From assembly GCF_008795985.1 (NCBI RefSeq), contig NZ_VMHP01000001.1, forward strand, positions 310,001 to 374,000: DNA of 64,000 bases. Direction: 5' to 3'. This document shows positions 1 to 64,000 of this stretch, in pieces; the stretch's first letter is position 1, and every line of letters begins with the position of its first letter. Made by a program: the position numbers and the translations under genes. This DNA comes from Marinobacter halotolerans. Its GTDB lineage: Bacteria > Pseudomonadota > Gammaproteobacteria > Pseudomonadales > Oleiphilaceae. The notes beneath the pieces are model-generated. The model was not told the DNA's origin. It worked only from the letters and a program-made list of their open reading frames with translations, and searched no databases.

Positions 1-541
1 GCTGATCTTCCCTGGCCAACCAGTCCAGACTTTGCGCAAGATGTTCGCTGTTCGCCACGGGACCCTCGGCCAGCCACCGGCCAAGCTCTCTTCGGGCCGC
101 TGCTGAGTGTTCTCTGGCGACGCCGTGAACCAGCAGCTGCTGGAAACGGCGCCAGGTTCGATTGGGGTCAGCCGCCATGCCTCCCCTGAACGCTTCAAAG
201 GTTTCCGGAGCCATACCCCTCGGCCAGTGATCACCTGCCACAAAGCGTGGAAAGCCCGCCAGGGTCACCACTTTCTGCACCGGTGTTCCGGGAATGTCCG
301 CTGCGGCCATCGCCACCTGAGCCCCCTGGGACCAGCCCAGCCAAACCCTCGGTTCCGGATATTGACGAACCAGCCTTTGCGCAGCCTCTGCAACCGTGCG
401 ACTGGATACGAGCAGATCATCGTCAAGGGAAACAAACTGCACCGTTCCCGGCCACTGCCCCACAATCGGGCCAAGCATGGCGGCGTCGACCCCCCAGCCG
501 CCAATCACCAGTAGCGCCTGTGTTTCCGGCCGGAGTGTCAT
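1..541 (-). CDS. bioH: Pimeloyl-ACP methyl ester carboxylesterase BioH, partial
   Basis: The frame opens at the ATG at 541 (minus strand) and runs without a stop off the left edge, so only about 180 N-terminal residues are visible. It reads as an alpha/beta hydrolase: an N-terminal strand with GGWG (oxyanion region) and the nucleophile elbow GWSQG near residue 70. BioH removes the methyl ester from pimeloyl-ACP, ending the disguised fatty-acid route to pimelate in the cytoplasm. The ATG overlaps the bioF stop codon (ATGA), so translation is probably coupled. Context after bioB and bioF supports BioH over another hydrolase; the remaining triad residues lie outside the window. Confidence 0.85.
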   Translation of the reverse strand, partial: MTLRPETQALLVIGGWGVDAAMLGPIVGQWPGTVQFVSLDDDLLVSSRTVAEAAQRLVRQYPEPRVWLGWSQGAQVAMAAADIPGTPVQKVVTLAGFPRFVAGDHWPRGMAPETFEAFRGGMAADPNRTWRRFQQLLVHGVAREHSAAARRELGRWLAEGPVANSEHLAQSLDWLAREDQ

Positions 542-1716
542 ACCACCTGCTCTTCCCGGGCATTGAGTATGTGACGGCAATCAGACAGTCCATCCAGCAG
601 CTGCTGCAGGTCATCCATGGCGTGGGCGGCGCTAAGGGTCACCCGCAGGCGGGCTTCCCCTTCCGGCACGGTGGGCGGGCGAATCGCGGTCACCAGCAAG
701 CCACGCTCCTCCAGCGCCCGGCTTAGCGCCAATGCCATCCAGTTATCCCCCACCATGATGGGCTGGATAGGCGTCCGTGACGGCATCAGCTCATATCCCA
801 TCTCAGTGGCCCCCTGGCGGAACGCACTGATCAGCTTCACCAGGTGCTCGCGACGGTGCTGTTCATGCTCGACAAGGTCCAGACTTGCGCAGGTGGCCGA
901 GGCAATGGCCGGCGGCATGGCCGTGGTGTAGATGTAGGTACGGGCTTTCTGCACCAGGTAATCCATCAGCAGCTCAGGCCCTGCCACAAAGGCGCCACTG
1001 GTTCCTATGCCCTTGCCCAGGGTGCCAATCAGCACCGGCACATCCTCTTCTGACAAACCGAGCTCTGCGACACTCCCCCGCCCCTGAGGGCCCAGCACAC
1101 CGATTCCGTGAGCATCGTCCACCACCAAAAGTGCCTCATGGCGCCGGCAAAGCCGGGCGAGCTCGGCCAGTGGTGCGATATCGCCGTCCATGCTGAAAAC
1201 GCCGTCCGTCACCACCAGCTTGTGGCCGTCGGTACTTTTCAGCATGGCTTCAAGGGCCTCTGTATCGCCATGGGGATAACGGCGCACCCGGGCGCGACTC
1301 AGGATACAGCCATCGATGATGGAGGCATGATTGAGGCGGTCGGAAAAAATGGTATCGCCCCGACCGGCCAGCGCGGCGATAACGCCCATATTCGCCATAT
1401 AACCGGTGGAGAAAAACAGCGCGGAGCTTCGACCAGTAAAGCTGGCCAGGCGTTGTTCTAGCTGGTGATGGGCATCATGATGGCCGCAGATCAGGTGGGA
1501 AGCCGCGCCACCCAGCCCGTTAGCCTGCATGGCGCCAGCCGCTACCCGGGAAAGCTCGGGGTGGCTGGCCATGCCCAGATAGTCATTGCTGCAGAAAGAC
1601 AAGAGCGGTCGACCGTCAGACACCAACAGTGGCTGCTGAGGGCCACTGACCTGACGGCGCACCCGGTAAAGACCGGATTGCCTGCGCTGTTCCAGCTCGG
1701 CGGCGAAATCGCGCAT
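538..1716 (-). CDS. bioF: 8-amino-7-oxononanoate synthase BioF
   Basis: This 392-residue protein has the usual length for the family. It condenses pimeloyl-ACP (or -CoA) with L-alanine using pyridoxal phosphate, the first committed step of biotin ring assembly. Visible marks are FCSNDYLG near residue 42, the VDDAHGIGVLGP cofactor segment, and GTLGKGIGTSG, where the lysine forms the Schiff base. A GGGAGAG ribosome site at 1722-1728 supports the ATG at 1716. It lies 25 bp after bioB and overlaps bioH by four bases, so the three form one minus-strand operon that probably continues to bioC/bioD beyond the window. Confidence 0.97.
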   Translation of the reverse strand: MRDFAAELEQRRQSGLYRVRRQVSGPQQPLLVSDGRPLLSFCSNDYLGMASHPELSRVAAGAMQANGLGGAASHLICGHHDAHHQLEQRLASFTGRSSALFFSTGYMANMGVIAALAGRGDTIFSDRLNHASIIDGCILSRARVRRYPHGDTEALEAMLKSTDGHKLVVTDGVFSMDGDIAPLAELARLCRRHEALLVVDDAHGIGVLGPQGRGSVAELGLSEEDVPVLIGTLGKGIGTSGAFVAGPELLMDYLVQKARTYIYTTAMPPAIASATCASLDLVEHEQHRREHLVKLISAFRQGATEMGYELMPSRTPIQPIMVGDNWMALALSRALEERGLLVTAIRPPTVPEGEARLRVTLSAAHAMDDLQQLLDGLSDCRHILNAREEQVV

Positions 1717-1741
1717 GGTGGCTCTCCCGGGCGATTAAGCC

Positions 1742-2812
1742 CTATGCGGACTCGCGGGTTGCGTCGTAGAACAGGTGGCGGTTCTGCTCGTACTCAACCG
1801 CTTCAACAATGGCCTCTTCTTCCACTTCCTCTGGATGGGCCTGCTCACGCTGCTCGGGGCGGATACCCAGGCGCCGGAACAGCTCCATATCGGCGTCGGC
1901 CTGCGGATTGGCGGTGGTCAGCAGTTTCTCGCCGTAGAAAATCGAGTTGGCGCCAGCAAGGAAGCACAAGGACTGCATCTGTTCGTTCATTTCCTCACGC
2001 CCGGCGGACAGACGAACGTGTGAGGCCGGCATCATGATACGGGCCACGGCAATGGTGCGAATAAATTCGAACGGATCCAGGTCTTCTACGTCTTCCATGG
2101 GCGTACCCGGCACCTTGACCAGCATATTGACCGGAACGCTTTCCGGCTGTTGCGGCAGGTTGGCCAGCTGCACCAGCAGCCCGACGCGGTCATCCGGATC
2201 CTCACCCATACCCACGATACCGCCGCAGCAAACTTTCATGCCGGCTTTGCGCACGTTGGCCAGGGTATCGAGCCTGTCCTGATAGGTGCGGGTGGTGATG
2301 ATGTGGCTATAGTATTTCTCGGAGGTGTCCAGATTGTGGTTGTAGTAGTCCAGACCGGCTCCGGCCAGCTCATCCGCCTGCTCGGGCTTGAGCATTCCCA
2401 GCGTCATGCAGGTCTCGAGACCCAGGGATTTCACCTGCCGCACCATATCAACCACATAACCCATGTCTTTCTTTGACGGGCTGCGCCAGGCCGCGCCCAT
2501 GCAGAACCGGGACGCACCCTTGGCCTTGGCCGCTTTGGCCTCTGCCACCACGCTCTCAATCTCGAGCAGCTTTTCCTTCTCAAGCCCGGTGTTGTAATGA
2601 CCGCTCTGGGGGCAGTACTTGCAGTCTTCCGGGCAGGCGCCGGTCTTGATGGACAGCAGGGTACTGACCTGCACTTCATTGGGGTCGAAGTTTTCCCGGT
2701 GGACGGTCTGGGCCCGGAACATCAGGTCATTGAACGGCAGCTCAAACAGCGCTCGGGCTTCCTGCATGGTCCAGTCGTGACGGGCTTGGCTGATAGATTG
2801 GGTGGCGGCCAT
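1742..2812 (-). CDS. bioB: Biotin synthase BioB
   Basis: This 356-residue radical SAM enzyme inserts sulfur into dethiobiotin. The SAM-cluster cysteines are Cys60, Cys64 and Cys67 in [10 protein letters not shown], and the following YNHNLDTS and [10 protein letters not shown] motifs are typical of BioB, whose second cluster is the sulfur donor. An acidic C-terminal tail rich in glutamate ([14 protein letters not shown]) extends beyond the barrel. The ATG at 2812 has an AGGATCG ribosome site just upstream. It is the first gene of the visible bio operon and is divergent from the ComF-type gene at 2893, with 80 bp between them for both promoters. I cannot recognise a BirA operator there. Confidence 0.97.
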
Positions 2813-2892
2813 GATACGATCCTGTTTATTTTTCCGGGCTTTTCAGACTCATTCTGAATAGCGCTGAACAGCTATGGATAGCGAGTGAACAA

Positions 2893-3618
2893 ATGATAAA
2901 GGGACTGGAGGCGCTGTCAACCTTGTTAGCACTAAAGGTTAACAGCAGCGGAAGTTGTGTGGCCTGCCTTGAACCGGCGGCAAGCTTTGGACTTTGCACC
3001 CCCTGCCGGGAAGAGCTGCCCAGGAATCGCTGGTACTGTCGCCATTGCGCCCTCCCGCTGGCCTTTCCCGGTCAAGACATGGCCTGCGGGGAATGTCTGA
3101 AAAGCCCGCCGCCGTTCATCCGGGTAATTGCGCCACTGCACTACCGGTTTCCGGTGGACCGGATGATCCGGCGTTACAAGGATTCTGGCCAGCGTGCCTT
3201 CGCCAAACCGCTGCTCCATGAGCTGGCACATCATCTTACGGAAACGCTCGATCGCCATCCGGACTGGCGCCCCGACCTTCTGGTTCCGGCACCGATGCAC
3301 CCGACCAGAAGGCGGAGCCGGGGCTTCAACCAGGCGTCGGATATTGCCGAGCATCTGGGCCGGAAACTGGCTCTGCCATGGTCATCAAACCTGGCCGCCC
3401 GCCAACGCAGCGCCAGATCCCAGCGCGGGCTTGACCGCAACGCCCGGATTACCAACCTGACAGGCATTTTCCGCATAGTAGATCAACCGCCGGCCCGGGT
3501 GGCGATTATCGATGATGTGGTGACCACCGGTGCGACCGCTCGCCTGCTCGCCCAGGCTCTGAAAAACGCGGGCGCCCGGGAGGTTCAGGTCTGGGCGCTG
3601 GCCCGCACGCCCGGGTAA
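2893..3618 (+). CDS. ComF family phosphoribosyltransferase-like protein
   Basis: This 241-residue protein has the ComFC architecture. An N-terminal zinc-binding region has paired cysteines (CVAC near 22-25, CTPC, CRHC, CGEC), followed by a phosphoribosyltransferase fold with the PRPP loop VAIIDDVVTTGATA near residues 203-216. ComF proteins are cytoplasmic and needed for DNA uptake during natural transformation in several gammaproteobacteria; the biochemical substrate is not known. The gene is divergent from bioB, a common arrangement in gammaproteobacteria (gntX/comF next to bioH). The ribosome site before the ATG at 2893 is weak, so the exact start is less certain than the identity. Confidence 0.88.
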   Translation: MIKGLEALSTLLALKVNSSGSCVACLEPAASFGLCTPCREELPRNRWYCRHCALPLAFPGQDMACGECLKSPPPFIRVIAPLHYRFPVDRMIRRYKDSGQRAFAKPLLHELAHHLTETLDRHPDWRPDLLVPAPMHPTRRRSRGFNQASDIAEHLGRKLALPWSSNLAARQRSARSQRGLDRNARITNLTGIFRIVDQPPARVAIIDDVVTTGATARLLAQALKNAGAREVQVWALARTPG

Positions 3619-3625
3619 TCGACGA

Positions 3626-4744
3626 TCACTCCCTGAGCAGGCCCGCGACCCGGTTGGCAATCGCAAGAGAGGCGGTAAGCCCCGGCGACTCGATACCGAA
3701 CAGATGAACTACGCCCGGCAGCCCATGGGATTCCGGCCCATCTATCCGGAAATCCGCAAACGACTCATTGGGCCCATGCAGCTTGGGGCGAATTCCCGCA
3801 TAGGCGGGCTGTAGCCTGGCCGGATCCAGGGCCGGCCACCACCGGCTGATGCTGCCGGTAAATGCCTGGGCCCGCGCCGGGTCAACCCGGTAGTCCGGCG
3901 TATCGACCCACTCCACGTCCGGACCAAATCGAGCTTGACCTGCCAAATCCAGGGTGAGATGAATACCCAATCCGCCGGGCTCGGGAACCGGATACACCAG
4001 AGAGTCGAACGGATGCTTTCCGCCGTAGCTGAAATACACGCCACGGGCATAGCGCTGACGAGGAATCTGCTGTTCCGGCATACCCTTCCAACAACTGGCA
4101 AGAGGGACCGCACCAAGGCCTGCCGAATTAACCACCTGCTCCGTCTTGAGCCAGCATGGGGACTCCCCGGCGACTTCCAAACGATAACCGTCGGTCTCGG
4201 TCACGATACCTACTACCGGTGCCCGACAGATCAATTGCCCACCAGCATCCTCCAGCTCACCCAGCAGCGCGAGCATAAGTGCGTGGCTGTCGATAATCCC
4301 GGTTTCCGGGGAATGGAGTGCGGCACCCGCGACAACGCCGGGCAGTTTCCGCGCCACGGCCTTTTTGTCGACCAGCTCCAGCTCCACCCCGTTTTTCTGT
4401 GCCTGTTCCCGGATCCTGACTAACTGGCCGGCCTCGGCCTCACCGGCCACAACCCATTTGCCACATTTCCGCACCGGCAGACGTCGGGTATGGCAGTAGT
4501 CGTAGAGTGCCTGGCGGCCCTCCACACAGAGCAACGCCTTAAGGGAATGCTCCGGGTAGTAAAGCCCGCCATGGACGACTTCGCTGTTGCGGGACGATAT
4601 TCCCTCGCCAAATCTGTCACCGGCCTCCAGTACCAGTACCTCCTGGCCCTGCTGTGCCAGTTTCCGCGCAATCGCAAGACCGACAACGCCAGCGCCGACC
4701 ACGACCGTTTGAGCCTGATAGATTTCTGGATCCGCCATATCCAC
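3626..4744 (-). CDS. NAD(P)/FAD-dependent oxidoreductase, L-2-hydroxyglutarate oxidase-like
   Basis: This protein of about 370 residues begins with a dinucleotide-binding fold (VVGAGVVGLAIARKLA, then an acidic strand end LVLEAGD), followed by ISSRNSEVVHGGLYY, typical of the DAO/LhgO-like flavoprotein family. The end (GIESPGLTASLAIANRVA) is also characteristic. The family oxidizes 2-hydroxy or amino acids at the membrane or in the cytosol; the substrate here cannot be fixed from sequence. The coordinates use a GTG at 4744; an in-frame ATG two codons later (4738) is an equally good start. It is convergent with the ComF-type gene, 7 bp apart. Confidence 0.8.
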   Translation of the reverse strand: MDMADPEIYQAQTVVVGAGVVGLAIARKLAQQGQEVLVLEAGDRFGEGISSRNSEVVHGGLYYPEHSLKALLCVEGRQALYDYCHTRRLPVRKCGKWVVAGEAEAGQLVRIREQAQKNGVELELVDKKAVARKLPGVVAGAALHSPETGIIDSHALMLALLGELEDAGGQLICRAPVVGIVTETDGYRLEVAGESPCWLKTEQVVNSAGLGAVPLASCWKGMPEQQIPRQRYARGVYFSYGGKHPFDSLVYPVPEPGGLGIHLTLDLAGQARFGPDVEWVDTPDYRVDPARAQAFTGSISRWWPALDPARLQPAYAGIRPKLHGPNESFADFRIDGPESHGLPGVVHLFGIESPGLTASLAIANRVAGLLRE

Positions 4745-4894
4745 GCTCGACTACTCGTTTTCAATAAGAGTCTCGAGTATGGCAAAACCCCGGGCGGCCT
4801 CAAACTCTGCTGGCAAAAACCCGCGACCGCATTACGGAAAAAGTCCTAAAACGGTATACTTCTCCATCAGGAACGTGCTGGGAGCCGTGAATCA

Positions 4895-5317
4895 ATGTCT
4901 GACAGGAAGCAGTTCATTATCGTTATGCTGGTCGCCGCCCTATTTGTGAGCTGGCTGGGCTGGCGCGGCTTTGAAGTCATCAGCCTCAATTACGCCCTCG
5001 CAGAGGACGAGACGGTTGCCAACTACCCCTACCAGCACCGGGTTGTACGAGTGGAGGGCAATACCGCCATTATGACGTCTTTGCGCTCCTTCGAAACGCC
5101 GACTCGGGAAGCCCTGAACGCCATCTTCCCGAGTATGGGCAACCTTGCGGATACCAGCCGGGAATGGCAGCGGGCGGAGCGCGAACTGGCCCAGGTGCAG
5201 GCCCGGGCCGGCGACATCATCCTTGAGCAAGCGGGTATCGATCGCATTCGCTGGGAACTGGACGAAAACTGGTACCATCTCAGCGAAATGAAGACCCGGC
5301 AAAGCGCGAGGCGCTAA
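4895..5317 (+). CDS. Hypothetical single-pass membrane protein
   Basis: I do not recognise this 140-residue protein. Residues about 7-27 form one hydrophobic segment after a short positively charged start (MSDRK), suggesting an N-terminal anchor with the rest outside the cytoplasm. The remainder is soluble, with a helical, charged stretch near residues 88-110 (EWQRAERELAQVQARAGD) that could form a coiled coil. GGAG at 4881-4884 supports the ATG at 4895. It ends 7 bp before srkA, so the two are probably cotranscribed. Confidence 0.75.
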   Translation: MSDRKQFIIVMLVAALFVSWLGWRGFEVISLNYALAEDETVANYPYQHRVVRVEGNTAIMTSLRSFETPTREALNAIFPSMGNLADTSREWQRAERELAQVQARAGDIILEQAGIDRIRWELDENWYHLSEMKTRQSARR

Positions 5318-5324
5318 TCCCTTT

Positions 5325-6326
5325 ATGACCGAAACCAGCAGCCACCCCTACGACGCCCTCACTCCGGACACCATTCTGGATGCCATGGAGGACGCGGGGT
5401 TTGTGGTGAACGGGCGTCTGTTTGCCCTGAACAGCTATGAAAACCGCGTTTATCAGATCGGCCTTGACGACAAATCACCGGTTATTGCCAAGTTCTACCG
5501 CCCCGGCCGCTGGAGCGAAGCCCAGATCCGTGAAGAACATGACTTCACGCGCCAGCTAGTGGAAGCCGACATTCCGGTCGTTGCGCCCATGGAGCTGCCC
5601 GGCGGTGACTCTCTTGGCCGTGGTGGAGAGTTCCTGTTTGCGGTGTTTCCCCAGCGCGGCGGTCAGGCGCCGGACACCAGCGTGACCGACACTCTCTACC
5701 GCCTGGGTCAATGGCTTGGGCAGCTTCACAATCAGGGCGACACCAAGGCTTTCCAGGAACGACCCACCCTTGACCTGATCGGCGGTATAACCGCCAATAC
5801 CGATTTTCTGATTCGGGAAAACTGGGTGCCTGCCGACCTGCGCCCTGCCTGGGATTCGCTGATTCCCGACCTGATCGAATACTGTCAGCGCCGGATGGAA
5901 GATGCAGGCGAAACCCATAATCTGCGAATCCACGGCGACTGCCACGCCGGCAATATTCTCTGCCGCGAAGATCAGATGCTGTTTGTAGACCTGGATGACT
6001 GCCGGACCGGGCCTGCCATTCAGGATCTCTGGCTGCTGCTGAACGGGGATGAGGTGGAGCGGGGACAGCAATTCGGTGAGCTGATGGAAGGCTACGAGAT
6101 GTTTCGCGACTTCAATCGCCGGGAAAGGCACCTGATCGAACCACTGCGCTGTTACCGCCAGATTTCCCATTGCACCTGGCTGGCAAAACGTTGGGACGAC
6201 CCGGCTTTCCCACGGTTCTTCCCCTGGTTTGCCAAGCCGAGGTTCTGGTCTGACCAGATTCTGTCCCTGAGGGAACAGCTGTCTGCCCTTCAGAGCCCGT
6301 CGATCAGTATTCCGGGCCAGTTCTAA
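5325..6326 (+). CDS. srkA: Stress response serine/threonine kinase SrkA (RdoA/YihE)
   Basis: This 333-residue protein matches the family in length and order of motifs: the start region with NSYENRVYQIG (nucleotide-binding loop), VIAKFYRPGRWS (catalytic lysine), the catalytic loop IHGDCHAGNIL near residue 207, and the metal-binding VDLDD about 18 residues later. SrkA is a cytoplasmic aminoglycoside-phosphotransferase-like kinase that protects gammaproteobacteria from stress-induced death and is linked to the Cpx response. It sits seven bases after the small membrane protein and 40 bp before another small membrane protein gene, in a plus-strand run that continues to cmoA and cmoB. Confidence 0.93.
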   Translation: MTETSSHPYDALTPDTILDAMEDAGFVVNGRLFALNSYENRVYQIGLDDKSPVIAKFYRPGRWSEAQIREEHDFTRQLVEADIPVVAPMELPGGDSLGRGGEFLFAVFPQRGGQAPDTSVTDTLYRLGQWLGQLHNQGDTKAFQERPTLDLIGGITANTDFLIRENWVPADLRPAWDSLIPDLIEYCQRRMEDAGETHNLRIHGDCHAGNILCREDQMLFVDLDDCRTGPAIQDLWLLLNGDEVERGQQFGELMEGYEMFRDFNRRERHLIEPLRCYRQISHCTWLAKRWDDPAFPRFFPWFAKPRFWSDQILSLREQLSALQSPSISIPGQF

Positions 6327-6366
6327 ACACCCGATATCCAGACAACCCTGACTTCCGGAGAGATTT

Positions 6367-6756
6367 GTGAGCCAGAAAGACGCCCGATATACAGCCCGCA
6401 GCCTGATCGTAACGGCCATTGTCACCGTTCTGGTCACCATTGGCACCCTGGAATTCAGCGGCCGGATTGATCACTCGGACAATAAGGACCATGTTCCCAT
6501 CGGCGAGTTCGAGGCAATACACCTCAAGCCCGGCGAACCTTTCCGGATGTCACCCAAATCCTCGGAACTGCATGCGGTCTGTGAACAGGGGTTCCTGGCC
6601 ATTGCCGCCGATGTAGATCCGTCCTTCCGCGGCATTCTGGTCGACTACAAGAACCGTGGCGTGCGCTGCAGCCGCGGCCCCGCTCCGGCGCACGACCGCC
6701 CGGTCCACGACAGCCCGACAAATGGTTCGGCGGGTCAGGAAGAGGACCAGGGCTGA
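6367..6756 (+). CDS. Hypothetical membrane-anchored protein
   Basis: This 129-residue protein starts at GTG 6367. Residues about 11-30 are hydrophobic (RSLIVTAIVTVLVTIGTLEF), giving one N-terminal anchor; the rest is a small extracytoplasmic-type domain with two cysteines (HAVCEQG and VRCSRG) that could pair, then a low-complexity tail rich in Pro, His, Ser and Gly. No family is recognised. The stop overlaps the cmoA start by one base (TGATG), showing translational coupling, so it is a real gene even though its function is unknown. Confidence 0.7.
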   Translation: MSQKDARYTARSLIVTAIVTVLVTIGTLEFSGRIDHSDNKDHVPIGEFEAIHLKPGEPFRMSPKSSELHAVCEQGFLAIAADVDPSFRGILVDYKNRGVRCSRGPAPAHDRPVHDSPTNGSAGQEEDQG

Positions 6757-7505
6757 TGTCCCGCAAGCCACAGAAACCGGTGCAGACCCGGGACAGACTG
6801 TTTGCCACCGAACAGGAAGCCGGCGAATTCCGCTTCGACGCCGCAGTCGCCCGGGTGTTTCCGGATATGATTCGACGCTCGGTGCCGGGCTACACCACCA
6901 TCATCCCGATGATCGAAGTCATTACCGATCAGTACGCCCAGGCTGGCAGCCACTGCTATGATCTGGGCTGCTCTCTGGGCGCATCGACCCTGGCCATGCG
7001 ACACGGCATAGGCGACCGCGACTGCCTGCTGACCGGTGTGGACAACTCACCGGACATGATTGAGCGGGCAGAGCACTTCATCGCCCTGGACGACCATCCG
7101 CTGCCGGTCTCCCTGCGCTGCGAGGATATTCTGGACACCCAACTGCAACAGGCGTCGGTGACCACCCTCAATTTCACCCTGCAGTTCGTGGCGCCAGAGC
7201 ATCGCAACGCGCTGTTGACCCGAATCGGCGATGCCACACTGCACGGTGGTGCTCTGATTCTTTCGGAAAAAATCCGTTTCGAATCCGCCGCCGAGCAGGA
7301 TATCCAGACCAGACTGCACCACGAGTTCAAGCGGGCCAACGGCTATTCCGACCTGGAAATCAGTCAGAAGCGCTCCGCCCTTGAACGGGTGCTGCTGCCG
7401 GAAACCATCGCGGCACATCAGCAGCGCCTGCAGGACTCCGGATTTTCCCGTGTGATGGTGTGGTATCAGTGCTTTAACTTTGTTTCCATACTGGCCGTCA
7501 AATAG
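6756..7505 (+). CDS. cmoA: Carboxy-S-adenosyl-L-methionine synthase CmoA
   Basis: This 249-residue class I methyltransferase-fold enzyme converts SAM and prephenate into carboxy-SAM. Evidence includes the starting FDAAVARVFPDMIRRSVPGY segment, which is diagnostic for CmoA, the SAM-binding YDLGCSLGAST near residue 68, and NFTLQFV further on. The product is the donor used by CmoB, encoded next, for 5-oxyacetyluridine at tRNA position 34. The ATG shares one base with the stop of the preceding membrane protein gene, and cmoB starts 25 bp downstream. Confidence 0.97.
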   Translation: MSRKPQKPVQTRDRLFATEQEAGEFRFDAAVARVFPDMIRRSVPGYTTIIPMIEVITDQYAQAGSHCYDLGCSLGASTLAMRHGIGDRDCLLTGVDNSPDMIERAEHFIALDDHPLPVSLRCEDILDTQLQQASVTTLNFTLQFVAPEHRNALLTRIGDATLHGGALILSEKIRFESAAEQDIQTRLHHEFKRANGYSDLEISQKRSALERVLLPETIAAHQQRLQDSGFSRVMVWYQCFNFVSILAVK

Positions 7506-7530
7506 CCCCCGAAGGAACTCGACCCCCCCC

Positions 7531-8526
7531 ATGACCCACTTTGACTGGCAAACACGCTACGCCAATCTGTTCAACGATCTGGACCAAAGCGGCCTGCAGC
7601 AGTGGCGCGAGCTTGTTCAGAAACAGCTCCACAAGCGCTTCGACGAAGCCCCTCATGGCGACATTCCCCGCTGGCTGTCGGCCCTGGATTCACTGCCGGA
7701 TATTGCCGCGCGACCACCGGTGCTGGACCGGTCCGCAGTAGCACTGCGTGCGCAGGAGACATTGCCTGACGACCTGCACCGGAAGCTGGAATCGGGCCTC
7801 AGGGGCCTTATGCCCTGGCGCAAGGGCCCCTTCGATTTTTTCGGCATTCCGATTGATACCGAATGGCGGTCAGACTGGAAATGGGACCGGGTGCTGCCCC
7901 ATCTGTCCGACCTAAAGGGACGACAGATTCTGGATGTGGGCTGCGGTTCCGGCTATCACCTCTGGCGGATGCTGGGGGAAGGCGCAGGACGGGTCATCGG
8001 CGTGGATCCCGGACTGCTTTTCCTGTTCCAGTTCCTGGCGGTGAAACGCTACATCGCCCCGGAGCCGCGGGCCGATCTTCTGCCCATCAAACTGGAAGAC
8101 CTGCCGCCCCGACTGGAAGCTTTCGACACCACTTTCTCAATGGGTGTGCTTTATCACCGGCGTTCGCCGCTGGATCATCTACTGGAACTGAAGGATACCC
8201 TGAAGCCGGGTGGTGAGCTGGTTCTGGAAACCCTGGTGGTAGACGGGCCCGAGGGCTACAGCCTGATGCCGGAAGACCGCTACGGCCAGATGCGCAACGT
8301 CTGGTTTCTGCCCAGTTGCGACACGCTTTTGCGGTGGCTGGACCGAACCGGCTTCCGTAATGCGCGGGTGGTGGACGTCAGCGTCACAACGACTGATGAG
8401 CAGCGCCAGACTGACTGGATGCGATTCCAGTCGCTGGCCGACTTCCTGCACCCGGACGACCCGAACAAAACCATTGAGGGCTATCCGGGGCCGAAGCGGG
8501 CCACACTGATTGCCACAAAGCCCTGA
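7531..8526 (+). CDS. cmoB: tRNA U34 carboxymethyltransferase CmoB
   Basis: CmoB transfers the carboxymethyl group from carboxy-SAM to 5-hydroxyuridine-34 of tRNA. I place the start at ATG 7531 (331 residues, MTHFDWQ...), which is the family length; an in-frame ATG at 7480 would overlap cmoA. The methyltransferase core shows DVGCGSGYHLWRM and VIGVDPG, followed by FSMGVLYHRRSP, all typical. GAAGGAA at 7511-7517 is the probable ribosome site, separated from the start by a run of eight C (7523-7530). The gene is convergent with purA, only eight bases apart. Confidence 0.96.
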   Translation: MTHFDWQTRYANLFNDLDQSGLQQWRELVQKQLHKRFDEAPHGDIPRWLSALDSLPDIAARPPVLDRSAVALRAQETLPDDLHRKLESGLRGLMPWRKGPFDFFGIPIDTEWRSDWKWDRVLPHLSDLKGRQILDVGCGSGYHLWRMLGEGAGRVIGVDPGLLFLFQFLAVKRYIAPEPRADLLPIKLEDLPPRLEAFDTTFSMGVLYHRRSPLDHLLELKDTLKPGGELVLETLVVDGPEGYSLMPEDRYGQMRNVWFLPSCDTLLRWLDRTGFRNARVVDVSVTTTDEQRQTDWMRFQSLADFLHPDDPNKTIEGYPGPKRATLIATKP

Positions 8527-8534
8527 GCGGGCTG

Positions 8535-9857
<1,323 letters not shown>

Positions 9858-11039
9858 TTAGTCCAGGTGTTCCACGACCCACTGGCCGTTCTTCTTAACA
9901 AGTATCCGGTTACAGCCCCGTGCTCGGGGATCCGCTTTGGTGTCTTCCGGCAGGGCGCGAACGACGGTTTCGGTCAGCCGCAACCCGGCGATCACACCCT
10001 CCAGCGCGTCATCAGCGTCCGCTGGGGCCCAAATCCGGCCGGTCGAATGGCTGGTTCGTTGTCCCAGGGAAGCCAATGAGCGAATATCCAGGCTGAAGCC
10101 GGTGGCCGGCCGCGCCCTGCCAAAGTCGCTGCCAATGGCATCGTACCGGCCACCCTTGCCGACCGCATCCCCATGACCCGGGACGTAGGCGGCAAAAACC
10201 AGGCCGGTATGGTAGTTGTAGCCTCGAAGCTCGCAGAAATCGAAACCGAAGGTAACCTCCGGGAAGTGGTTGCCCAACATGTCCGCCACACGCTCAAGTT
10301 GGCCCAGAGCATCCTGTAAAGGCACAGGCGCACCAGCGAGAATCTGTTTTGCTTCCGCCAGCGCCTCCGCCCCGCCACTGACACGTGCAAGCTTGCGCAG
10401 CATTTCACCGGCAGAACCGGCGGGGCAGTCACCCAGCCATTGATCAAGTTCCGGCACGGATTTACGGGCCATGGCGTCAAAAATGGCCTCGCCAGCGTCA
10501 CGGTCAAACGCGGCTTCTCGCACCAGATTCTCGTAGATGGCAACGTGGGCGAGATCCAGGTGAATCCGGGGCAGGCCCGATATCCTTAGGGACTCAAGCA
10601 TCAGACTGATGACTTCCATATCCGCAGACTCGGAGCGGCTGCCGAAAAGCTCACAACCGGCCTGGATCGGGGTACGGCCGGTCAGCATGTGACGGGGACG
10701 GGTATGCAGAACATGCCCGGCATAGCACAGCCGGGTAATGCCGTCCTGGCCAAGGGTATGGGCATCAATTCGGGCAGCCTGCGGAGTCATGTCTGCCCTC
10801 AGGCCCATCATTCTGCCAGTGAGCTGATCGGTCAGTTTGAAGGTCTGCAGTTCCAGATCGTGACCAGTGCCGGTAAACAGGGACTCGAGGTATTCAATCA
10901 GCGGCGGGATAACCAGCTGATAACCCCAGCGCTGGCAGGTATCCATTACATCCCGACGCAGGGATTCGATCTGTCCGGCCAGCGGAGGAAGAATGTCCTC
11001 AACGCCGTCCGGCAATAGCCAGCGATCAGATACTGTCAT
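9858..11039 (-). CDS. hisZ: ATP phosphoribosyltransferase regulatory subunit HisZ
   Basis: HisZ is a catalytically inactive histidyl-tRNA synthetase paralogue that pairs with short-form HisG in the first step of histidine biosynthesis. I use ATG 11039 (393 residues, MTVSDRWLLPDGVEDILPP); upstream in-frame codons reach 11102 but lack family similarity. Class II synthetase-like motifs include LRADMTPQAARI (motif 2 region) and YYNHTG-type YNYHTGLVFAAY. It lies between the terminator after hflC and purA, as in Pseudomonas. Its presence predicts a short HisG elsewhere in the genome. Confidence 0.94.
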   Translation of the reverse strand: MTVSDRWLLPDGVEDILPPLAGQIESLRRDVMDTCQRWGYQLVIPPLIEYLESLFTGTGHDLELQTFKLTDQLTGRMMGLRADMTPQAARIDAHTLGQDGITRLCYAGHVLHTRPRHMLTGRTPIQAGCELFGSRSESADMEVISLMLESLRISGLPRIHLDLAHVAIYENLVREAAFDRDAGEAIFDAMARKSVPELDQWLGDCPAGSAGEMLRKLARVSGGAEALAEAKQILAGAPVPLQDALGQLERVADMLGNHFPEVTFGFDFCELRGYNYHTGLVFAAYVPGHGDAVGKGGRYDAIGSDFGRARPATGFSLDIRSLASLGQRTSHSTGRIWAPADADDALEGVIAGLRLTETVVRALPEDTKADPRARGCNRILVKKNGQWVVEHLD

Positions 11040-11137
11040 GAGATTCCGTTGTCCGTGCACAGGATTGAAGGCAACACCCGGTGACAATGAAACCCGGGCC
11101 AAAACCGGCGAGATTTTACACTGTTGGCAGACACAAA

Positions 11138-11167
11138 AAAACCGGAATGCCAGAGCATTCCGGTTTT
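11138..11167 (-). terminator. Rho-independent terminator after hflC
   Basis: A 13-bp perfect stem (11138-11150 with 11155-11167) with a CAGA loop is flanked by A runs on one side and T runs on the other, so it can work in both directions. It lies 20 bp past the hflC stop on the minus strand and separates the hflKC part of the operon from hisZ-purA. Confidence 0.9.
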
Positions 11168-11186
11168 AACCGTGCCAGCCTCAGTA

Positions 11187-12062
11187 TCAGCGGTTGCCCA
11201 TCGGGTCCTTCAGATACTTCATGAAGTCGCTTTCAGTATCAATGACCATGATATCGCCCTTGTCGGCAAAGGTGTTCTGATACGCCTCCAGACTGCGATA
11301 GAAGGAATAGAACTCACTGTTAGTTCCATAGGCGTCCGCGTAAATTCGAGCCGCCTCTGCATCGCCCTCACCGCGAGTTTCTTCGGCCTTGGAGAAGGCT
11401 TCGGCAAGGATAACGGTGCGCTGCCGATCCGCATCGGCCCTTATACCTTCCGCAAGTTCGTTACCCCGCGAACGGAATTCCTGTGCCAGCGCCAAACGCT
11501 CGGCCGCCATACGACGGTACACGTTCTGGCTGACTTCCCCGGGAAACTCAATGGCCTTGACCCGGATATCAACCACGTCAATACCGAACTCTTCCTGCGC
11601 CGTTTCGTTGACTCGGGTGGTAAGGCTGGTCATGAGCTCGTCGCGCTGACCGGACACCACTTCGACCATGGTGCGAACACCGAACTCGTCCCGCAGACCA
11701 TTGTCTACCCGCGAGAGCAAGAGCTGGGAGGCGCGGTATTCGTCACCACCGGTGGCGCGGTAGAACTGATCCACGTCCCGGATTTTCCACGCGATGTAAG
11801 AGTCCACATCCAGAGGCTTCTTCTCGATTGTCAGATACTGGCGCGACGGAAGATCCGTCGTCAGCAACCGGACATCGAACTCCCGAACCTGGTCGATAAC
11901 CGGCACCTTGAAGTGTATGCCCGCTTTGATGTCTGTTTCAATCAGCTCACCGAAGCGCAACAAGACGCCACGATGGGTTTCAGGGATGATATAGACGCTG
12001 GACAAAACCACCAGCACCACGATAAGGGCGCCCGCAAGGCCCACTACACCTTTAGCTCCCAT
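11187..12062 (-). CDS. hflC: FtsH protease modulator HflC
   Basis: HflC is an inner-membrane SPFH/prohibitin-domain protein; with HflK it forms a large periplasmic cage around FtsH and limits its proteolysis of membrane proteins. The 291-residue protein has one N-terminal membrane segment (residues about 6-26, VVGLAGALIVVLVVLSSVYII), the band-7 domain, then a charged helical region (QEFRSRGNELAEGIRADADRQR) and a C-terminal RMSLEAY-like SFYRSLEAYQ segment. It starts one base after the hflK stop. Length and order match E. coli hflKC. Confidence 0.97.
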   Translation of the reverse strand: MGAKGVVGLAGALIVVLVVLSSVYIIPETHRGVLLRFGELIETDIKAGIHFKVPVIDQVREFDVRLLTTDLPSRQYLTIEKKPLDVDSYIAWKIRDVDQFYRATGGDEYRASQLLLSRVDNGLRDEFGVRTMVEVVSGQRDELMTSLTTRVNETAQEEFGIDVVDIRVKAIEFPGEVSQNVYRRMAAERLALAQEFRSRGNELAEGIRADADRQRTVILAEAFSKAEETRGEGDAEAARIYADAYGTNSEFYSFYRSLEAYQNTFADKGDIMVIDTESDFMKYLKDPMGNR

Positions 12063-12063
12063 A

Positions 12064-13248
12064 TTAACGGCTCCTCCGCACGCCTGAATCCTGACGGCTC
12101 TGCAGTTCCTGCATTACCTGGTCAGACAGCGCCTTGATGTCTGTTTGATTGCTGCCCGACTCGCCACTCTGTCCACTGACGCCGGCACGATTGGTCAGCC
12201 CGTCAAGCGGCAAATACATGATATTGTCGTCGCCCTCAGTGGCCACCATGACCTTGCTGGTATTGGTCAACACCGCTTCAAGCGCCTGAATGTACATGCG
12301 CTCACGAGTTACCTCGGGTGCTTGCTCGTAAACATCCAGAACCGCCATGAAGCGCGACGTTTCACCACGAGCGCGTTCTACAACCTGTTCCCTGTAGGCA
12401 GCGGCCTCTTCCGTCAGACGCCGGGCACGGCCGCGGGCTTCGGGAACCACTTTGTTGCGATAACGTTCCGCTTCTTCTTTAACTTGCTGCTCGTCCTCAC
12501 GGGCACGCTGCACTTCGCGGAACGCATCCTGCACCGGCTCGGGCGGCTGGGTGCTCTCAACGTTTACCCGAACTATGCCAAGGCCTGTGCTGTACTCGCG
12601 AAGGAAGGTCTGCAATCTTTGCTCGATCCTTACCGAAAGTTCGGCCCGGCCTTCCGTCAACACGCCATCAAGCGTTGAACTGCCGACCTCGTGACGAAGG
12701 GCACTGTCTGTGGCAAACGCCAGCGCCTGGTTAGAATCCCGGACGTTGAGCACATAATCGCGAGCGTCATTGACCCGGTACTGAACCTGCAGATCAACCG
12801 TCACCAGGTTTTCATCCTGGGTCAGCATCTGCCCGGAGGACTCTGCGGTCCGCACGTTGGTGACACGCACCAGTGTAACGCTGTCGATCAGCGGCACCTT
12901 GAAACGCAGTCCAGGTTCCTCAATACGACTAAATTCACCGAAACGCAGAACAACCGCACGCTCTTGCTCGTCGACGGTATAAAAAGACTGGAAAACAACG
13001 TAACCAACAAAAACGATGGCGACGATGGCCAGCACCGCACCAATCCCGCCGGCATTGCCACCAGATGAACCGCTGCCACCTGAATTGCCGCCCTTGCCCT
13101 TTCCGCCAAGGAGCTTGTTCAGCTTGTCGAGGCCCTTTTTCAGTGCCTCGTCAAGATCCGGCGGCCCCTGATCTTTACCACCGCGACCTCCACCGGTTCC
13201 CCAGGGATCATTGTCGTTGCGGTTTCCACCCGGTTCATTCCAGGCCAT
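12064..13248 (-). CDS. hflK: FtsH protease modulator HflK
   Basis: I place the start at ATG 13248 (394 residues, MAWNEPGGNRNDNDPWG), because this acid/Gly-rich cytoplasmic head is the conserved HflK beginning; a further in-frame ATG at 13284 is unlikely. After the Gly-rich N-terminus (repeated GGKGKGGNSGGSGSSG-like residues) comes one membrane segment near residues 75-95, then the SPFH domain with VDLQVQYRV and RVNVESTQPPEPVQDAF. It forms a hetero-oligomer with HflC, encoded directly after. Both follow hflX in the operon. Confidence 0.97.
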   Translation of the reverse strand: MAWNEPGGNRNDNDPWGTGGGRGGKDQGPPDLDEALKKGLDKLNKLLGGKGKGGNSGGSGSSGGNAGGIGAVLAIVAIVFVGYVVFQSFYTVDEQERAVVLRFGEFSRIEEPGLRFKVPLIDSVTLVRVTNVRTAESSGQMLTQDENLVTVDLQVQYRVNDARDYVLNVRDSNQALAFATDSALRHEVGSSTLDGVLTEGRAELSVRIEQRLQTFLREYSTGLGIVRVNVESTQPPEPVQDAFREVQRAREDEQQVKEEAERYRNKVVPEARGRARRLTEEAAAYREQVVERARGETSRFMAVLDVYEQAPEVTRERMYIQALEAVLTNTSKVMVATEGDDNIMYLPLDGLTNRAGVSGQSGESGSNQTDIKALSDQVMQELQSRQDSGVRRSR

Positions 13249-13326
13249 AGTGTTCTCCGTTCTTAGCTGATCGAATGGCTGCAAATACTAGGGATTTATA
13301 AGCGCCCCGGCAATAGCGCAGCCTGC

Positions 13327-14625
13327 TTAACTATGCGACTGTTCCAGCCTCACTTGGTTTTCCCGTACCCCGGCCCGACTCAGTAACTGCAACCAGTCCC
13401 TTTGCTGAAGCCTTACTTCAAGGACTGAATCGCCGTTATCCCGATGGCTTTCCTCGATCACCGAGCCCGCCTCATGCAATAGCGCCCGCAACTTTCCATC
13501 AGTTGGCCGCAGACACACAAAGTGATGTACGACGTCTTCGGCAAGCCGTTCCACTACCGCGTCGAAGAGTTCCTGCATACCTTTACCGGACACAGCAGAT
13601 ACCCAGACACGCACCGGCACACCCTCTTCATTACGTTCAGTTCGGGGTGAAAAGTTCTCCAGCAGGTCAATTTTATTGAACACCTGAAGTACCGGCACGT
13701 CGTCCGCGCCAATTTCCGCCAGTACGTTCTCCACCTGCTCGATATTTTCGTCTCGCCGCTGATCGTAGCAGTCGACAATATGCAGCAGAATGGAGGCTTC
13801 AGTGGTTTCCTCAAGCGTTGCCCGGAATGCCTCCACCAGTTTATGGGGCAGGTGACGGATGAAACCAACCGTATCCGCCATAACGACAGGGCCAATGTCC
13901 GGAAGTTCCAGCCTTCTCAGAGTCGGATCCAGCGTCGCGAAGAGTTGATCAGCGGCGTAGACCGTCGACGTGGTCAGTCGGTTGAACAGGGTTGATTTGC
14001 CAGCGTTGGTATAACCCACCAGTGACACCGTCGGGATATCGGCGCGGGTACGGGCACGGCGCCCCTGATTGCGCTGTCGACGCACCTTTTCAAGCCGACG
14101 ATGGATCGATTTGATACGCTCTCGCAGCAGGCGGCGGTCAGTTTCAAGCTGGGTTTCACCTGGGCCACGAAGACCGATACCACCTTTCTGACGCTCCAGG
14201 TGGGTCCAGCCCCGGACCAGCCGCGTGGACATATGGTCAAGCTGGGCCAGTTCAACCTGCAGCTTGCCCTCATGGGTTCGCGCTCGCTGGGCAAAGATAT
14301 CCAGAATGACCCCGGTGCGATCCAGCACCCGGCACTGGAGCTCCCGTTCGATGTTGCGCTCCTGGCTGGGGCTGAGCGCATGATTAAACAACACGATATC
14401 CGCACCATTAGCGGTGACGGCATCCCGGATTTCTTCCAGCTTGCCGGTGCCCACAAACAGCCGCGAACTGGGCTGCTTGCGGGTGCCGGTCACTACGCCG
14501 ACCGGCTCAACATCCGCCGACCAGACCAGCTCCCGGAATTCTCCCAGGTCTTCTTTGTCGTCATAGGCGGAAAATTCAATGTGAACAAGAATCGCTCGTT
14601 CACCAACGTCGGGGCGCTCAAACAA
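13327..14625 (-). CDS. hflX: Ribosome-associated GTPase HflX
   Basis: This 432-residue GTPase splits or rescues stalled 70S ribosomes, notably after heat or antibiotic stress. The N-terminal nucleotide-binding-like domain has GTGKLEEI and FNHALSPSQERN; a linker carries RLVRGWTHLERQKGGIGLRGPGETQ-type residues (RGPGETQLE); the G domain shows GYTNAGKST (G1), ADTVGFIRHLP (G3) and FNKID (G4). It lies 78 bp upstream of hflK and 122 bp after hfq; a possible attenuator sits in the latter gap. Confidence 0.97.
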   Translation of the reverse strand: MFERPDVGERAILVHIEFSAYDDKEDLGEFRELVWSADVEPVGVVTGTRKQPSSRLFVGTGKLEEIRDAVTANGADIVLFNHALSPSQERNIERELQCRVLDRTGVILDIFAQRARTHEGKLQVELAQLDHMSTRLVRGWTHLERQKGGIGLRGPGETQLETDRRLLRERIKSIHRRLEKVRRQRNQGRRARTRADIPTVSLVGYTNAGKSTLFNRLTTSTVYAADQLFATLDPTLRRLELPDIGPVVMADTVGFIRHLPHKLVEAFRATLEETTEASILLHIVDCYDQRRDENIEQVENVLAEIGADDVPVLQVFNKIDLLENFSPRTERNEEGVPVRVWVSAVSGKGMQELFDAVVERLAEDVVHHFVCLRPTDGKLRALLHEAGSVIEESHRDNGDSVLEVRLQQRDWLQLLSRAGVRENQVRLEQSHS

Positions 14626-14662
14626 GTCGCTTAAACTCCAGGGCAGTCAGACTGCATCTACC

Positions 14663-14720
14663 ATAAAAACAAACACCCGCGCCCTGCGGAACCTCAGGCG
14701 ATTCCTCAAAGACGCGGGTG
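14663..14720 (-). terminator. Possible terminator or attenuator between hfq and hflX
   Basis: Read on the minus strand, an 8-bp stem (14713-14720 pairing with 14674-14681) encloses a 31-base region with a further GGAA/TTCC stem, and is followed by a T-rich run (14663-14673). The position just after hfq suggests partial termination, which would let hfq be expressed above hflX. The large internal region makes it weaker than a simple hairpin. Confidence 0.5.
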
Positions 14721-14747
14721 ATGGACAACCAGCAGGGCTCGGGCAAA

Positions 14748-14996
14748 TCAGTCCTCGGACTCTTCACCGCCCGGGGCCTGAGGCGGAATGCGAACATTGC
14801 GTGCCGGCACAACGGTTGAGATTGCGTGCTTGTAAACCATCTGGCTTACAGTGTTCTTCAGCAAAATCACAAACTGGTCAAAGGATTCAATCTGGCCCTG
14901 CAACTTGATACCGTTGACCAGAAAGATAGAAACCGGAATGCGTTCCTTGCGTAAGGCGTTGAGGTAAGGGTCTTGTAAAGACTGCCCTTTTGACAT
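14748..14996 (-). CDS. hfq: RNA chaperone Hfq
   Basis: This 82-residue Sm-like protein forms a hexameric ring that anneals small RNAs to mRNAs. It has the canonical start [39 protein letters not shown] sequence: Gln8 and the proximal-face YKHA segment ([11 protein letters not shown], residues about 55-65) are present. The C-terminal tail is short and acidic (PGGEESED), as in pseudomonads rather than enterics. It lies 37 bp after miaA in the conserved miaA-hfq-hflX order. Confidence 0.99.
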
Positions 14997-15033
14997 GTTT
15001 ATTCTCCTGTTTATGATTGAAGCAGATCGTCAT

Positions 15034-16053
15034 TTAAAACTTCAATGTGGTGCGAGACCCGATGATTTTCAAGGCCAAATCAACCGTTTCCGGATCGTCA
15101 CTCTCCAGCCAGTCCAAACCGGACCATTTTCGCAGCCAAGTCAGCTGCCGCTTAGCAAGCTGCCGGGTAGCAGCCACCCCTTTCCCGACCATTTCCTGAT
15201 GGTCATCTTCGCCAGCCAGATAGGACCAGGCCTGACGGTATCCAACGCATCGCATGGACGGTAATTCAGAGTGTAGATCACCTCTGGCCATCAGCGCCCT
15301 GACTTCTTCAAGAAAACCCCCATCGAGCATTGACCGGAATCGCCGGGCAATCCGTTCGTGGAGTATCTTTCGATCAGAAGGCGCTATCGCAAGCTGAACC
15401 ACAGTATACGGAAGACTCGACGATTCGTCTGCCTGCCAGCGGGTAAAATAGGTGTAATCCTCAACACTTGCCGCCGTTCGCTCGCCCCCGCCATCTTCGT
15501 CGCCCTGCGCCCAGAGCCAGGAAATCGGTTGGCCGGTCAGACGGATGACTTCGATGGCCCGTAACAACCTCTGGCGATTGTTGGGATGAATCAGCCCCGC
15601 GGCCATCGGGTCTTTTTCTTCCAGCTCCCGATATAGCGATTCCCAGCCCTGCTGCTGCGCCTGCGCTTCAAGCTGGCGCCGGAGTACGGGATCGGCAGAG
15701 GGCAAAGACGACATGCCCTGCAGCAAGGCCTTGAAATACATCATGGTGCCGCCCACCAGAAGCGGGATTCTGCCCCGGGCACTGATGTCCGCCATTGCGG
15801 CCAGGGCATCCCGCCGGAAGTCCGCCACCGAGTATGTTTCCGCCGGGTCACAGATATCGATCAGCCGATGGGGGGCCTCGGCAAGCTCTTCAGGGGACGG
15901 CTTGGCCGTGCCGATATCCATGCCCCGATATATCATCGCCGAATCTACACTGATGATATCGCAGGGCAATCGGCGGCAGAGTTCGATCGCCAGATCGGTT
16001 TTACCAGAGGCCGTTGGCCCCATCAGGAAAATGGCCGGAGGATAGGATGTCAT
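15034..16053 (-). CDS. miaA: tRNA dimethylallyltransferase MiaA
   Basis: MiaA adds a dimethylallyl group to N6 of A37 in tRNAs that read codons beginning with U. The 339-residue protein has the P-loop [11 protein letters not shown] (residues 12-22), [16 protein letters not shown] and the [16 protein letters not shown] segment, and the [15 protein letters not shown] motif near the end. It starts seven bases after the mutL stop, so it is cotranscribed with mutL and hfq. Confidence 0.97.
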
Positions 16054-16059
16054 GGGCTT

Positions 16060-17967
16060 CTAACGGCCCCGGAGGAACAGCTTATCGAGCTCCGCCATGG
16101 TCATCACTGTCCAGGTCGGGCGGCCATGGTTGCACTGACCACTGCGCTCGGTGGCCTCCATATCACGCAGCAGGGTGTTCATCTCGGGGATGGTCAGCTG
16201 CCGGTTGGCCCGCACAGAACCGTGGCACGCCATTGTACCCAACAGTTCATGGGTTACGGCCTCTACCCGGTCGCTTTCGCCGTTTTCAATCAGATCCGAC
16301 AGCACATCGCGAACCAGTTGCTCGGTATCGGCGCCCCGCAGCAGCGCGGGAACCTGGCGAACCGCCAGGGTTTCCGGCCCGATCCGTTCAACCCCCAGGC
16401 CCAGCTGAAGCAGCTCCTGGCCGTGTGTTTCTGCCAGCGCCGCCTCTTTCTGGCTGACCGCCAGTGAGACCGGCACCAGTAAGGGCTGACTCTTCAGATC
16501 CTGGGCTTCCAGAGCCCGCTTCATTCGCTCGTAAGTAATCCGTTCATGGGCAGCGTGCATGTCCACGACGATCAGTCCCTGATGGCTCTGGGCAAGTATG
16601 TAGATACCGTGGAGCTGGGCAATGGCGTACCCCAGAGGCGGATCGTCGCCCTGATTGACCGGCGGCGTGATCGCCATGTCTGACCGCCCCAGAGGCGGTA
16701 CGGTCGATCCTCCGGAAGATTCAACACCGCCGCCCTGGTTCAGGGACTGGTAGAACGCCATCTGGTCCCTGGCCTGCCATTCCTGCTGGAAGGGTTGCTG
16801 GCCAGGGCCCTGACTTCCAGGATAAGGCGCCTCCACCGTCTGGCCGCTGTCAAAACCTGCCGGCCGGGAATCCGTCATTGGCACCTGAACGCCAAACGCC
16901 TGGGCGTGGGCCGACGGGTGCCGTCCCTCGGACTGGGCAACGGCGCCACGCAAATGATCATCCGGACGCACATCCGCCAGGGCTTTATGGAGTGTGCGGA
17001 AAATAAAGTCGTGAACCAGGCGACCATCCCGGAAACGCACTTCGTGCTTGGTGGGATGAACATTCACATCCACAGAAGCCGGATCCACCTCCAGGTAGAG
17101 CACAAACGCCGGATGGCGATTATTGTAGAGTACGTCGCGGTAGGCCTGGCGAACGGCGTGAGCCACCAGCCGGTCACGAATCACCCGGCCATTCACAAAA
17201 AAGTACTGCAGATCCGCCTGGCTGCGTGAAAAGGTCGGCAGTGCGACCCAGCCCCAGAGCCTGAGCCCGGTTGCCTCGGCATCTATGATGACGGCATTGT
17301 CGATAAACTGCTGCCCGCACAGGGCGCCAATTCGCCTTTCCCGGTCAAGGGGATTTTCTGCCGGCCGCAGACTCTGGATCACCCGCTGGTTGTGGCGCAG
17401 GGTAAAACCGGTATCAAATCGACTGAGAGCCTGTCGCCGGACGCATTCCTCAACGTGATTGAATTCGGTTTTTTCGGTGCGCAGGAATTTACGACGAGCG
17501 GGCGTGTTGAAAAACAGGTCGCGCACTTCCACCGTCGTGCCCACCGGGTGGGCAGCGGGCGCGATGGTGGCATCCATATCCCGGCCTTCCACCTCCACTT
17601 TGGCAGCGGCTTCCTGGTCTTCGGTCCGGGACGTCAACGCCAGGCGGGAAACCGAGGAAATGCTGGCCAGGGCCTCGCCGCGAAAACCAAGGGAAGCCAC
17701 CGCTTCCAGGTCATCCAGGTCGGCAATCTTGCTGGTAGCGTGACGGCTAAGCGCCAGTGACAGATCGCTTTCGCCAATGCCGCTGCCGTCGTCCCGCACG
17801 CGTATAAGCTTGACACCACCCTGTTCGATGTCGATATCAATTCTGCGGGCGCCGGCATCCAGCGCGTTTTCGATAAGCTCTTTTGCAACAGAGGCCGGGC
17901 GCTCGACCACCTCGCCAGCAGCAATCTGGTTTGCCAGGCGGGGTGTCAGCAATCGGATGGCGGGCAT
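16060..17967 (-). CDS. mutL: DNA mismatch repair protein MutL, endonuclease type
   Basis: This 635-residue protein has the GHKL ATPase domain ([29 protein letters not shown]) in the first 330 residues, then a Pro/Gln-rich linker (about 340-440), then a dimerization domain. That domain has DMHAAHE at residues 469-475, ACHGSVRA near 581 and GQCNHGRP near 611. These match the metal-binding endonuclease motifs DQHAxxE, ACHxAxRA and CxHGRP with small substitutions (Met for Gln, Ser for Ala). I infer an intrinsic nicking activity as in Pseudomonas, and so no need for MutH. It is 7 bp from miaA and 19 bp from amiB. Confidence 0.97.
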
Positions 17968-17986
17968 TGACGGAACAACCTCGTTA

Positions 17987-19333
17987 TCAGGAAGCGGGAA
18001 TGCGGATAGTCTGCCCTACCATAACACGGTCATCGTTCAGTCCGTTATATTGCATCAACTCGCTGACGGAGGTCTGGGTACGGCGAGCAACGCCTGACAG
18101 GGTATCGCCTCGCTGTATCCGGTACTGACTGACTTCACTCTTGCCGTTGCGCTTCTGCCAGGCCAACAGGGTGCCCGGCGGCGGCGTTTTCTGGAAGTAA
18201 TCGTCGATGCCGCGTACCACCGCGTCAGCCAGTTTTCGCTGATATCCGGATGTGGTGAGGTACTTCTCTTCCCTGGGATTGGAAATAAAGCCTGCTTCGA
18301 CAAGAATCGACGGGATATCCGGGGATTTGAGAACCGCAAAGGATGCCTGCTCCACGCTTCGTTTGTGCAATTTGGCAACGCCCCCCAACTGATCCAGGAC
18401 CTCGCTGCCAACACCAAGACTGGAATTGATGCTGGCCGTCATCGACAGATCGAGCAGTACGCCGGCGAGGGTGTCGTCCCGACCTTCAAGCGAGACTCCG
18501 CCAGCGCCGCCGATCAGGTCGGAGCGGTTTTCTGACTGGGCAAGCCAACGGGCAGTTTCACTGGTGGCACCACGCTGGGACAGGGCAAAGACTGAAGCCC
18601 CGCGGGGTTCCGGCGTGCGGAAAGCATCGGCGTGCACGGACACGAACAGATCCGCATTATGCTTGCGTGCCAGAATAGTCCGGCTGCGCAGATCAATGTA
18701 ATAGTCCCCCGTGCGGGTCAGCTTGGCGGTGTACCCGGGCTTCTGCTCGATCATGTCGGCCAGGGTGCGGGCCATTTTCAGCACCACGTCTTTCTCGAGG
18801 GTTCCACGGGGACCGATCGCACCCGGGTCTTCACCACCATGCCCGGCATCCACCACAACCACTATGTCGCGCTTGCCGTTGGCGTTGTCTGTGACGGTAG
18901 GACGGGATTCCTCCCGGGCTTCACGTGCGCCCTCTTCAATCAGGTCCACCACCAGACGATGACCATACTTCTGGTTCGGAGCCAGCTGGAAGCTGCGCGG
19001 CTTGATGTCCTTTTTTAGGTCAAGCACAACCCTCAGATCGTTGCCGTTCCGGGGAGCACTGCGGATGCGACGGATCGGGCTGCCACTCAGGTCCAGGGAC
19101 TCGAAATTCGCCTTGAGGCGGGTATTCTGCAGGTCAATGACCAGACGTGACGGTCCTGACAGGGAGAAGATGTTGTGTTCGATGGCATCCCCCATATCCA
19201 GAACAAGCCGGGTATGGTCAGGCGCCGGCCAGATTCGCACGCTTTCGATATCGACACCGGCCTTCACCGGCAGCGATACCATGATCAGCGCCAACACGCC
19301 GAAAAAATGTCTCAAACAGAGCCTGGTTTTCAT
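17987..19333 (-). CDS. amiB: N-acetylmuramoyl-L-alanine amidase AmiB/AmiC type with LysM
   Basis: This periplasmic amidase cleaves the peptide from muramic acid to separate daughter cells. I use ATG 19333 (448 residues) because AGGT stands eight bases before it, while the ATG at 19348 has no ribosome site. Order: signal peptide ([19 protein letters not shown], residues 1-26), AMIN targeting domain (about 30-130), Amidase_3 domain with the zinc motifs [12 protein letters not shown] and SVHADAF, and a C-terminal LysM ([13 protein letters not shown]) that binds glycan. The E. coli relatives lack this LysM; pseudomonad AmiB has it. It lies between tsaE and mutL. Confidence 0.95.
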
Positions 19334-19375
19334 GCTGTATACCTGCATTGAAAAAAACCTTCTGCAAATACCCGA

Positions 19376-19876
19376 TTAACCGTTTGTCAGGCCCAAAGCC
19401 TGCAAACCATCCAGTAATTCTTTTCCCGTCGGCGTTTCCGGTTGGAAAACTGCCAGTCGGCCGTCGCCCTCTGGCTCCAGCCTCACCCGCAAATCCGGAG
19501 CGGGCAAAATGCCTTCGCCGCGCTCAGCCCACTCGATCAGACAGAGACTGAGCTTGTCGAAATAATCCCGGATGCCCAGATACTCGAGCTCTTCCGGGTC
19601 GCCAAGGCGGTAAAGATCAAAGTGATAGACCCTTGGCGTCAGGTGTTCATAAGGCTCGACAATGGTGTAGGTCGGACTCTTGACTGCACCTTGATGGCCC
19701 ATACCCCGCATCACCCCGCGACTGAGCGTTGTTTTGCCCATTCCCAGGTTGCCCTGAAGAAACACAGTCGCGCCCCGGCCGCTGCGGCCAACCGCCGCTG
19801 CCAGCGTTCGCCCGACAGCCTCAGTGGCGGCTTCGTCGGCCAAAAATACGACAACCTCTCCCGGACTGTTAGCCAC
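19376..19876 (-). CDS. tsaE: tRNA threonylcarbamoyladenosine biosynthesis ATPase TsaE
   Basis: TsaE is the small ATPase that drives turnover of the TsaBD complex, which makes t6A37 in ANN-decoding tRNAs. The 166-residue protein has LQGNLGMGKTTLSRGV (P-loop), SPTYTIVEPY and VYHFDLYRL, all family-diagnostic. The start is a GTG at 19876, directly adjacent to the nnr stop codon (TGAGTG), which implies coupled translation at a reduced level. Confidence 0.96.
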   Translation of the reverse strand: MANSPGEVVVFLADEAATEAVGRTLAAAVGRSGRGATVFLQGNLGMGKTTLSRGVMRGMGHQGAVKSPTYTIVEPYEHLTPRVYHFDLYRLGDPEELEYLGIRDYFDKLSLCLIEWAERGEGILPAPDLRVRLEPEGDGRLAVFQPETPTGKELLDGLQALGLTNG

Positions 19877-21448
19877 TCAGACCCCCGCCTGTGATGAGCC
19901 GGAAGAAATCCCGGCGCCGCTTTCCGTCCGAGCCAATACCCTGGGCAAGCTGTCAATTACATCATTGGGCAACAGCCCCATAAATCCTTTGGTTTCCGAT
20001 GCAACGTCGGCCGCTGCAAGATGCAACGCGGCCCCCAGCATTGCAGCCTGTTGCAGGTCACCACACTGCCCCATCAGGCTGCCAATCAGGCCGGAGAGCA
20101 CATCACCCATGCCACCTGTCGCCATCCCCGGATTGCTGCCACTGACAATGACCGGAAGCGCCTGTTCGCTGGCAATCACCGTGCCGGCGCCCTTGAGCAG
20201 CACCACGCCTCCGTAACGCTGCTGCATCCTGGTGGCCGCTGCCAGGCGATCTGACTCTACCTCCGAGACCTCACACCCCAGCATTCTGGCGGCTTCACCC
20301 GGGTGGGGAGTAAGCACATGGTCGTCGGATGGCCGGGCTGCTCGCCCCGCCATCAGATTCAGGGCATCCGCATCCAGAATCCGGGGTTTGCCGCTGGCAA
20401 TCACCTGCTGCAGCATTTGCTGCCCCCAGGCTCCCCGCCCAATGCCGGGACCGCAAACGATCACCGAAGCCGCTTCAATCAACGGCTGCAACTCGGAACC
20501 GTGAATAACGGCCTTTGCCATAATCGAGGGACACCTCGCCAGCGCCGCACCTACATACTCACCGCGAGTGGCCAGCGAAATCAGCCCGGCACCGGACCTA
20601 GCTGCGGCCTCCGCAGCCAGGATTCCAGCACCACCAAATCCTCGTTCGCCTGCTACCACCAGAACATGGCCAAAACGTCCCTTGTGAGCGTTGGCCGGCC
20701 GGCGAGGCAGCGTCGAGGCCATAGACGACCAGTCGACCCGTTTCGCCACCGGACGCTGGCCGCTCTCGGAGGCCCATTCGTCGGTATCCAGCGATTCAAA
20801 TACCAGGTGGCCGCAACACTCCGTCCCTGCCCCGGTAAAGAGCCCTAGCTTCAAGGCAATGAAGGTCACTGTTACCTCGGCCCGGACAGCTACGCCAGCC
20901 ACAGTACCCCGGGTTGAATCCAGCCCGGACGGTACGTCGATGGCCAATACCGGCGTCGTCGCCTGGTTGCAACGATCAATAATGCACGCGAAGGGTTCGC
21001 GGGGGGCACCAGTAGCCCCTGTGCCCAGCATCGCATCGACGATCAGATCCACACGGTCGAAGGGAAGTTTCGACAGATCCTGGTCGCCATCGCCCAGTGC
21101 CTGGACTTCAACTCCGTCAGCCTCGGCTTTCTGCCAGGCCTTGCGGGCATCGCCCTTGAGCTTCTCTACAGGCGCCACTGCGACGCAGTGAACATCAATG
21201 CCGTGGCGTTTGGCGTTTGCGGCAACCAGGTAACCGTCGCCACCATTATTGCCCGCACCACACAACACCAGAATCGAAGACGCGTCAGGCCAGATCCGCA
21301 CCAGCCGGCGGAACGCACTGGCGGCTGCAGCTTGCATCAGATCAAAACCATTAACGCCCTGTTGATCAATCACATAGCGATCGATCGCTCCAACCGCATC
21401 GGCGGAATACAGGTCTTCTGGTAGACTATGGTCGTTGATCAGGGGCAT
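19877..21448 (-). CDS. nnr: Bifunctional NAD(P)H-hydrate epimerase/dehydratase Nnr
   Basis: This 523-residue two-domain protein repairs damaged NAD(P)HX. The YjeF-N epimerase half (about residues 10-225) has LCGAGNNGGDGYLVA and the LGTGATG loop; the ribokinase-like C-terminal half (about 235-505) has AGERGFGGAGILAAEAA, LTPHPGEAARML and NPGMATGGMGDVLSG, which bind the nucleotide and carry the catalytic Asp. It is the first gene of the minus-strand superoperon, divergent from queG with a 154-bp promoter region. Confidence 0.96.
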   Translation of the reverse strand: MPLINDHSLPEDLYSADAVGAIDRYVIDQQGVNGFDLMQAAAASAFRRLVRIWPDASSILVLCGAGNNGGDGYLVAANAKRHGIDVHCVAVAPVEKLKGDARKAWQKAEADGVEVQALGDGDQDLSKLPFDRVDLIVDAMLGTGATGAPREPFACIIDRCNQATTPVLAIDVPSGLDSTRGTVAGVAVRAEVTVTFIALKLGLFTGAGTECCGHLVFESLDTDEWASESGQRPVAKRVDWSSMASTLPRRPANAHKGRFGHVLVVAGERGFGGAGILAAEAAARSGAGLISLATRGEYVGAALARCPSIMAKAVIHGSELQPLIEAASVIVCGPGIGRGAWGQQMLQQVIASGKPRILDADALNLMAGRAARPSDDHVLTPHPGEAARMLGCEVSEVESDRLAAATRMQQRYGGVVLLKGAGTVIASEQALPVIVSGSNPGMATGGMGDVLSGLIGSLMGQCGDLQQAAMLGAALHLAAADVASETKGFMGLLPNDVIDSLPRVLARTESGAGISSGSSQAGV

Positions 21449-21602
21449 GCAAAACCGCTCCCGCTAAAGAATCCGGATTAAGAAAATCAGCCAGCTGCCT
21501 GTAAAGCATAGCAAAATACCAAAAAAGGTCATAACTTAATCAATGTCTTTACATTAACTTTTCATATTCCTTTCCGGGGCACCCGTTTCCAGTGGAACTG
21601 CA

Positions 21603-22667
21603 ATGACCGAAACCACGGATCAAAATCTCACGCACCTGCCTGAAAAAATTCGCAATTGGGCGCGCGAGCTGGGTTTCAGCGATCTTGGTATCACCTATCC
21701 AGACACCGGCCCCCATGCTCAGCGCCTGCAGAAATGGCTGGACGATGGCTTTCACGGCGAGATGGGCTACATGGCCCATCATGGTGACAAACGCTACAAC
21801 CCCCGATCACTGGTGGAAGGAACCCACCGTGTCATTTCGGTACGGCTGGATTACCTGCCGGCGCCGGACAGCCCGGCGCGAGTGCTTACTAACCCCGAAA
21901 AAGCCTATGTGACGCGATATGCGGTAGGTAGGGATTACCACAAACTGATGCGCAAGCGTCTGGCGACCCTGGCAAAAAGGATCGATGAAGCTGTCTCCGG
22001 GTACGAATACCGAGCCTTTGTGGACAGCGCTCCGGTGCTGGAACGGGCCCTGGCTCAGAGGGCCGGACTGGGATGGATCGGCAAGAACAATATGGTCATT
22101 CACCCCAAAGCCGGGTCGTTTTTCTTTCTGGGGGAGATTTTCACCAGTGCACCACTGCCGGTTGACGAACCCTTTGAAAAAGAACACTGCGGTTCCTGCT
22201 CTGCCTGCCTGGAGGTTTGCCCGACAGACGCCTTCGAAGGCCCCCACAGACTCGACGCCCGGAAGTGCATCAGCTACCTGACCATTGAACTGTCGGGGAG
22301 TATTCCGGTGGAGCTTCGGTCAAAGATGGGCAACCGGGTGTTCGGCTGTGACGACTGCCAGTTGGTGTGCCCCTGGAACAAGTTCAGCAAAGCCACCGCT
22401 GAAACCGACTTCCAGCCACGCCATGGCCTGGACAATTCCGAACTGGCCACCCTCTTTCTGTGGACAGCAGAAGAATTCCTCAAACGTACGGAAGGTTCCG
22501 CTATCCGCCGAACCGGATACGAAGGCTGGCTTCGCAACCTGGCGGTGGGCCTGGGCAATGCCCCCTCAACCATTCCGGTGATCGAGGCGCTCAAGCAACG
22601 GGCAGACCACCCATCGGAACTGGTGCGGGAACACGTCCGATGGGCGCTGGAAAGGCACGGCCTATAA
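21603..22667 (+). CDS. queG: Epoxyqueuosine reductase QueG
   Basis: QueG is a cobalamin-dependent iron-sulfur enzyme that performs the last step of queuosine synthesis in tRNA. The 354-residue protein has two ferredoxin-like cysteine sets: [13 protein letters not shown] (near residues 196-208) and [11 protein letters not shown] (near 249-259), plus the upstream [16 protein letters not shown] segment that helps hold cobalamin. It is divergent from nnr and its last six bases overlap the 3' end of orn, which runs the other way. Confidence 0.96.
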
Positions 22668-23204
22668 CCTGAAGAAATGCTCGCGATAGTGGCGCAGTTC
22701 ATTGATGGAATCGCGGATGTCATCAAGCGCCAGATGAGTGCCCTTTTTCTTGACCCCGTCCAGCACTTCCGGCCGCCAGCGACGCGCCAGCTCTTTAATG
22801 GTGCTCACATCCAGATTGCGATAGTGAAAAAACGCCTCTAATTCAGGCATATACTTCACAAGAAACCGGCGATCCTGGCCGATGCTGTTGCCACACAGCG
22901 GTGACTGACGCGGTTCAAGGTAACGCTGCAGAAACTCAATCGTTTGCTGCTCGGCATCAATCTCACTGACCCGACTATCCCGAACCCGCTGAGTCAGCCC
23001 GCTCTCGCCATGGGTACGGGTGCACCATTCATCCATGCTATTGAGCAGGCTGTCAGACTGATGCACCGCAATCACGGGCCCCTCTTCAATCGTGTTCAAC
23101 TCCGAATCGGTAATAATGGTCGCTATCTCGATGATTCGCTCTTTTTCCGGGTCCAGCCCGGTCATTTCGAGGTCAATCCACACCAGGTAATTCGCTTCAG
23201 GCAT
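22662..23204 (-). CDS. orn: Oligoribonuclease Orn
   Basis: Orn degrades two-base RNAs, including pGpG from cyclic di-GMP breakdown, and is essential in many gammaproteobacteria. The 180-residue DEDDh exonuclease has [20 protein letters not shown] (first Asp/Glu pair), [11 protein letters not shown] (second Asp) and the final [18 protein letters not shown] with catalytic His and Asp. Given the three c-di-GMP-type proteins in this window, it would complete removal of that signal. It is divergent from rsgA. Confidence 0.98.
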
Positions 23205-23315
23205 TCAAATTTCTCCACTGTCTGACTTCTGGCAAAAGGCAAATTCTACTCATTGTGAACGAATCACGTATGATGTGACACCATCACCATGCCCCACCAA
23301 ATTAGCACAGGATTT

Positions 23316-24368
23316 ATGGCCAAACGTCGACTTAACAAACAGCAGCAGTGGCGCATTTCCAAAGTCCAGCAGGAACGGACGGCCCGGGCTGCCCGTAAAG
23401 AGAAAGCCATCGACGAACAGATCGAAGCCGGCGACCTGGGCCCCGAACAGGAAGGTCTGATCATCGCCCACTATGGTCAGCAACTGGACATCGAAGCCCT
23501 GGAAGGTGAAGACGCCGGCAAGGTCCTGCGCTGTTTTGTCCGCGCCAACATCGACAGCCTGGTGACCGGTGACCGCGTGATCTGGCGTATGAGCGGCAAC
23601 GACACCGGCGTGATCGTCGCCCGCTGCGACCGGCAGAGCCTTCTCCAGCGTCCGGACAACTTCGGCGCCCTGAAACCGGTTGCCGCCAATATCGACCACA
23701 TTATCCTGGTCATTGCCCCCGAACCCGAACCCCACGACAACCTGATTGACCGCTATCTGGTCGCCGCAGAGATTACCGGTATTCCCGCGATCCTGCTGCT
23801 GAATAAATCCGACCTTCTAAACGACCGGAACCGGGAATCAATCAGCGCCCTGCTGGACCGATACCGGGCGCTGGGCTACCGGGTAGAACAGACATCCGCC
23901 CAGAATGGCGGCGACAAGGCAGTAGGCGTGGAAAACCTGATCAAGGACCAGACCAGCGTTTTTGTGGGGCAATCAGGGGTCGGCAAGTCATCCATCATCC
24001 AGACACTGCTGCCGGATGAAGCCATCCGGGTTGGTGCGGTGTCTGAGAGCACCGGCAAGGGCGTGCACACCACGACCACCGCAAAACTGTTTCACCTGGA
24101 CTGTGGCGGGGACCTGATCGACTCCCCGGGCATCAGGGAATTCGGCCTGTGGCATATGTCGCCTTCTGAAATCGAATTCGGCTTCCGCGAAATCCGCGAC
24201 CTGATCGGCCACTGCAAGTTCCGCAACTGCAGTCATCTGGGCGACCCCGGCTGCGCCATACAGGCCGCCGCTGACGACGGTCGAATCAGCCAGGCCCGCC
24301 TGAAGAGCTTTCATCGGATCCTTCAGGATATGGCGGAGCAGCAGGCGCGGGGCCTGAAGGTTGACTAA
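23316..24368 (+). CDS. rsgA: Ribosome small subunit-dependent GTPase RsgA
   Basis: RsgA is a circularly permuted GTPase that checks late 30S assembly. I start at ATG 23316 (350 residues, MAKRRLNKQQQWRI), the conserved basic head; an in-frame ATG at 23289 adds nine unlikely residues. The protein shows an OB-fold, G4 LLNKSDLL before G1 GQSGVGKSSII, then DSPGIREFGLW, and a zinc finger CKFRNCSHLGDPGC near the end. It is convergent with motB, 17 bp apart. Confidence 0.97.
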   Translation: MAKRRLNKQQQWRISKVQQERTARAARKEKAIDEQIEAGDLGPEQEGLIIAHYGQQLDIEALEGEDAGKVLRCFVRANIDSLVTGDRVIWRMSGNDTGVIVARCDRQSLLQRPDNFGALKPVAANIDHIILVIAPEPEPHDNLIDRYLVAAEITGIPAILLLNKSDLLNDRNRESISALLDRYRALGYRVEQTSAQNGGDKAVGVENLIKDQTSVFVGQSGVGKSSIIQTLLPDEAIRVGAVSESTGKGVHTTTTAKLFHLDCGGDLIDSPGIREFGLWHMSPSEIEFGFREIRDLIGHCKFRNCSHLGDPGCAIQAAADDGRISQARLKSFHRILQDMAEQQARGLKVD

Positions 24369-24385
24369 TCTGCCGCTGGCTCCGC

Positions 24386-25348
24386 TTACCAGTTAAGTTC
24401 GCCTTCAGCCGGAGCCGGTGCCTGCTGCTGAGACCAGTTGCCTTGCTGCAACGAGTCCATGGCTTCCTGCTGCTCCTGTTCCGATGGCGCGGTGAGATCG
24501 ATCAAAGGCTCATCTGACTGCCCTGCACTGCTCTGTATGCCGTCAGCCGCTTTCTTGTTCAGTACAATAATAGAAATGCGCCGATTCACCGGCGCCTGCG
24601 GGTCTTCTTTATTGAACAGAACCGAATCACTGAGCCCCACCACCCGGGCTATCTGATTGCCGCCCACGCCGCCAGCAACCAGCGCCCGGCGTGCCGTATT
24701 GGCGCGATCTGCGGACAACTCCCAGTTGGTATAACCGGGCCGCCCGCTGAAGGGGGTGGAATCCGTGTGGCCGGTGAGGCTGAGCTTGTTGTCCACGGTG
24801 GACAGGGTTTTGGCCAGTTCAAAAAGAATGTCCTGTGAATAGTATTTGAGCTCCGCCCGACCACTGTCGAACATGGGGCGCTTCGAGCGGTCAACAATCT
24901 GAATGCGAAGCCCCTCACTGGTGATATCAATCAGCAGCTGGTCCTTGAACTCCTGAAGGGTCTCACTTTCTTCGATGCGGTCTTTCAGATCCTGGAACAG
25001 CTGCTTCATCTTCTGCTGCTCCAGGGTCTGGGCCATTTCCTCCACCACCTGATCTTCAATCTGAATATCGGCATCGGCCACGTCTTCACTGGATTCGCTG
25101 ACCACGGACGCACTGCCCTCCAGATCCACCGGATTTGGCGAGCCGCCCTCGGTGAAGCCGACGGGATCCTTGAAATACCCCTCAACCGCGCGAAGCTGCT
25201 CAGGTGAAGCGGTTGCCGTCAGCCAGAGCACCAGAAAAAATGCCATCATGGCCGTGGCAAAGTCAGCGAACGCCACTTTCCAGGAACCACCGTGATGACC
25301 GCCTGCCACCACCTTTTTGCGCTTGATAATTATCGGCCGATCTTCCAA
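24386..25348 (-). CDS. motB: Flagellar stator protein MotB
   Basis: MotB anchors the proton-driven stator to peptidoglycan. The 320-residue protein has one membrane helix with the proton-carrying aspartate at Asp29 (VAFADFATAMMAFFLVLW), a plug/linker region rich in acidic residues (about 70-140), and an OmpA-like domain (about 150-265) with LTGHTDSTPFSG and NWELSADRANTARR. A Gln/Pro-rich tail ends the protein. It follows motA by 34 bp. The sequence resembles the MotAB/MotC type of E. coli rather than sodium-driven PomB. Confidence 0.96.
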   Translation of the reverse strand: MEDRPIIIKRKKVVAGGHHGGSWKVAFADFATAMMAFFLVLWLTATASPEQLRAVEGYFKDPVGFTEGGSPNPVDLEGSASVVSESSEDVADADIQIEDQVVEEMAQTLEQQKMKQLFQDLKDRIEESETLQEFKDQLLIDITSEGLRIQIVDRSKRPMFDSGRAELKYYSQDILFELAKTLSTVDNKLSLTGHTDSTPFSGRPGYTNWELSADRANTARRALVAGGVGGNQIARVVGLSDSVLFNKEDPQAPVNRRISIIVLNKKAADGIQSSAGQSDEPLIDLTAPSEQEQQEAMDSLQQGNWSQQQAPAPAEGELNW

Positions 25349-25382
25349 AGCACTACTCCAGGCTGATTAGCCAGTGTTCCGG

Positions 25383-26234
25383 TTATTTTGATCTGACGTG
25401 ATCGTTCAATTCCTGAAATCCGGGACGCTTGTCCGACGGCAGGGACTTGCGGCCGAATTCGATCGCCATCTGCGGCGCCTGGCCGGACACTGTGGCCACA
25501 ATCGCGGACTTCACACACTCGTAGGCTTTGATCTCGTATTTGGCGGTGTGCTCCATGGAGATCGACAGGGGACCGACAAAGCCATAGCCCATCCAGATAC
25601 CCAGGAAGGTCCCCACCAGCGCGGCGGCCACGCTCAGACCGATCTTTTCCGGCCCTTCGGTGAGAAAGTTCATGGTGATCACGATGCCAAGAACGGCGGC
25701 CACGATGCCCAGCCCCGGCAGGGCATCGGCAATCTTGTTCAAGGCATGAGCAGGCTCTTCCACCTCGTGATGCCGGCTATCGATCTCGTTTTCCATCATG
25801 CCTTCCAGCTCATGGGTCGCCATGTTGCCGGCACTGATGATGCGCAGATAGTCGGTAATGAAGGACAGCAGGTATTTGGACTTCATGATAGCCGGATACC
25901 GACTGAATATCTGGCTGGACTCGGGATTATCAATATCCTCTTCAATGGCCATGACACCCTGCTTTCGGGATTTGTCGAACACCTCATACAGCAGGCTAAG
26001 CAGATCCATGTAGAAGGACTTGTTGTAGGGCGAGCCCGTCAGCTGCGTGACAATGGCTTTGCCTACCTCTTTGATGGTATGCGGAGAGTTGGCAATAACG
26101 AATGAACCCACGGCGGCTCCGCCGATGATCAGAACTTCCGTTGGCTGCCAGAGAACCGCAAGGTTACCCCCATGCAGGACATATCCGCCAAGAACACACC
26201 CTGTAACAATAACTGCGCCGATAATGAATAGCAT
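25383..26234 (-). CDS. motA: Flagellar stator protein MotA
   Basis: MotA forms the pentamer of the proton-driven stator around the MotB dimer. The 283-residue protein has four membrane segments (about 3-23, 30-50, 168-188 and 200-220) and a large cytoplasmic loop with charged residues that meet FliG. LPGLGIVAAVLGIVITM and VGTFLGIWMGYGFVGP are family-typical. Its promoter must lie in the 165-bp gap shared with psd; I do not see a convincing flagellar sigma-28 site there. Confidence 0.96.
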   Translation of the reverse strand: MLFIIGAVIVTGCVLGGYVLHGGNLAVLWQPTEVLIIGGAAVGSFVIANSPHTIKEVGKAIVTQLTGSPYNKSFYMDLLSLLYEVFDKSRKQGVMAIEEDIDNPESSQIFSRYPAIMKSKYLLSFITDYLRIISAGNMATHELEGMMENEIDSRHHEVEEPAHALNKIADALPGLGIVAAVLGIVITMNFLTEGPEKIGLSVAAALVGTFLGIWMGYGFVGPLSISMEHTAKYEIKAYECVKSAIVATVSGQAPQMAIEFGRKSLPSDKRPGFQELNDHVRSK

Positions 26235-26399
26235 GGTAAGTAAACGTACCTTCTGTGATTATTATGTGCAGCGGCCCGTCGCGGCAGCTCCGTTTGATAA
26301 TAGCAAGCCCGGCCATGAACCGCGAAAACGAAACTGCTTATACCCCCGCCACGGCATTTGTTAAACTCCGCTGCCCGATTGTACAAAGGATTCGCGTTC

Positions 26400-27278
26400 A
26401 TGCTCGATAAGCTTTTTGTAAAGAGTCAATACGTCACGCCCCAGCTTGCGGTTTCGCGCCTGGCCGGGCGACTCGCTGACATGGACAGCACGCCTGCGAT
26501 CAAGAACCGGGTGGTGCGCTGGTTTATCAAGCGTTATGGCGTTGACATGAGCGAAGCCCTGGAACCGGATCCAACAGCCTATCCCAGTTTCAATGCCTTC
26601 TTCACCCGGGCCCTAAAACCGGGGCTACGTCCCATTGATGAACGACCCTCAGCACTGGCCTGCCCTGTCGATGGGGCCATCAGCCAACTGGGCACCATCA
26701 CCGATGACCGGATTTTCCAGGCCAAAGGCCAGTCCTTCAGTCTGAACGAACTGCTGGGCGGTGATAAGGAGCGAGCCAGGGAATTCGAAGACGGCGAGTT
26801 CGCAACCATCTACCTCTCGCCAAAGGATTACCACCGGATTCACATGCCCGTGGCCGGCACGCTTCGGGAAATGACCTATGTGCCGGGCAAGCTCTTTTCC
26901 GTCAACCCGACAACGGCCGCCCAGGTGCCGAACCTGTTCGCCCGCAACGAACGAGTCGCCTGCATTTTCGATACTGACGCCGGACCGATGGCCATGGTGC
27001 TGGTGGGCGCAATGATTGTCGGCAGCATGGAGACCACCTGGGCCGGCGTAGTTGCGCCGGGCGGCGGGGAGGTAAGCACCAGCTCCTATCGGCAACTCGC
27101 CAACCCCATCAGGTTTGAAAAAGGCGAGGAAATGGGCCGCTTCCGGCTGGGATCAACTGTGGTGATCGTCCTGCCCAAGGGCAAGGTGTCCTGGGAAAGT
27201 AACCAGAAAGCGGAAAAAGAAGTGCGACTGGGAGAAGCTCTCGGCATCCTTTCCGAAATGAGCACGGCTCCGGAATAA
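26400..27278 (+). CDS. psd: Phosphatidylserine decarboxylase Psd
   Basis: Psd makes phosphatidylethanolamine at the inner membrane. I use ATG 26400 (292 residues, MLDKLFVKSQ). The proenzyme self-cleaves at the LGST motif at residues 250-253, where Ser252 becomes the pyruvoyl group; the catalytic DYHRIHMPVAG histidine segment is present. The length equals that of the Pseudomonas and E. coli proteins closely. It is divergent from motA and convergent with epmA, 35 bp apart. Confidence 0.97.
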   Translation: MLDKLFVKSQYVTPQLAVSRLAGRLADMDSTPAIKNRVVRWFIKRYGVDMSEALEPDPTAYPSFNAFFTRALKPGLRPIDERPSALACPVDGAISQLGTITDDRIFQAKGQSFSLNELLGGDKERAREFEDGEFATIYLSPKDYHRIHMPVAGTLREMTYVPGKLFSVNPTTAAQVPNLFARNERVACIFDTDAGPMAMVLVGAMIVGSMETTWAGVVAPGGGEVSTSSYRQLANPIRFEKGEEMGRFRLGSTVVIVLPKGKVSWESNQKAEKEVRLGEALGILSEMSTAPE

Positions 27279-27313
27279 CAGGGATTCGAGATAACACCGG
27301 CGCGCTCCTTTCC

Positions 27314-28288
27314 TCAGGCGCGGTCGCTGGGAAAGGCCAGCACCTCGGCAATGTCGGTCACGCCCAGCTTCAGCATCAGCAGCCGGTCCAGCCCCAGGGC
27401 TACCCCGGCGCAATCAGGCACACCAGCGTGCATTGCCGCCAGCAAGGCCTCGTCAACCGGCATTTCCGGGCGCCCGGCCCTGCGGCGGGCCTGGTTATCC
27501 AGCTCGAAACGCGCCCGCTGCTCATCAGGGTCGGTCAGCTCCCAGTAGCCGTTACACAATTCCAGTCCGTTGACATAAAGCTCGAATCGATGCGCCTTGC
27601 GCACGCCATCCACCTCCGAAACACGGGCCAATGCAGCCTGGGATTCCGGGTATCCGGTAATGAAGACAGGGCCCAGTTCCGCAAGCGACGGCTCGACGCA
27701 GAAACTCATCAACAGATCCAGACACTCATCCCTGAGCATACCTGATAACTGATCCTGCCCCATCCACGCCTCACACCGGGCCCTGATCTTATGATCATCG
27801 GTCGCAAGCGGATCGACGCCGGCAAACCGCAGGAAAGCCTCACGGTAGTCCAGGGTGACGGGATCGGGGCATTGCAGCCAGCCGCAGACCAGTTCGGCCA
27901 CTTCTGTCATCAGATCGCTATCGTCGAAGCCCCGGCGATACCACTCAAGCAGCGAAAATTCGGGATTGTGGCGGGCCCCGCGTTCGCCGTCGCGAAACAC
28001 CCGGGCCACCTGGTAGATATCCCCTGCCCCAGCGGCAAGGAGACGTTTCATGGGGTATTCAGGAGAGGTTTGCAGCCAGTGGCAACGGGGCGACGGAGAA
28101 GCCGAGCCGGGATAGGCCGGCACGCTGTCGATATTCAGGTCGGTGACACTGCAACGCCCCAGAACGGGCGTTTCCACTTCCAGTACATTGCGGCGCGCAA
28201 AAAAGCCGCGCACCCAGGCCAGCTGCTGTGCGCGGCTTTCAAGAGCGGCCAACGAAGCGGTTGGCCGCCAGTTATTCCGGTCGGTCAT
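27314..28288 (-). CDS. epmA: EF-P beta-lysylation protein EpmA (lysyl-tRNA synthetase-like)
   Basis: EpmA attaches (R)-beta-lysine to Lys34 of EF-P. The 324-residue protein is a class II lysyl-tRNA synthetase catalytic core without the anticodon-binding domain: FFARRNVLEVETPVL at the start, QTSPEYPMKRLLAAG, RNPEF-like RHNPEFSLLEWYR (motif 2), and GVALGLDRLLML (motif 3). It lies 11 bp downstream of efp on the minus strand, so writer and substrate are in one operon. Confidence 0.96.
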   Translation of the reverse strand: MTDRNNWRPTASLAALESRAQQLAWVRGFFARRNVLEVETPVLGRCSVTDLNIDSVPAYPGSASPSPRCHWLQTSPEYPMKRLLAAGAGDIYQVARVFRDGERGARHNPEFSLLEWYRRGFDDSDLMTEVAELVCGWLQCPDPVTLDYREAFLRFAGVDPLATDDHKIRARCEAWMGQDQLSGMLRDECLDLLMSFCVEPSLAELGPVFITGYPESQAALARVSEVDGVRKAHRFELYVNGLELCNGYWELTDPDEQRARFELDNQARRRAGRPEMPVDEALLAAMHAGVPDCAGVALGLDRLLMLKLGVTDIAEVLAFPSDRA

Positions 28289-28299
28289 TGTCAGTGCGA

Positions 28300-28872
28300 T
28301 CAGTTCTTTACGCGGCTCACGTATTCACCGGAGCGGGTATCCACTTTCAGCACTTCACCGATGGTGATGAACAGTGGCACGTTGACCACCGCGCCGGTTG
28401 AGAGCGTGGCCGGCTTGGTGCCGCCCTGAGCCGTGTCGCCCTTCATGCCCGGGTCGGTATCCACCACTTCCAGCTCAACAAAGTTGGGCGGGGTCACCGT
28501 CAACGGGGCACCGTTATAAAGGGTGACGGTGTAGACATCCTGTTCCTTCAGCCATTTGAGCACATCGCTGACGGCCTTTTCGTCAGCAGGGTATTGCTCA
28601 AACGAGCCGTCGGTCTTCATGAAGTGCCAGAACTCTCCGTCTGTGTAGAGATACTCCATTTCCTGATCGATGACGTCAGCGGCCTCCAGGCTCTCCCCGG
28701 ACTTGAAGGTGCGTTCCCACTGGCGATTAGTGTTAAGGTTTCGCAGCTTGACGCGGTTAAAGGCCTGCCCTTTGCCGGGCTTAACGAATTCGTTGTCGAG
28801 AATGATACAGGGGTCGCCGTCCAGCAAAACTTTAAGACCGCTGCGGAATTCGTTGGTAGAATATGAAGCCAT
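28300..28872 (-). CDS. efp: Elongation factor P
   Basis: EF-P rescues ribosomes stalled at polyproline. The 190-residue protein has three beta domains; the modified loop reads [10 protein letters not shown] with Lys34 as the acceptor for beta-lysine, matching the EpmA/EpmB pathway and not the EarP-rhamnose type (Arg32) of P. aeruginosa. The end, [16 protein letters not shown], is canonical. It is divergent from epmB with only 45 bp between the two starts. Confidence 0.98.
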
Positions 28873-28917
28873 GAAATTATCACCTGAAACGATGCAGTTA
28901 AGAATTCAAAGGTCGCT

Positions 28918-29979
28918 ATGATACAGCGAACCGCCGCGCTTATAGAAGCCCGCCTGGTTGATTCACCCGATGGCAACGGGCATGCAGACGACCAGAGCTG
29001 GCAAAAGCTGCTTTCCGGCTCGATCACTTCCCCCGATACCCTGCTGCGCCGGCTGGATCTGGACCCGGCGCAATGGCGCAAGGGTGCCGATCTGGGTCAT
29101 CAGCTCTTTGCCATTCGGGTTCCCGAACCCTACGCTGGAAGAATGGAGCCTGGCAATCCGCAGGATCCGCTGCTTCGCCAGGTGCTCCCCACGAACGAAG
29201 AAGGGCTGTCGTTGCCCGGCTACCTCACGGACCCCCTTGAGGAAGCTGATTCAATAGCCACCACCGGGTTGATCCGCAAGTACCAGAGCCGGGCGCTGCT
29301 GATGGTCACCGGACAATGCGCTATCAACTGCCGGTACTGCTTCCGCCGCCATTTTCCCTATGATGAGCACCGACTGACGCCGGAGGACCGTACCCGGATT
29401 CTGGAGTTTCTGGCCAGCGACCCGGATATCAACGAGGTGATTCTCAGCGGCGGAGACCCGCTGGTGGCAAGCGACCGGTTGTTGTCCTACTGGGCCAATT
29501 CCATCGCCGAGATTCCGCATATCCGCCGGCTCAGGATTCATACCCGCCTGCCCGTCGTCATACCCCAGCGAATTACGCCGACTCTGCTGGAAACGCTTTC
29601 CGCCAGCCGTCTACAGAGCGTAATGGTGTTGCACATCAACCATGCCAATGAGCTGGACGAACAGGTAAAGGCCGCCATGACCCGGCTGCGGGACGCTGGT
29701 GTAACCCTTCTGAACCAGTCAGTCATTCTGCGGGGGATCAACGACGACGCGGACACGCTTGCAGCCCTGAGCGAGCGACTGTTCGAATGCCACATATTGC
29801 CCTACTACCTGCATGCCTTCGACCCGGTGGCCGGTGCCCACCATTTCGCTGTCAGCGACCCGCAGGCACGTGATATCGTGAAACAACTCATGGCGAAACT
29901 TCCCGGTTTTCTGGTGCCCCGCCTGGTACGGGAAGTACCCGATCGACCCGGCAAGACACCTATAGACCTTTTTGCGTGA
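28918..29979 (+). CDS. epmB: EF-P lysine 2,3-aminomutase EpmB
   Basis: EpmB converts (S)-alpha-lysine to (R)-beta-lysine for EF-P modification. The 353-residue radical SAM protein has its cluster cysteines at 134, 138 and 141 (CAINCRYC), followed by FRRHFPYDE, ILSGGDPLVASD and QSVILRGINDD, typical of lysine aminomutase relatives. The C-terminus is short compared with clostridial enzymes. Together with efp and epmA next door it completes the modification set. Confidence 0.96.
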   Translation: MIQRTAALIEARLVDSPDGNGHADDQSWQKLLSGSITSPDTLLRRLDLDPAQWRKGADLGHQLFAIRVPEPYAGRMEPGNPQDPLLRQVLPTNEEGLSLPGYLTDPLEEADSIATTGLIRKYQSRALLMVTGQCAINCRYCFRRHFPYDEHRLTPEDRTRILEFLASDPDINEVILSGGDPLVASDRLLSYWANSIAEIPHIRRLRIHTRLPVVIPQRITPTLLETLSASRLQSVMVLHINHANELDEQVKAAMTRLRDAGVTLLNQSVILRGINDDADTLAALSERLFECHILPYYLHAFDPVAGAHHFAVSDPQARDIVKQLMAKLPGFLVPRLVREVPDRPGKTPIDLFA

Positions 29980-30114
29980 CGCACTTGGCAACCTTTTGAT
30001 AAGCATCAGGTGTTAAATATTGTCAACTTGTTGACTGCTCGCTTTTTGCCGTGCGTTTGCTATTTTAAGGTGTTAAAACCTATAACGAGAAAAACACAGC
30101 GTTGGCGTGATTAG

Positions 30115-31932
30115 ATGGAAGGCACGACCCTGAAACCAGATCTGAAAGTTCCCGAGCAGAAAACAGCGAGTCTGTCCTTTTGTGAAACAACGCCAAAAGC
30201 GTTCAAGGACTGGGTCAAACAGCTACCGATGGCCAATATCGGGGAGGCATCGCGCCAGCTCTACCACGCTATTATCGAACTGAACCAGCTGTTTACCACC
30301 CACGCCCAGCGGCTCCAGTTTCTGGAATTGATCCGCCCGAAGATTCATTTTGTCTGTGAAGAGCTTTCCCGGCATTACCTCGGGTTGTCCATTGCCCTGC
30401 CTGAAAAGCAGCGCAAGATTGCCAATCTGTCCCAGGCCCTGCAACTTCATGCCGCGGCGGGCTACAAGCTCTGCGTCATTGAATGCCTTGATAACGGCGG
30501 CGCCGACAAGAATCGAAAAGCCATTGCTATCGCCTTGCACCGTGCGATCTCAGAGCTGGCCGCCACTATTCTGAGGTCACACCAGCTTTACTGCCCCAGT
30601 CCTGCTCAAAGCTGGCTGGAATGTCACCGAATGTTCCGGTTTGCGCTGCGAAATCGGCTACACACTCAGTCGGTGGATGACGAAACCCTCAACCAGCGCC
30701 GCTCGAGCACGGTAGAAGACGCCTACAAACGCTTACTGTTGCTGGGTTGTTCGCGCCCCAACCAGTTACGTCAGTCAGAACTGGCTCAGGTCTATGGCTT
30801 GTTCGAATCCTGGACGGACCTGGTCGAGTGTGGCCCTGAAGCTGACGAAGACAGTCTGTTCGTCACCAATCTCGAGCGGGACAACGCCCCGGTCTACCGC
30901 AGCCTGCTGGAGCAGAGCCCGGGGCATGAGAGCCTCAATTTTGACACCCGTGATCTCTCGGCGGAAATCGGCGATGTATTGAAAGCACGAAACAGCTCGG
31001 CCGAGCCGGACACGCGCCTCCGCCTGTCGCCCTCGGTCAGCAACACCTTGCTTACGCACCTGAGCCAGGCCCTCGGCATATTGGCCAAGCGCAACTTCAA
31101 CCGCATTTCAAGCCAGGGCACACTGGAGATTTGCGTTGGGCTGACCGCCACGCATTACTATGTTGCCGGTGGCAAAACCTTTAACCAGTTTGTCAGTGGC
31201 AACAATGAACTGGCGGCTGAAGGCGCCGATGACGACGGCAACCGTTTTCTGCGTCGGTCACGCCAGCGCGAGGACGCCTGGGCCGGCGCCCATGATGCGG
31301 GCCCGAGCGACGAACTTAACCAGTCGGCGGATACTCCGATCAATTTCCGAAACAGCATCGGGGCCACGCCCGATAGCGCGGCTGACCGAAACCAGCCCAG
31401 ATCCCATCACGCACTGCTGATTAACACCAGCCCCGGTGGTTATTGCGTTGCCTGGGAGACTCATGTTCCGCCATCACTACAGGCGGGCGAAGTACTGGGT
31501 GTGCGGGAGCAGTCCAACCACCCCTGGAGCATCGCCGTGGTGCGCTGGATTCGCCAGGTTCGTAACCAGGGAACCCAGGTGGGTATCGAACTACTTGCCC
31601 CCAGCGCGGCACCCTGTGGCGTCCGGCTGATCCAGAAAATCGGCAACAGCAGCGAATACCTTCGCGGGCTTCTGTTACCCGAAATCAGCGTCGTTAACCA
31701 GGCCGCGACACTGATCACTCCCAGGCTGCCATTCCAGTCGGGCAGCCGTATTTCAATGCTCTACGACGGTCGCGAAGATCAGGGCACCCTTTCCCGCAAG
31801 GTAAGCGCCACCGGCAGTATCAGCCAGTTCGAGCTCAAGCTTCAGAATTCGGGCGCATCTACCGTCCCGGTTGCCGGCCCTTCGTCCGGAACCAGCGAGG
31901 ACGAATTCGACTCCCTTTGGCCCTCGCTCTAG
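30115..31932 (+). CDS. PilZ-like domain protein beside FimX
   Basis: This 605-residue protein is not one I can name. The first 430 residues look helical and soluble with no membrane segment. Residues about 435-520 resemble a divergent PilZ domain: a short strand, then INTSPGGYCV (like the D/NxSxxG motif), then WSIAVVRWIRQVRNQGTQVGIELL, the usual PilZ strand pair. An upstream arginine-rich patch (RRSRQR, near residue 380) could serve as the RxxxR part, but its distance is atypical. It precedes the FimX-like gene by 152 bp on the same strand, suggesting a role in c-di-GMP-controlled pilus or surface behaviour; c-di-GMP binding is inference. Confidence 0.65.
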   Translation: MEGTTLKPDLKVPEQKTASLSFCETTPKAFKDWVKQLPMANIGEASRQLYHAIIELNQLFTTHAQRLQFLELIRPKIHFVCEELSRHYLGLSIALPEKQRKIANLSQALQLHAAAGYKLCVIECLDNGGADKNRKAIAIALHRAISELAATILRSHQLYCPSPAQSWLECHRMFRFALRNRLHTQSVDDETLNQRRSSTVEDAYKRLLLLGCSRPNQLRQSELAQVYGLFESWTDLVECGPEADEDSLFVTNLERDNAPVYRSLLEQSPGHESLNFDTRDLSAEIGDVLKARNSSAEPDTRLRLSPSVSNTLLTHLSQALGILAKRNFNRISSQGTLEICVGLTATHYYVAGGKTFNQFVSGNNELAAEGADDDGNRFLRRSRQREDAWAGAHDAGPSDELNQSADTPINFRNSIGATPDSAADRNQPRSHHALLINTSPGGYCVAWETHVPPSLQAGEVLGVREQSNHPWSIAVVRWIRQVRNQGTQVGIELLAPSAAPCGVRLIQKIGNSSEYLRGLLLPEISVVNQAATLITPRLPFQSGSRISMLYDGREDQGTLSRKVSATGSISQFELKLQNSGASTVPVAGPSSGTSEDEFDSLWPSL

Positions 31933-32084
31933 CGAATATAAAAGCCGGAACAGTCCCGCTGAACCGGGTTTCAAGGGTTGTTATTAACAGGTAAGCACTG
32001 CATCATTCAGCGTTAGTGAAATGCCGGCGAGTCCGTTGTATCTGAGACCGGCCAAGCCAATGCGCAATGCGAGACATCTGACGA

Positions 32085-34172
32085 ATGCAGAAAAAAAACA
32101 CCACCGTACACCTGCTGATCCTCGACCCGTCGCAAAACGACGCGGAATCCATGGTCAGCCTGTTGCGGAATTCCGGAAAAGCCACCCGCGCACACCGAAT
32201 CACCTCCGAAGAGGATCTCGAGGAAACCCTGAAGTCAGGCCAGTGGGACCTTCTGCTGGCGCGGGATGACGTTGAACAGGAGTTCGGGCCGGATGGCGCC
32301 CTGGCAATGATACGGCGCATGGACAAAGACATACCTTTCGTGCTGCTTAACCGGGAATTCAGTCACGAACGAGCGGTGGAGATCATGAAGGCCGGCGGAC
32401 AGGACACCGTGCCGTTTGAAAATACCGACCAGCTGGTTCTGGTGGTCAATCGCGAATTGTCAGCCCTTGAAGACCGTCGCCGCCGTCGCACGCTGGAGTC
32501 CCACCTGCGGGAGTCAGAACAACGCTGCCAGTTACTGCTGGAAAGCTCAAAGGACGCCATCGCTTACATCAATGACGGCATGCACGTTTATGCGAACCAG
32601 TCCTACATGGAGTTTCTGGGCTACGACGATATCGATGACCTGATCTGTATTCCGGTGCTCGACACCCTGACCCCGGAAAGCGCCACCAAGTACAAGGAAT
32701 TCATGAAGGCCTTCACCAGCGGTGAGGAAGACAGCAAAACCCTGACCTGCGTTGCCCGCCGGAGCGACGACCAGGAACTGAGTGTCAACATGACCGTATC
32801 GTCGGCCACCTACGACGGGGAGCTATGCACCCAGATCGTGCTGCAGCCGGAGCAGAACGATGCAGAACTGGAAGAAAAGCTGCGACAGATCAGCAGCCAG
32901 GATCTACTGACGGGCCTCTACAATCGCCAGTATCTGATGGACGCGCTGGGCAAGACCATTGCCACGGCAGGCAAGGATAACCAGACCGGCGCCCTCGCCT
33001 ATATTTCCATCGACAGCTTCATGGCCATGAAGAGCGAGGTCGGTATCGCCGGATCGGACCTGGTGCTCGGCGACCTGGCCAACCTGCTGAGCGAACATAC
33101 CCCGGAAGGATTTACCCTGGCCAGACTCAGCGACGACGCTTTCTGTCTGCTCAGCCATCCCTGTGAAGAAAAGGCCATGGCGGACGTTTGCGAAGCCATC
33201 CGCAAGAAAGTCGAGGATCACCTTTTCGATATCAACGGGCGCACCGTGCAGATCACCCTGAGTATCGGCGTTGCCGCCATTACTGAAAACGCGCCCAAAG
33301 CGGCAGATCTGATGGGTCGCGCCCACACGGCTTCGTCGGAACTAAAAAAGAAAGAAGGCCACGAGAGCGGAAACGGGGTTCTGGTTTACAACCCGGCGGA
33401 TTACGAGTCGCTGGATGAGAACAACTCTGCCGATGTTATCCAGAAGGCTCTGGACGATAACCGCTTCCGCCTGTTGTTCCAGCCGATCATCAATCTGCGT
33501 GGCGAAGGCGAAGAACACTACGAAGCCTTTGTGCGGATGCTGAACAAGGACGAGGAAGAAGTCTCGCCCTACGATTTCCTGCCGCCAGTCGGCCCGTCGG
33601 ATATGGCCATCAAGATTGACCGCTGGGTAATCCTGCAGACCATCAAACAACTGGCAAGTCACCGCTCACGAGGCCACGACACCCGTCTGTTCCTGAACAT
33701 CACGGCGGAAACCCTGGACGACAAGACCTTCACACCCTGGCTCAGCGTTGCCCTGAAAGCAGCCCGACTGCCCGGCGACTCGCTGATATTCCAGATCCGT
33801 GAGGGCGACGCCAACAACTATATGAAGCAGGCGAAAGACTTCGCCAAAGCGGTGCACGAGCTTCACAGCAAGGTGTCCATTTCCCAGTTCGGCTGTGCCC
33901 TGAATCCGTTCAACACCCTGAAGCATATCGATGTGGATTACGTGAAGATTGACGGTTCGTTTACCGAAGAGATCCAGAAGAAAAGCGAAGCGCGGGATGA
34001 GGTGAACGAGATGGTCAAGAGCCTGCAGAGTGCCGGCAAACTGACCATCGTGCCGCTGGTGGAAAACGCCGGCGTACTGGCCACACTCTGGCAGGCAGGC
34101 GTCAACTACATTCAGGGTTACTACCTGCAGGCGCCAGTACCAGAGATGAACTACGACTTTGGCGACCACTAA
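32085..34172 (+). CDS. fimX: FimX-like c-di-GMP effector (REC-PAS-GGDEF-EAL, degenerate)
   Basis: This 695-residue protein has the domain order and length of FimX, a polar regulator of type IV pilus assembly. A receiver-like domain (about 1-125) lacks the phosphoacceptor aspartate (DLLLARDD where LxLxD is expected). A PAS domain (about 145-265) follows. The GGDEF domain has RLSDDAF in place of GGDEF, and the EAL domain (about 455-690) has EAFVRM instead of EAL and SQFGCA instead of DDFGTG. Both catalytic sites are thus lost, so it should bind c-di-GMP rather than make or cut it. It is convergent with serB, next to psd and parC as in Pseudomonas. Confidence 0.88.
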   Translation: MQKKNTTVHLLILDPSQNDAESMVSLLRNSGKATRAHRITSEEDLEETLKSGQWDLLLARDDVEQEFGPDGALAMIRRMDKDIPFVLLNREFSHERAVEIMKAGGQDTVPFENTDQLVLVVNRELSALEDRRRRRTLESHLRESEQRCQLLLESSKDAIAYINDGMHVYANQSYMEFLGYDDIDDLICIPVLDTLTPESATKYKEFMKAFTSGEEDSKTLTCVARRSDDQELSVNMTVSSATYDGELCTQIVLQPEQNDAELEEKLRQISSQDLLTGLYNRQYLMDALGKTIATAGKDNQTGALAYISIDSFMAMKSEVGIAGSDLVLGDLANLLSEHTPEGFTLARLSDDAFCLLSHPCEEKAMADVCEAIRKKVEDHLFDINGRTVQITLSIGVAAITENAPKAADLMGRAHTASSELKKKEGHESGNGVLVYNPADYESLDENNSADVIQKALDDNRFRLLFQPIINLRGEGEEHYEAFVRMLNKDEEEVSPYDFLPPVGPSDMAIKIDRWVILQTIKQLASHRSRGHDTRLFLNITAETLDDKTFTPWLSVALKAARLPGDSLIFQIREGDANNYMKQAKDFAKAVHELHSKVSISQFGCALNPFNTLKHIDVDYVKIDGSFTEEIQKKSEARDEVNEMVKSLQSAGKLTIVPLVENAGVLATLWQAGVNYIQGYYLQAPVPEMNYDFGDH

Positions 34173-34214
34173 GCTGTTTCTGAGAGTTCATCAGCCAGCC
34201 CGTCAGGTCGGCGT

Positions 34215-35435
34215 TTACTGGCCGATCTGCCGACTGTCGCTTTCCCGGAATCCGATCAGATAGAGAATGGCATCCAGCCCCAGGGTGGATATGGAGTGCC
34301 TTGCGGACTCCTTGACCAGAGGCTTCGCCCGGAAAGCCACACCCAACCCGGCCTGGCTAAGCATCGGCAGGTCATTGGCGCCGTCGCCCACGGCAATTAC
34401 CTGCTCTCGGGAGATGTGTTCCCGATCAGCGATTTCCAGCAGCAACTCAGCTTTGCGATTGCCGTCCACAATCTGCCCGGCCACCCGGCCTGTCACCTTG
34501 CCGTCCTCGATTTCCAGTTCGTTGGCATAGACATAATCGATGCCCAGCTTGCGCTGCAGGTGGCGGGCAAAGTAGGTGAACCCACCGGACAGAATGGCCG
34601 TGCGGTAACCCAGTGATTTCAGGCTGAGGATCAGGTGTTCCGCGCCTTCTGTCAGGTTCAGTCGGCTGGCAATGCCCTCAAGCACCGATTCATCCAGGCC
34701 CTTCAGCAGTGCCAGACGCTCGGCAAAGCTCTGGCTGAAGTCCAGCTCGCCCTGCATGGCCCGCTCGGTGATTTCTGCCACCTGCTCGCCCACGCCGGCT
34801 TCCCTCGCCAGCTCGTCTATGACTTCCGCGTCAATCAGCGTGGAATCCATATCAAACACCACCAGACGGCGGTTGCGGCGGAAGATCGAATCCTCCTGGA
34901 AGGCAATATCAACGTTCATCTCGCCAGCGATATGGAGGAAATCCGCCCGCAACTGCTCCAGATCGGACGGCGTTCCCCGCACCGAGAACTCCACGCAGGC
35001 CAGCCGGTTATCCGCCTGGTTCAGCGACGGCCGGGCCGACAAACGGGTGATGTTATCGATGTTCAGGCCGTGGCGGGCAGTGATGGCCGACACCCGGGCA
35101 ATTTGCTCGGCCTTGATGTCCCGGGACAGTAGCGTGACGATATAGCAGGCTCGGTTGCGCCCTTCTGCCCACTGCTGGTATTCCTCCATGGTGATGGGTG
35201 CAAAGCGTACCTGAAGGTCCAGGGCATGCAGCCGGAACAGCAGATCGCGAATCACCGGGGAGGATTTGGATTCATCCGGAATCTCGATCAGGATGCCCCA
35301 GGTCAGATGGTCGTGGATCACCGCCTGGCCGATATCCAGAATCCGCACATCGTACTGGCCCATGATGCCGGTGATCTCGGAGGTCAGACCGGGCTTGTCA
35401 CGACCGGAGACGTTTATCAGTACCAGTTCACTCAC
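34215..35435 (-). CDS. serB: Phosphoserine phosphatase SerB with ACT domains
   Basis: SerB removes phosphate in the last step of serine synthesis. The 406-residue protein has two ACT-like regulatory domains (about 1-75 and 95-175) before the HAD domain, which shows [17 protein letters not shown] (nucleophile Asp), [10 protein letters not shown] (motif 2) and [12 protein letters not shown] (motif 4). The double ACT head is the long pseudomonad form and suggests feedback by an amino acid. The start is GTG 35435, overlapping the parC end by eight bases, so expression follows parC. Confidence 0.94.
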
Positions 35436-37752
35436 TGTCGGACTGCTCCCCTTCAGACGCCTGCACCTCGGCCTGGTCGAGCACCGCCGCGTTACTGGCC
35501 GACTGGATCACATCAATGCCATCGACCCGCTGCAGGCCTCGTGGCAGCTTGTGGCCACGGCGACCCCGCTCGCCAAGATAGTGCTCAAGGTCGCTGAACT
35601 GCAGCCCCATCTTGCGCTTGCCGGCACGTATCTCGATCTGGTCATCCTTGGCAAAAACCGCAGCAGCCACCACGTATTCTTCCCGGTTCTGCACCCTTGC
35701 CGAGGGGATGCTGATAATCTTGTTGCCTTTACCCTTGGACAACTCAGGCAACTCACTGAGCGGGAAGACCAGCATTCGGCCTTCGTTGGAAACCGCGCCC
35801 AGATAAAGCGTTTCCGTCGACTTGGGAACAGTGACCGGCGGCATGATTCGAGCGCCTTTGGGCACGGAAACCACGGCCTTGCCGTTCTTGTTCTTGCTGA
35901 TCATCTCCCCCAGCGAGGTCACAAAGCCGTAACCGCCGTCAGTGACCAACAGCACTTTCTGCCTCGGCTCGCCCATCAAAAGGCCAGAGAAGGTGGCACC
36001 GGAGGGTGGGTTGATACGGCCACTCAGCGGCTCACCCTGGCCTCTGGCGGACGGCAGGGAATGGGCCACCAGAGAGTAGGCCCGACCGGTGGAGTCCAGG
36101 AACACCGCCTGCTGGTTATTGCGGCCCTTGGCGGCCATGGCAAAGGCATCGCCAGCCTTATAGCTGAGCGCATCCGGCTGTATGTCATGACCCTTTGCCG
36201 CTCGTACCCAGCCTTTCTCGGACAGCACCACCGTGACCGGGTCATTGGACACCAGTTCGGTCTCGCTGAAGGCTCTGGCTTCCTCACGCTCGACAATCGG
36301 CGAGCGACGGTCGTCGCCGTAAGTCTCTGCGTCTTCAATCAGTTCGGACTTGATCAGCTCCCTCAGCCGGTCTTCAGAACCCAGAATAGCCTGCAGTTCA
36401 TCACGTTCGGCGGCCAGTTCGTCCTGCTCACCGCGGATTTTCATCTCCTCAAGCTTGGCCAGGTGGCGCAGTTTCAGCTCGAGAATGGCTTCCGCCTGAT
36501 CTTCGCTCAGCCCGAACTTTGCAATCAGCTGTTCTTTGGGCTTGTCCTCATAGCGAATGATCGCAATCACTTCATCGATGTTCAGGTAGGCAACCAGCAG
36601 GCCTTCCAGGATGTGCAGGCGCGCCAGAACCTTGTCGAGGCGATGTTGCAGCCGGCGGGTGACAGTTGTGCGACGGAAGCTCAGCCATTCGGTCAGGATC
36701 GTGAGCAGTCCCTTCACCCCCGGACGGCCGTCATTGCCGATCACGTTGATGTTCACGCGGTAGGTCTTTTCCAGGTCCGTGCTGGCAAATAGGTGGGCCA
36801 TCAGGCTGGCCTGATCCACGCGGTTGGAGCGGGGCACGATGACCAGGCGAGTCGGGTTCTCGTGGTCGGATTCGTCCCGCAGATCGGCCACCATGGGCAG
36901 CTTCTTGGTCTGCATCTGCTGGGCGATCTGCTCCAGTATGCGATTGCCGGACGTCTGGTGTGGCAGATCGGTGACCACAATCTCGCCGCCGTCATTGATC
37001 CAGCGAGCCCGCATGCGAAGCGATCCGCGGCCGGTTTCGTAAAGCTGGCGGATATCCTTGCGCGGGGTAATGATCTCCGCTTCGGTTGGGAAATCCGGTC
37101 CTTTCACGTGTTCGCAGAGATCTTCCACTGTTGCGTCCGGCTGATCCAGCAGGCGGATACAGGCCGCGGCAATTTCCCGCACGTTATGGGGCGGGATATC
37201 CGTGGCCATGCCGACCGCAATGCCGGTGGTACCGTTAAGCAGCACATGGGGCAGTCGCGCCGGCAACACTGATGGCTCGTTCATGGTGCCGTCGAAGTTG
37301 GGCACCCAGTCCACGGTTCCCTGCCCCAGTTCACGTAGCAGCACGTCCGAAAAACGGGCAAGCCGGGATTCGGTATACCGCATGGCGGCGAAGGACTTGG
37401 GATCATCAGGCGCGCCCCAGTTACCCTGGCCGTCCACCAGCGGGTAACGATAGGAGAACGGTTGCGCCATGAGTACCATGGCTTCGTAACAGGCACTGTC
37501 GCCATGGGGATGGAATTTACCCAGCACGTCACCCACGGTGCGGGCGGATTTCTTGTATTTGGACGTGGACTTCAGACCCAGCTCGGACATGGCGTAGACA
37601 ATCCGGCGCTGGACGGGCTTGAGACCATCACCAATGTTCGGCAACGCCCTGTCGAGAATGACGTACATTGAATAATCAAGGTAAGCCTTTTCGGTGTAGT
37701 CTCTCAGCGAAACTCTCTCAAAGCCCTCATCCGTCGTCTGGAATTCTGGCAT
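35428..37752 (-). CDS. parC: DNA topoisomerase IV subunit A ParC
   Basis: ParC is the DNA-cutting subunit that unlinks daughter chromosomes with ParE. The 774-residue protein has the winged-helix core with [12 protein letters not shown], the catalytic Tyr126 in AAMRYTESR, and a C-terminal beta-pinwheel with degenerate repeats. Quinolone-relevant positions equivalent to E. coli Ser80 and Glu84 are the wild-type residues (Ser86, Glu90 here). serB is coupled downstream, and parE lies about 7 kb further along on the same strand. Confidence 0.97.
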
Positions 37753-37969
37753 GGATGCCCCTTTTACCTGTCGGAAAGCCTGTGGGTATATTCAAACGCG
37801 CCTCATTATATGGAGGCTGGCGCTGATACACCAACACCCTCTTTCGATTCCAATAGCGGAATTCCCGCATGGAGCGTTCACGACCCTCATCGTATTGTGC
37901 GTTACAAATCCTTACGGTGGTTTCGACACCGGACCGTTCACTCAACCAGACACGCCTCTGCGGAGATCT

Positions 37970-38212
37970 ATGAAACCCGAACTCAAAGCCTGCGGACAAG
38001 CACTGGTGACGGCGACCATCAACGCCGGACTTGCTCTTGCTCTGATGCTGCTGATCGAGTTTGCCATCAGCGGGTCTTTCCAGATTGCGGAAACCTATCT
38101 CTGGGCGGTCTCCCTCATCGGACTGGTGATTTTCTTCGCCCAGTTCTGGCGACGCTGCCATCTCTGCCGTAACGGCGATCCTGGCCGATATGAGAAAGAA
38201 CGCACTACCTGA
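37970..38212 (+). CDS. Small two-helix membrane protein, hypothetical
   Basis: This 80-residue frame starts at ATG 37970, with GGAG at 37962-37965 as a good ribosome site. An upstream in-frame ATG at 37751 would overlap the parC start and adds residues with no membrane or family pattern. Two hydrophobic segments (about 12-32 and 40-58) are followed by a basic, Cys-containing tail (FWRRCHLCRNGDPGRYEKER). No family is recognised. It is divergent from parC and 118 bp before the chemoreceptor. Confidence 0.6.
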   Translation: MKPELKACGQALVTATINAGLALALMLLIEFAISGSFQIAETYLWAVSLIGLVIFFAQFWRRCHLCRNGDPGRYEKERTT

Positions 38213-38330
38213 GACCCTGGTTGCACAGGGAACATAAAGTCAAAAGCTGTATTGCGTACGTGACATAAGGGGGTTCACTGCTATCCTGTAGTTACCGGAT
38301 CCGACCGGCTCGCCAACAGGAGACTGCACG

Positions 38331-39968
38331 ATGAACCTGAATAAAGCTCTGGGGCTTCGCGCCAAGATCTGTCTGCCTTTTGCTCTCACTGCCATCGCCC
38401 TCCTCATAGTCGGAATCGTAAGCGCCCTCACTTTCCGGGATCTGTTAGCCGACACGGATGACATCGCCGGCAATATGCTCCCCGCTATCAGCGAAGTTCT
38501 CAACGCAGATCGGGATCTCTACCAGGCGCTGGTTGCCCAGAATGCGTTTGTTGACGCCGCGGGCCTGGGAAGAGAAACCAATGGCCAGCGGGAAGCCTTC
38601 CAGGAAAACGCCGTGCAGGCGCTAGAACGAATGAAATCTGCGGTCCAGCGCCTTGAGGGCACAGGCGTGGATGCGAAAATAGAAGGCTTTGAATCAGCCT
38701 ATGCCCGCTGGATGACCGCCGCGGAGCGGTCCCTTGAGTTGGCGGAATCCGGTGCACGACAGGCCTCACAATCCGTTCTCAAGGGCGAGAGCCAGGCCGC
38801 TTTTGATGACCTGCGCAACTATTTCGATGTGGTCGGCGCCCATGCCGATGAACAGGCGAAGATAGCGGCCGACCACGCATCCGAAGAGGCGTTGGCGCGC
38901 TCCGTATTCATTTTAGTTGTCAGTCTGATTACGGTTCTTGTGTGCGTTATCCTGTTCATTCTGCTTCTCCGGATGATTGTCCGCTCGATCAAAAACCTGA
39001 AAGACCAGCTTGATAACATCGCCAAGGGCGAAGGTGATCTGACCCAGCGCGTGCCGGTGGAAACCGACGACGATCTGGGCCGGCTGGCCATCAGCTTCAA
39101 TCAGGTGCTGACGAACCTCCAGGGCATGATCGGTTCGATTCAGACCCTCAGCGAGAATCTCGGCAATGAAGCCCGGCAGTTGTCGACCACCGCCCGTGAC
39201 AACAACGATGGTGTGACCCGCCAGAGTGACCTGATATCCATGGTCGCCACCGCAATGAACCAGATGCAGAGCGCTATCGAAGAGGTGGCCGGAAACGCGT
39301 CCAGAGCGGCTGACGTCACCCGTCATGCCCAGGAGACCAGCGAAAACGGCGGCCGCATCATCCACCAGTCCTCGGCCCAGGTTCAGACACTGGCTGAACA
39401 GATCCTGAAAGCGGTGGACGTGATACGGAAACTATCCGCAGATTCGGAAAACATCACGTCGGTTCTGGATGTCATCCGGGGCGTCGCTGAACAGACCAAC
39501 CTGCTGGCACTCAACGCAGCGATAGAAGCCGCCCGGGCCGGAGAACAGGGTCGTGGTTTCGCGGTTGTGGCGGATGAAGTGCGAACCCTGGCCCAGCGCA
39601 CACAACAATCCACAGAAGACATACAGCGCATGATTTCAACGCTTCAGACCGGCGTATCAGACATCGTGAACGTGATGGAGACAGGCAGCGAGCAAGCCGG
39701 GGAAGCCCAGAGGCTGGCCACCGACGCCGAGAAGGAACTCAAGGTTATTCTCGAGTCGATGAACGACATTATGGATGTGAATTCCAGCGTTGCCTCGGCA
39801 ACCGAGGAGCAGACCCAGGTGGTTGACGAAATAAACCGCAACATCGTCAATATCAACGAACTGGCCACCGAAAGCTCCCGGCGGTCAAAGAATATAACCA
39901 GTATCAGCGCCACTCTGGATGAGTTCGCCGACGAACTGCGCCAGCAGACGGGTCGCTTCAAGGTATAA
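38331..39968 (+). CDS. Methyl-accepting chemotaxis protein
   Basis: This 545-residue transducer has two membrane helices (about 15-36 and 196-218) enclosing a roughly 160-residue periplasmic four-helix-type sensor domain, a HAMP linker ([26 protein letters not shown]), and a methylation/signalling domain. The hairpin tip, [35 protein letters not shown] in shortened form, is fully canonical. It lacks the C-terminal CheR/CheB-binding pentapeptide; the end is QTGRFKV. The ligand cannot be predicted. A strong terminator follows at once. Confidence 0.93.
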
Positions 39969-39969
39969 A

Positions 39970-40002
39970 AAAAGCCATGCCCCGGACCGGGGCATGGCTT
40001 TT
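39970..40002. terminator. Bidirectional terminator between chemoreceptor gene and yceI
   Basis: A 16-bp inverted repeat (39970-39985 with 39987-40002) centred on a single A at 39986, with A and T runs at its two feet. In practice the innermost pairs open to form the loop. It serves the plus-strand chemoreceptor gene and the minus-strand yceI gene, which converge here. Confidence 0.92.
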
Positions 40003-40024
40003 CCCATTACTCACAAGCCGTGTT

Positions 40025-40609
40025 TTACTGGCGGATGCCTTCCACGGAAATGATCATTTCGACCGTCCTGGAGGCTTCGCCCAGTTTCTGGTACGGAATA
40101 CCAAAATCGTCCAGCCGGAATTCGGTTTCGGCCTTGAACCCCATACGATAGCCGCCCCAAGGGTCGGCGCCATGACCGATCATCTCGGCGTCCAGGGTGA
40201 TTTCCTTGGTCACACCGTGCAGGGTCAGGTCGCCAATGATGTCCGCTTCACCTTCCCCGTCTACTTCAACACGCTTGCTTGTGAAGGTAGCTTCCGGGAA
40301 CTCATCAACGTTCAAGAAGTCGTCAGAGCGTATGTGCTTATCCCGCTCAGCGTGATTCGAGTCCACGCTGTCTGTCTGGACAGTCACTGATACCGAGCTG
40401 TTTGCAGGGTTTTGCGCATCGTAGACAAACTGACCGTCGAAATCATTGAACCGGCCATATAGCCAGCTGTAACCCAGGTGTGAAATTTTGAAGGTGATGA
40501 ACTGGTGAGCACCTTCCTTATCAAAAGCGTAAGTACCACTGTGCTCTGATGCCTGCGCGGCACCGACAACAGCCAGTGAAACAGCAGATGCGAGAATCAG
40601 TTTTTTCAT
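40025..40609 (-). CDS. yceI: YceI family periplasmic lipocalin-like protein
   Basis: This 194-residue protein has a cleaved signal peptide (MKKLILASAVSLAVVGAAQA, residues 1-20) and the YceI beta-barrel: YAFDKEGAHQFITFKISHLGYSWLYGRFNDFDG near the start, and TSKRVEVDGEGEADIIGDLTLHGVTKEITLD. Family members bind isoprenoid quinone-like lipids in the periplasm. It follows the cytochrome b561 gene by 62 bp, as in the E. coli yceJI pair, so a role with that cytochrome is likely. Confidence 0.94.
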   Translation of the reverse strand: MKKLILASAVSLAVVGAAQASEHSGTYAFDKEGAHQFITFKISHLGYSWLYGRFNDFDGQFVYDAQNPANSSVSVTVQTDSVDSNHAERDKHIRSDDFLNVDEFPEATFTSKRVEVDGEGEADIIGDLTLHGVTKEITLDAEMIGHGADPWGGYRMGFKAETEFRLDDFGIPYQKLGEASRTVEMIISVEGIRQ

Positions 40610-40671
40610 GAATATCTCCTTTCAGGTGTAATCAGGGCGCCAAGCCCTGACGGTCATTGAACGTTAAACCG

Positions 40672-41259
40672 CTACCGCCCGGGGCCGGGCTGATCACGGG
40701 ACGTACCCAGCATCCGTCTTAGCGTGTCGTCTTTATCAAAAAGATGGTGCTTGAGCGCGGCAAGCGCGTGGATGCCTGCCAGGATCACCAGGGCCCATGT
40801 AGCGTAGTAGTGAACTTCCCCTGCAATATCAGCCATGCCCCCTACCTTGCCGGTTACCGATGGAACGCTGAACCAATCGAAAACATTGATTCCTGAGCCA
40901 TTGGCCGTTGAAATAAGATAACCACTGATCGTTGCCACGAATATCAGTGCATAGAGCGCGAAGTGGGCAACATGCCCCGCTACAATTTCGAGCCGGGTAT
41001 GGGTTGGCAGGGTGTCCGGGGTTCTGTTGAACAGTCGCCAGAGCAGTCGCAGAACCATGGTGGCAAACAACAGAATGCCAACGCTGCGATGGATATCCGG
41101 CGCCTGCTTGTACCATTCGTGGTAATAGGTCAGGTCAACCATCCAGTAGCCCAGGGCGAAGAGGCCTATCACAACGATCGCCACCAGCCAGTGCAGGATA
41201 ATCGCAACCAACCCAAATCGATTTGCCGAATTCCGTATCTGCATTCTTTCTGTAACCAT
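40672..41259 (-). CDS. Cytochrome b561 family protein
   Basis: This 195-residue protein has four membrane helices with the histidines that hold two b hemes: HW in ILHWLVAIVV, HRSVG, HFALYALI and the paired region EVHYYATWALVILAGIHALAALKHH. Bacterial b561 proteins such as CybB oxidize quinol at the inner membrane. It sits directly upstream of yceI on the minus strand (yceJ-yceI arrangement). The start may instead be the ATG five codons later (MQIRNSANRFG), which resembles other family starts. Confidence 0.9.
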   Translation of the reverse strand: MVTERMQIRNSANRFGLVAIILHWLVAIVVIGLFALGYWMVDLTYYHEWYKQAPDIHRSVGILLFATMVLRLLWRLFNRTPDTLPTHTRLEIVAGHVAHFALYALIFVATISGYLISTANGSGINVFDWFSVPSVTGKVGGMADIAGEVHYYATWALVILAGIHALAALKHHLFDKDDTLRRMLGTSRDQPGPGR

Positions 41260-41760
41260 TCGCGTCTTTCAGTTCATAAGCAGTGTAGAAAGCTCACCGG
41301 AACAAACCAACCTCAATGTTTTGTACGCCATGATCAGAAATACTGACCAATCAGGCTAGGCAGTATTACTTATACCTTTGGTCTGATAGGGGTTTTACGG
41401 ATTGAGAACCGATATCAGTCGGATAGACTTCCTACATCATCAAAACCTTATTCAGGTTTTAATTAATCAAACAAGAGATGGAATGATGGAAATCGAATTC
41501 GACGAATCAGTCGTTGTCCCAAGCAACAACTAAATTTTACAATTTTTTCAACTGTATACAGTTACGCCAGGTTTCGTGTTTTTACATGAAAAACTGGCAA
41601 TACAATGCGCTTTTTGGCAATCTTCTGTTCAGATGTCCGCTATGGTCGATAAGCGACTGCTTTAGAACCAGTTTCACGGGCGGAATGATCAACAGATCGG
41701 TTGGCGGGCAGATAAACGCTGCGCCTCCGGTGTTTTCGTTAATCAGAATCAGAAGAGCTC
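41260..41760. other. 501-bp intergenic region with regulatory-looking sequence
   Basis: No gene of convincing quality is present. It separates the b561 gene from the EAL gene, so both promoters should lie here. Visible items are a 7-bp hairpin (41442-41448 with 41454-41460), a 16-codon open frame at 41483-41533 (MMEIEFDESVVVPSNN), and a 14-bp perfect palindrome at 41550-41563 (AACTGTATACAGTT). AT content is higher than in neighbouring genes. The EAL gene has an AGAAGAG ribosome site at the right edge. The small frame lacks a strong ribosome site and is not called as a gene. Confidence 0.5.
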
Positions 41761-43059
41761 ATGTCGTCATCCCTCCCACACGAGTTGGCAGCACCGGATG
41801 TTGATCTGCTTTCACCAATGCTCACCCGGGACGGTGACACCTGGATCGCCGATTATCAGGGCCTGAAGCTCAAAACTGCGCTGCAGCCGATCTTCAGCCT
41901 CTCCCACAAACGGGTCGTTGGTTATGAGGCGCTGATTCGGGCGTTTGATCCCGACAATGCGTCAGTTCTGCCACTGCACCTGTTCGAGCTTGCCGCCAGC
42001 GATGCGGAAAATCTGCTCCTTGATCGTCTTTGCCGATACCTTCACATCAGCAATTACTCCAGCTTTCACGATCAGTTGAACTGGCTCTTCCTGAACGTTT
42101 CACCCCGAGTTGTATCCACCGGCTCCCAGGCCGACTCATTTTTCGGGGAACTGCTCAAGAAAACCGGGCTTCCACCCCACCGAATCGTGATGGAAATCGT
42201 AGAGCAGCCAACCGATGACGCAGAGAAACTGCGCGAGACGGTTTCCTACTATCAGCAACTGGGCTGCCTAACCGCCATTGATGACTTTGGTGCGGGGCAT
42301 TCCAACTTCGAACGGATCTGGAACCTGTCGCCGGACATCGTCAAGCTCGACCGCACCCTGTTGACTCGCGCTACAGAAGACCATAAAGCCCGCCAGATCC
42401 TGAACGGCATTGTGGCGCTGCTTCACCAGTCCGGTTGTCTGGTCCTTCTTGAAGGCGTGGAAACCCATGACCAGGCCATGATCTCCATTGATGCGGGCGT
42501 GGATTTTGTGCAGGGCTTCTACTTTCACAGGCCCAGCATTCTGCTGGATCAGATGCGGTCATGGGAATTTGCCGATCTGGACCGACTGCTGGATGATTAT
42601 AAGAGTCGCAGCCGGGTAACCCTGGACCCCACGGAACAGCTGACGTCTTTCTTTGAAAATGACTTCCGGCGAGCGGTAGATGACCTGCGGCAGGGTGAGC
42701 CGATGAACGATGCCTGCTCTGGCCTGCTGGATCATCAGTCCGTGTCGAGATGCTACCTGGTGGATGAAAACGGGGTTCAGATCCGTGACACACTGGTGTC
42801 AGACACCACCACCCGGAATCTTGATCCGAGGTTCCGCCCCCTGGAAAGCACCACCTCCGCAGACTGGTACCGCCAGCAATATCTTCGGCAGGCCATTGCC
42901 AGACCCGGAACGCTTCACGTAACGGCCCCATACCTCTGCATTACCGGGGCCTATATGTGCGTTACGCTCTCAATGGGCTATTACGAGGACGACAGGCTGA
43001 ACGTGCTTTGCTGCGACATCCTCGCCAATGCCGTGGACACCGCCCTCAAGAAGCTTTGA
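41761..43059 (+). CDS. EAL-domain c-di-GMP phosphodiesterase with C-terminal Cache-like domain
   Basis: This 432-residue protein has an EAL domain (about 38-280) with YEALIRAF, MEIVEQ, IDDFGAGHSNFERI, the metal/catalytic loop LLEGVET and FVQGFYF, so the active site looks intact, unlike FimX. The remaining 150 residues resemble the YkuI_C/Cache-like sensor fold (YLVDENGVQIRDT, then AYMCVTLSMGYYE), here cytoplasmic because no membrane segment is present. It probably cuts c-di-GMP in response to a small ligand. Its last 14 bases overlap the 3' end of the convergent SLC13 gene. Confidence 0.9.
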   Translation: MSSSLPHELAAPDVDLLSPMLTRDGDTWIADYQGLKLKTALQPIFSLSHKRVVGYEALIRAFDPDNASVLPLHLFELAASDAENLLLDRLCRYLHISNYSSFHDQLNWLFLNVSPRVVSTGSQADSFFGELLKKTGLPPHRIVMEIVEQPTDDAEKLRETVSYYQQLGCLTAIDDFGAGHSNFERIWNLSPDIVKLDRTLLTRATEDHKARQILNGIVALLHQSGCLVLLEGVETHDQAMISIDAGVDFVQGFYFHRPSILLDQMRSWEFADLDRLLDDYKSRSRVTLDPTEQLTSFFENDFRRAVDDLRQGEPMNDACSGLLDHQSVSRCYLVDENGVQIRDTLVSDTTTRNLDPRFRPLESTTSADWYRQQYLRQAIARPGTLHVTAPYLCITGAYMCVTLSMGYYEDDRLNVLCCDILANAVDTALKKL

Positions 43060-44821
43060 TTCCGTAAACCAGTGTTATCACCGTCACGGTGACCGCGCCA
43101 ATCACAAGATTCATCGGCAAGCCTACCTTCACAAAATCCATGAAACGATAGCCACCCGGGCCAAAGACCATCATATTGGTCTGGTAGCCCAGCGGCGTTG
43201 CAAAGCTGGCCGACGCCGCCATCATCAATGCGATCACGTAGGGCTCGGGCGCAATCCCCAGCGCCGTGGTCATGGACAGCACCACCGGCAGTACCAGGAC
43301 CGCAGCCGCATTATTGGTAATCACCTCCGTCAGCACGGACACGGAAAGATAGACCAGCACCAGCGTGAGCACGGGGTGGCCACTGCTGGCAGCCAGAATG
43401 CCCTCTGCCACATATCCGGCAGCACCCGTCGCTTCCAGTGCCGCGCCCAGCGCAAATGACGCGGCGATCGTCAGCATGACCGGCACATCCACCGCCTTCT
43501 GCGCCTGTCCCACGGAGCAGCAGCCGGTCAGAATCATCAGCGCCGCGCCGAGCAGGGCCGCATTGAGCATACTAAACACACCACTTGCTGCCAGCCCAAC
43601 CAACACCAACAGGATGCCCCAGGACAGGTAGGCACGGTCATGGCGTGGCGTGTCGGTTTCCAGATCGTTGATCAGCAGGAAATCCTTGGCGTAGCGCTGC
43701 CGACTGACAAACGCCGGTCGCGCTTCCAGAAGAAGAACATCACCGGTCTTAAGCCGGATGTTACCCAGGTTGCCGGAAACCCGTTCACCACCCCTTGCCA
43801 CAGCCAGCACGACAGCACCGTAGCGGTCACGGAAACGGGCATCTCGAATGGTCATGCCCAGCACTTCCGACTGGGGCGACAGTGCCGCCTCGACCAGGCG
43901 ACGTTCAGCCCGATCCTTGCTCAGGCTGGGCTCATCGTCATGAACGGAGGGCACAATACCGTTGATTCTGAGCAGATCTGAGATGGCCTGGGTATCACCG
44001 GCGAACACCAGCCGGTCCCCGCCCCGGAGCCGCTCTTCGGAGGGCACTGCCGTGACCACGCTGCCGTCCCGTTCAATTTCCACCAGGTAGAGCCGGTCAA
44101 GCTCCCGCAATCCCGCCTCGCCGACGCTTTTGCCCACCAACGGGCCATCAAGTGCCACGGCCACTTCCAGGGTGAATTCACGCATCGCACCAAATTTCTG
44201 CTGGTCTTTGCGATCCGGCAGCGCCCGCGGCAATACCAGCAGCATGATCCCCAGGCCGAAAATGGCCACGGGCAGACCAACGGCGGTGATGGAGAAAATG
44301 GAAAACCCTTCGTCGCCGGTCAGTTGCTGGTATTGGCCATTCACCACCAGATTGGTACTGGTGCCGATCAGCGTTAGCGTGCCACCGAGGATGGCGGAAT
44401 AGCTCAGGGGGATCATTAACTTGGAAGAGGAAATGCCGATCTTTCGCGACCAGGCATGAATGGCCGGAATCATGGTTGCAACAACCGGGGTGTTGTTCAG
44501 AAAGCCACTGAGCAGCGCCACAGGAAAAATAATCCGGGCCTGGGCGGACCGGACCGATCGGGGGGAGCGAAGCAGATGATTGACCACCAGATCCACGCCG
44601 CCGGAGTGGTGAATGCCCGCAGCCACGACAAACATGGCCACCACCGTGATCAAGCCACTGTTGCTGAAACCCGACAATGCCTCATCAGCGCTGATGATAC
44701 CGGTGGCACTGAGCACAATAAGCACCGACAGCATGACAAGATGCGGTCCGTAACGCCCCACACTCATCAGCACCAGCGCCATTGCTGCCAGGCTTAAAAC
44801 AAACCAGCCCTGCCAGTCCAT
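43046..44821 (-). CDS. SLC13 family transporter with TrkA-C domains
   Basis: This 591-residue inner-membrane protein has the DASS/ArsB-like layout: N-terminal helices, an NNTPVVATMIPAI sodium-site hairpin near residue 113, two cytoplasmic RCK_C (TrkA-C) domains (about 210-295 and 305-385), then the second half with NNAAAVLVLP. Proteins of this layout move sulfate, dicarboxylates or similar anions; the substrate cannot be set here. It lies 111 bp upstream of parE on the same strand and converges with the EAL gene. Confidence 0.9.
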   Translation of the reverse strand: MDWQGWFVLSLAAMALVLMSVGRYGPHLVMLSVLIVLSATGIISADEALSGFSNSGLITVVAMFVVAAGIHHSGGVDLVVNHLLRSPRSVRSAQARIIFPVALLSGFLNNTPVVATMIPAIHAWSRKIGISSSKLMIPLSYSAILGGTLTLIGTSTNLVVNGQYQQLTGDEGFSIFSITAVGLPVAIFGLGIMLLVLPRALPDRKDQQKFGAMREFTLEVAVALDGPLVGKSVGEAGLRELDRLYLVEIERDGSVVTAVPSEERLRGGDRLVFAGDTQAISDLLRINGIVPSVHDDEPSLSKDRAERRLVEAALSPQSEVLGMTIRDARFRDRYGAVVLAVARGGERVSGNLGNIRLKTGDVLLLEARPAFVSRQRYAKDFLLINDLETDTPRHDRAYLSWGILLVLVGLAASGVFSMLNAALLGAALMILTGCCSVGQAQKAVDVPVMLTIAASFALGAALEATGAAGYVAEGILAASSGHPVLTLVLVYLSVSVLTEVITNNAAAVLVLPVVLSMTTALGIAPEPYVIALMMAASASFATPLGYQTNMMVFGPGGYRFMDFVKVGLPMNLVIGAVTVTVITLVYGIKAS

Positions 44822-44932
44822 GCCTACACCCCTTCATTAAAGAGGTGCAGGATAGCGACTTTGCCAATCACTTAGAAAGAATAAAGGGTACTGGTTAAAG
44901 CACTTTTAGTAATATGGAAAGTCTGAAAAGGA

Positions 44933-46834
44933 TCAGACCTCGATATCTGCCATATTGCCGTATTCCTCAAGCCAGCTGCGGCGATCGGACGCACGCTTCT
45001 TGCCCAGTAACATATCCATGCGGCTATCGGTGTCGTCGCCGTCTTCAATGGTCAGCATCACCAGTCGACGGGTGTCCGGCGCCATGGTGGTCTCTCGCAG
45101 CTGCAGGGGGTTCATCTCGCCCAGGCCCTTGAAACGGGTCACAGAGATTTTGCCCTTGCGGTTTTCTGCCGCCAGCCGGTCCAGTATGCCCTGCTTCTCG
45201 TGTTCATCCAGGGCGTAGAAAGTTTCCTTGCCAAGATCCACCCGGTAAAGCGGCGGCATGGCAACAAACACATGGCCCGCCGCAACAACCGGGCGGAAGT
45301 GCTTCACGAACAGCGCGCAGAGCAGCGTGGCGATGTGCAGGCCGTCGGAATCCGCATCCGCGAGAATGCAGACCTTGTTGTAACGAAGCCCTTCCAGCTG
45401 GTCAGAACCCGGGTCTACACCAATCGCTACCGCAATATCGTGCACTTCCTGGGACGCCAGGATTTCGCTGGAATCCACTTCCCAGGTATTCAGAATCTTG
45501 CCCCGCAGAGGCATCACCGCCTGGAACTCACGGTCCCGGGCCTGTTTGGCCGAGCCTCCGGCGGAATCCCCTTCCACCAGGAACAGCTCCGAACGGTTGG
45601 TATCGCTACCGGAACAATCCGCCAGCTTGCCGGGCAACGCGGGGCCGGACGTCACCCTCTTTCGTGCCACCTTCTTGCTGGCCCGCAGCCGGCGCTGGGC
45701 ATTGGTGATAAACAGTTCCGCCAGGACCTCCGCCACATCGGTGTGCTGGTTCAGCCAGAGACTGAAGGCATCCTTGACCACGCCGGATATAAACCCCGCC
45801 GCTTCCCGGGACGACAGCCTTTCCTTGGTCTGGCCGCTGAACTGGGGCTCCTGCATCTTGAAGGACAGCACGTAGGCACAGCGTTCCCAGATGTCCTCCG
45901 GCGACAGCTTCACCCCCCGGGGTAACAGGCTGCGAAATTCGCAGAACTCCCGCATGGCTTCCAGCAGGCCGGTGCGAAGCCCGTTCACATGGGTGCCGCC
46001 CTGGGCGGTGGGAATCAGGTTGACGTAGCTTTCCATGACAGTCTCGCCGCCTTCCGGCAGCCACTGTATTGCCCAGTCCACTGCCTCGGTGTTGCCGGAA
46101 AAGCTGCCCACAAAGGGCTCCAGTGGAACGGCCTCTATATTGGCCAGCTCACTGCGCAGGTAATCCCGCAAGCCATCCTCGTAGAACCACTCGTCTTTTT
46201 CCCCGGTCTGTTCCTGGAGGAAGGTCACGTGCAGCCCCGGGCAGAGCACCGCCTTAGCGCGAAGGTTGTGGCGCAGACGGCTGACGGAAAACTTCGGACT
46301 ATCGAAATAGCTGGCGTCCGGCATGAACTTCAAGCGGGTGCCGGTGTTTCGTTTGCCGACCGTGTCGACCACCTCAAGATCGGTTTCCTTGTGGCCGCTG
46401 GCGAAGGTCATCCGGTGTAACTGGCCGTCACGTTTGATCAGCACTTCAAGTTCGGTGGACAGCGCGTTAACAACCGACACCCCCACCCCGTGCAGGCCGC
46501 CGGAGAAGTTGTAATTGCCCTGGGAGAATTTGCCACCGGCGTGAAGCCGGGTGAGGATCAGCTCTACCCCGGGAACGCCATGTTCTTTGTGCATGTCTAC
46601 CGGCATGCCCCGGCCATCGTCCTCAACACTCAGGGAACCATTCCCGTAGAGCACCACATCGATGCGACGGGCGTGCCCGGCCAGGGCCTCGTCAACGCTG
46701 TTATCAATGACTTCCTGGGCCAGGTGGTTGGGCCGGCTGGTGTCTGTGTACATGCCCGGACGCTTGCGCACCGGGTCCAGGCCACTGAGGACTTCAATCG
46801 CATCCGCGTTGTACTGTTTCTGGTTCTGGCTCAT
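44933..46834 (-). CDS. parE: DNA topoisomerase IV subunit B ParE
   Basis: ParE is the ATPase subunit of topoisomerase IV. The 633-residue protein has the GHKL site (EVIDNSVDEALAG, EDDGRGMPV, SGGLHGVGVSVVNALS), the transducer domain, and the TOPRIM region with LVEGDSAGGSAKQARDREFQ and ILADADSDGLHIATLL. These are the ParE rather than GyrB variants, and the length is near the E. coli 630. It is followed on the minus strand by the intergenic region before the SLC13-facing gap, with parC about 7 kb away. Confidence 0.97.
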   Translation of the reverse strand: MSQNQKQYNADAIEVLSGLDPVRKRPGMYTDTSRPNHLAQEVIDNSVDEALAGHARRIDVVLYGNGSLSVEDDGRGMPVDMHKEHGVPGVELILTRLHAGGKFSQGNYNFSGGLHGVGVSVVNALSTELEVLIKRDGQLHRMTFASGHKETDLEVVDTVGKRNTGTRLKFMPDASYFDSPKFSVSRLRHNLRAKAVLCPGLHVTFLQEQTGEKDEWFYEDGLRDYLRSELANIEAVPLEPFVGSFSGNTEAVDWAIQWLPEGGETVMESYVNLIPTAQGGTHVNGLRTGLLEAMREFCEFRSLLPRGVKLSPEDIWERCAYVLSFKMQEPQFSGQTKERLSSREAAGFISGVVKDAFSLWLNQHTDVAEVLAELFITNAQRRLRASKKVARKRVTSGPALPGKLADCSGSDTNRSELFLVEGDSAGGSAKQARDREFQAVMPLRGKILNTWEVDSSEILASQEVHDIAVAIGVDPGSDQLEGLRYNKVCILADADSDGLHIATLLCALFVKHFRPVVAAGHVFVAMPPLYRVDLGKETFYALDEHEKQGILDRLAAENRKGKISVTRFKGLGEMNPLQLRETTMAPDTRRLVMLTIEDGDDTDSRMDMLLGKKRASDRRSWLEEYGNMADIEV

Positions 46835-46901
46835 AGGCGGGAAGAAACTCTACGGGTTAGTTTATGAAACTGGCCATAGCTTAGGGATTCGTGGGGAAAG
46901 A

Positions 46902-47405
46902 TCAACGATTGAATGAGCGATCGAGTTCCAGGGTGTTAAAGCCGTTGCCTTTTACCTCAATACTCTTCCAACGTTCGGGCGTTATGGCCAGCACGGCACA
47001 GGGCGTTGTGAGCACCTGGGTCACCATCGCGTCCGGCGCCGGGCGGCGCAGAATCATGGTCAGCTTCAGCGTGTCGCTCTCAATCTGCGAATTGGCCAGG
47101 GTCAGCCCATAGCCACCGGTAGGCTTCTGGCCCAGCCCTACAATGAGCACATGCTCACGGTCAAAATCCAGCGCGTTGAGTGGTTTCATGGACAGGTTTT
47201 GCATGGGCAAATCCTGGAGCCGGCCCAGGTCCTCCTTCTCAGTCAGATAGATAAGACCTGGTGCCACTACACCACACTGATCAGACGCGGTGATCTGCCG
47301 CGCCAGTGGCGCCCCTTCAGCCGTCTCCGTGTAATTGGAAACACAGCCAGCGCTTAGAATGCTCGCTGCGACAACATGACTGAGAATCAAACCTTTCAAG
47401 TTCAT
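46902..47405 (-). CDS. PrcB-like lipoprotein
   Basis: This 167-residue protein has a lipobox (ILSAGC, Cys21), so it should be anchored in a membrane facing the periplasm. Its second half reads VGLGQKPTGGYGLTLA and TPCAVLAI, matching the PrcB C-terminal domain; in Treponema PrcB partners a subtilisin-like protease (dentilisin). Here its ATG overlaps the stop of a subtilisin-like protease gene by four bases (ATGA). The matching context from an unrelated phylum is good support that it is a protease partner or chaperone. Confidence 0.82.
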   Translation of the reverse strand: MNLKGLILSHVVAASILSAGCVSNYTETAEGAPLARQITASDQCGVVAPGLIYLTEKEDLGRLQDLPMQNLSMKPLNALDFDREHVLIVGLGQKPTGGYGLTLANSQIESDTLKLTMILRRPAPDAMVTQVLTTPCAVLAITPERWKSIEVKGNGFNTLELDRSFNR

Positions 47406-50125
47406 GGATTTGGGATCGCCTTTAAATTGTTGGCAGGACGGCCATCCTGCTCGGACATTAACTTATAGCCTTTGAAACCAGGTCGAGGAAGCAGATCTGG
47501 TGAACTCGCGGACAGGGTCGGCCTGGAATAACTGGTTGTCATTGTAAGGCCGGTAACAGGTTGATTTTCCTGCACGCTGATTGTCTGCCGTAACCCGGAC
47601 ACCGGGTACTCTGCACAGGCCTCGCCGGAGTGACAAATCAAACCGTCGTTGTCGAGGTCCGTGCCCGCAACAAGGATGTAATCGCCGGGGGGTATTTCGT
47701 TCAGGAATTGCGGCTCCTGACCATCATCTGGAACAAACTCGAACTGATACCTGCCCTGATCCACCGTGGCAACCGCCTGGCCCACGGTTATGAATTCGTT
47801 GCTCACCGGGTCCGGCTCCGGCTCTACTAGAAGGACAAAGTGCCGACCGGCATCCCGGGCCTGCTGATCGGTGATGCGCTGCCCTATTACCGGTATATTT
47901 AGTGTTTTGCTCATCCCCGACTGTGTCGTATATCCGACCAGGAGCGTTCCACGGGAAGAAGCACCGGCCTCCAGACTTTCCGGATTCAAAGTCAATTCAA
48001 GCTGCACGGGGGACGTTTTTGTGGCCGGGGACGGACCAGTCGCCGGATCAACGCTGAACCAGGGATCGGATGCTTCCAAGCTGTCGATCGTGATTGTGTA
48101 ATCACCCAGCGGCGCAAGTTCCAGGGACTGGCTAACGGCGAGATCGCTCTCGGTCGCAAGATTCACAACGGCCGCCGATGAGGTCAAAAGCTCTGTCGCC
48201 TCGCCGGAGAGCACCTTCTGTACTGCCTTGGCTGCGTCCAGGACACCATAGCCGAGTTGATTGGTCCGGCTGCAACCACCGTCACAGGAGGCCTGGGTCA
48301 GATCGCCCGAAATGAGATAGCCCCTAACCTGGTCGAAGTCCAGCATCTCCCCGGAACCCTCTGTCGCTCGGGCCTCCTTCATTAAGGCGATGACGCCTGA
48401 AACGTGGGGTGCCGCCATTGACGTTCCTTGTAATCCACGATAGACCGCCTGCAGTTGCCCATCCACAACAGCCGCACTGGTGCTGCTGACCAGATCCCCT
48501 TGCCCGTCACCATTACCATCGCGACCGGCGTCGCCGCCCGGAGCTGCAAGATCAATCCAGTTCCCGAAATTGGAATAGGACGCCAAAGCACCCGCCCCAT
48601 CAACCGCGCTTACCGACAGAACATTATTAAAGGCCGCAGGATAAGAGGGGACATCCGTTGCCGAATTACCCGCTGCGGCTACATAGATAATGCCCTTATC
48701 ACTGCCCAGATTAATAACATCCTGAAGCGACTGGATAAAAGGCAACCCGCCCAGACTCAGGTTAACGACATCGGCACGGGGCCCACCCCCGGCCGGCCCC
48801 AGGATCCACTGTAATGCCGCCAGAAGATCTGCGGAAGAACCGGTGCCACCCTCGCCCAGGACTCTTACCGGAAGCAGTGTCGATCCAAACGCAACGCCCC
48901 CACCGCCTCTGGAATTCACGACCGCTGAAACCGTTCCGGCAACATGGGTGCCGTGGAATACACTGCTGCCCACCGTATTACCGGGATCTGATGGATTGCT
49001 GTCCGGGCCGCTGGGCCCAGAGTCATTATCAAACTCTGATGACACAAAGTCTGTGTCAGTCAGGTCATTCGACACATTGACATTGAGATCCCCATGCCAG
49101 TCACCGGGCTGACCGAAAAGGCCTGTATCCATAACGGCAACTTTTACCCCTGCCCCACCACCAGGAGCCAGCTGCCAAGCAGTCGGACCGTTGATCAGGC
49201 TGTAATGCCATTGCTGACCAAGATTATTGCTCGTGTAAAGGGGCTCGCTGACCGGTGACAGGGCCTGAACCTTATAATTCGGCGAAGCATGCTGGACGCC
49301 CGGATCTTGCCGCAACCGGCGAATCCATTCGAGGGTTTGCTCAGGGAAGAGATTGCTTCCCATTGCGGCAACGTTTGGACGGCGAACCGTCCAGAGGCCC
49401 GGCGCAATCTGCCGGCCCGGAACCATAAGAGCACTGGAGGACAGAGCAGTAGTAAGAGCGCCAGCTTTACCGGACTGGCTCAGGGACACAATTGCCTCAT
49501 CCTGCACAAACTCATGTTCGGGCCAGTCATAAGCTGTTGTGCCCGATGTCTCGGGCCTTGACGAGGTCAGGCTATACAGCATAGGCGGCGTATCGAGCGC
49601 GGTGACGGTTATCGTGTAATCTCCCTCCTGCTCGCTTGTCAGGGAAAAGGAAATCGGCGTGCCATCTGCGGGAGCAGTTTCATTAGCCACAACAGAGCCG
49701 CCTGGCGATTCCACAATTATCTGTAGATCTGACGCTGTTCCGAGACTGGTGGCAAAACTTTGGAGCGTGAGCTCCAAGCCAGATTTAAGCGGTGACACAA
49801 ACTCATCCACAGTGTCAGGAAAGTACTGAAAACGGCTGGAACCGGGAGAATAGTCGCCAGGCTGTTGAGTATCGCTAACATACCCCGCCAGAATAAATTC
49901 AGCCGGCAAGCGCTGGGCTCCGGTCAGCCGGGACCGACTGATCAGTGCATCGGCGTTATCAGCATCTACGCGTGTACCTGCCTCAATCTCGATGATGCCA
50001 GAAAGCGCAATCCGGGCCGGTGATTCCACCTCGCCCCCGGAGCCACCACAACCGCTCAAAGAGAGGCCCAGTACCACTGTCATGCATATTTTAAAAAGGT
50101 TACCGAAAACCGACGCCCGCCTCAT
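47402..50125 (-). CDS. Subtilisin-like (S8) serine protease lipoprotein
   Basis: I start at ATG 50125 (907 residues), because MRRASVFGNLFKICMTVVLGLSLSGC is a clear lipoprotein signal with Cys26; longer in-frame starts (to 50248) would bury it. The pre-domain (about 40-250) precedes the catalytic domain with the triad motifs VAVMDTGLFG (Asp), FHGTHVAGTVSAV (His) and GTSMAAPHVSGVIALM (Ser). A C-terminal region of beta-type sequence (about 620-907) has two or three further domains. It probably acts on the outer membrane or secreted material. It is coupled to the PrcB-like gene. Confidence 0.93.
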   Translation of the reverse strand: MRRASVFGNLFKICMTVVLGLSLSGCGGSGGEVESPARIALSGIIEIEAGTRVDADNADALISRSRLTGAQRLPAEFILAGYVSDTQQPGDYSPGSSRFQYFPDTVDEFVSPLKSGLELTLQSFATSLGTASDLQIIVESPGGSVVANETAPADGTPISFSLTSEQEGDYTITVTALDTPPMLYSLTSSRPETSGTTAYDWPEHEFVQDEAIVSLSQSGKAGALTTALSSSALMVPGRQIAPGLWTVRRPNVAAMGSNLFPEQTLEWIRRLRQDPGVQHASPNYKVQALSPVSEPLYTSNNLGQQWHYSLINGPTAWQLAPGGGAGVKVAVMDTGLFGQPGDWHGDLNVNVSNDLTDTDFVSSEFDNDSGPSGPDSNPSDPGNTVGSSVFHGTHVAGTVSAVVNSRGGGGVAFGSTLLPVRVLGEGGTGSSADLLAALQWILGPAGGGPRADVVNLSLGGLPFIQSLQDVINLGSDKGIIYVAAAGNSATDVPSYPAAFNNVLSVSAVDGAGALASYSNFGNWIDLAAPGGDAGRDGNGDGQGDLVSSTSAAVVDGQLQAVYRGLQGTSMAAPHVSGVIALMKEARATEGSGEMLDFDQVRGYLISGDLTQASCDGGCSRTNQLGYGVLDAAKAVQKVLSGEATELLTSSAAVVNLATESDLAVSQSLELAPLGDYTITIDSLEASDPWFSVDPATGPSPATKTSPVQLELTLNPESLEAGASSRGTLLVGYTTQSGMSKTLNIPVIGQRITDQQARDAGRHFVLLVEPEPDPVSNEFITVGQAVATVDQGRYQFEFVPDDGQEPQFLNEIPPGDYILVAGTDLDNDGLICHSGEACAEYPVSGLRQTISVQENQPVTGLTMTTSYSRPTLSASSPDLLPRPGFKGYKLMSEQDGRPANNLKAIPNP

Positions 50126-50277
50126 TAACAGAACTCTCCCGCCTTTTGCACCAGCATAACCCATACCGACCGATGAGTTTTTTACTGAGTGTAAGCGCAT
50201 ACGCTCACCGAGAAGTGTCAGATGCAAAAGGGCCCTGAGGCAAGCCACTTTGAACTCTGGAGGCGATTATTGATCCA

Positions 50278-52341
50278 CTAGAAAGCATAAAACATCAACG
50301 GCACAAACGCCGCCACCAGCAGGGTCGGCCCCATCACCACCAGTGGCAGAAGCAGCCGCTCGTATCGGTGCCAGAAACTGCCCGTACGCTCGGCGGCCAG
50401 CACTTCGGTTTCTCCCACCACCTGTCGGGTCAGCAGGTGATTCAGCGCTACCGGCGGGCTCAGATACCCCAGTTCAAACGCCACCAGGCAGACAATCCAG
50501 AAATGCAGTGGGTCGATGCCCAGACTGATAGCGGGCTGGGCGATTGTCGCCGACACCAGAATGACCGCACCGAAAGGGTCCATCACCATACCAATCACCG
50601 TCAGCATCACTACAATCACCAGCATCGCCACCCAGGGGCTGGTCAGATCCTCGGGGAACAGGGCATGGACAATATCGGACCGTTCCAGAATGCCACCCAG
50701 GCAGATGGAGAAACCGATCAGTGCCAGCAGGGCGCCGATGTGCACCGCCGAATCACTGGCGGCGGCGGTACTGCGGGCCCAGAAAGCCCGACCACGACTC
50801 GATTCACCGTGTCCTCGGGTTTTGCCCGCATCCAGATACAGCAGCGCCAGCATCACCAGGGGCAGAATCATGGGCGCACTGTATTCATTGAATTCCAGGC
50901 CCAGAATAAACCAGACCGCCAGAATCACCGCCGCCCCAACCAAGGCGTAGGGCAGCAGCGGGCGCAACTGCTTGACCGCCTGAAACAGCGCCCCCGGTGC
51001 AGGCCTGGGCCGCCAGTTACCCTGGGTCAGGCACACCATAATAGAGAAGAGCGATGCCGACATGATGAATACCCAGAAGCCCCAGCCATACAGCTCAGAG
51101 GTGGTCACTTCCTTGTTCAGTGCCGCCACAACCACTATCAGCAGACACGGATTCAGCACCACACCCAGACTGCCGGACATGGCCGTGGTCGCCAGCGAAA
51201 GCTGTCGCCCTGCCCCGGCCCGGCGCATTTCGTCATAGACCACACCACCGACCGCCAGAATGAATATCCCGGAGGCACCCGTAAACGCGGTAGGAAACGC
51301 AGTGGCGAAGATCATCACCGAGGCGAGCAGGGGCGCGGGCAGATTGAAGGGTTTGATGATATTGAGCAGCAGCTCCGGCACCCGGGTCTGCTTCAGCGCC
51401 ATGCCTACCAGCACGTAAAGACCAATGTTAATGAACATGGACGAGAGGTTGGTCATCATGCCGAAATAGATGGCCAGCCCAGATGCGTAGCCGTCGATCA
51501 GCAGAAAATAGCCCATGGCGATCAGGCCCATTACGCAGTACAGGGGCAGCACCAGACCAGAGGATGGGGCAAGGCCACCCGGCAACATGCGCTGCGGAAC
51601 CCTTACAAACCGGTACAGGTTAATCACCATGAACAGGCCGAACACGGCGGACCAGCCATACTGCAGCGCCACCGTATCCTCGCTTCCCGGCGAGCCGGCA
51701 ATTTGCCCGACATAGGACCACAGCGACAGCATCATCAGCCCGTTCACGGCGAACTGAACGCCCTGGCTCAGGCGCCACTCGCCACGGTTGCGGGGCAACC
51801 TCAGGGCAATGTGGTCGGCATCAAACGCCGAAACCGCCGCAGCCAGGGCGAACATGGCAATGAACAGAAACTTGGTCAGCTCGATATTATCCAGCAGAAA
51901 GTCTGCCAGTCCCTGCTCCACGGTTTTAAAAAGCCCCAGCGCCGCCGTGGCATACTTCTGGTTCTCCCGGAACAGGCGATGTTCCTGCTCGCACAGCGCC
52001 AGATTCTTGTTCAGGGACTTTCGTAAGGCTTCAGGGTCTGGCGGCGAACTGAACAGGTCATCGGGGTCCGGCTTGTAGGCCTCGATCCGTTTCTGAACCT
52101 CGGCTTCAATGTCCATCTCCAGTCGACACTCTGGCTCGGTGGCATCCGGGTTCAGCAGATAGTAGTTCGGCCAGGTCTGCTCACCGATCCACAGCAGCCG
52201 GGAATGCAGGGAGTTGCCCATTCCCAGCAGCAGGGTAACCATCAACAATGCCAGTAGAATCACGCCGTGCGTGCGGTGCACGGGTTTCCGAGAAGGGTAC
52301 AGCGTCTTCGGGCCTGACTCGGCCAGTGCTCGCCAGTTCAT
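50278..52341 (-). CDS. TRAP transporter permease, fused type
   Basis: This 687-residue inner-membrane protein has the TRAP large-permease (DctM) core in its last 430 residues (FATAFPTAFTGASGIFILAVGGVVYDEMRR, then NPCLLIVVVAALN). In front lies an extra region: one helix (about 25-45), a soluble loop of about 100 residues rich in charged residues (DATEPECRLEMDIEAEVQKRIEAYKPDP...) that should face the periplasm, and three more helices, which take the place of the separate small DctQ subunit. It is the third gene of the transport operon, 15 bp after the binding-protein gene. Confidence 0.85.
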   Translation of the reverse strand: MNWRALAESGPKTLYPSRKPVHRTHGVILLALLMVTLLLGMGNSLHSRLLWIGEQTWPNYYLLNPDATEPECRLEMDIEAEVQKRIEAYKPDPDDLFSSPPDPEALRKSLNKNLALCEQEHRLFRENQKYATAALGLFKTVEQGLADFLLDNIELTKFLFIAMFALAAAVSAFDADHIALRLPRNRGEWRLSQGVQFAVNGLMMLSLWSYVGQIAGSPGSEDTVALQYGWSAVFGLFMVINLYRFVRVPQRMLPGGLAPSSGLVLPLYCVMGLIAMGYFLLIDGYASGLAIYFGMMTNLSSMFINIGLYVLVGMALKQTRVPELLLNIIKPFNLPAPLLASVMIFATAFPTAFTGASGIFILAVGGVVYDEMRRAGAGRQLSLATTAMSGSLGVVLNPCLLIVVVAALNKEVTTSELYGWGFWVFIMSASLFSIMVCLTQGNWRPRPAPGALFQAVKQLRPLLPYALVGAAVILAVWFILGLEFNEYSAPMILPLVMLALLYLDAGKTRGHGESSRGRAFWARSTAAASDSAVHIGALLALIGFSICLGGILERSDIVHALFPEDLTSPWVAMLVIVVMLTVIGMVMDPFGAVILVSATIAQPAISLGIDPLHFWIVCLVAFELGYLSPPVALNHLLTRQVVGETEVLAAERTGSFWHRYERLLLPLVVMGPTLLVAAFVPLMFYAF

Positions 52342-52356
52342 GGGGCGCCTGTCCTT

Positions 52357-53367
52357 TTATTCGCGATTGGCGGCGGTGCATTCGGATGCACCCGGGTTGC
52401 TGGCGCAGCGAATCTTGCTAAGCAGGCCCAGCATCTTCGGGTGATACACCTCGCCGGCACCGTCGGTACCGTCCCTCAGCTGCAAACGGTTTTTCCGGAA
52501 CATTTCCTGGTAACCCTGGATGTCCTCTTGCGGAATCCGGATCCATTTATCTTCCGGAATGGCCGCTTCCTGGCGCTCAATCAGGTTCATGGCCTGGCCA
52601 TACATGCCCCACGCCACCTCGCGGGATTTCTGGGCCGTGCCGTCGTCCAGTACACCGTCGCGGGCAATGATCTGGATAGTCAGCTGCGCCAGCGGGTAAT
52701 CCACAATGCCCCCTTTGTTGCCGATACCTTTGTAGAGCTCAAGAGCCTCATAGGCGAAGGCCGGGGCGTAGGCGGTATCCACCGATCCGTTGTTGAACTT
52801 GCCGGCAAAGTTGGTGATGTCAGACGGCACCACCGTGGCCTTCACATGGTTGACCATGTGGATAGCGTCTTTCTGGTAGTCCAGCGTGGCCATCCGCTTG
52901 CCAGCCAGCTCCCCGGCGGTATCGATACTTCGATCGTTCACGAACAGGTAACCGGCGCCCGCCGGCACAATGCCCAGCACTTCGTAGCCATTGACTTCCA
53001 TCAGCGGCGCCGCCTTGGGCTGCGCCAGTGTCGCCAGGGTGGTTTTAAGGTCTCCGTAGGTTGGCAGCGCGCCAACGGCACTGATCGTACCGGTGAAGCG
53101 ATTGAATGGCCGGGTGCGGATATCGGTGGCCGCCACCGCATCGCACTGGCCGGAGTTGAAATCACCCACGGCCACGCCTTCATCGGTGTATGGTTGCAGC
53201 TCGAAATCGACCCCGTGAGCCTTCATTTCCAGCGCGTAGTCCTTGATCATGTTGTACATATCTCCATTGGCGCCAATGACGTCGAACACGCACATGGTGA
53301 CGGTTTTGGCGGCTGCCAGGGGCGCCACGGCGGCAAGAGACAGGGCAATCAGCGAATGTCGGATCAT
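52357..53367 (-). CDS. Periplasmic solute-binding protein of the TRAP operon
   Basis: This 336-residue protein has a signal peptide (residues 1-20, cut after ALAAA-type PLAAA). The mature part begins KTVTMCVFDVIGANGDMYNMIKDYALEMKAHGVDFELQPYTDEG, described here as a periplasmic binding fold, and has a motif order (NDRSIDTAGELAGKRMATLDYQKDA) seen in unusual TRAP-linked binding proteins rather than DctP. Cysteines near 26, 75 and 323-332 may form disulfides. The ligand is not known. It lies between the lipoprotein and permease genes. Confidence 0.72.
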   Translation of the reverse strand: MIRHSLIALSLAAVAPLAAAKTVTMCVFDVIGANGDMYNMIKDYALEMKAHGVDFELQPYTDEGVAVGDFNSGQCDAVAATDIRTRPFNRFTGTISAVGALPTYGDLKTTLATLAQPKAAPLMEVNGYEVLGIVPAGAGYLFVNDRSIDTAGELAGKRMATLDYQKDAIHMVNHVKATVVPSDITNFAGKFNNGSVDTAYAPAFAYEALELYKGIGNKGGIVDYPLAQLTIQIIARDGVLDDGTAQKSREVAWGMYGQAMNLIERQEAAIPEDKWIRIPQEDIQGYQEMFRKNRLQLRDGTDGAGEVYHPKMLGLLSKIRCASNPGASECTAANRE

Positions 53368-53415
53368 CGGTATTCTCCAAAGGTCTGCAGTATTTTCTTG
53401 TGGTTGTCTGAAGCG

Positions 53416-54444
53416 TCAGAGCAGGCCGTCAAGGCTCATGGTCTCGACATTTTCCGTGTTTCTTTCCGGGCTCATGCGGCCGAAATGCTGGTTCGGGGTG
53501 CGATAACCGTATTCCGCGGTCCAGTGTTTATCCGATGAAAACCGGACCACCTGGCTGGCAATGTCGTCCACCAGGCGGAATTCTTCCCAGACTTCAAAGC
53601 CTTTGCGGGAGTCAGCAAATCGCGCGATGACATCGGCAAGCACATCCGGACGACCATAGGTTTCCGCCGCCACGGCTTCGACCGCCATGGAGGCCCGCAT
53701 GCCGGTTTTCACGCCCAGCCGGGAGCTGTCTCCCAGTACCCGCCACGGCTCCGCCGCCAGCGCCGGCTGGGTATCCGGCAGAAGCAACCAGACCAGCGCG
53801 CGAATGGCATTGGGCAGGCCGCCCCACTTCTCGTTATCCAGACACTGCACGGCGCGCTCCGCTTGGGGGGCAATATTTCTGGGCACGCCGGCCATGGCAC
53901 CGGAGTTGGCGTCATTAACAATGGCCTGCATACCTGTGAGCAACCCAAGCAGGAAGGTCAGCTCTTCCTGATCGTTGAAAAGAAACGGGCACTCCAGCTT
54001 TTCCGCGCCCGGGTCAAATTCATAGGCCGCCATGGCGCGCTGGAAAGACTCATACCGGCGCTGAGCCGTCAGCGCGTTGAGGCGCTTCATCTTTTCCCGG
54101 GCGTCCTTGGCCGCCGGCACATTGCCGGCATAGTCGGCCCGCAGATAGGCCAGTTCCGCTTCCCAGGCCTGGTATTCGGCGCAGTTGCCCGCCAGCAGCA
54201 TCAGCAGTGAGCCGGTCGTGTCAGGAGCGTCGGTCACCCTTGAGAAGGAATAGAGCAACGGGTCAATCCCCTCGCCCAGAGCACAGGCCATCTGGGGGTC
54301 GGACATCTGCATGACGTAGGGCGTCGCTTCGTCTTCGGAATAGTTGGCAAGTACCACACCAGTGGTGGAATAGATCGGATTGGCCGAACAGCCGGCCAGG
54401 ATGAGCACGACCAGCAAACAGAAAAGTCCCCGCAGCGTCTTCAT
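53416..54444 (-). CDS. Lipoprotein of the TRAP operon, TatT-like
   Basis: I start at ATG 54444 (342 residues, MKTLRGLFCLLVVLILAGCSANP), which gives a perfect lipobox (LAGC, Cys19); an in-frame ATG at 54489 is less likely. The mature protein is helical throughout, consistent with TPR-like repeats, as in the TatT family of TRAP-associated lipoproteins, but the similarity I see is in architecture and context more than in fixed motifs. It opens the transport operon, 48 bp before the binding-protein gene. Confidence 0.62.
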   Translation of the reverse strand: MKTLRGLFCLLVVLILAGCSANPIYSTTGVVLANYSEDEATPYVMQMSDPQMACALGEGIDPLLYSFSRVTDAPDTTGSLLMLLAGNCAEYQAWEAELAYLRADYAGNVPAAKDAREKMKRLNALTAQRRYESFQRAMAAYEFDPGAEKLECPFLFNDQEELTFLLGLLTGMQAIVNDANSGAMAGVPRNIAPQAERAVQCLDNEKWGGLPNAIRALVWLLLPDTQPALAAEPWRVLGDSSRLGVKTGMRASMAVEAVAAETYGRPDVLADVIARFADSRKGFEVWEEFRLVDDIASQVVRFSSDKHWTAEYGYRTPNQHFGRMSPERNTENVETMSLDGLL

Positions 54445-54669
54445 AGCTTGTCCTGTCTTGCATTGTTTTTGTTTAGTGATGGGTCGCAAGACTGAGGGGA
54501 TTTCTGTCGGACAAAAATGGCAGCAGTGCCGTTACGGGTTTGCCGATCAGGCCAATTGCGCAGATGCAGGGAAAGGAAATAATTTTTTATTTTTTAATTT
54601 CAGGTATTTACATTTTATCTTGTCAAAACAGGCCAACAACCACGACTTGTCATTAAAGGCCAGGGCAGC

Positions 54670-55302
54670 TCAGCCCTCCCTGGTCAGACCCATCATCGCC
54701 AACACTTGAACGGTCAGGTCATCCAGGCTCAGGCCTCCGTCCGGTCGATACCAGGTCACCGTCCAGCTCAGCGCACCGGTCAGCATGCGACGCACCACGA
54801 AGGGGTCAGCGACCAGCACCTTTTCCTCGCGCAGACCGTCAAGCACATCCAGCCAGATCGCTTCATAAATATCCCTGAGTTCGAGCACCTCAACCCTGGC
54901 CGCTTCGGAAAGGCTGCGCCATTCAAAGACCAGCACTGCCATAGCCTCGCCAGTCTGGCCGTTGATGGATTCCAGCTCTGCCCTCACTAGTGCCCGGAGT
55001 TTGTCCCGGTTGTTGTCTGCGGCCTCCACAGCTGCCTGCATCAGCGCCGTATTCAGCCGGATGGTCTCCACCATCACCGCTTTGAGAATCTCTTCCTTGG
55101 TGCGAAAGTGGTGGAACAGACTGCCGGACTGTATGCCTACCGCAGCTGCCAGATCCCGCACGGTGGTGCGCTCATAGCCCTTGTCCCGGAAAAGTCCGGC
55201 GGCTTCCCTGAGCAACCTGCCCCGCGCACCGGAAGGGTCCGAAACCAAGTTATCGGCAATCAGGGATTTGAGGATGGCGTCTTGATTCACGGGGCGTCTC
55301 AT
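54670..55302 (-). CDS. atuR: TetR family regulator AtuR
   Basis: This 210-residue regulator has a TetR N-terminal helix-turn-helix ([40 protein letters not shown], near residues 34-75) and a C-terminal ligand domain that usually binds an acyl-CoA. It is divergent from atuA with a 100-bp gap, as atuR is from atuA in Pseudomonas. I infer it represses atuA-F and its own gene through the 55351-55368 palindrome until citronellyl- or geranyl-CoA binds. Confidence 0.85.
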
Positions 55303-55350
55303 ACAGCGGATAGGGATGCTCCATTCTATCTTGATTGGGTCTATTTACAA

Positions 55351-55368
55351 ACCAAGCGCTTGCTTGGT
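55351..55368. promoter_or_regulatory. Probable AtuR operator and atuA promoter region
   Basis: An inverted repeat with 7-bp arms and a 4-bp spacer (ACCAAGC-gctt-GCTTGGT) lies in the atuR-atuA gap. A possible atuA promoter has TTTACA at 55344-55349 and TATTGT at 55368-55373, 18 bp apart, so the operator fills the spacer. AGGTGA at 55392-55397 is the ribosome site for atuA. The palindrome has the size of TetR operators in acyl-CoA pathways. Confidence 0.7.
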
Positions 55369-55402
55369 ATTGTCGACTCATCCACAGACAACAGGTGACC
55401 CT

Positions 55403-57208
55403 ATGCTCGACACATCCGGCAGCAACCGCACTGTTCGCATCGGTTGTTCAGCAGCCTTCTGGGGCGACACCGAAACCGCCGCCGCCCAACTGGTTCACCA
55501 GGGAAATATTGATTACCTGGTGGCCGATTATCTTGCCGAAATCACCATGTCGATCATGGCCGGCCAGAAGATGAAAGACCCCACCCAGGGCTACGCCCGG
55601 GATTTCGTGCAAACGGTTATGGGGCCGTTACTGGGCGACATCAAAGCCAAGGGCATACGGGTGCTGGCCAACGCTGGCGGCGTTAACCCCGTGGCCTGCC
55701 GCGAAGCCCTGCAAGCACTGTGTGAAAAAGCCGGCGTGGATCTGAAAATAGCCCTGGTTCTGGGGGACGACCTGCTGCCACAGAAAAAGCAGCTTGCAGA
55801 CGCCGGCACCACCGAAATGACCATGGGGCATCCCATGCCGCCAATGATGGTCAGTCTGAATGCCTATCTGGGCGCACCGGGGCTGGTCGCGGCCCTGGAA
55901 GCCGGAGCCGACATTGTCATCACCGGCCGGGTGGCGGACAGCGCCCTGGTGCTGGCGCCGTTGGTGCATGAATTCGGCTGGGCCTGGACCGATTACGACA
56001 AACTGGCCCAGGGCAGCCTGGCCGGTCATCTACTGGAATGCGGCGCCCAGTCCACCGGCGGCAACTTCACGGACTGGCAGGACGTGGCCGACGGATTCGA
56101 CAATATGGGCTTCCCCATCGCCGAAGTCAGGGCCTCTGGTGATTTCACCATTACCAAACCACCGGAAACCGGCGGCAAGGTTTCCCGTGGCACGGTGGCT
56201 GAACAGCTTGTGTATGAACTCGGCGATCCCCGGGCCTACATCCTTCCCGACCTTGTCTGCGATTTCACTGGCGTGACTCTGGAGGAAACCGGCGAGAACG
56301 AGGTGACCGTATCCGGTGCCCGGGGACTTCCCCCGACCGACAGCTACAAGGTCTCCGGCACATGGCCCGACGGTTACAAATGCACTGTTACCTTTTTGCT
56401 CGCGGGCGTCGACGCACCAGCCAAAGCGCAACGAGTAGCCGGCGCGATCTTGGCCAAAACATCGCGGATGTTTCAGCAAAAAAGCTTCGCCGACTACACC
56501 GATACGCACGTTGAACTGTTGGGCACCGAGGCCACCTATGGCGCCCACGCCAGGGCCGATCGCTGCCGGGAAGTGGTGGTAAAGATCAGCGTTGCCCACG
56601 TGAAGAAAGAAGCCCTCGTGCTCTTTTCCCGTGAAATCGCCCAGGCTGCCACCGGCATGGCGCCGGGCATTACCGGAATTGTAGGCGGCCGCCCTACTGT
56701 CTGGCCAAAGATCCGGCTTTATTCCTGCCTGGTGCCAAAATCCGCCGTTAAAGTTTCCGTTGATCTGGGCGGTGAGAAATCACCGGTCGCGGTGAACACC
56801 CTGGGTAGCTTTGATGACAGTCAGCTTGTCTCTCAAACACCCAGCGAAGTACCAGAATCCACGGACGTATCAGTACCGTTGATCAAACTGGCCTGGGCCC
56901 GCAGCGGCGATAAGGGCGACCACAGCAATATCGGCGTCATCGCCCGCCGGGCCGCCTATGCGGCCTACATCGAGGCGGCCCTGACCGAATCGGCCGTGGC
57001 CGACTGGATGCGCCACACCCTGGACCCGGAGAAAGGCAGAGTCACCCGCTGGGCGCTGCCCGGCTTCCATGCCTTCAATTTCCTGCTGGAGCACAGCCTG
57101 GGCGGTGGCGGTGTCGCCAGCCTTCGTATTGATCCCCAGGGCAAGGCCTTCGCCCAGCAATTACTGGAATTCCCGGTGCCGGTGCCGTCGGCGCTGGCAT
57201 CCCTTTAA
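55403..57208 (+). CDS. atuA: Acyclic terpene utilization protein AtuA
   Basis: I start at ATG 55403 (601 residues, [22 protein letters not shown]) with AGGTGA before it. The DUF1446 family region shows [33 protein letters not shown] and [16 protein letters not shown]; a short C-terminal region ends with [17 protein letters not shown] (a conserved DUF1446-type tail) and [16 protein letters not shown]. AtuA is needed for growth on citronellol and geraniol in Pseudomonas, but its reaction is not established. It leads the operon, 11 bp before atuB. Confidence 0.92.
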
Positions 57209-57219
57209 GGAAAGAACCC

Positions 57220-58086
57220 ATGAGTTATCAATCCATTTTCAGCCCTGACCTCTTTGCCGGCCAGACCTTTATCGTCACTGGCGGCGGCTCCGGCATCGGC
57301 CGATGTACCGCGCACGAACTGGCAGCTCTTGGCGCAACCGTTGCCCTGGTTGGCCGCAAGGCGGAAAAAGTGGAAGCCGTAAAGGCGGAAATCCTCGAGG
57401 ACGGCGGCAAGGCGTCCGCCCATGTGTGCGACATTCGCGAGGAAGAGTCCGTCAAGGCCACAGTCAAAGCTATCCTGGCGGAACATGGCGGTCTGAATGG
57501 TGTGGTGAACAACGCGGGCGGCCAGTTTCCCTCTCCCTTGGCCGGTATCAACCAGAAAGGCTGGGAAACAGTGGTTCGCACCAACCTGACCGGCGGTTTC
57601 CTGATGGCCCGGGAAGCCTACAACCAGGCGCTGGTTAAAACCGGTGGCGCCATTGTGAACATTGTGGCCGACATGTGGGGCGGCATGCCCGGCATGGGAC
57701 ACTCGGGCGCGGCCCGGGCGGGCATGGTGAATTTTACCCAGACCGCCGCTGTGGAATGGGCTACATCAGGCGTGCGGGTAAACGCCGTGGCGCCGGGCTG
57801 GATTGCCTCCAGCGGCATGGATAACTACCCGGAGCACATGAAACAGTGGATCCGCAGCCTGGGGGACAACGTGCCCCTTAAACGCATGGGTACGGAATCC
57901 GAAATCAGCGCGGCCATCTGCTTTCTGCTCAGCCCCGGTGCGGCCTTCGTCAACGGCGACTGTTTGCGCATCGACGGAGGAGCATCCCAGGGCGGCCGGG
58001 TCTGGCCCTTTCCCAAAGCCAAGAATAACGAACCGTTCAACGGCTTCCACAGGGCGGTGACACCAAAAGTACTGAGCGGGGAGTGA
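57220..58086 (+). CDS. atuB: Short-chain dehydrogenase AtuB, PECR-like
   Basis: This 288-residue protein has the NAD(P) fold start TGGGSGIG, the NNAGG motif and the C-terminal VNAVAPGWI segment. The usual catalytic YxxxK is absent: the aligned residues read SGAAR in HSGAARAGM. The same HSGAARAG string is found in peroxisomal trans-2-enoyl-CoA reductase (PECR) relatives, so the change is a subfamily trait, not damage. It may act on an enoyl-CoA or terpenoid aldehyde/alcohol. It is the second gene of the atu operon, 9 bp before atuC. Confidence 0.88.
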   Translation: MSYQSIFSPDLFAGQTFIVTGGGSGIGRCTAHELAALGATVALVGRKAEKVEAVKAEILEDGGKASAHVCDIREEESVKATVKAILAEHGGLNGVVNNAGGQFPSPLAGINQKGWETVVRTNLTGGFLMAREAYNQALVKTGGAIVNIVADMWGGMPGMGHSGAARAGMVNFTQTAAVEWATSGVRVNAVAPGWIASSGMDNYPEHMKQWIRSLGDNVPLKRMGTESEISAAICFLLSPGAAFVNGDCLRIDGGASQGGRVWPFPKAKNNEPFNGFHRAVTPKVLSGE

Positions 58087-58095
58087 GGAAACATC

Positions 58096-59712
58096 ATGCA
58101 GGTACTTGAACCGACCACCACCCCGGGCTCCGACGATTTCAAAACCAATGCCGAGGCCATGAAGGCCCATATCGACACTTTCCGGGAAGTGGAACAGAAA
58201 GTCCTGGATCTGGCCGAAGCCGCCCGGGAAAAGTTCACCAAGCGAGGCAAGCTCCTGCCTCGTGACCGTATCAACCGGCTGCTAGACCGTGGCACACCCT
58301 TTCTGGAGCTCTGCTCATTGGCCGGCTATAAAATGCACGACGACAAGGACGGCAGCCAGGCCGGTGGCGGCATCATCGCCGGCATCGGCTCGGTCAGCGG
58401 CGTGCGCTGTCTGGTCGTAGCCAGCAATAGCGCCATCAAGGGCGGCACCATTACCCCCGCAGGCCTGGACAAGACATTGCGGTTGCAGCAGATCGCCATG
58501 GAGAACAAGTTGCCGGTGGTATCGCTCTCCGAAAGTGGCGGCGCCAACCTGAACTACGCCACTGACATCTTCGTGTTGGGTGCCCGGGGCTTTGCCAACC
58601 AGGCGCGCATGTCCGCCGCCGGCATTCCGCAGGTCACTGTGGTGCACGGTAATGCGACTGCCGGCGGTGCCTACCAGCCCGGCCTTTCCGACTACGTCAT
58701 CGTGATTCGCGAAAAAGCCAAAATGTTCCTGGCCGGCCCGCCACTGCTTAAAGCTGCTACCGGCGAGGTGGCCACCGATGAGGAACTCGGCGGCGCGCAG
58801 ATGCACGCCGAAGTGGCCGGAACCGCCGAATACCTGGCCGAAGACGACGCCGACGGCATCCGCCACGCCCGCAACATTCTGGAGTCCCTGCCCTGGAACG
58901 AACAGCTTCCGCACCAGCGAGAGCTGACATGGGACGAACCTCTGTATCCGGAAGAGGAACTGCTGGGCCTGATTCCGGCGGATGCCAAAAAGCCCTACGA
59001 CGTGCGGGAAATCCTGGCCCGCCTGGCCGATGGCTCGAAGTTCATGGATTTCAAGAACGACTACGACGACCAGACCGTGTGCGGCACCATACGTATTGAG
59101 GGGCATTCGGTAGGCATTATCGGCAATAACGGCCCGATAACCCCGGCGGGTGCTACCAAGGCTGCGCAATTTATTCAGCTCTGCGACCAGGCCGGTACGC
59201 CGCTGCTGTTTTTGCACAACACCACTGGTTTCATGGTGGGCACCCATTCCGAGCAGAACGGCATCATCAAACACGGGTCCAAAATGATTCAGGCGGTGGC
59301 CAACTGCCGGGTGCCAAAGGTCGCAATTGTGATCGGCGGTTCCTATGGTGCAGGTAACTACGCGATGTGTGGCCGCGGGCTGGACCCCCGCTTCATCTTC
59401 GCCTGGCCCAACAGCCGCACTGCGGTCATGGGTCCGGCCCAGGCGGGCAAGGTGATGCGGATTGTGGCAGAGGACAAGCAGCGCCGTAGTGGTATCGAGC
59501 CGGATACCAAGACGCTGGATTTTCTGGAGCAGGCAACGGCCAAGAAGCTGGAGGATGGTTCAACAGCGTTGTTTGGTACGGCGCGACTCTGGGACGACGG
59601 GTTGATTGATCCCCGGGATACGCGTCGGGTTCTGGCGTTGGTGCTATCAGTCTGTCGTGAGGCGGAGGCTCGGCAGTTGCGGCCTAATTCTTTTGGTGTG
59701 GGCCGCTTCTAG
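58096..59712 (+). CDS. atuC: Geranyl-CoA carboxylase beta subunit AtuC
   Basis: This 538-residue carboxyltransferase moves CO2 from carboxybiotin to the substrate acyl-CoA. Both crotonase-like halves are present: SNSAIKGGTITPAG and ESGGANL in the first, and GPITPAGATKAAQFIQLCDQ with NTTGFMVG and GGSYGAGNYAMCGRG in the second. It closely resembles methylcrotonyl-CoA carboxylase beta (LiuB); the atuA/atuB/atuR context favours the geranyl-CoA enzyme. The gene is followed by a 464-bp gap of hairpins. Confidence 0.85.
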   Translation: MQVLEPTTTPGSDDFKTNAEAMKAHIDTFREVEQKVLDLAEAAREKFTKRGKLLPRDRINRLLDRGTPFLELCSLAGYKMHDDKDGSQAGGGIIAGIGSVSGVRCLVVASNSAIKGGTITPAGLDKTLRLQQIAMENKLPVVSLSESGGANLNYATDIFVLGARGFANQARMSAAGIPQVTVVHGNATAGGAYQPGLSDYVIVIREKAKMFLAGPPLLKAATGEVATDEELGGAQMHAEVAGTAEYLAEDDADGIRHARNILESLPWNEQLPHQRELTWDEPLYPEEELLGLIPADAKKPYDVREILARLADGSKFMDFKNDYDDQTVCGTIRIEGHSVGIIGNNGPITPAGATKAAQFIQLCDQAGTPLLFLHNTTGFMVGTHSEQNGIIKHGSKMIQAVANCRVPKVAIVIGGSYGAGNYAMCGRGLDPRFIFAWPNSRTAVMGPAQAGKVMRIVAEDKQRRSGIEPDTKTLDFLEQATAKKLEDGSTALFGTARLWDDGLIDPRDTRRVLALVLSVCREAEARQLRPNSFGVGRF

Positions 59713-59749
59713 GGGGAGCCCGCCTATTGGTCTGCTGAATTGGGAGTAC

Positions 59750-59859
59750 GAACCGGTTGGGAAACCCTTTCCAAAAAACGCTACAAGCCCATCCATGGGC
59801 GCTTGGGCTCCGCCATCCATGGCTCCGCACATTTTTGGAAAGGGTTTCCCAACCGGTTC
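59750..59859 (+). repeat. Long hairpin repeat, copy 1
   Basis: A 28-bp perfect stem (59750-59777 with 59832-59859) encloses a 54-base core (59778-59831). The core contains two small hairpins built on CCATCCATGG. It is identical over all 54 bases to the core of copy 3, but the stem sequence is different. The core has CTAC at 59781-59784 (GTAG on the other strand). Confidence 0.95.
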
Positions 59860-59922
59860 CGGCAGCTCGGCAGATATCGCCTTTGTTGAGCATGCTTTTC
59901 CGGAGGGATGAGAGGAACAAAC

Positions 59923-59954
59923 GTAGGTCGGATTAGCCGAAGGCGTAATCCGAC
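59923..59954 (+). repeat. REP-like hairpin with GTAG head
   Basis: GTAG at 59923-59926 is followed by a hairpin whose 9-bp arms are GTCGGATTA (59927-59935) and TAATCCGAC (59946-59954) around GCCGAAGGCG, itself able to form a 3-bp inner stem. GTAG followed by an imperfect palindrome is the layout of REP sequences moved by RAYT transposases. This sequence type is widespread in proteobacteria. Confidence 0.8.
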
Positions 59955-59999
59955 AAAAGGCCACAAACTTTATCTGGTAACACCAAATTTTCAGACATT

Positions 60000-60114
60000 G
60001 GCGGGTGTGTGGGACCGGCTTCAGAAAACGTGCGGAGCCATGGATGGCGGAGCCCGAGCGTCACATGGATGTGCCGAAGGAGCGATTTTCTGAAGCCGGT
60101 CCCACACACCCGCC
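60000..60114 (-). repeat. Long hairpin repeat, copy 2
   Basis: A 29-bp perfect stem (60000-60028 with 60086-60114) encloses a 57-base core in the orientation opposite to copy 1. One half of the core (26 bases) is identical to copy 1 when reversed; in the other half the small hairpin reads CACATCCATGTG instead of CCCATCCATGGG, a paired change that keeps the fold. GTAG is lost in this copy. Confidence 0.93.
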
Positions 60115-60176
60115 GCCCAAGCTAAAAAGTGCCACCAACAAAATCAGGCACGGGCTAACATCACCGGAGAACAAGA

Positions 60177-61337
60177 ATGAAATTTACCGCAGAACACGAA
60201 GCCCTGAGAAAAACCGTCCGTGATTTCGTCGAGAAGGAAATAAACCCCCATTGCGACGAGTGGGAAGAAGCCGGGGAATTTCCAATTCATGAGGTATTCA
60301 AGAAACTGGGCAACCTCGGCATTCTCGGCATCCAGAAGCCGGAGGAATACGGCGGCATGGGGCTGGACTACAGCTACAACCTGGTGGCTGCAGAAGAACT
60401 GGGCACCGCCCATTGTGGTGGCGTGCCGCTGGCTGTTGGGGTGCAGACAGATATGTGCACACCCGCCATTGCCCGATTCGGCTCCGATGAACTGAAGCGC
60501 ACTTTTCTGGCCCCGGCCATCACCGGCGACATGGTGGGCTGCATCGGCGTGAGTGAAGTGGGCGCCGGCTCCGACGTGGCGGGCATGACCACCAATGCCA
60601 AAAAAGACGGTGATGACTACATCATCAATGGCTCCAAGATGTGGATCACCAACAGCCCCAAGGCGGACTTCATCTGCCTGCTGGCCAACACCTCCGAAGA
60701 CAAGCCCCATAAGAATAAATCCCTGATCGTTCTGCCCATGAACTCACCGGGCATTTCCTTCAGCCCTCACCTGAACAAACTGGGCATGCGTTCTTCGGAA
60801 ACCGCGCAGATCTTCTTTGACGACGTGCGGGTGCCACAACGCTATCGGATCGGCGCCGAGGGCACCGGGTTCATGATGCAGATGCTCCAGTTCCAGGAGG
60901 AGCGCCTATGGGGCGCGGCCAACGTAATCAAGGCGCTGGAGACCTGCATCAACAAAACCATTGAGTATTGCCGCGAACGCAAGACCTTTGGTCAGCCGCT
61001 GATCAACAACCAGTCCATCCATTTCCGCATGGCGGAGCTGCAGACCGAAGTGGAAGCCCTGCGCGCCCTGACCTATCAGGCCTGCGAGCTGCACATCGAG
61101 GGCAAGGACGTGACCAAACTGGCGTCCATGGCCAAGCTCAAAGCAGGCCGCCTGGGTCGTGAGGTTACCGACAGCTGTCTGCAGTACTGGGGCGGCATGG
61201 GCTACATGTGGGACAACCCGCTATCCCGTGCCTATCGCGACGTGCGGCTGGTGTCGATTGGCGGCGGTGCCGACGAAATCATGCTGGGCATTATCTGCAA
61301 GATGATGGGCACATTGCCAGGCAAACAGAAAAGCTAG
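60177..61337 (+). CDS. atuD: Citronellyl-CoA dehydrogenase AtuD
   Basis: This 386-residue acyl-CoA dehydrogenase has the FAD-enzyme layout: HEALRKTVRDFVEKEINPHCDEWEEAGEFP at the start, GVSEVGAGSDVAGM and MWITNSPKADF (FAD/substrate region), and the C-terminal LQYWGGMGYMWDNPLSRAYRDVR. In Pseudomonas AtuD oxidizes citronellyl-CoA to geranyl-CoA-type product. The length equals AtuD there as I recall it. GGAG at 60165-60168 supports ATG 60177. It sits between two hairpin gaps, 78 bp before atuE. Confidence 0.86.
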   Translation: MKFTAEHEALRKTVRDFVEKEINPHCDEWEEAGEFPIHEVFKKLGNLGILGIQKPEEYGGMGLDYSYNLVAAEELGTAHCGGVPLAVGVQTDMCTPAIARFGSDELKRTFLAPAITGDMVGCIGVSEVGAGSDVAGMTTNAKKDGDDYIINGSKMWITNSPKADFICLLANTSEDKPHKNKSLIVLPMNSPGISFSPHLNKLGMRSSETAQIFFDDVRVPQRYRIGAEGTGFMMQMLQFQEERLWGAANVIKALETCINKTIEYCRERKTFGQPLINNQSIHFRMAELQTEVEALRALTYQACELHIEGKDVTKLASMAKLKAGRLGREVTDSCLQYWGGMGYMWDNPLSRAYRDVRLVSIGGGADEIMLGIICKMMGTLPGKQKS

Positions 61338-61348
61338 AACCGGTGCAT

Positions 61349-61390
61349 GAATTTGCGGGCGGTCCTGCCAGAAGGTCCGCCCGCAAATTC
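61349..61390. repeat. Hairpin in the atuD-atuE gap
   Basis: Arms 61349-61366 and 61373-61390 pair over 14 bp, then one mismatch, then 3 bp, around a 6-base loop (GCCAGA). It has no T run, so it is not a typical terminator, and its sequence does not contain the CCATCCATGG core of the larger repeats. It lies just before the atuE ribosome site (TAGGAGAT, 61401-61408). Confidence 0.88.
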
Positions 61391-61415
61391 CCGAGATTCA
61401 TAGGAGATCGCTTTC

Positions 61416-62237
61416 ATGGAATCATTCTCTCAGTGCGAAACACTTCTGGTCGAGAAGCACGGCCCGACCCTGCATCTGACCATCAACCGCCCGGACGTGC
61501 GCAATGCCATGAGCCTGGAAATGGTGGCGGAGCTGTCGGCGGTGTTCTCCCAGATTGAACAGGACGCCAGCATCCGTGCCGTCGTCATTCGCGGCGCCGG
61601 CGGTCACTTCTGCGCGGGCGGCGACATCAAGGATATGGCCGGCGCCCGTAACCAGGAAGCCGGGGAAGCCAAGGACGATCCCTTCTACAAGCTCAACCGG
61701 GCCTTCGGGCAGATGATCCAGCAGGTAAATGAATCCTCGAAAGTGGTCGTTGCCGTTATTGAAGGCTCAGTGATGGGCGGCGGTTTCGGCCTGGCCTGTG
61801 TGTCCGATGTTGCCATCGCGGGCCCAACTGCGAAATTCGGCATGCCGGAAACCACACTCGGCATCATCCCCGCCCAGATCGCGCCGTTTGTGGTGGAACG
61901 CATCGGCCTCACCCAAACACGTCGTCTGGCGCTGCTGGGTTTGCGGATTGATGCCGGAGAAGCCTGCAACCTCGGCATCGTTCACCAGGCCGCTGGCTCT
62001 GACGAAGAGTTAGAGGACATGCTGGGCAAGGCCCTGGACCGGATCCGCCAGTGCGCACCAAACGCCACAGCCGAGACAAAATCACTGTTACTTCGAGCTG
62101 GGAAAGAGGACATGGGCGACCTGCTGGACAGTGCGGGAGTGAAGTTTGCAGCGGCCATCCGAAGCAGCGAAGGCTCGGAGGGAACAATGGCGTTTATGCA
62201 AAAGCGGCCGCCGAGTTGGGCTCAGCCAGGCGATTGA
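61416..62237 (+). CDS. atuE: Isohexenylglutaconyl-CoA hydratase AtuE
   Basis: This 273-residue crotonase-family protein has the oxyanion pair: HFCAGGDIKDM near residue 69 and SVMGGGFGLACVSDVAIAG near 118. In the atu pathway it hydrates the carboxylated product of geranyl-CoA carboxylase, parallel to methylglutaconyl-CoA hydratase of leucine breakdown; that alternative (LiuC) is set aside because of the surrounding atu genes. TAGGAGAT gives a strong ribosome site. It is followed by a second hairpin gap. Confidence 0.85.
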   Translation: MESFSQCETLLVEKHGPTLHLTINRPDVRNAMSLEMVAELSAVFSQIEQDASIRAVVIRGAGGHFCAGGDIKDMAGARNQEAGEAKDDPFYKLNRAFGQMIQQVNESSKVVVAVIEGSVMGGGFGLACVSDVAIAGPTAKFGMPETTLGIIPAQIAPFVVERIGLTQTRRLALLGLRIDAGEACNLGIVHQAAGSDEELEDMLGKALDRIRQCAPNATAETKSLLLRAGKEDMGDLLDSAGVKFAAAIRSSEGSEGTMAFMQKRPPSWAQPGD

Positions 62238-62251
62238 ATTTCGGTGGAGCA

Positions 62252-62359
62252 AGTTGAGGTGGAATGGCTTTCAGGAAAACGCTACAAGCCCATCCATGGG
62301 CGCTTGGGCTCCGCCATCCATGGCTCCGCACATTTCCTGAAAGCCATTCCACCTCAACT
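62252..62359 (+). repeat. Long hairpin repeat, copy 3
   Basis: A 27-bp perfect stem (62252-62278 with 62333-62359) encloses a 54-base core (62279-62332) identical to that of copy 1. The stem shares only a loose pattern with copy 1 (G-rich outside, AAA next to the core). CTAC is at 62282-62285. Confidence 0.95.
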
Positions 62360-62416
62360 CGCCAGACTTCAACATAGCCGCGACCGTTTTGCAGGCAAAC
62401 TCAAAGAAATGCGGGA

Positions 62417-62611
62417 GCGCTTTCGGCGGGGGCTGTCTCCAGAAAATTTCGTAGGCCATGGATGGCCGGAGATAAGCGCACACGGGTTCGGCCGAGCGCT
62501 TATAAAGCAAAGCTTCATGCGACAGCCGAACGACAGCAATCTGTGATTGCTGGCTGGACCCCGAAGGGGTGCTTGTAGCGGTTTTCTGGAGACAGCCCCC
62601 GCCGAAAGCGC
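62417..62611 (-). repeat. Long hairpin repeat, copy 4, expanded core
   Basis: A 30-bp perfect stem (62417-62446 with 62582-62611) encloses a 135-base core. One end keeps the family's CCATGGATGG hairpin right after GTAG (62451-62454) and the other end keeps GCTTGTAGCG (62571-62580). The middle is replaced by several further hairpins: 62474-62479 with 62496-62501, 62534-62540 with 62546-62552, and 62558-62562 with 62566-62570. Confidence 0.9.
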
Positions 62612-62640
62612 GGACAGGCACAAAACAAGAGATCAGAACA

Positions 62641-64000
62641 ATGCTAAAAAAACTGCTCATAGCCAACCGCGGTGAGATCGCTGTCCGTATCATCCGCACG
62701 GCCAAATCACTGGGATACCGAACGGTCGCGGTTTTCTCGGAAGCCGACGCCCGCGCCCTGCATGTGGAACTGGCCGATGAAGCCGTTTGCATCGGCCCGG
62801 CGCAGGTCAGTGCTTCCTATCTGAATGCCGAAGCCATACTCGAAGCCGCGAAAAAAACCGGCGCCGACTGCGTTCACCCCGGCTACGGCTTCCTGTCCGA
62901 GAACTCCGGCTTCGCCCGCGCCTGCAAAGACGCCGGGCTTGTATTTGTCGGCCCGCCGGAAGCGGCCATCGAACTCATGGGCAGCAAACGCCGCTCCAAA
63001 ATTGCCATGCAGGAAGCCGGCGTTCCCGTGGTGCCCGGTTTTGAAGGGGACAACGCCCGCGACGACGAACTGATCGAAGCCGCCAAAACCATCGGCTACC
63101 CCCTGATGATCAAGGCCTCCGCCGGTGGTGGCGGCCGCGGCATGCGCCTGGTAGAGGCCGAGGCTGACCTGGCAGACAACCTGAAACGCGCCCGCTCCGA
63201 GTCCAAACAGGCCTTCGGCGACGACGAGCTGATACTGGAAAAGGCCGTCATCGAGCCACGCCATATCGAAATCCAGGTGTTCGCCGACCGCCACGGCAAC
63301 GCCGTCTACCTGGGTGAACGGGACTGTTCCATTCAGCGCCGCCACCAGAAAGTGGTGGAAGAAGCCCCCTCACCTTTCATGACACCCGAATTGCGCAAAG
63401 CCATGGGCGAAGCCGCCGTCAAGGCCGCCCTGGCCTGCCAGTACGAAGGCGCGGGCACGGTGGAATTTCTGGTGGACAAAGATCGGAACTTCTATTTCCT
63501 GGAAATGAACACCCGACTGCAAGTGGAACACCCGGTCACCGAAATGATCACTGGGCAGGACCTTGTGGCCTGGCAGTTGGCCGTCGCCGAGGGTGAGACC
63601 CTGCCCCTGAGCCAGGAAGAGGTTGTTCTCAATGGTCACGCCATCGAAGTCCGGCTCTACGCGGAAGACCCGGCGCGAAACTTTACCCCCCAAACCGGCA
63701 CCCTGCACCGGTTCAATCCGGCCGAAGGCGAAGGCATCCGGTTTGACAGTGGTGTGCGCGCGGGCGATGACATCACACCCCACTACGACCCCATGCTGGC
63801 CAAAGTCATCGCCTGGGGCAAGAACCGGAACGAAGCCCGCCGCCGGCTGATCAAAGCGCTGGAGGATACCGTCGTATTCGGCACCAACACCAATCAGCGC
63901 TTCCTTGCCCGCATCATTGCCGATGACGCCTTTGGCAGGGGCGAGGCGACCACCGCGTTTCTGCAATCAGAGTTCAACAATGACCCCTCCATGGCGCCTG
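62641..64000 (+). CDS. atuF: Geranyl-CoA carboxylase alpha subunit AtuF, partial
   Basis: The frame runs off the right edge after about 453 residues. It is the biotin carboxylase half: LLIANRGEIAVRIIRTA at the start, HPGYGFLSEN, the ATP-grasp Gly-rich loop KASAGGGGRGMR, and FLEMNTRLQVEHPVTEMITG with catalytic residues. The biotin-carrying domain must lie beyond the window. It charges biotin with CO2 for AtuC. LiuD (methylcrotonyl-CoA carboxylase) is the main alternative; the operon context favours AtuF. Confidence 0.86.
   Translation, partial: MLKKLLIANRGEIAVRIIRTAKSLGYRTVAVFSEADARALHVELADEAVCIGPAQVSASYLNAEAILEAAKKTGADCVHPGYGFLSENSGFARACKDAGLVFVGPPEAAIELMGSKRRSKIAMQEAGVPVVPGFEGDNARDDELIEAAKTIGYPLMIKASAGGGGRGMRLVEAEADLADNLKRARSESKQAFGDDELILEKAVIEPRHIEIQVFADRHGNAVYLGERDCSIQRRHQKVVEEAPSPFMTPELRKAMGEAAVKAALACQYEGAGTVEFLVDKDRNFYFLEMNTRLQVEHPVTEMITGQDLVAWQLAVAEGETLPLSQEEVVLNGHAIEVRLYAEDPARNFTPQTGTLHRFNPAEGEGIRFDSGVRAGDDITPHYDPMLAKVIAWGKNRNEARRRLIKALEDTVVFGTNTNQRFLARIIADDAFGRGEATTAFLQSEFNNDPSMAP

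What the first reader, a model, noticed from the sequence alone, without database searches (positions are those of the whole stretch)
59750..62611. Family of four long hairpins with a conserved core and almost unrelated, perfectly paired stems
Copies 1 and 3 have cores identical at 54 of 54 bases, yet their 27-28 bp stems share only a loose pattern, and every stem in the family (27-30 bp) is perfectly paired. Stems that change together while staying fully complementary mean selection on the fold or a copying mechanism that rewrites one arm from the other (template switching). Normal repeats keep their stems and vary in the loop; here it is the reverse. I know of no named family with this pattern, though an existing description cannot be excluded without a search.
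Basis: partly seen in the sequence, partly recalled or inferred. Interest (0 to 1): 0.85.

Follow-up and report, generated by a model that had tools for sequence, protein, structure and literature searches.

The report
Dispersed hairpin repeats with rewritten stems
These four hairpins belong to a repeat family present in dozens of copies in many gammaproteobacteria and related to a poorly understood RNA called TwoAYGGAY; copies keep a similar small core that looks like a landing site for the regulator CsrA, while the two sides of the long stem change in step, which makes them a natural test of how RNA stems evolve.

Summary
The four hairpins belong to a family with 43 model matches at 42 places in this genome, copy 4 not among them. 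It occurs in 72 of 194 sampled genomes of the order and 44 of 229 of the class. It is not nameless: it is related to Rfam TwoAYGGAY RNA (RF01731), but here scores 22-38 bits, below the cut-off of 43. A sister element in another family of the order passes that cut-off (45.6) and scores 80.7 with my model. Each element is mostly a 25-32 bp helix around two hairpins with CANGGA loops, the published CsrA motif. In 277 stems departures are G-U (190), A-C (30), other (95); at the foot the bias holds whichever way the genes point, so one strand's fold is selected. Between close orthologs both arms change together with the flank's transition share, which favours arm-to-arm copying (template switching). 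Neighbours within 400 bp were divergent in 38 of 38 cases, 11 distinct site pairs. Transcription, CsrA binding and function are inferred. Verdict: real, new variant of a known kind.

The parts
59750..59859 (-). Element copy 1: arms 59750-59777 and 59832-59859, 54-nt core 59778-59831; 38 bp after the stop of the upstream gene
   Evidence: RF01731 32.6 bits; R1 112 bits
60000..60114 (+). Element copy 2: arms 60000-60028 and 60086-60114, 57-nt core; 62 bp before the ATG at 60177; divergent partner of copy 1
   Evidence: RF01731 32.3 bits; R1 98 bits
62249..62362 (-). Element copy 3: 30-bp arms with one mismatch (27 bp perfect), core identical to copy 1
   Evidence: RF01731 31.9 bits; R1 109.4 bits
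62417..62611 (+). Element copy 4, long-core form: 30-bp perfect arms, 135-nt core with the first AUGGAU hairpin and a replaced second hairpin; divergent partner of copy 3
   Evidence: no R1 or RF01731 match listed at this place
59923..59954 (.). GTAG-tagged REP-type palindrome between copies 1 and 2
   Evidence: read; REP classes as in PMC3733652; motif in 18 of 38 pair spacers
61349..61390 (.). Palindrome without a core (18-bp arms, 6-nt loop) where relatives carry an element: probable core-deleted remnant
   Evidence: (I12)

Best explanation
The hairpins are members of a dispersed gammaproteobacterial repeat family related to TwoAYGGAY (RF01731). Shown: most elements are a 25-32 bp outer helix closing a 52-58 nt core with two small hairpins whose loops are CANGGA, the GGAs 23-25 nt apart; one defined strand is the one whose fold is kept; elements stay at orthologous sites across the genus while both arms change together; neighbours closer than 400 bp lie in divergent orientation. 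Inferred: the folded form is RNA; the two loops bind a CsrA/RsmA dimer, so that copies act as CsrA sites or decoys wherever they are transcribed; the long helix holds and stabilises the loops and may be an RNase III substrate; a mutation in one arm is usually copied into, or erased from, the other arm by template switching during DNA replication, while selection removes most of what remains except G-U pairs at the foot.
For: Covariation: 23 of 24 outer pairs of a 70-sequence alignment have changes on both sides with pairing kept. Strand: G-U 190, A-C 30, other 95 of 7881 outer pairs; at the foot 35:1 for sense, 33:0 for antisense, 33:4 for convergent and 9:0 for divergent gene context; one element per ortholog cluster gives mean 57.2 to 2.2 at the foot and 18.7 to 8.5 in the upper 20 bp. 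Loops: CANGGA in 270 of 272 first and 270 of 272 second hairpins of elements picked by stem and GGA only. CsrA proposal for TwoAYGGAY: PMC4333381 (passage read). Arm copying: 274 paired Watson-Crick changes on 95 close ortholog edges, 46% transition-type, as in the flanks (790 of 1715), against 110 mismatched states. Rfam link. One CsrA gene in the genome.
Against: No expression or binding data. No promoter enrichment upstream, yet antisense copies show the same strand bias, so how that strand would be transcribed there is unexplained; single-stranded DNA would show a similar bias. The G-U bias is weak in the upper 20 bp (48:22) and absent there for divergent context (1:2, 22 elements). Two of 72 R1-positive genomes lack a CsrA match, G260 with 20 matches (drafts of 88% and 95% completeness). 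The long-core copies 4 and L278 lack the second GGA loop. Single-sequence folding does not form the second small hairpin in copies 1 and 3, and RNAalifold did not predict the first.
Confidence: 0.55

Rival explanations
1. Ordinary RNA evolution: the stem is selected as RNA and both arms change by two separate mutations, through G-U or other intermediates, without any copying between arms.
For: G-U is the commonest departure (190 of 315; 60 of 110 single mismatched states), and the foot behaves like an ordinary RNA helix. The paired-change rate, about 0.105 per pair (derived), is about half the flank rate of 0.193, so some slowing is seen.
Against: Near the core mismatches are rare (107 of 5500) although paired changes are common; transition-type paired changes are 46% (125 of 274; 225 of 586 on 178 close pairs) against 61.0% reported for rRNA (PMC8794818, passage read); mismatches per element are overdispersed (mean 0.39, variance 0.70).
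Confidence: 0.3
2. REP- or MITE-like mobile DNA: a transposase recognises the core as a single-stranded DNA hairpin, divergent pairs are the moving unit as in REPINs, and the strand bias reflects DNA folding.
For: Dispersed, intergenic, copy number from 2 to 45 matches in 12 other same-genus genomes, 38 of 38 divergent close pairs; head-to-head dimers predominate in published REP families (PMC3733652, passages read).
Against: 26 of 72 R1-positive genomes of the order have no Y1 transposase match; stems are not shared between copies with identical cores; pair spacers run from 46 to 208 bp; sites are kept and paired changes continue there.
Confidence: 0.2
3. RNA processing element: the long perfect helix is an RNase III or stability site between genes, as in Correia elements, and the GGA loops serve something other than CsrA.
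For: Helix of 25-32 bp, enrichment between convergent genes over divergent ones (63 to 22); the Correia element has a 26-bp inverted repeat, a core and RNase III cleavage (PMC2649163, passages read).
Against: Loop sequence is nearly fixed at CANGGA while everything around it varies; antisense copies keep the element strand, not the transcribed strand.
Confidence: 0.2
4. Cis-regulatory leader of the downstream gene, as Rfam types TwoAYGGAY.
For: Rfam type Cis-reg; copies 2 and 4 lie shortly upstream of genes.
Against: Of 221 elements with called neighbours 64 are antisense to both and 63 lie between convergent genes.
Confidence: 0.07

Closest known systems
TwoAYGGAY RNA (Rfam RF01731)
   Same: Two hairpins with AYGGAY-type loops inside an outer stem, same strand, full-length model matches; some sister elements above the cut-off; also multi-copy with mostly divergent pairs in other genera
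   Different: Window copies score below the cut-off; second hairpin much shorter than in the Rfam model; the loop's second base is often G, C or A; outer stems long, near-perfect and different in every copy; Rfam type is cis-regulatory
CsrA-sequestering sRNAs (CsrB/RsmZ type, e.g. Aln1a-c of Alteromonas, PMC5864184, passages read)
   Same: ANGGA motifs exposed in hairpins
   Different: Two sites per element, dozens of dispersed copies, long outer helix, no promoter enrichment found
REP elements and REPINs (PMC3733652 passages; PMC3116915 listing and start of abstract only)
   Same: Dispersed intergenic palindromes, head-to-head dimers, convergent over divergent gene context
   Different: REP stems 5-13 bp with GTAG or CGTC tag; here 25-32 bp stems around a 52-58 nt core, and no dependence on a Y1 transposase seen
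Correia repeat enclosed elements (PMC2649163, passages read)
   Same: About 104-157 bp, inverted repeats of 26 bp around a core, between genes, hairpin in the transcript
   Different: Correia terminal repeats are conserved in sequence; here the core is conserved and the stems are site-specific
Template-switch maintenance of RNA stems (PMC8794818, abstract and passages read)
   Same: Paired changes that keep a perfect stem, proposed as single events
   Different: Described there for rRNA and RNA genes; here in hundreds of 25-32 bp stems of a bacterial repeat

Membership tests
TwoAYGGAY RNA RF01731 | Score at or above Rfam's cut-off of 43 bits | tested here: not met
   Copies 1-3 score 31.9-32.6 and copy 4 is not listed; 26 matches in the genome at E up to 1, 22.3-38.3 bits, none above
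TwoAYGGAY RNA RF01731 | Two terminal loops AYGGAY on one strand | tested here: met
   Copies 1-3 carry AUGGAU twice; copy 4 carries it once; in the family the second base is any base
TwoAYGGAY RNA RF01731 | Full model including the outer stem | tested here: met
   Matches run 1-168 of 168 for copies 1-3
TwoAYGGAY RNA RF01731 | Continuity with elements above the cut-off | tested here: met
   One L271 element scores 45.6 with RF01731 and 80.7 with R1; 7 of 95 genomes of the order have matches above the cut-off
CsrA-binding decoy RNA | Exposed ANGGA motifs in hairpin loops | tested here: met
   CANGGA in 270 of 272 first and 270 of 272 second loops
CsrA-binding decoy RNA | Expressed and bound by CsrA | not testable with these tools
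   No expression or binding data; one CsrA gene present
REP (GTAG or CGTC) | Short tagged palindrome, stem 5-13 bp (GTAG) or 8-9 bp (CGTC) | tested here: not met
   Outer stems 25-32 bp in 266 of 277; feature from PMC3733652
REP (GTAG or CGTC) | Head-to-head dimers predominate | tested here: met
   38 of 38 close pairs divergent, 11 distinct site pairs; a resemblance, not membership
Correia repeat enclosed element | Conserved terminal repeat sequence | tested here: not met
   Lower stems 39% identical between own-genome copies with like cores
Correia repeat enclosed element | RNase III binding in the transcript | not testable with these tools
   Only helix length was measured

The most novel reading that the evidence does not exclude
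A genome-embedded CsrA buffer: dozens of dispersed copies per genome, each offering one dual CsrA site at the tip of a double-stranded RNA rod, arranged as divergent pairs, with stems kept perfect by routine template switching in the chromosome. The family would be a repeat shaped both by a DNA correction process and by an RNA-binding protein, and each orthologous site a natural recorder of template-switch events.
Probability: 0.3. Interest if true: 0.85.

Novelty: new variant of a known kind. Interest (0 to 1): 0.66.

Why it matters
It links an obscure Rfam entry filed as cis-regulatory to a high-copy dispersed family with a fixed architecture, points to a testable partner (CsrA/RsmA), and supplies hundreds of long stems in which the question of how both sides of an RNA stem change together can be measured against flanking DNA. 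It also suggests that TwoAYGGAY relatives in Gammaproteobacteria are undercounted at the present cut-off: 0 of 26 matches pass in this genome.

Tried and rejected
Eukaryotic microRNA matches (mir-642 and others): below cut-off, mir-642 on both strands, best read as chance matches to a long perfect stem. Intrinsic terminator: five Ts within 20 nt after the 3' arm in 1 of 277. DNA cruciform as the selected form: it predicts G-T equal to A-C, not seen at the foot. Own sigma-70 promoter: best hexamer scores upstream do not exceed shuffled sequence; other promoter types not tested. Insertion that builds its stem by copying the target: the empty-site search gave 234 candidate comparisons, of which 30 were printed and read; several look like deletions that leave part of a stem, some are clean, and one (L084 against L071) is a precise absence with a shared GGA, which fits precise loss as well as insertion; the question stays open. 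A flank motif GCACCA is enriched after the 3' arm (49 elements against 7.4 expected), but some upstream ACTCC boxes are the complement of a neighbour's ribosome-binding site by my reading; not pursued. Y1 transposase as a required partner: 26 of 72 R1-positive genomes lack a match. Searches for a published description, in open-licence PubMed Central only: TwoAYGGAY, RF01731, Marinobacter with palindromic repeats, CsrA with Marinobacter, CsrA with REP, CsrA/Correia/RNase III, REPIN with RAYT, quasipalindrome, Correia. In these listings and the passages read I saw no description of TwoAYGGAY as a dispersed repeat; two of the 7 papers holding the word were not listed, and supplements, including that of the 2010 source paper, could not be read, so absence is not shown.
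Full report
WHAT IS THERE. The four inverted repeats are in the window at the stated places. Arms of 28, 29, 30 (one mismatch) and 30 bp enclose cores of 54, 57, 54 and 135 nt. Copies 1 and 3 have identical cores. If the strand with CAUGGAUG loops is taken as the element strand, copies 1 and 3 are on the minus and copies 2 and 4 on the plus strand. They lie between genes of one cluster; by their translations these look like a carboxyltransferase (58096-59712), an acyl-CoA dehydrogenase (60177-61337), an enoyl-CoA hydratase (61416-62237) and a biotin carboxylase (ATG at about 62641). These gene labels are recalled; no family search was made.

THE FAMILY IN THE GENOME. BLAST with copy 1 gives 45 matches of varying quality in the 3.78-Mb genome. 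A covariance model R1, built from 70 diverse elements of several genomes, gives 43 matches at E up to 0.01, two of them on opposite strands of one place, so 42 places; copy 4 is not among them. Among 29 own-genome elements, pairs with cores of equal length at least 98% identical (22 pairs) are on average 39% identical in the lower 18 stem bases, and pairs with cores under 90% (79 pairs) 38%. One pair, L011 and L012, is an exception with 78%.

THE FAMILY ELSEWHERE. All 12 other same-genus genomes of the first sample have BLAST matches, 2 to 45 each (at most 40 candidates scored), the 6 of other genera none. With R1, 72 of 194 genomes of the order (42 of 96 genera) match at E up to 0.001, with at most 20 candidates scored per genome, and 44 of 229 of the class (39 of 196 genera) at E up to 0.0001. 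These are best matches, one fetched locus per genome: of L215-L237 (23 loci) 22 hold an element by my pattern; of L238-L266 (29 loci) 27 have a hairpin with two CANGGA motifs in the loop and two (L255, L260) with one. The stems differ from locus to locus. A generic long stem raises the R1 score, so E-values alone would not prove the core; the sequences read do.

ANATOMY. By core alone (CANGGAYG, 9-31 nt, CANGGANG) 286 distinct cores were found in 206 loci (1.22 Mb); 277 have an outer stem of score 8 or more, 266 of them 25-32 bp long, mode 28-29. Nine were dropped before further counts: L030, L163 and L172 are true cores with broken or slipped stems, the other six look like chance or partial matches. 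By stem alone, without a motif, 254 inverted repeats were found, 249 with two ANGGA on exactly one strand. In a third set chosen by stem plus two GGA (277; 5 left out because a loop was not found in the expected range), the loop is CANGGA in 270 of 272 first and 270 of 272 second hairpins; the GGA-GGA distance is 23 (77), 24 (103), 25 (91) or 18 (1). In the first hairpin three inner pairs are kept in 271 or 272 of 272 with several pair types, and a 3 x 3 purine internal loop (A-G, G-G, G-A) is replaced by ordinary pairs in other variants; in the second, three inner pairs are kept in 265-269 and the next three are irregular. In the 70-sequence alignment RNAalifold predicts 24 outer pairs, 23 of them with changes on both sides and pairing kept, and the three inner pairs of the second hairpin; it does not predict the first hairpin, whose register shifts by one column between types.

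WHICH FORM IS SELECTED. If only DNA symmetry mattered, G-T and A-C mismatches would be equally common. On the element strand they are 190 and 30 of 7881 pairs, with 95 other mismatches. The bias is strong at positions 20-27 from the core (136 to 6) and weak in the 20 pairs next to the core (48 to 22, other 37). With one element per ortholog cluster (114 clusters, 200 random draws) the means are 57.2 to 2.2 and 18.7 to 8.5. At the foot the bias does not follow the genes: 35:1 for elements sense to both neighbours (72), 33:0 antisense (64), 33:4 between convergent genes (63), 9:0 between divergent genes (22). In the upper stem it is 17:7, 14:3, 6:3 and 1:2. So one strand itself is what folds. 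RNA is the natural reading because of the G-U pairs, the GGA loops and the internal loop, but a single-stranded DNA form is not excluded.

HOW THE ARMS STAY PAIRED. Orthologs were found by matching both flanks: 762 pairs. On the 95 closest edges of a minimum spanning tree, 274 differing pairs are Watson-Crick in both (125 transition-type, 149 transversion-type) and 110 have a mismatched state (G-U 60, A-C 12, other 38). All differences are 0.147 per pair, paired changes about 0.105 (derived), single flank sites 0.193; the transition share is 46% in stems and in flanks. On all 178 pairs at least 75% alike the transition share is lower, 225 of 586. Paired changes thus run at about half the flank rate. 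Stepwise compensation should favour transitions; for rRNA 61.0% transition-type is reported (PMC8794818, passage read). Together with the rarity of mismatches near the core (107 of 5500) and their overdispersion (204 of 275 elements with none, 7 with 4 or 5), this favours copying of one arm into the other in one step. Template switching that makes or mends RNA stems is described in PMC8794818 (abstract and passages read). Limits: edges were chosen for small stem distance, flank alignments under 65% identity were dropped, alignment noise inflates flank transversions, and no tree was used.

ARRANGEMENT. Elements less than 400 bp apart are divergent, 5' sides facing, in 38 of 38 cases, from 11 distinct site pairs; spacers are 46-208 bp and 18 of 38 hold a GTAG-type REP motif. 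At 400-1000 bp: 15 divergent, 6 tandem; at 1000-3000 bp: 5 divergent, 16 convergent, 12 tandem. The RF01731 matches listed for other genera show by my reading 10 divergent pairs within 400 bp and one tandem pair (G171); several of those matches are partial. Of 221 elements with called neighbours 72 are sense, 64 antisense, 63 convergent, 22 divergent; 29 fell inside called frames and 27 lacked a neighbour (my own simple gene caller).

LOSS AND RECOMBINATION. In orthologs of the copy-2 site (read) L070 has lost core and upper stem and keeps a 14-bp palindrome; L060, L079 and L086 keep only part of the 3' side; L082 has arms that differ at six of 28 pairs, as if from two alleles; several genomes have a short spacer with no trace. 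The window itself has a core-less palindrome at 61349-61390 where relatives carry an element.

IDENTITY. RF01731 matches copies 1-3 over the full model on the element strand at 31.9-32.6 bits against a cut-off of 43; genome-wide 26 matches at E up to 1, none above the cut-off. In 95 genomes of the order 21 have matches at E up to 0.01 and 7 above the cut-off; none of 14 control genomes rings. The bridge is L271: two elements with 31-bp stems (one mismatch in one) and 52-nt cores, 80.7 and 83.5 bits with R1, the first of them 45.6 with RF01731. Formal membership of the window copies fails on score, homology is well supported. RF01731 is listed as a probable RNA of human gut, gammaproteobacteria and Clostridiales in PMC2864571 (table passage), proposed as CsrA-binding in PMC4333381 (passage), and revised in Rfam 15 (PMC11701678, passage).

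FUNCTION. The step from CANGGA loops to CsrA is an inference from motif; one CsrA gene is in the genome. Of 194 genomes of the order 12 lack a CsrA match; 2 of these 12 (G164 with 1 and G260 with 20 R1 matches, drafts of 95% and 88% completeness) are among the 72 R1-positive ones: no clear support and no clear refutation. Upstream regions show no sigma-70 promoter enrichment. Single-sequence folding closes the outer stem in all four copies; in copies 1 and 3 the first small hairpin forms and the second is replaced by another pairing, and copy 2 folds otherwise. The two-hairpin core therefore rests on covariation and pair counts, not on energy.

JUDGEMENT. Real, widespread and under-described; a new variant of a known RNA motif with unusual evolution. 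My odds: homology to TwoAYGGAY and covariation 0.9, selection on one strand's fold 0.85, arm copying 0.6, CsrA binding 0.55; the biological role is open.

Noticed in passing
62447-62581; L278: Long-core subfamily: copy 4 and one other genomic place share an enlarged core (80-nt piece 94% alike) in unrelated perfect stems; the second GGA hairpin is replaced.
   Followed up: partly
61349-61390: Palindrome with 18-bp arms and 6-nt loop where relatives have an element; probable core-deleted remnant.
   Followed up: partly
59923-59954 and pair spacers of many loci: GTAG-type REP palindromes, often doubled, sit between the members of 18 of 38 element pairs.
   Followed up: partly
L062, L064, L074, L077, L087: The two members of a divergent pair can pair with each other as inverted repeats of 57-60 nt, an alternative fold to two separate hairpins.
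   Followed up: no
downstream of the 3' arm, many loci: GCACCA within 60 nt after the stem in 49 elements against 7.4 expected from shuffles; the 3' flank is rich in A and C.
   Followed up: no
L089, L103, L114, L132, L148, L156: Planctomycetota-type MAGs hold the same 22-base AUGGAU hairpin in a different element, in L148 by eye flanked by complementary G+C-rich arms.
   Followed up: partly
L082, copy-2 site: An element whose arms differ at six of 28 pairs, as if recombined in the core from two species' alleles (read): a natural unrepaired intermediate.
   Followed up: no
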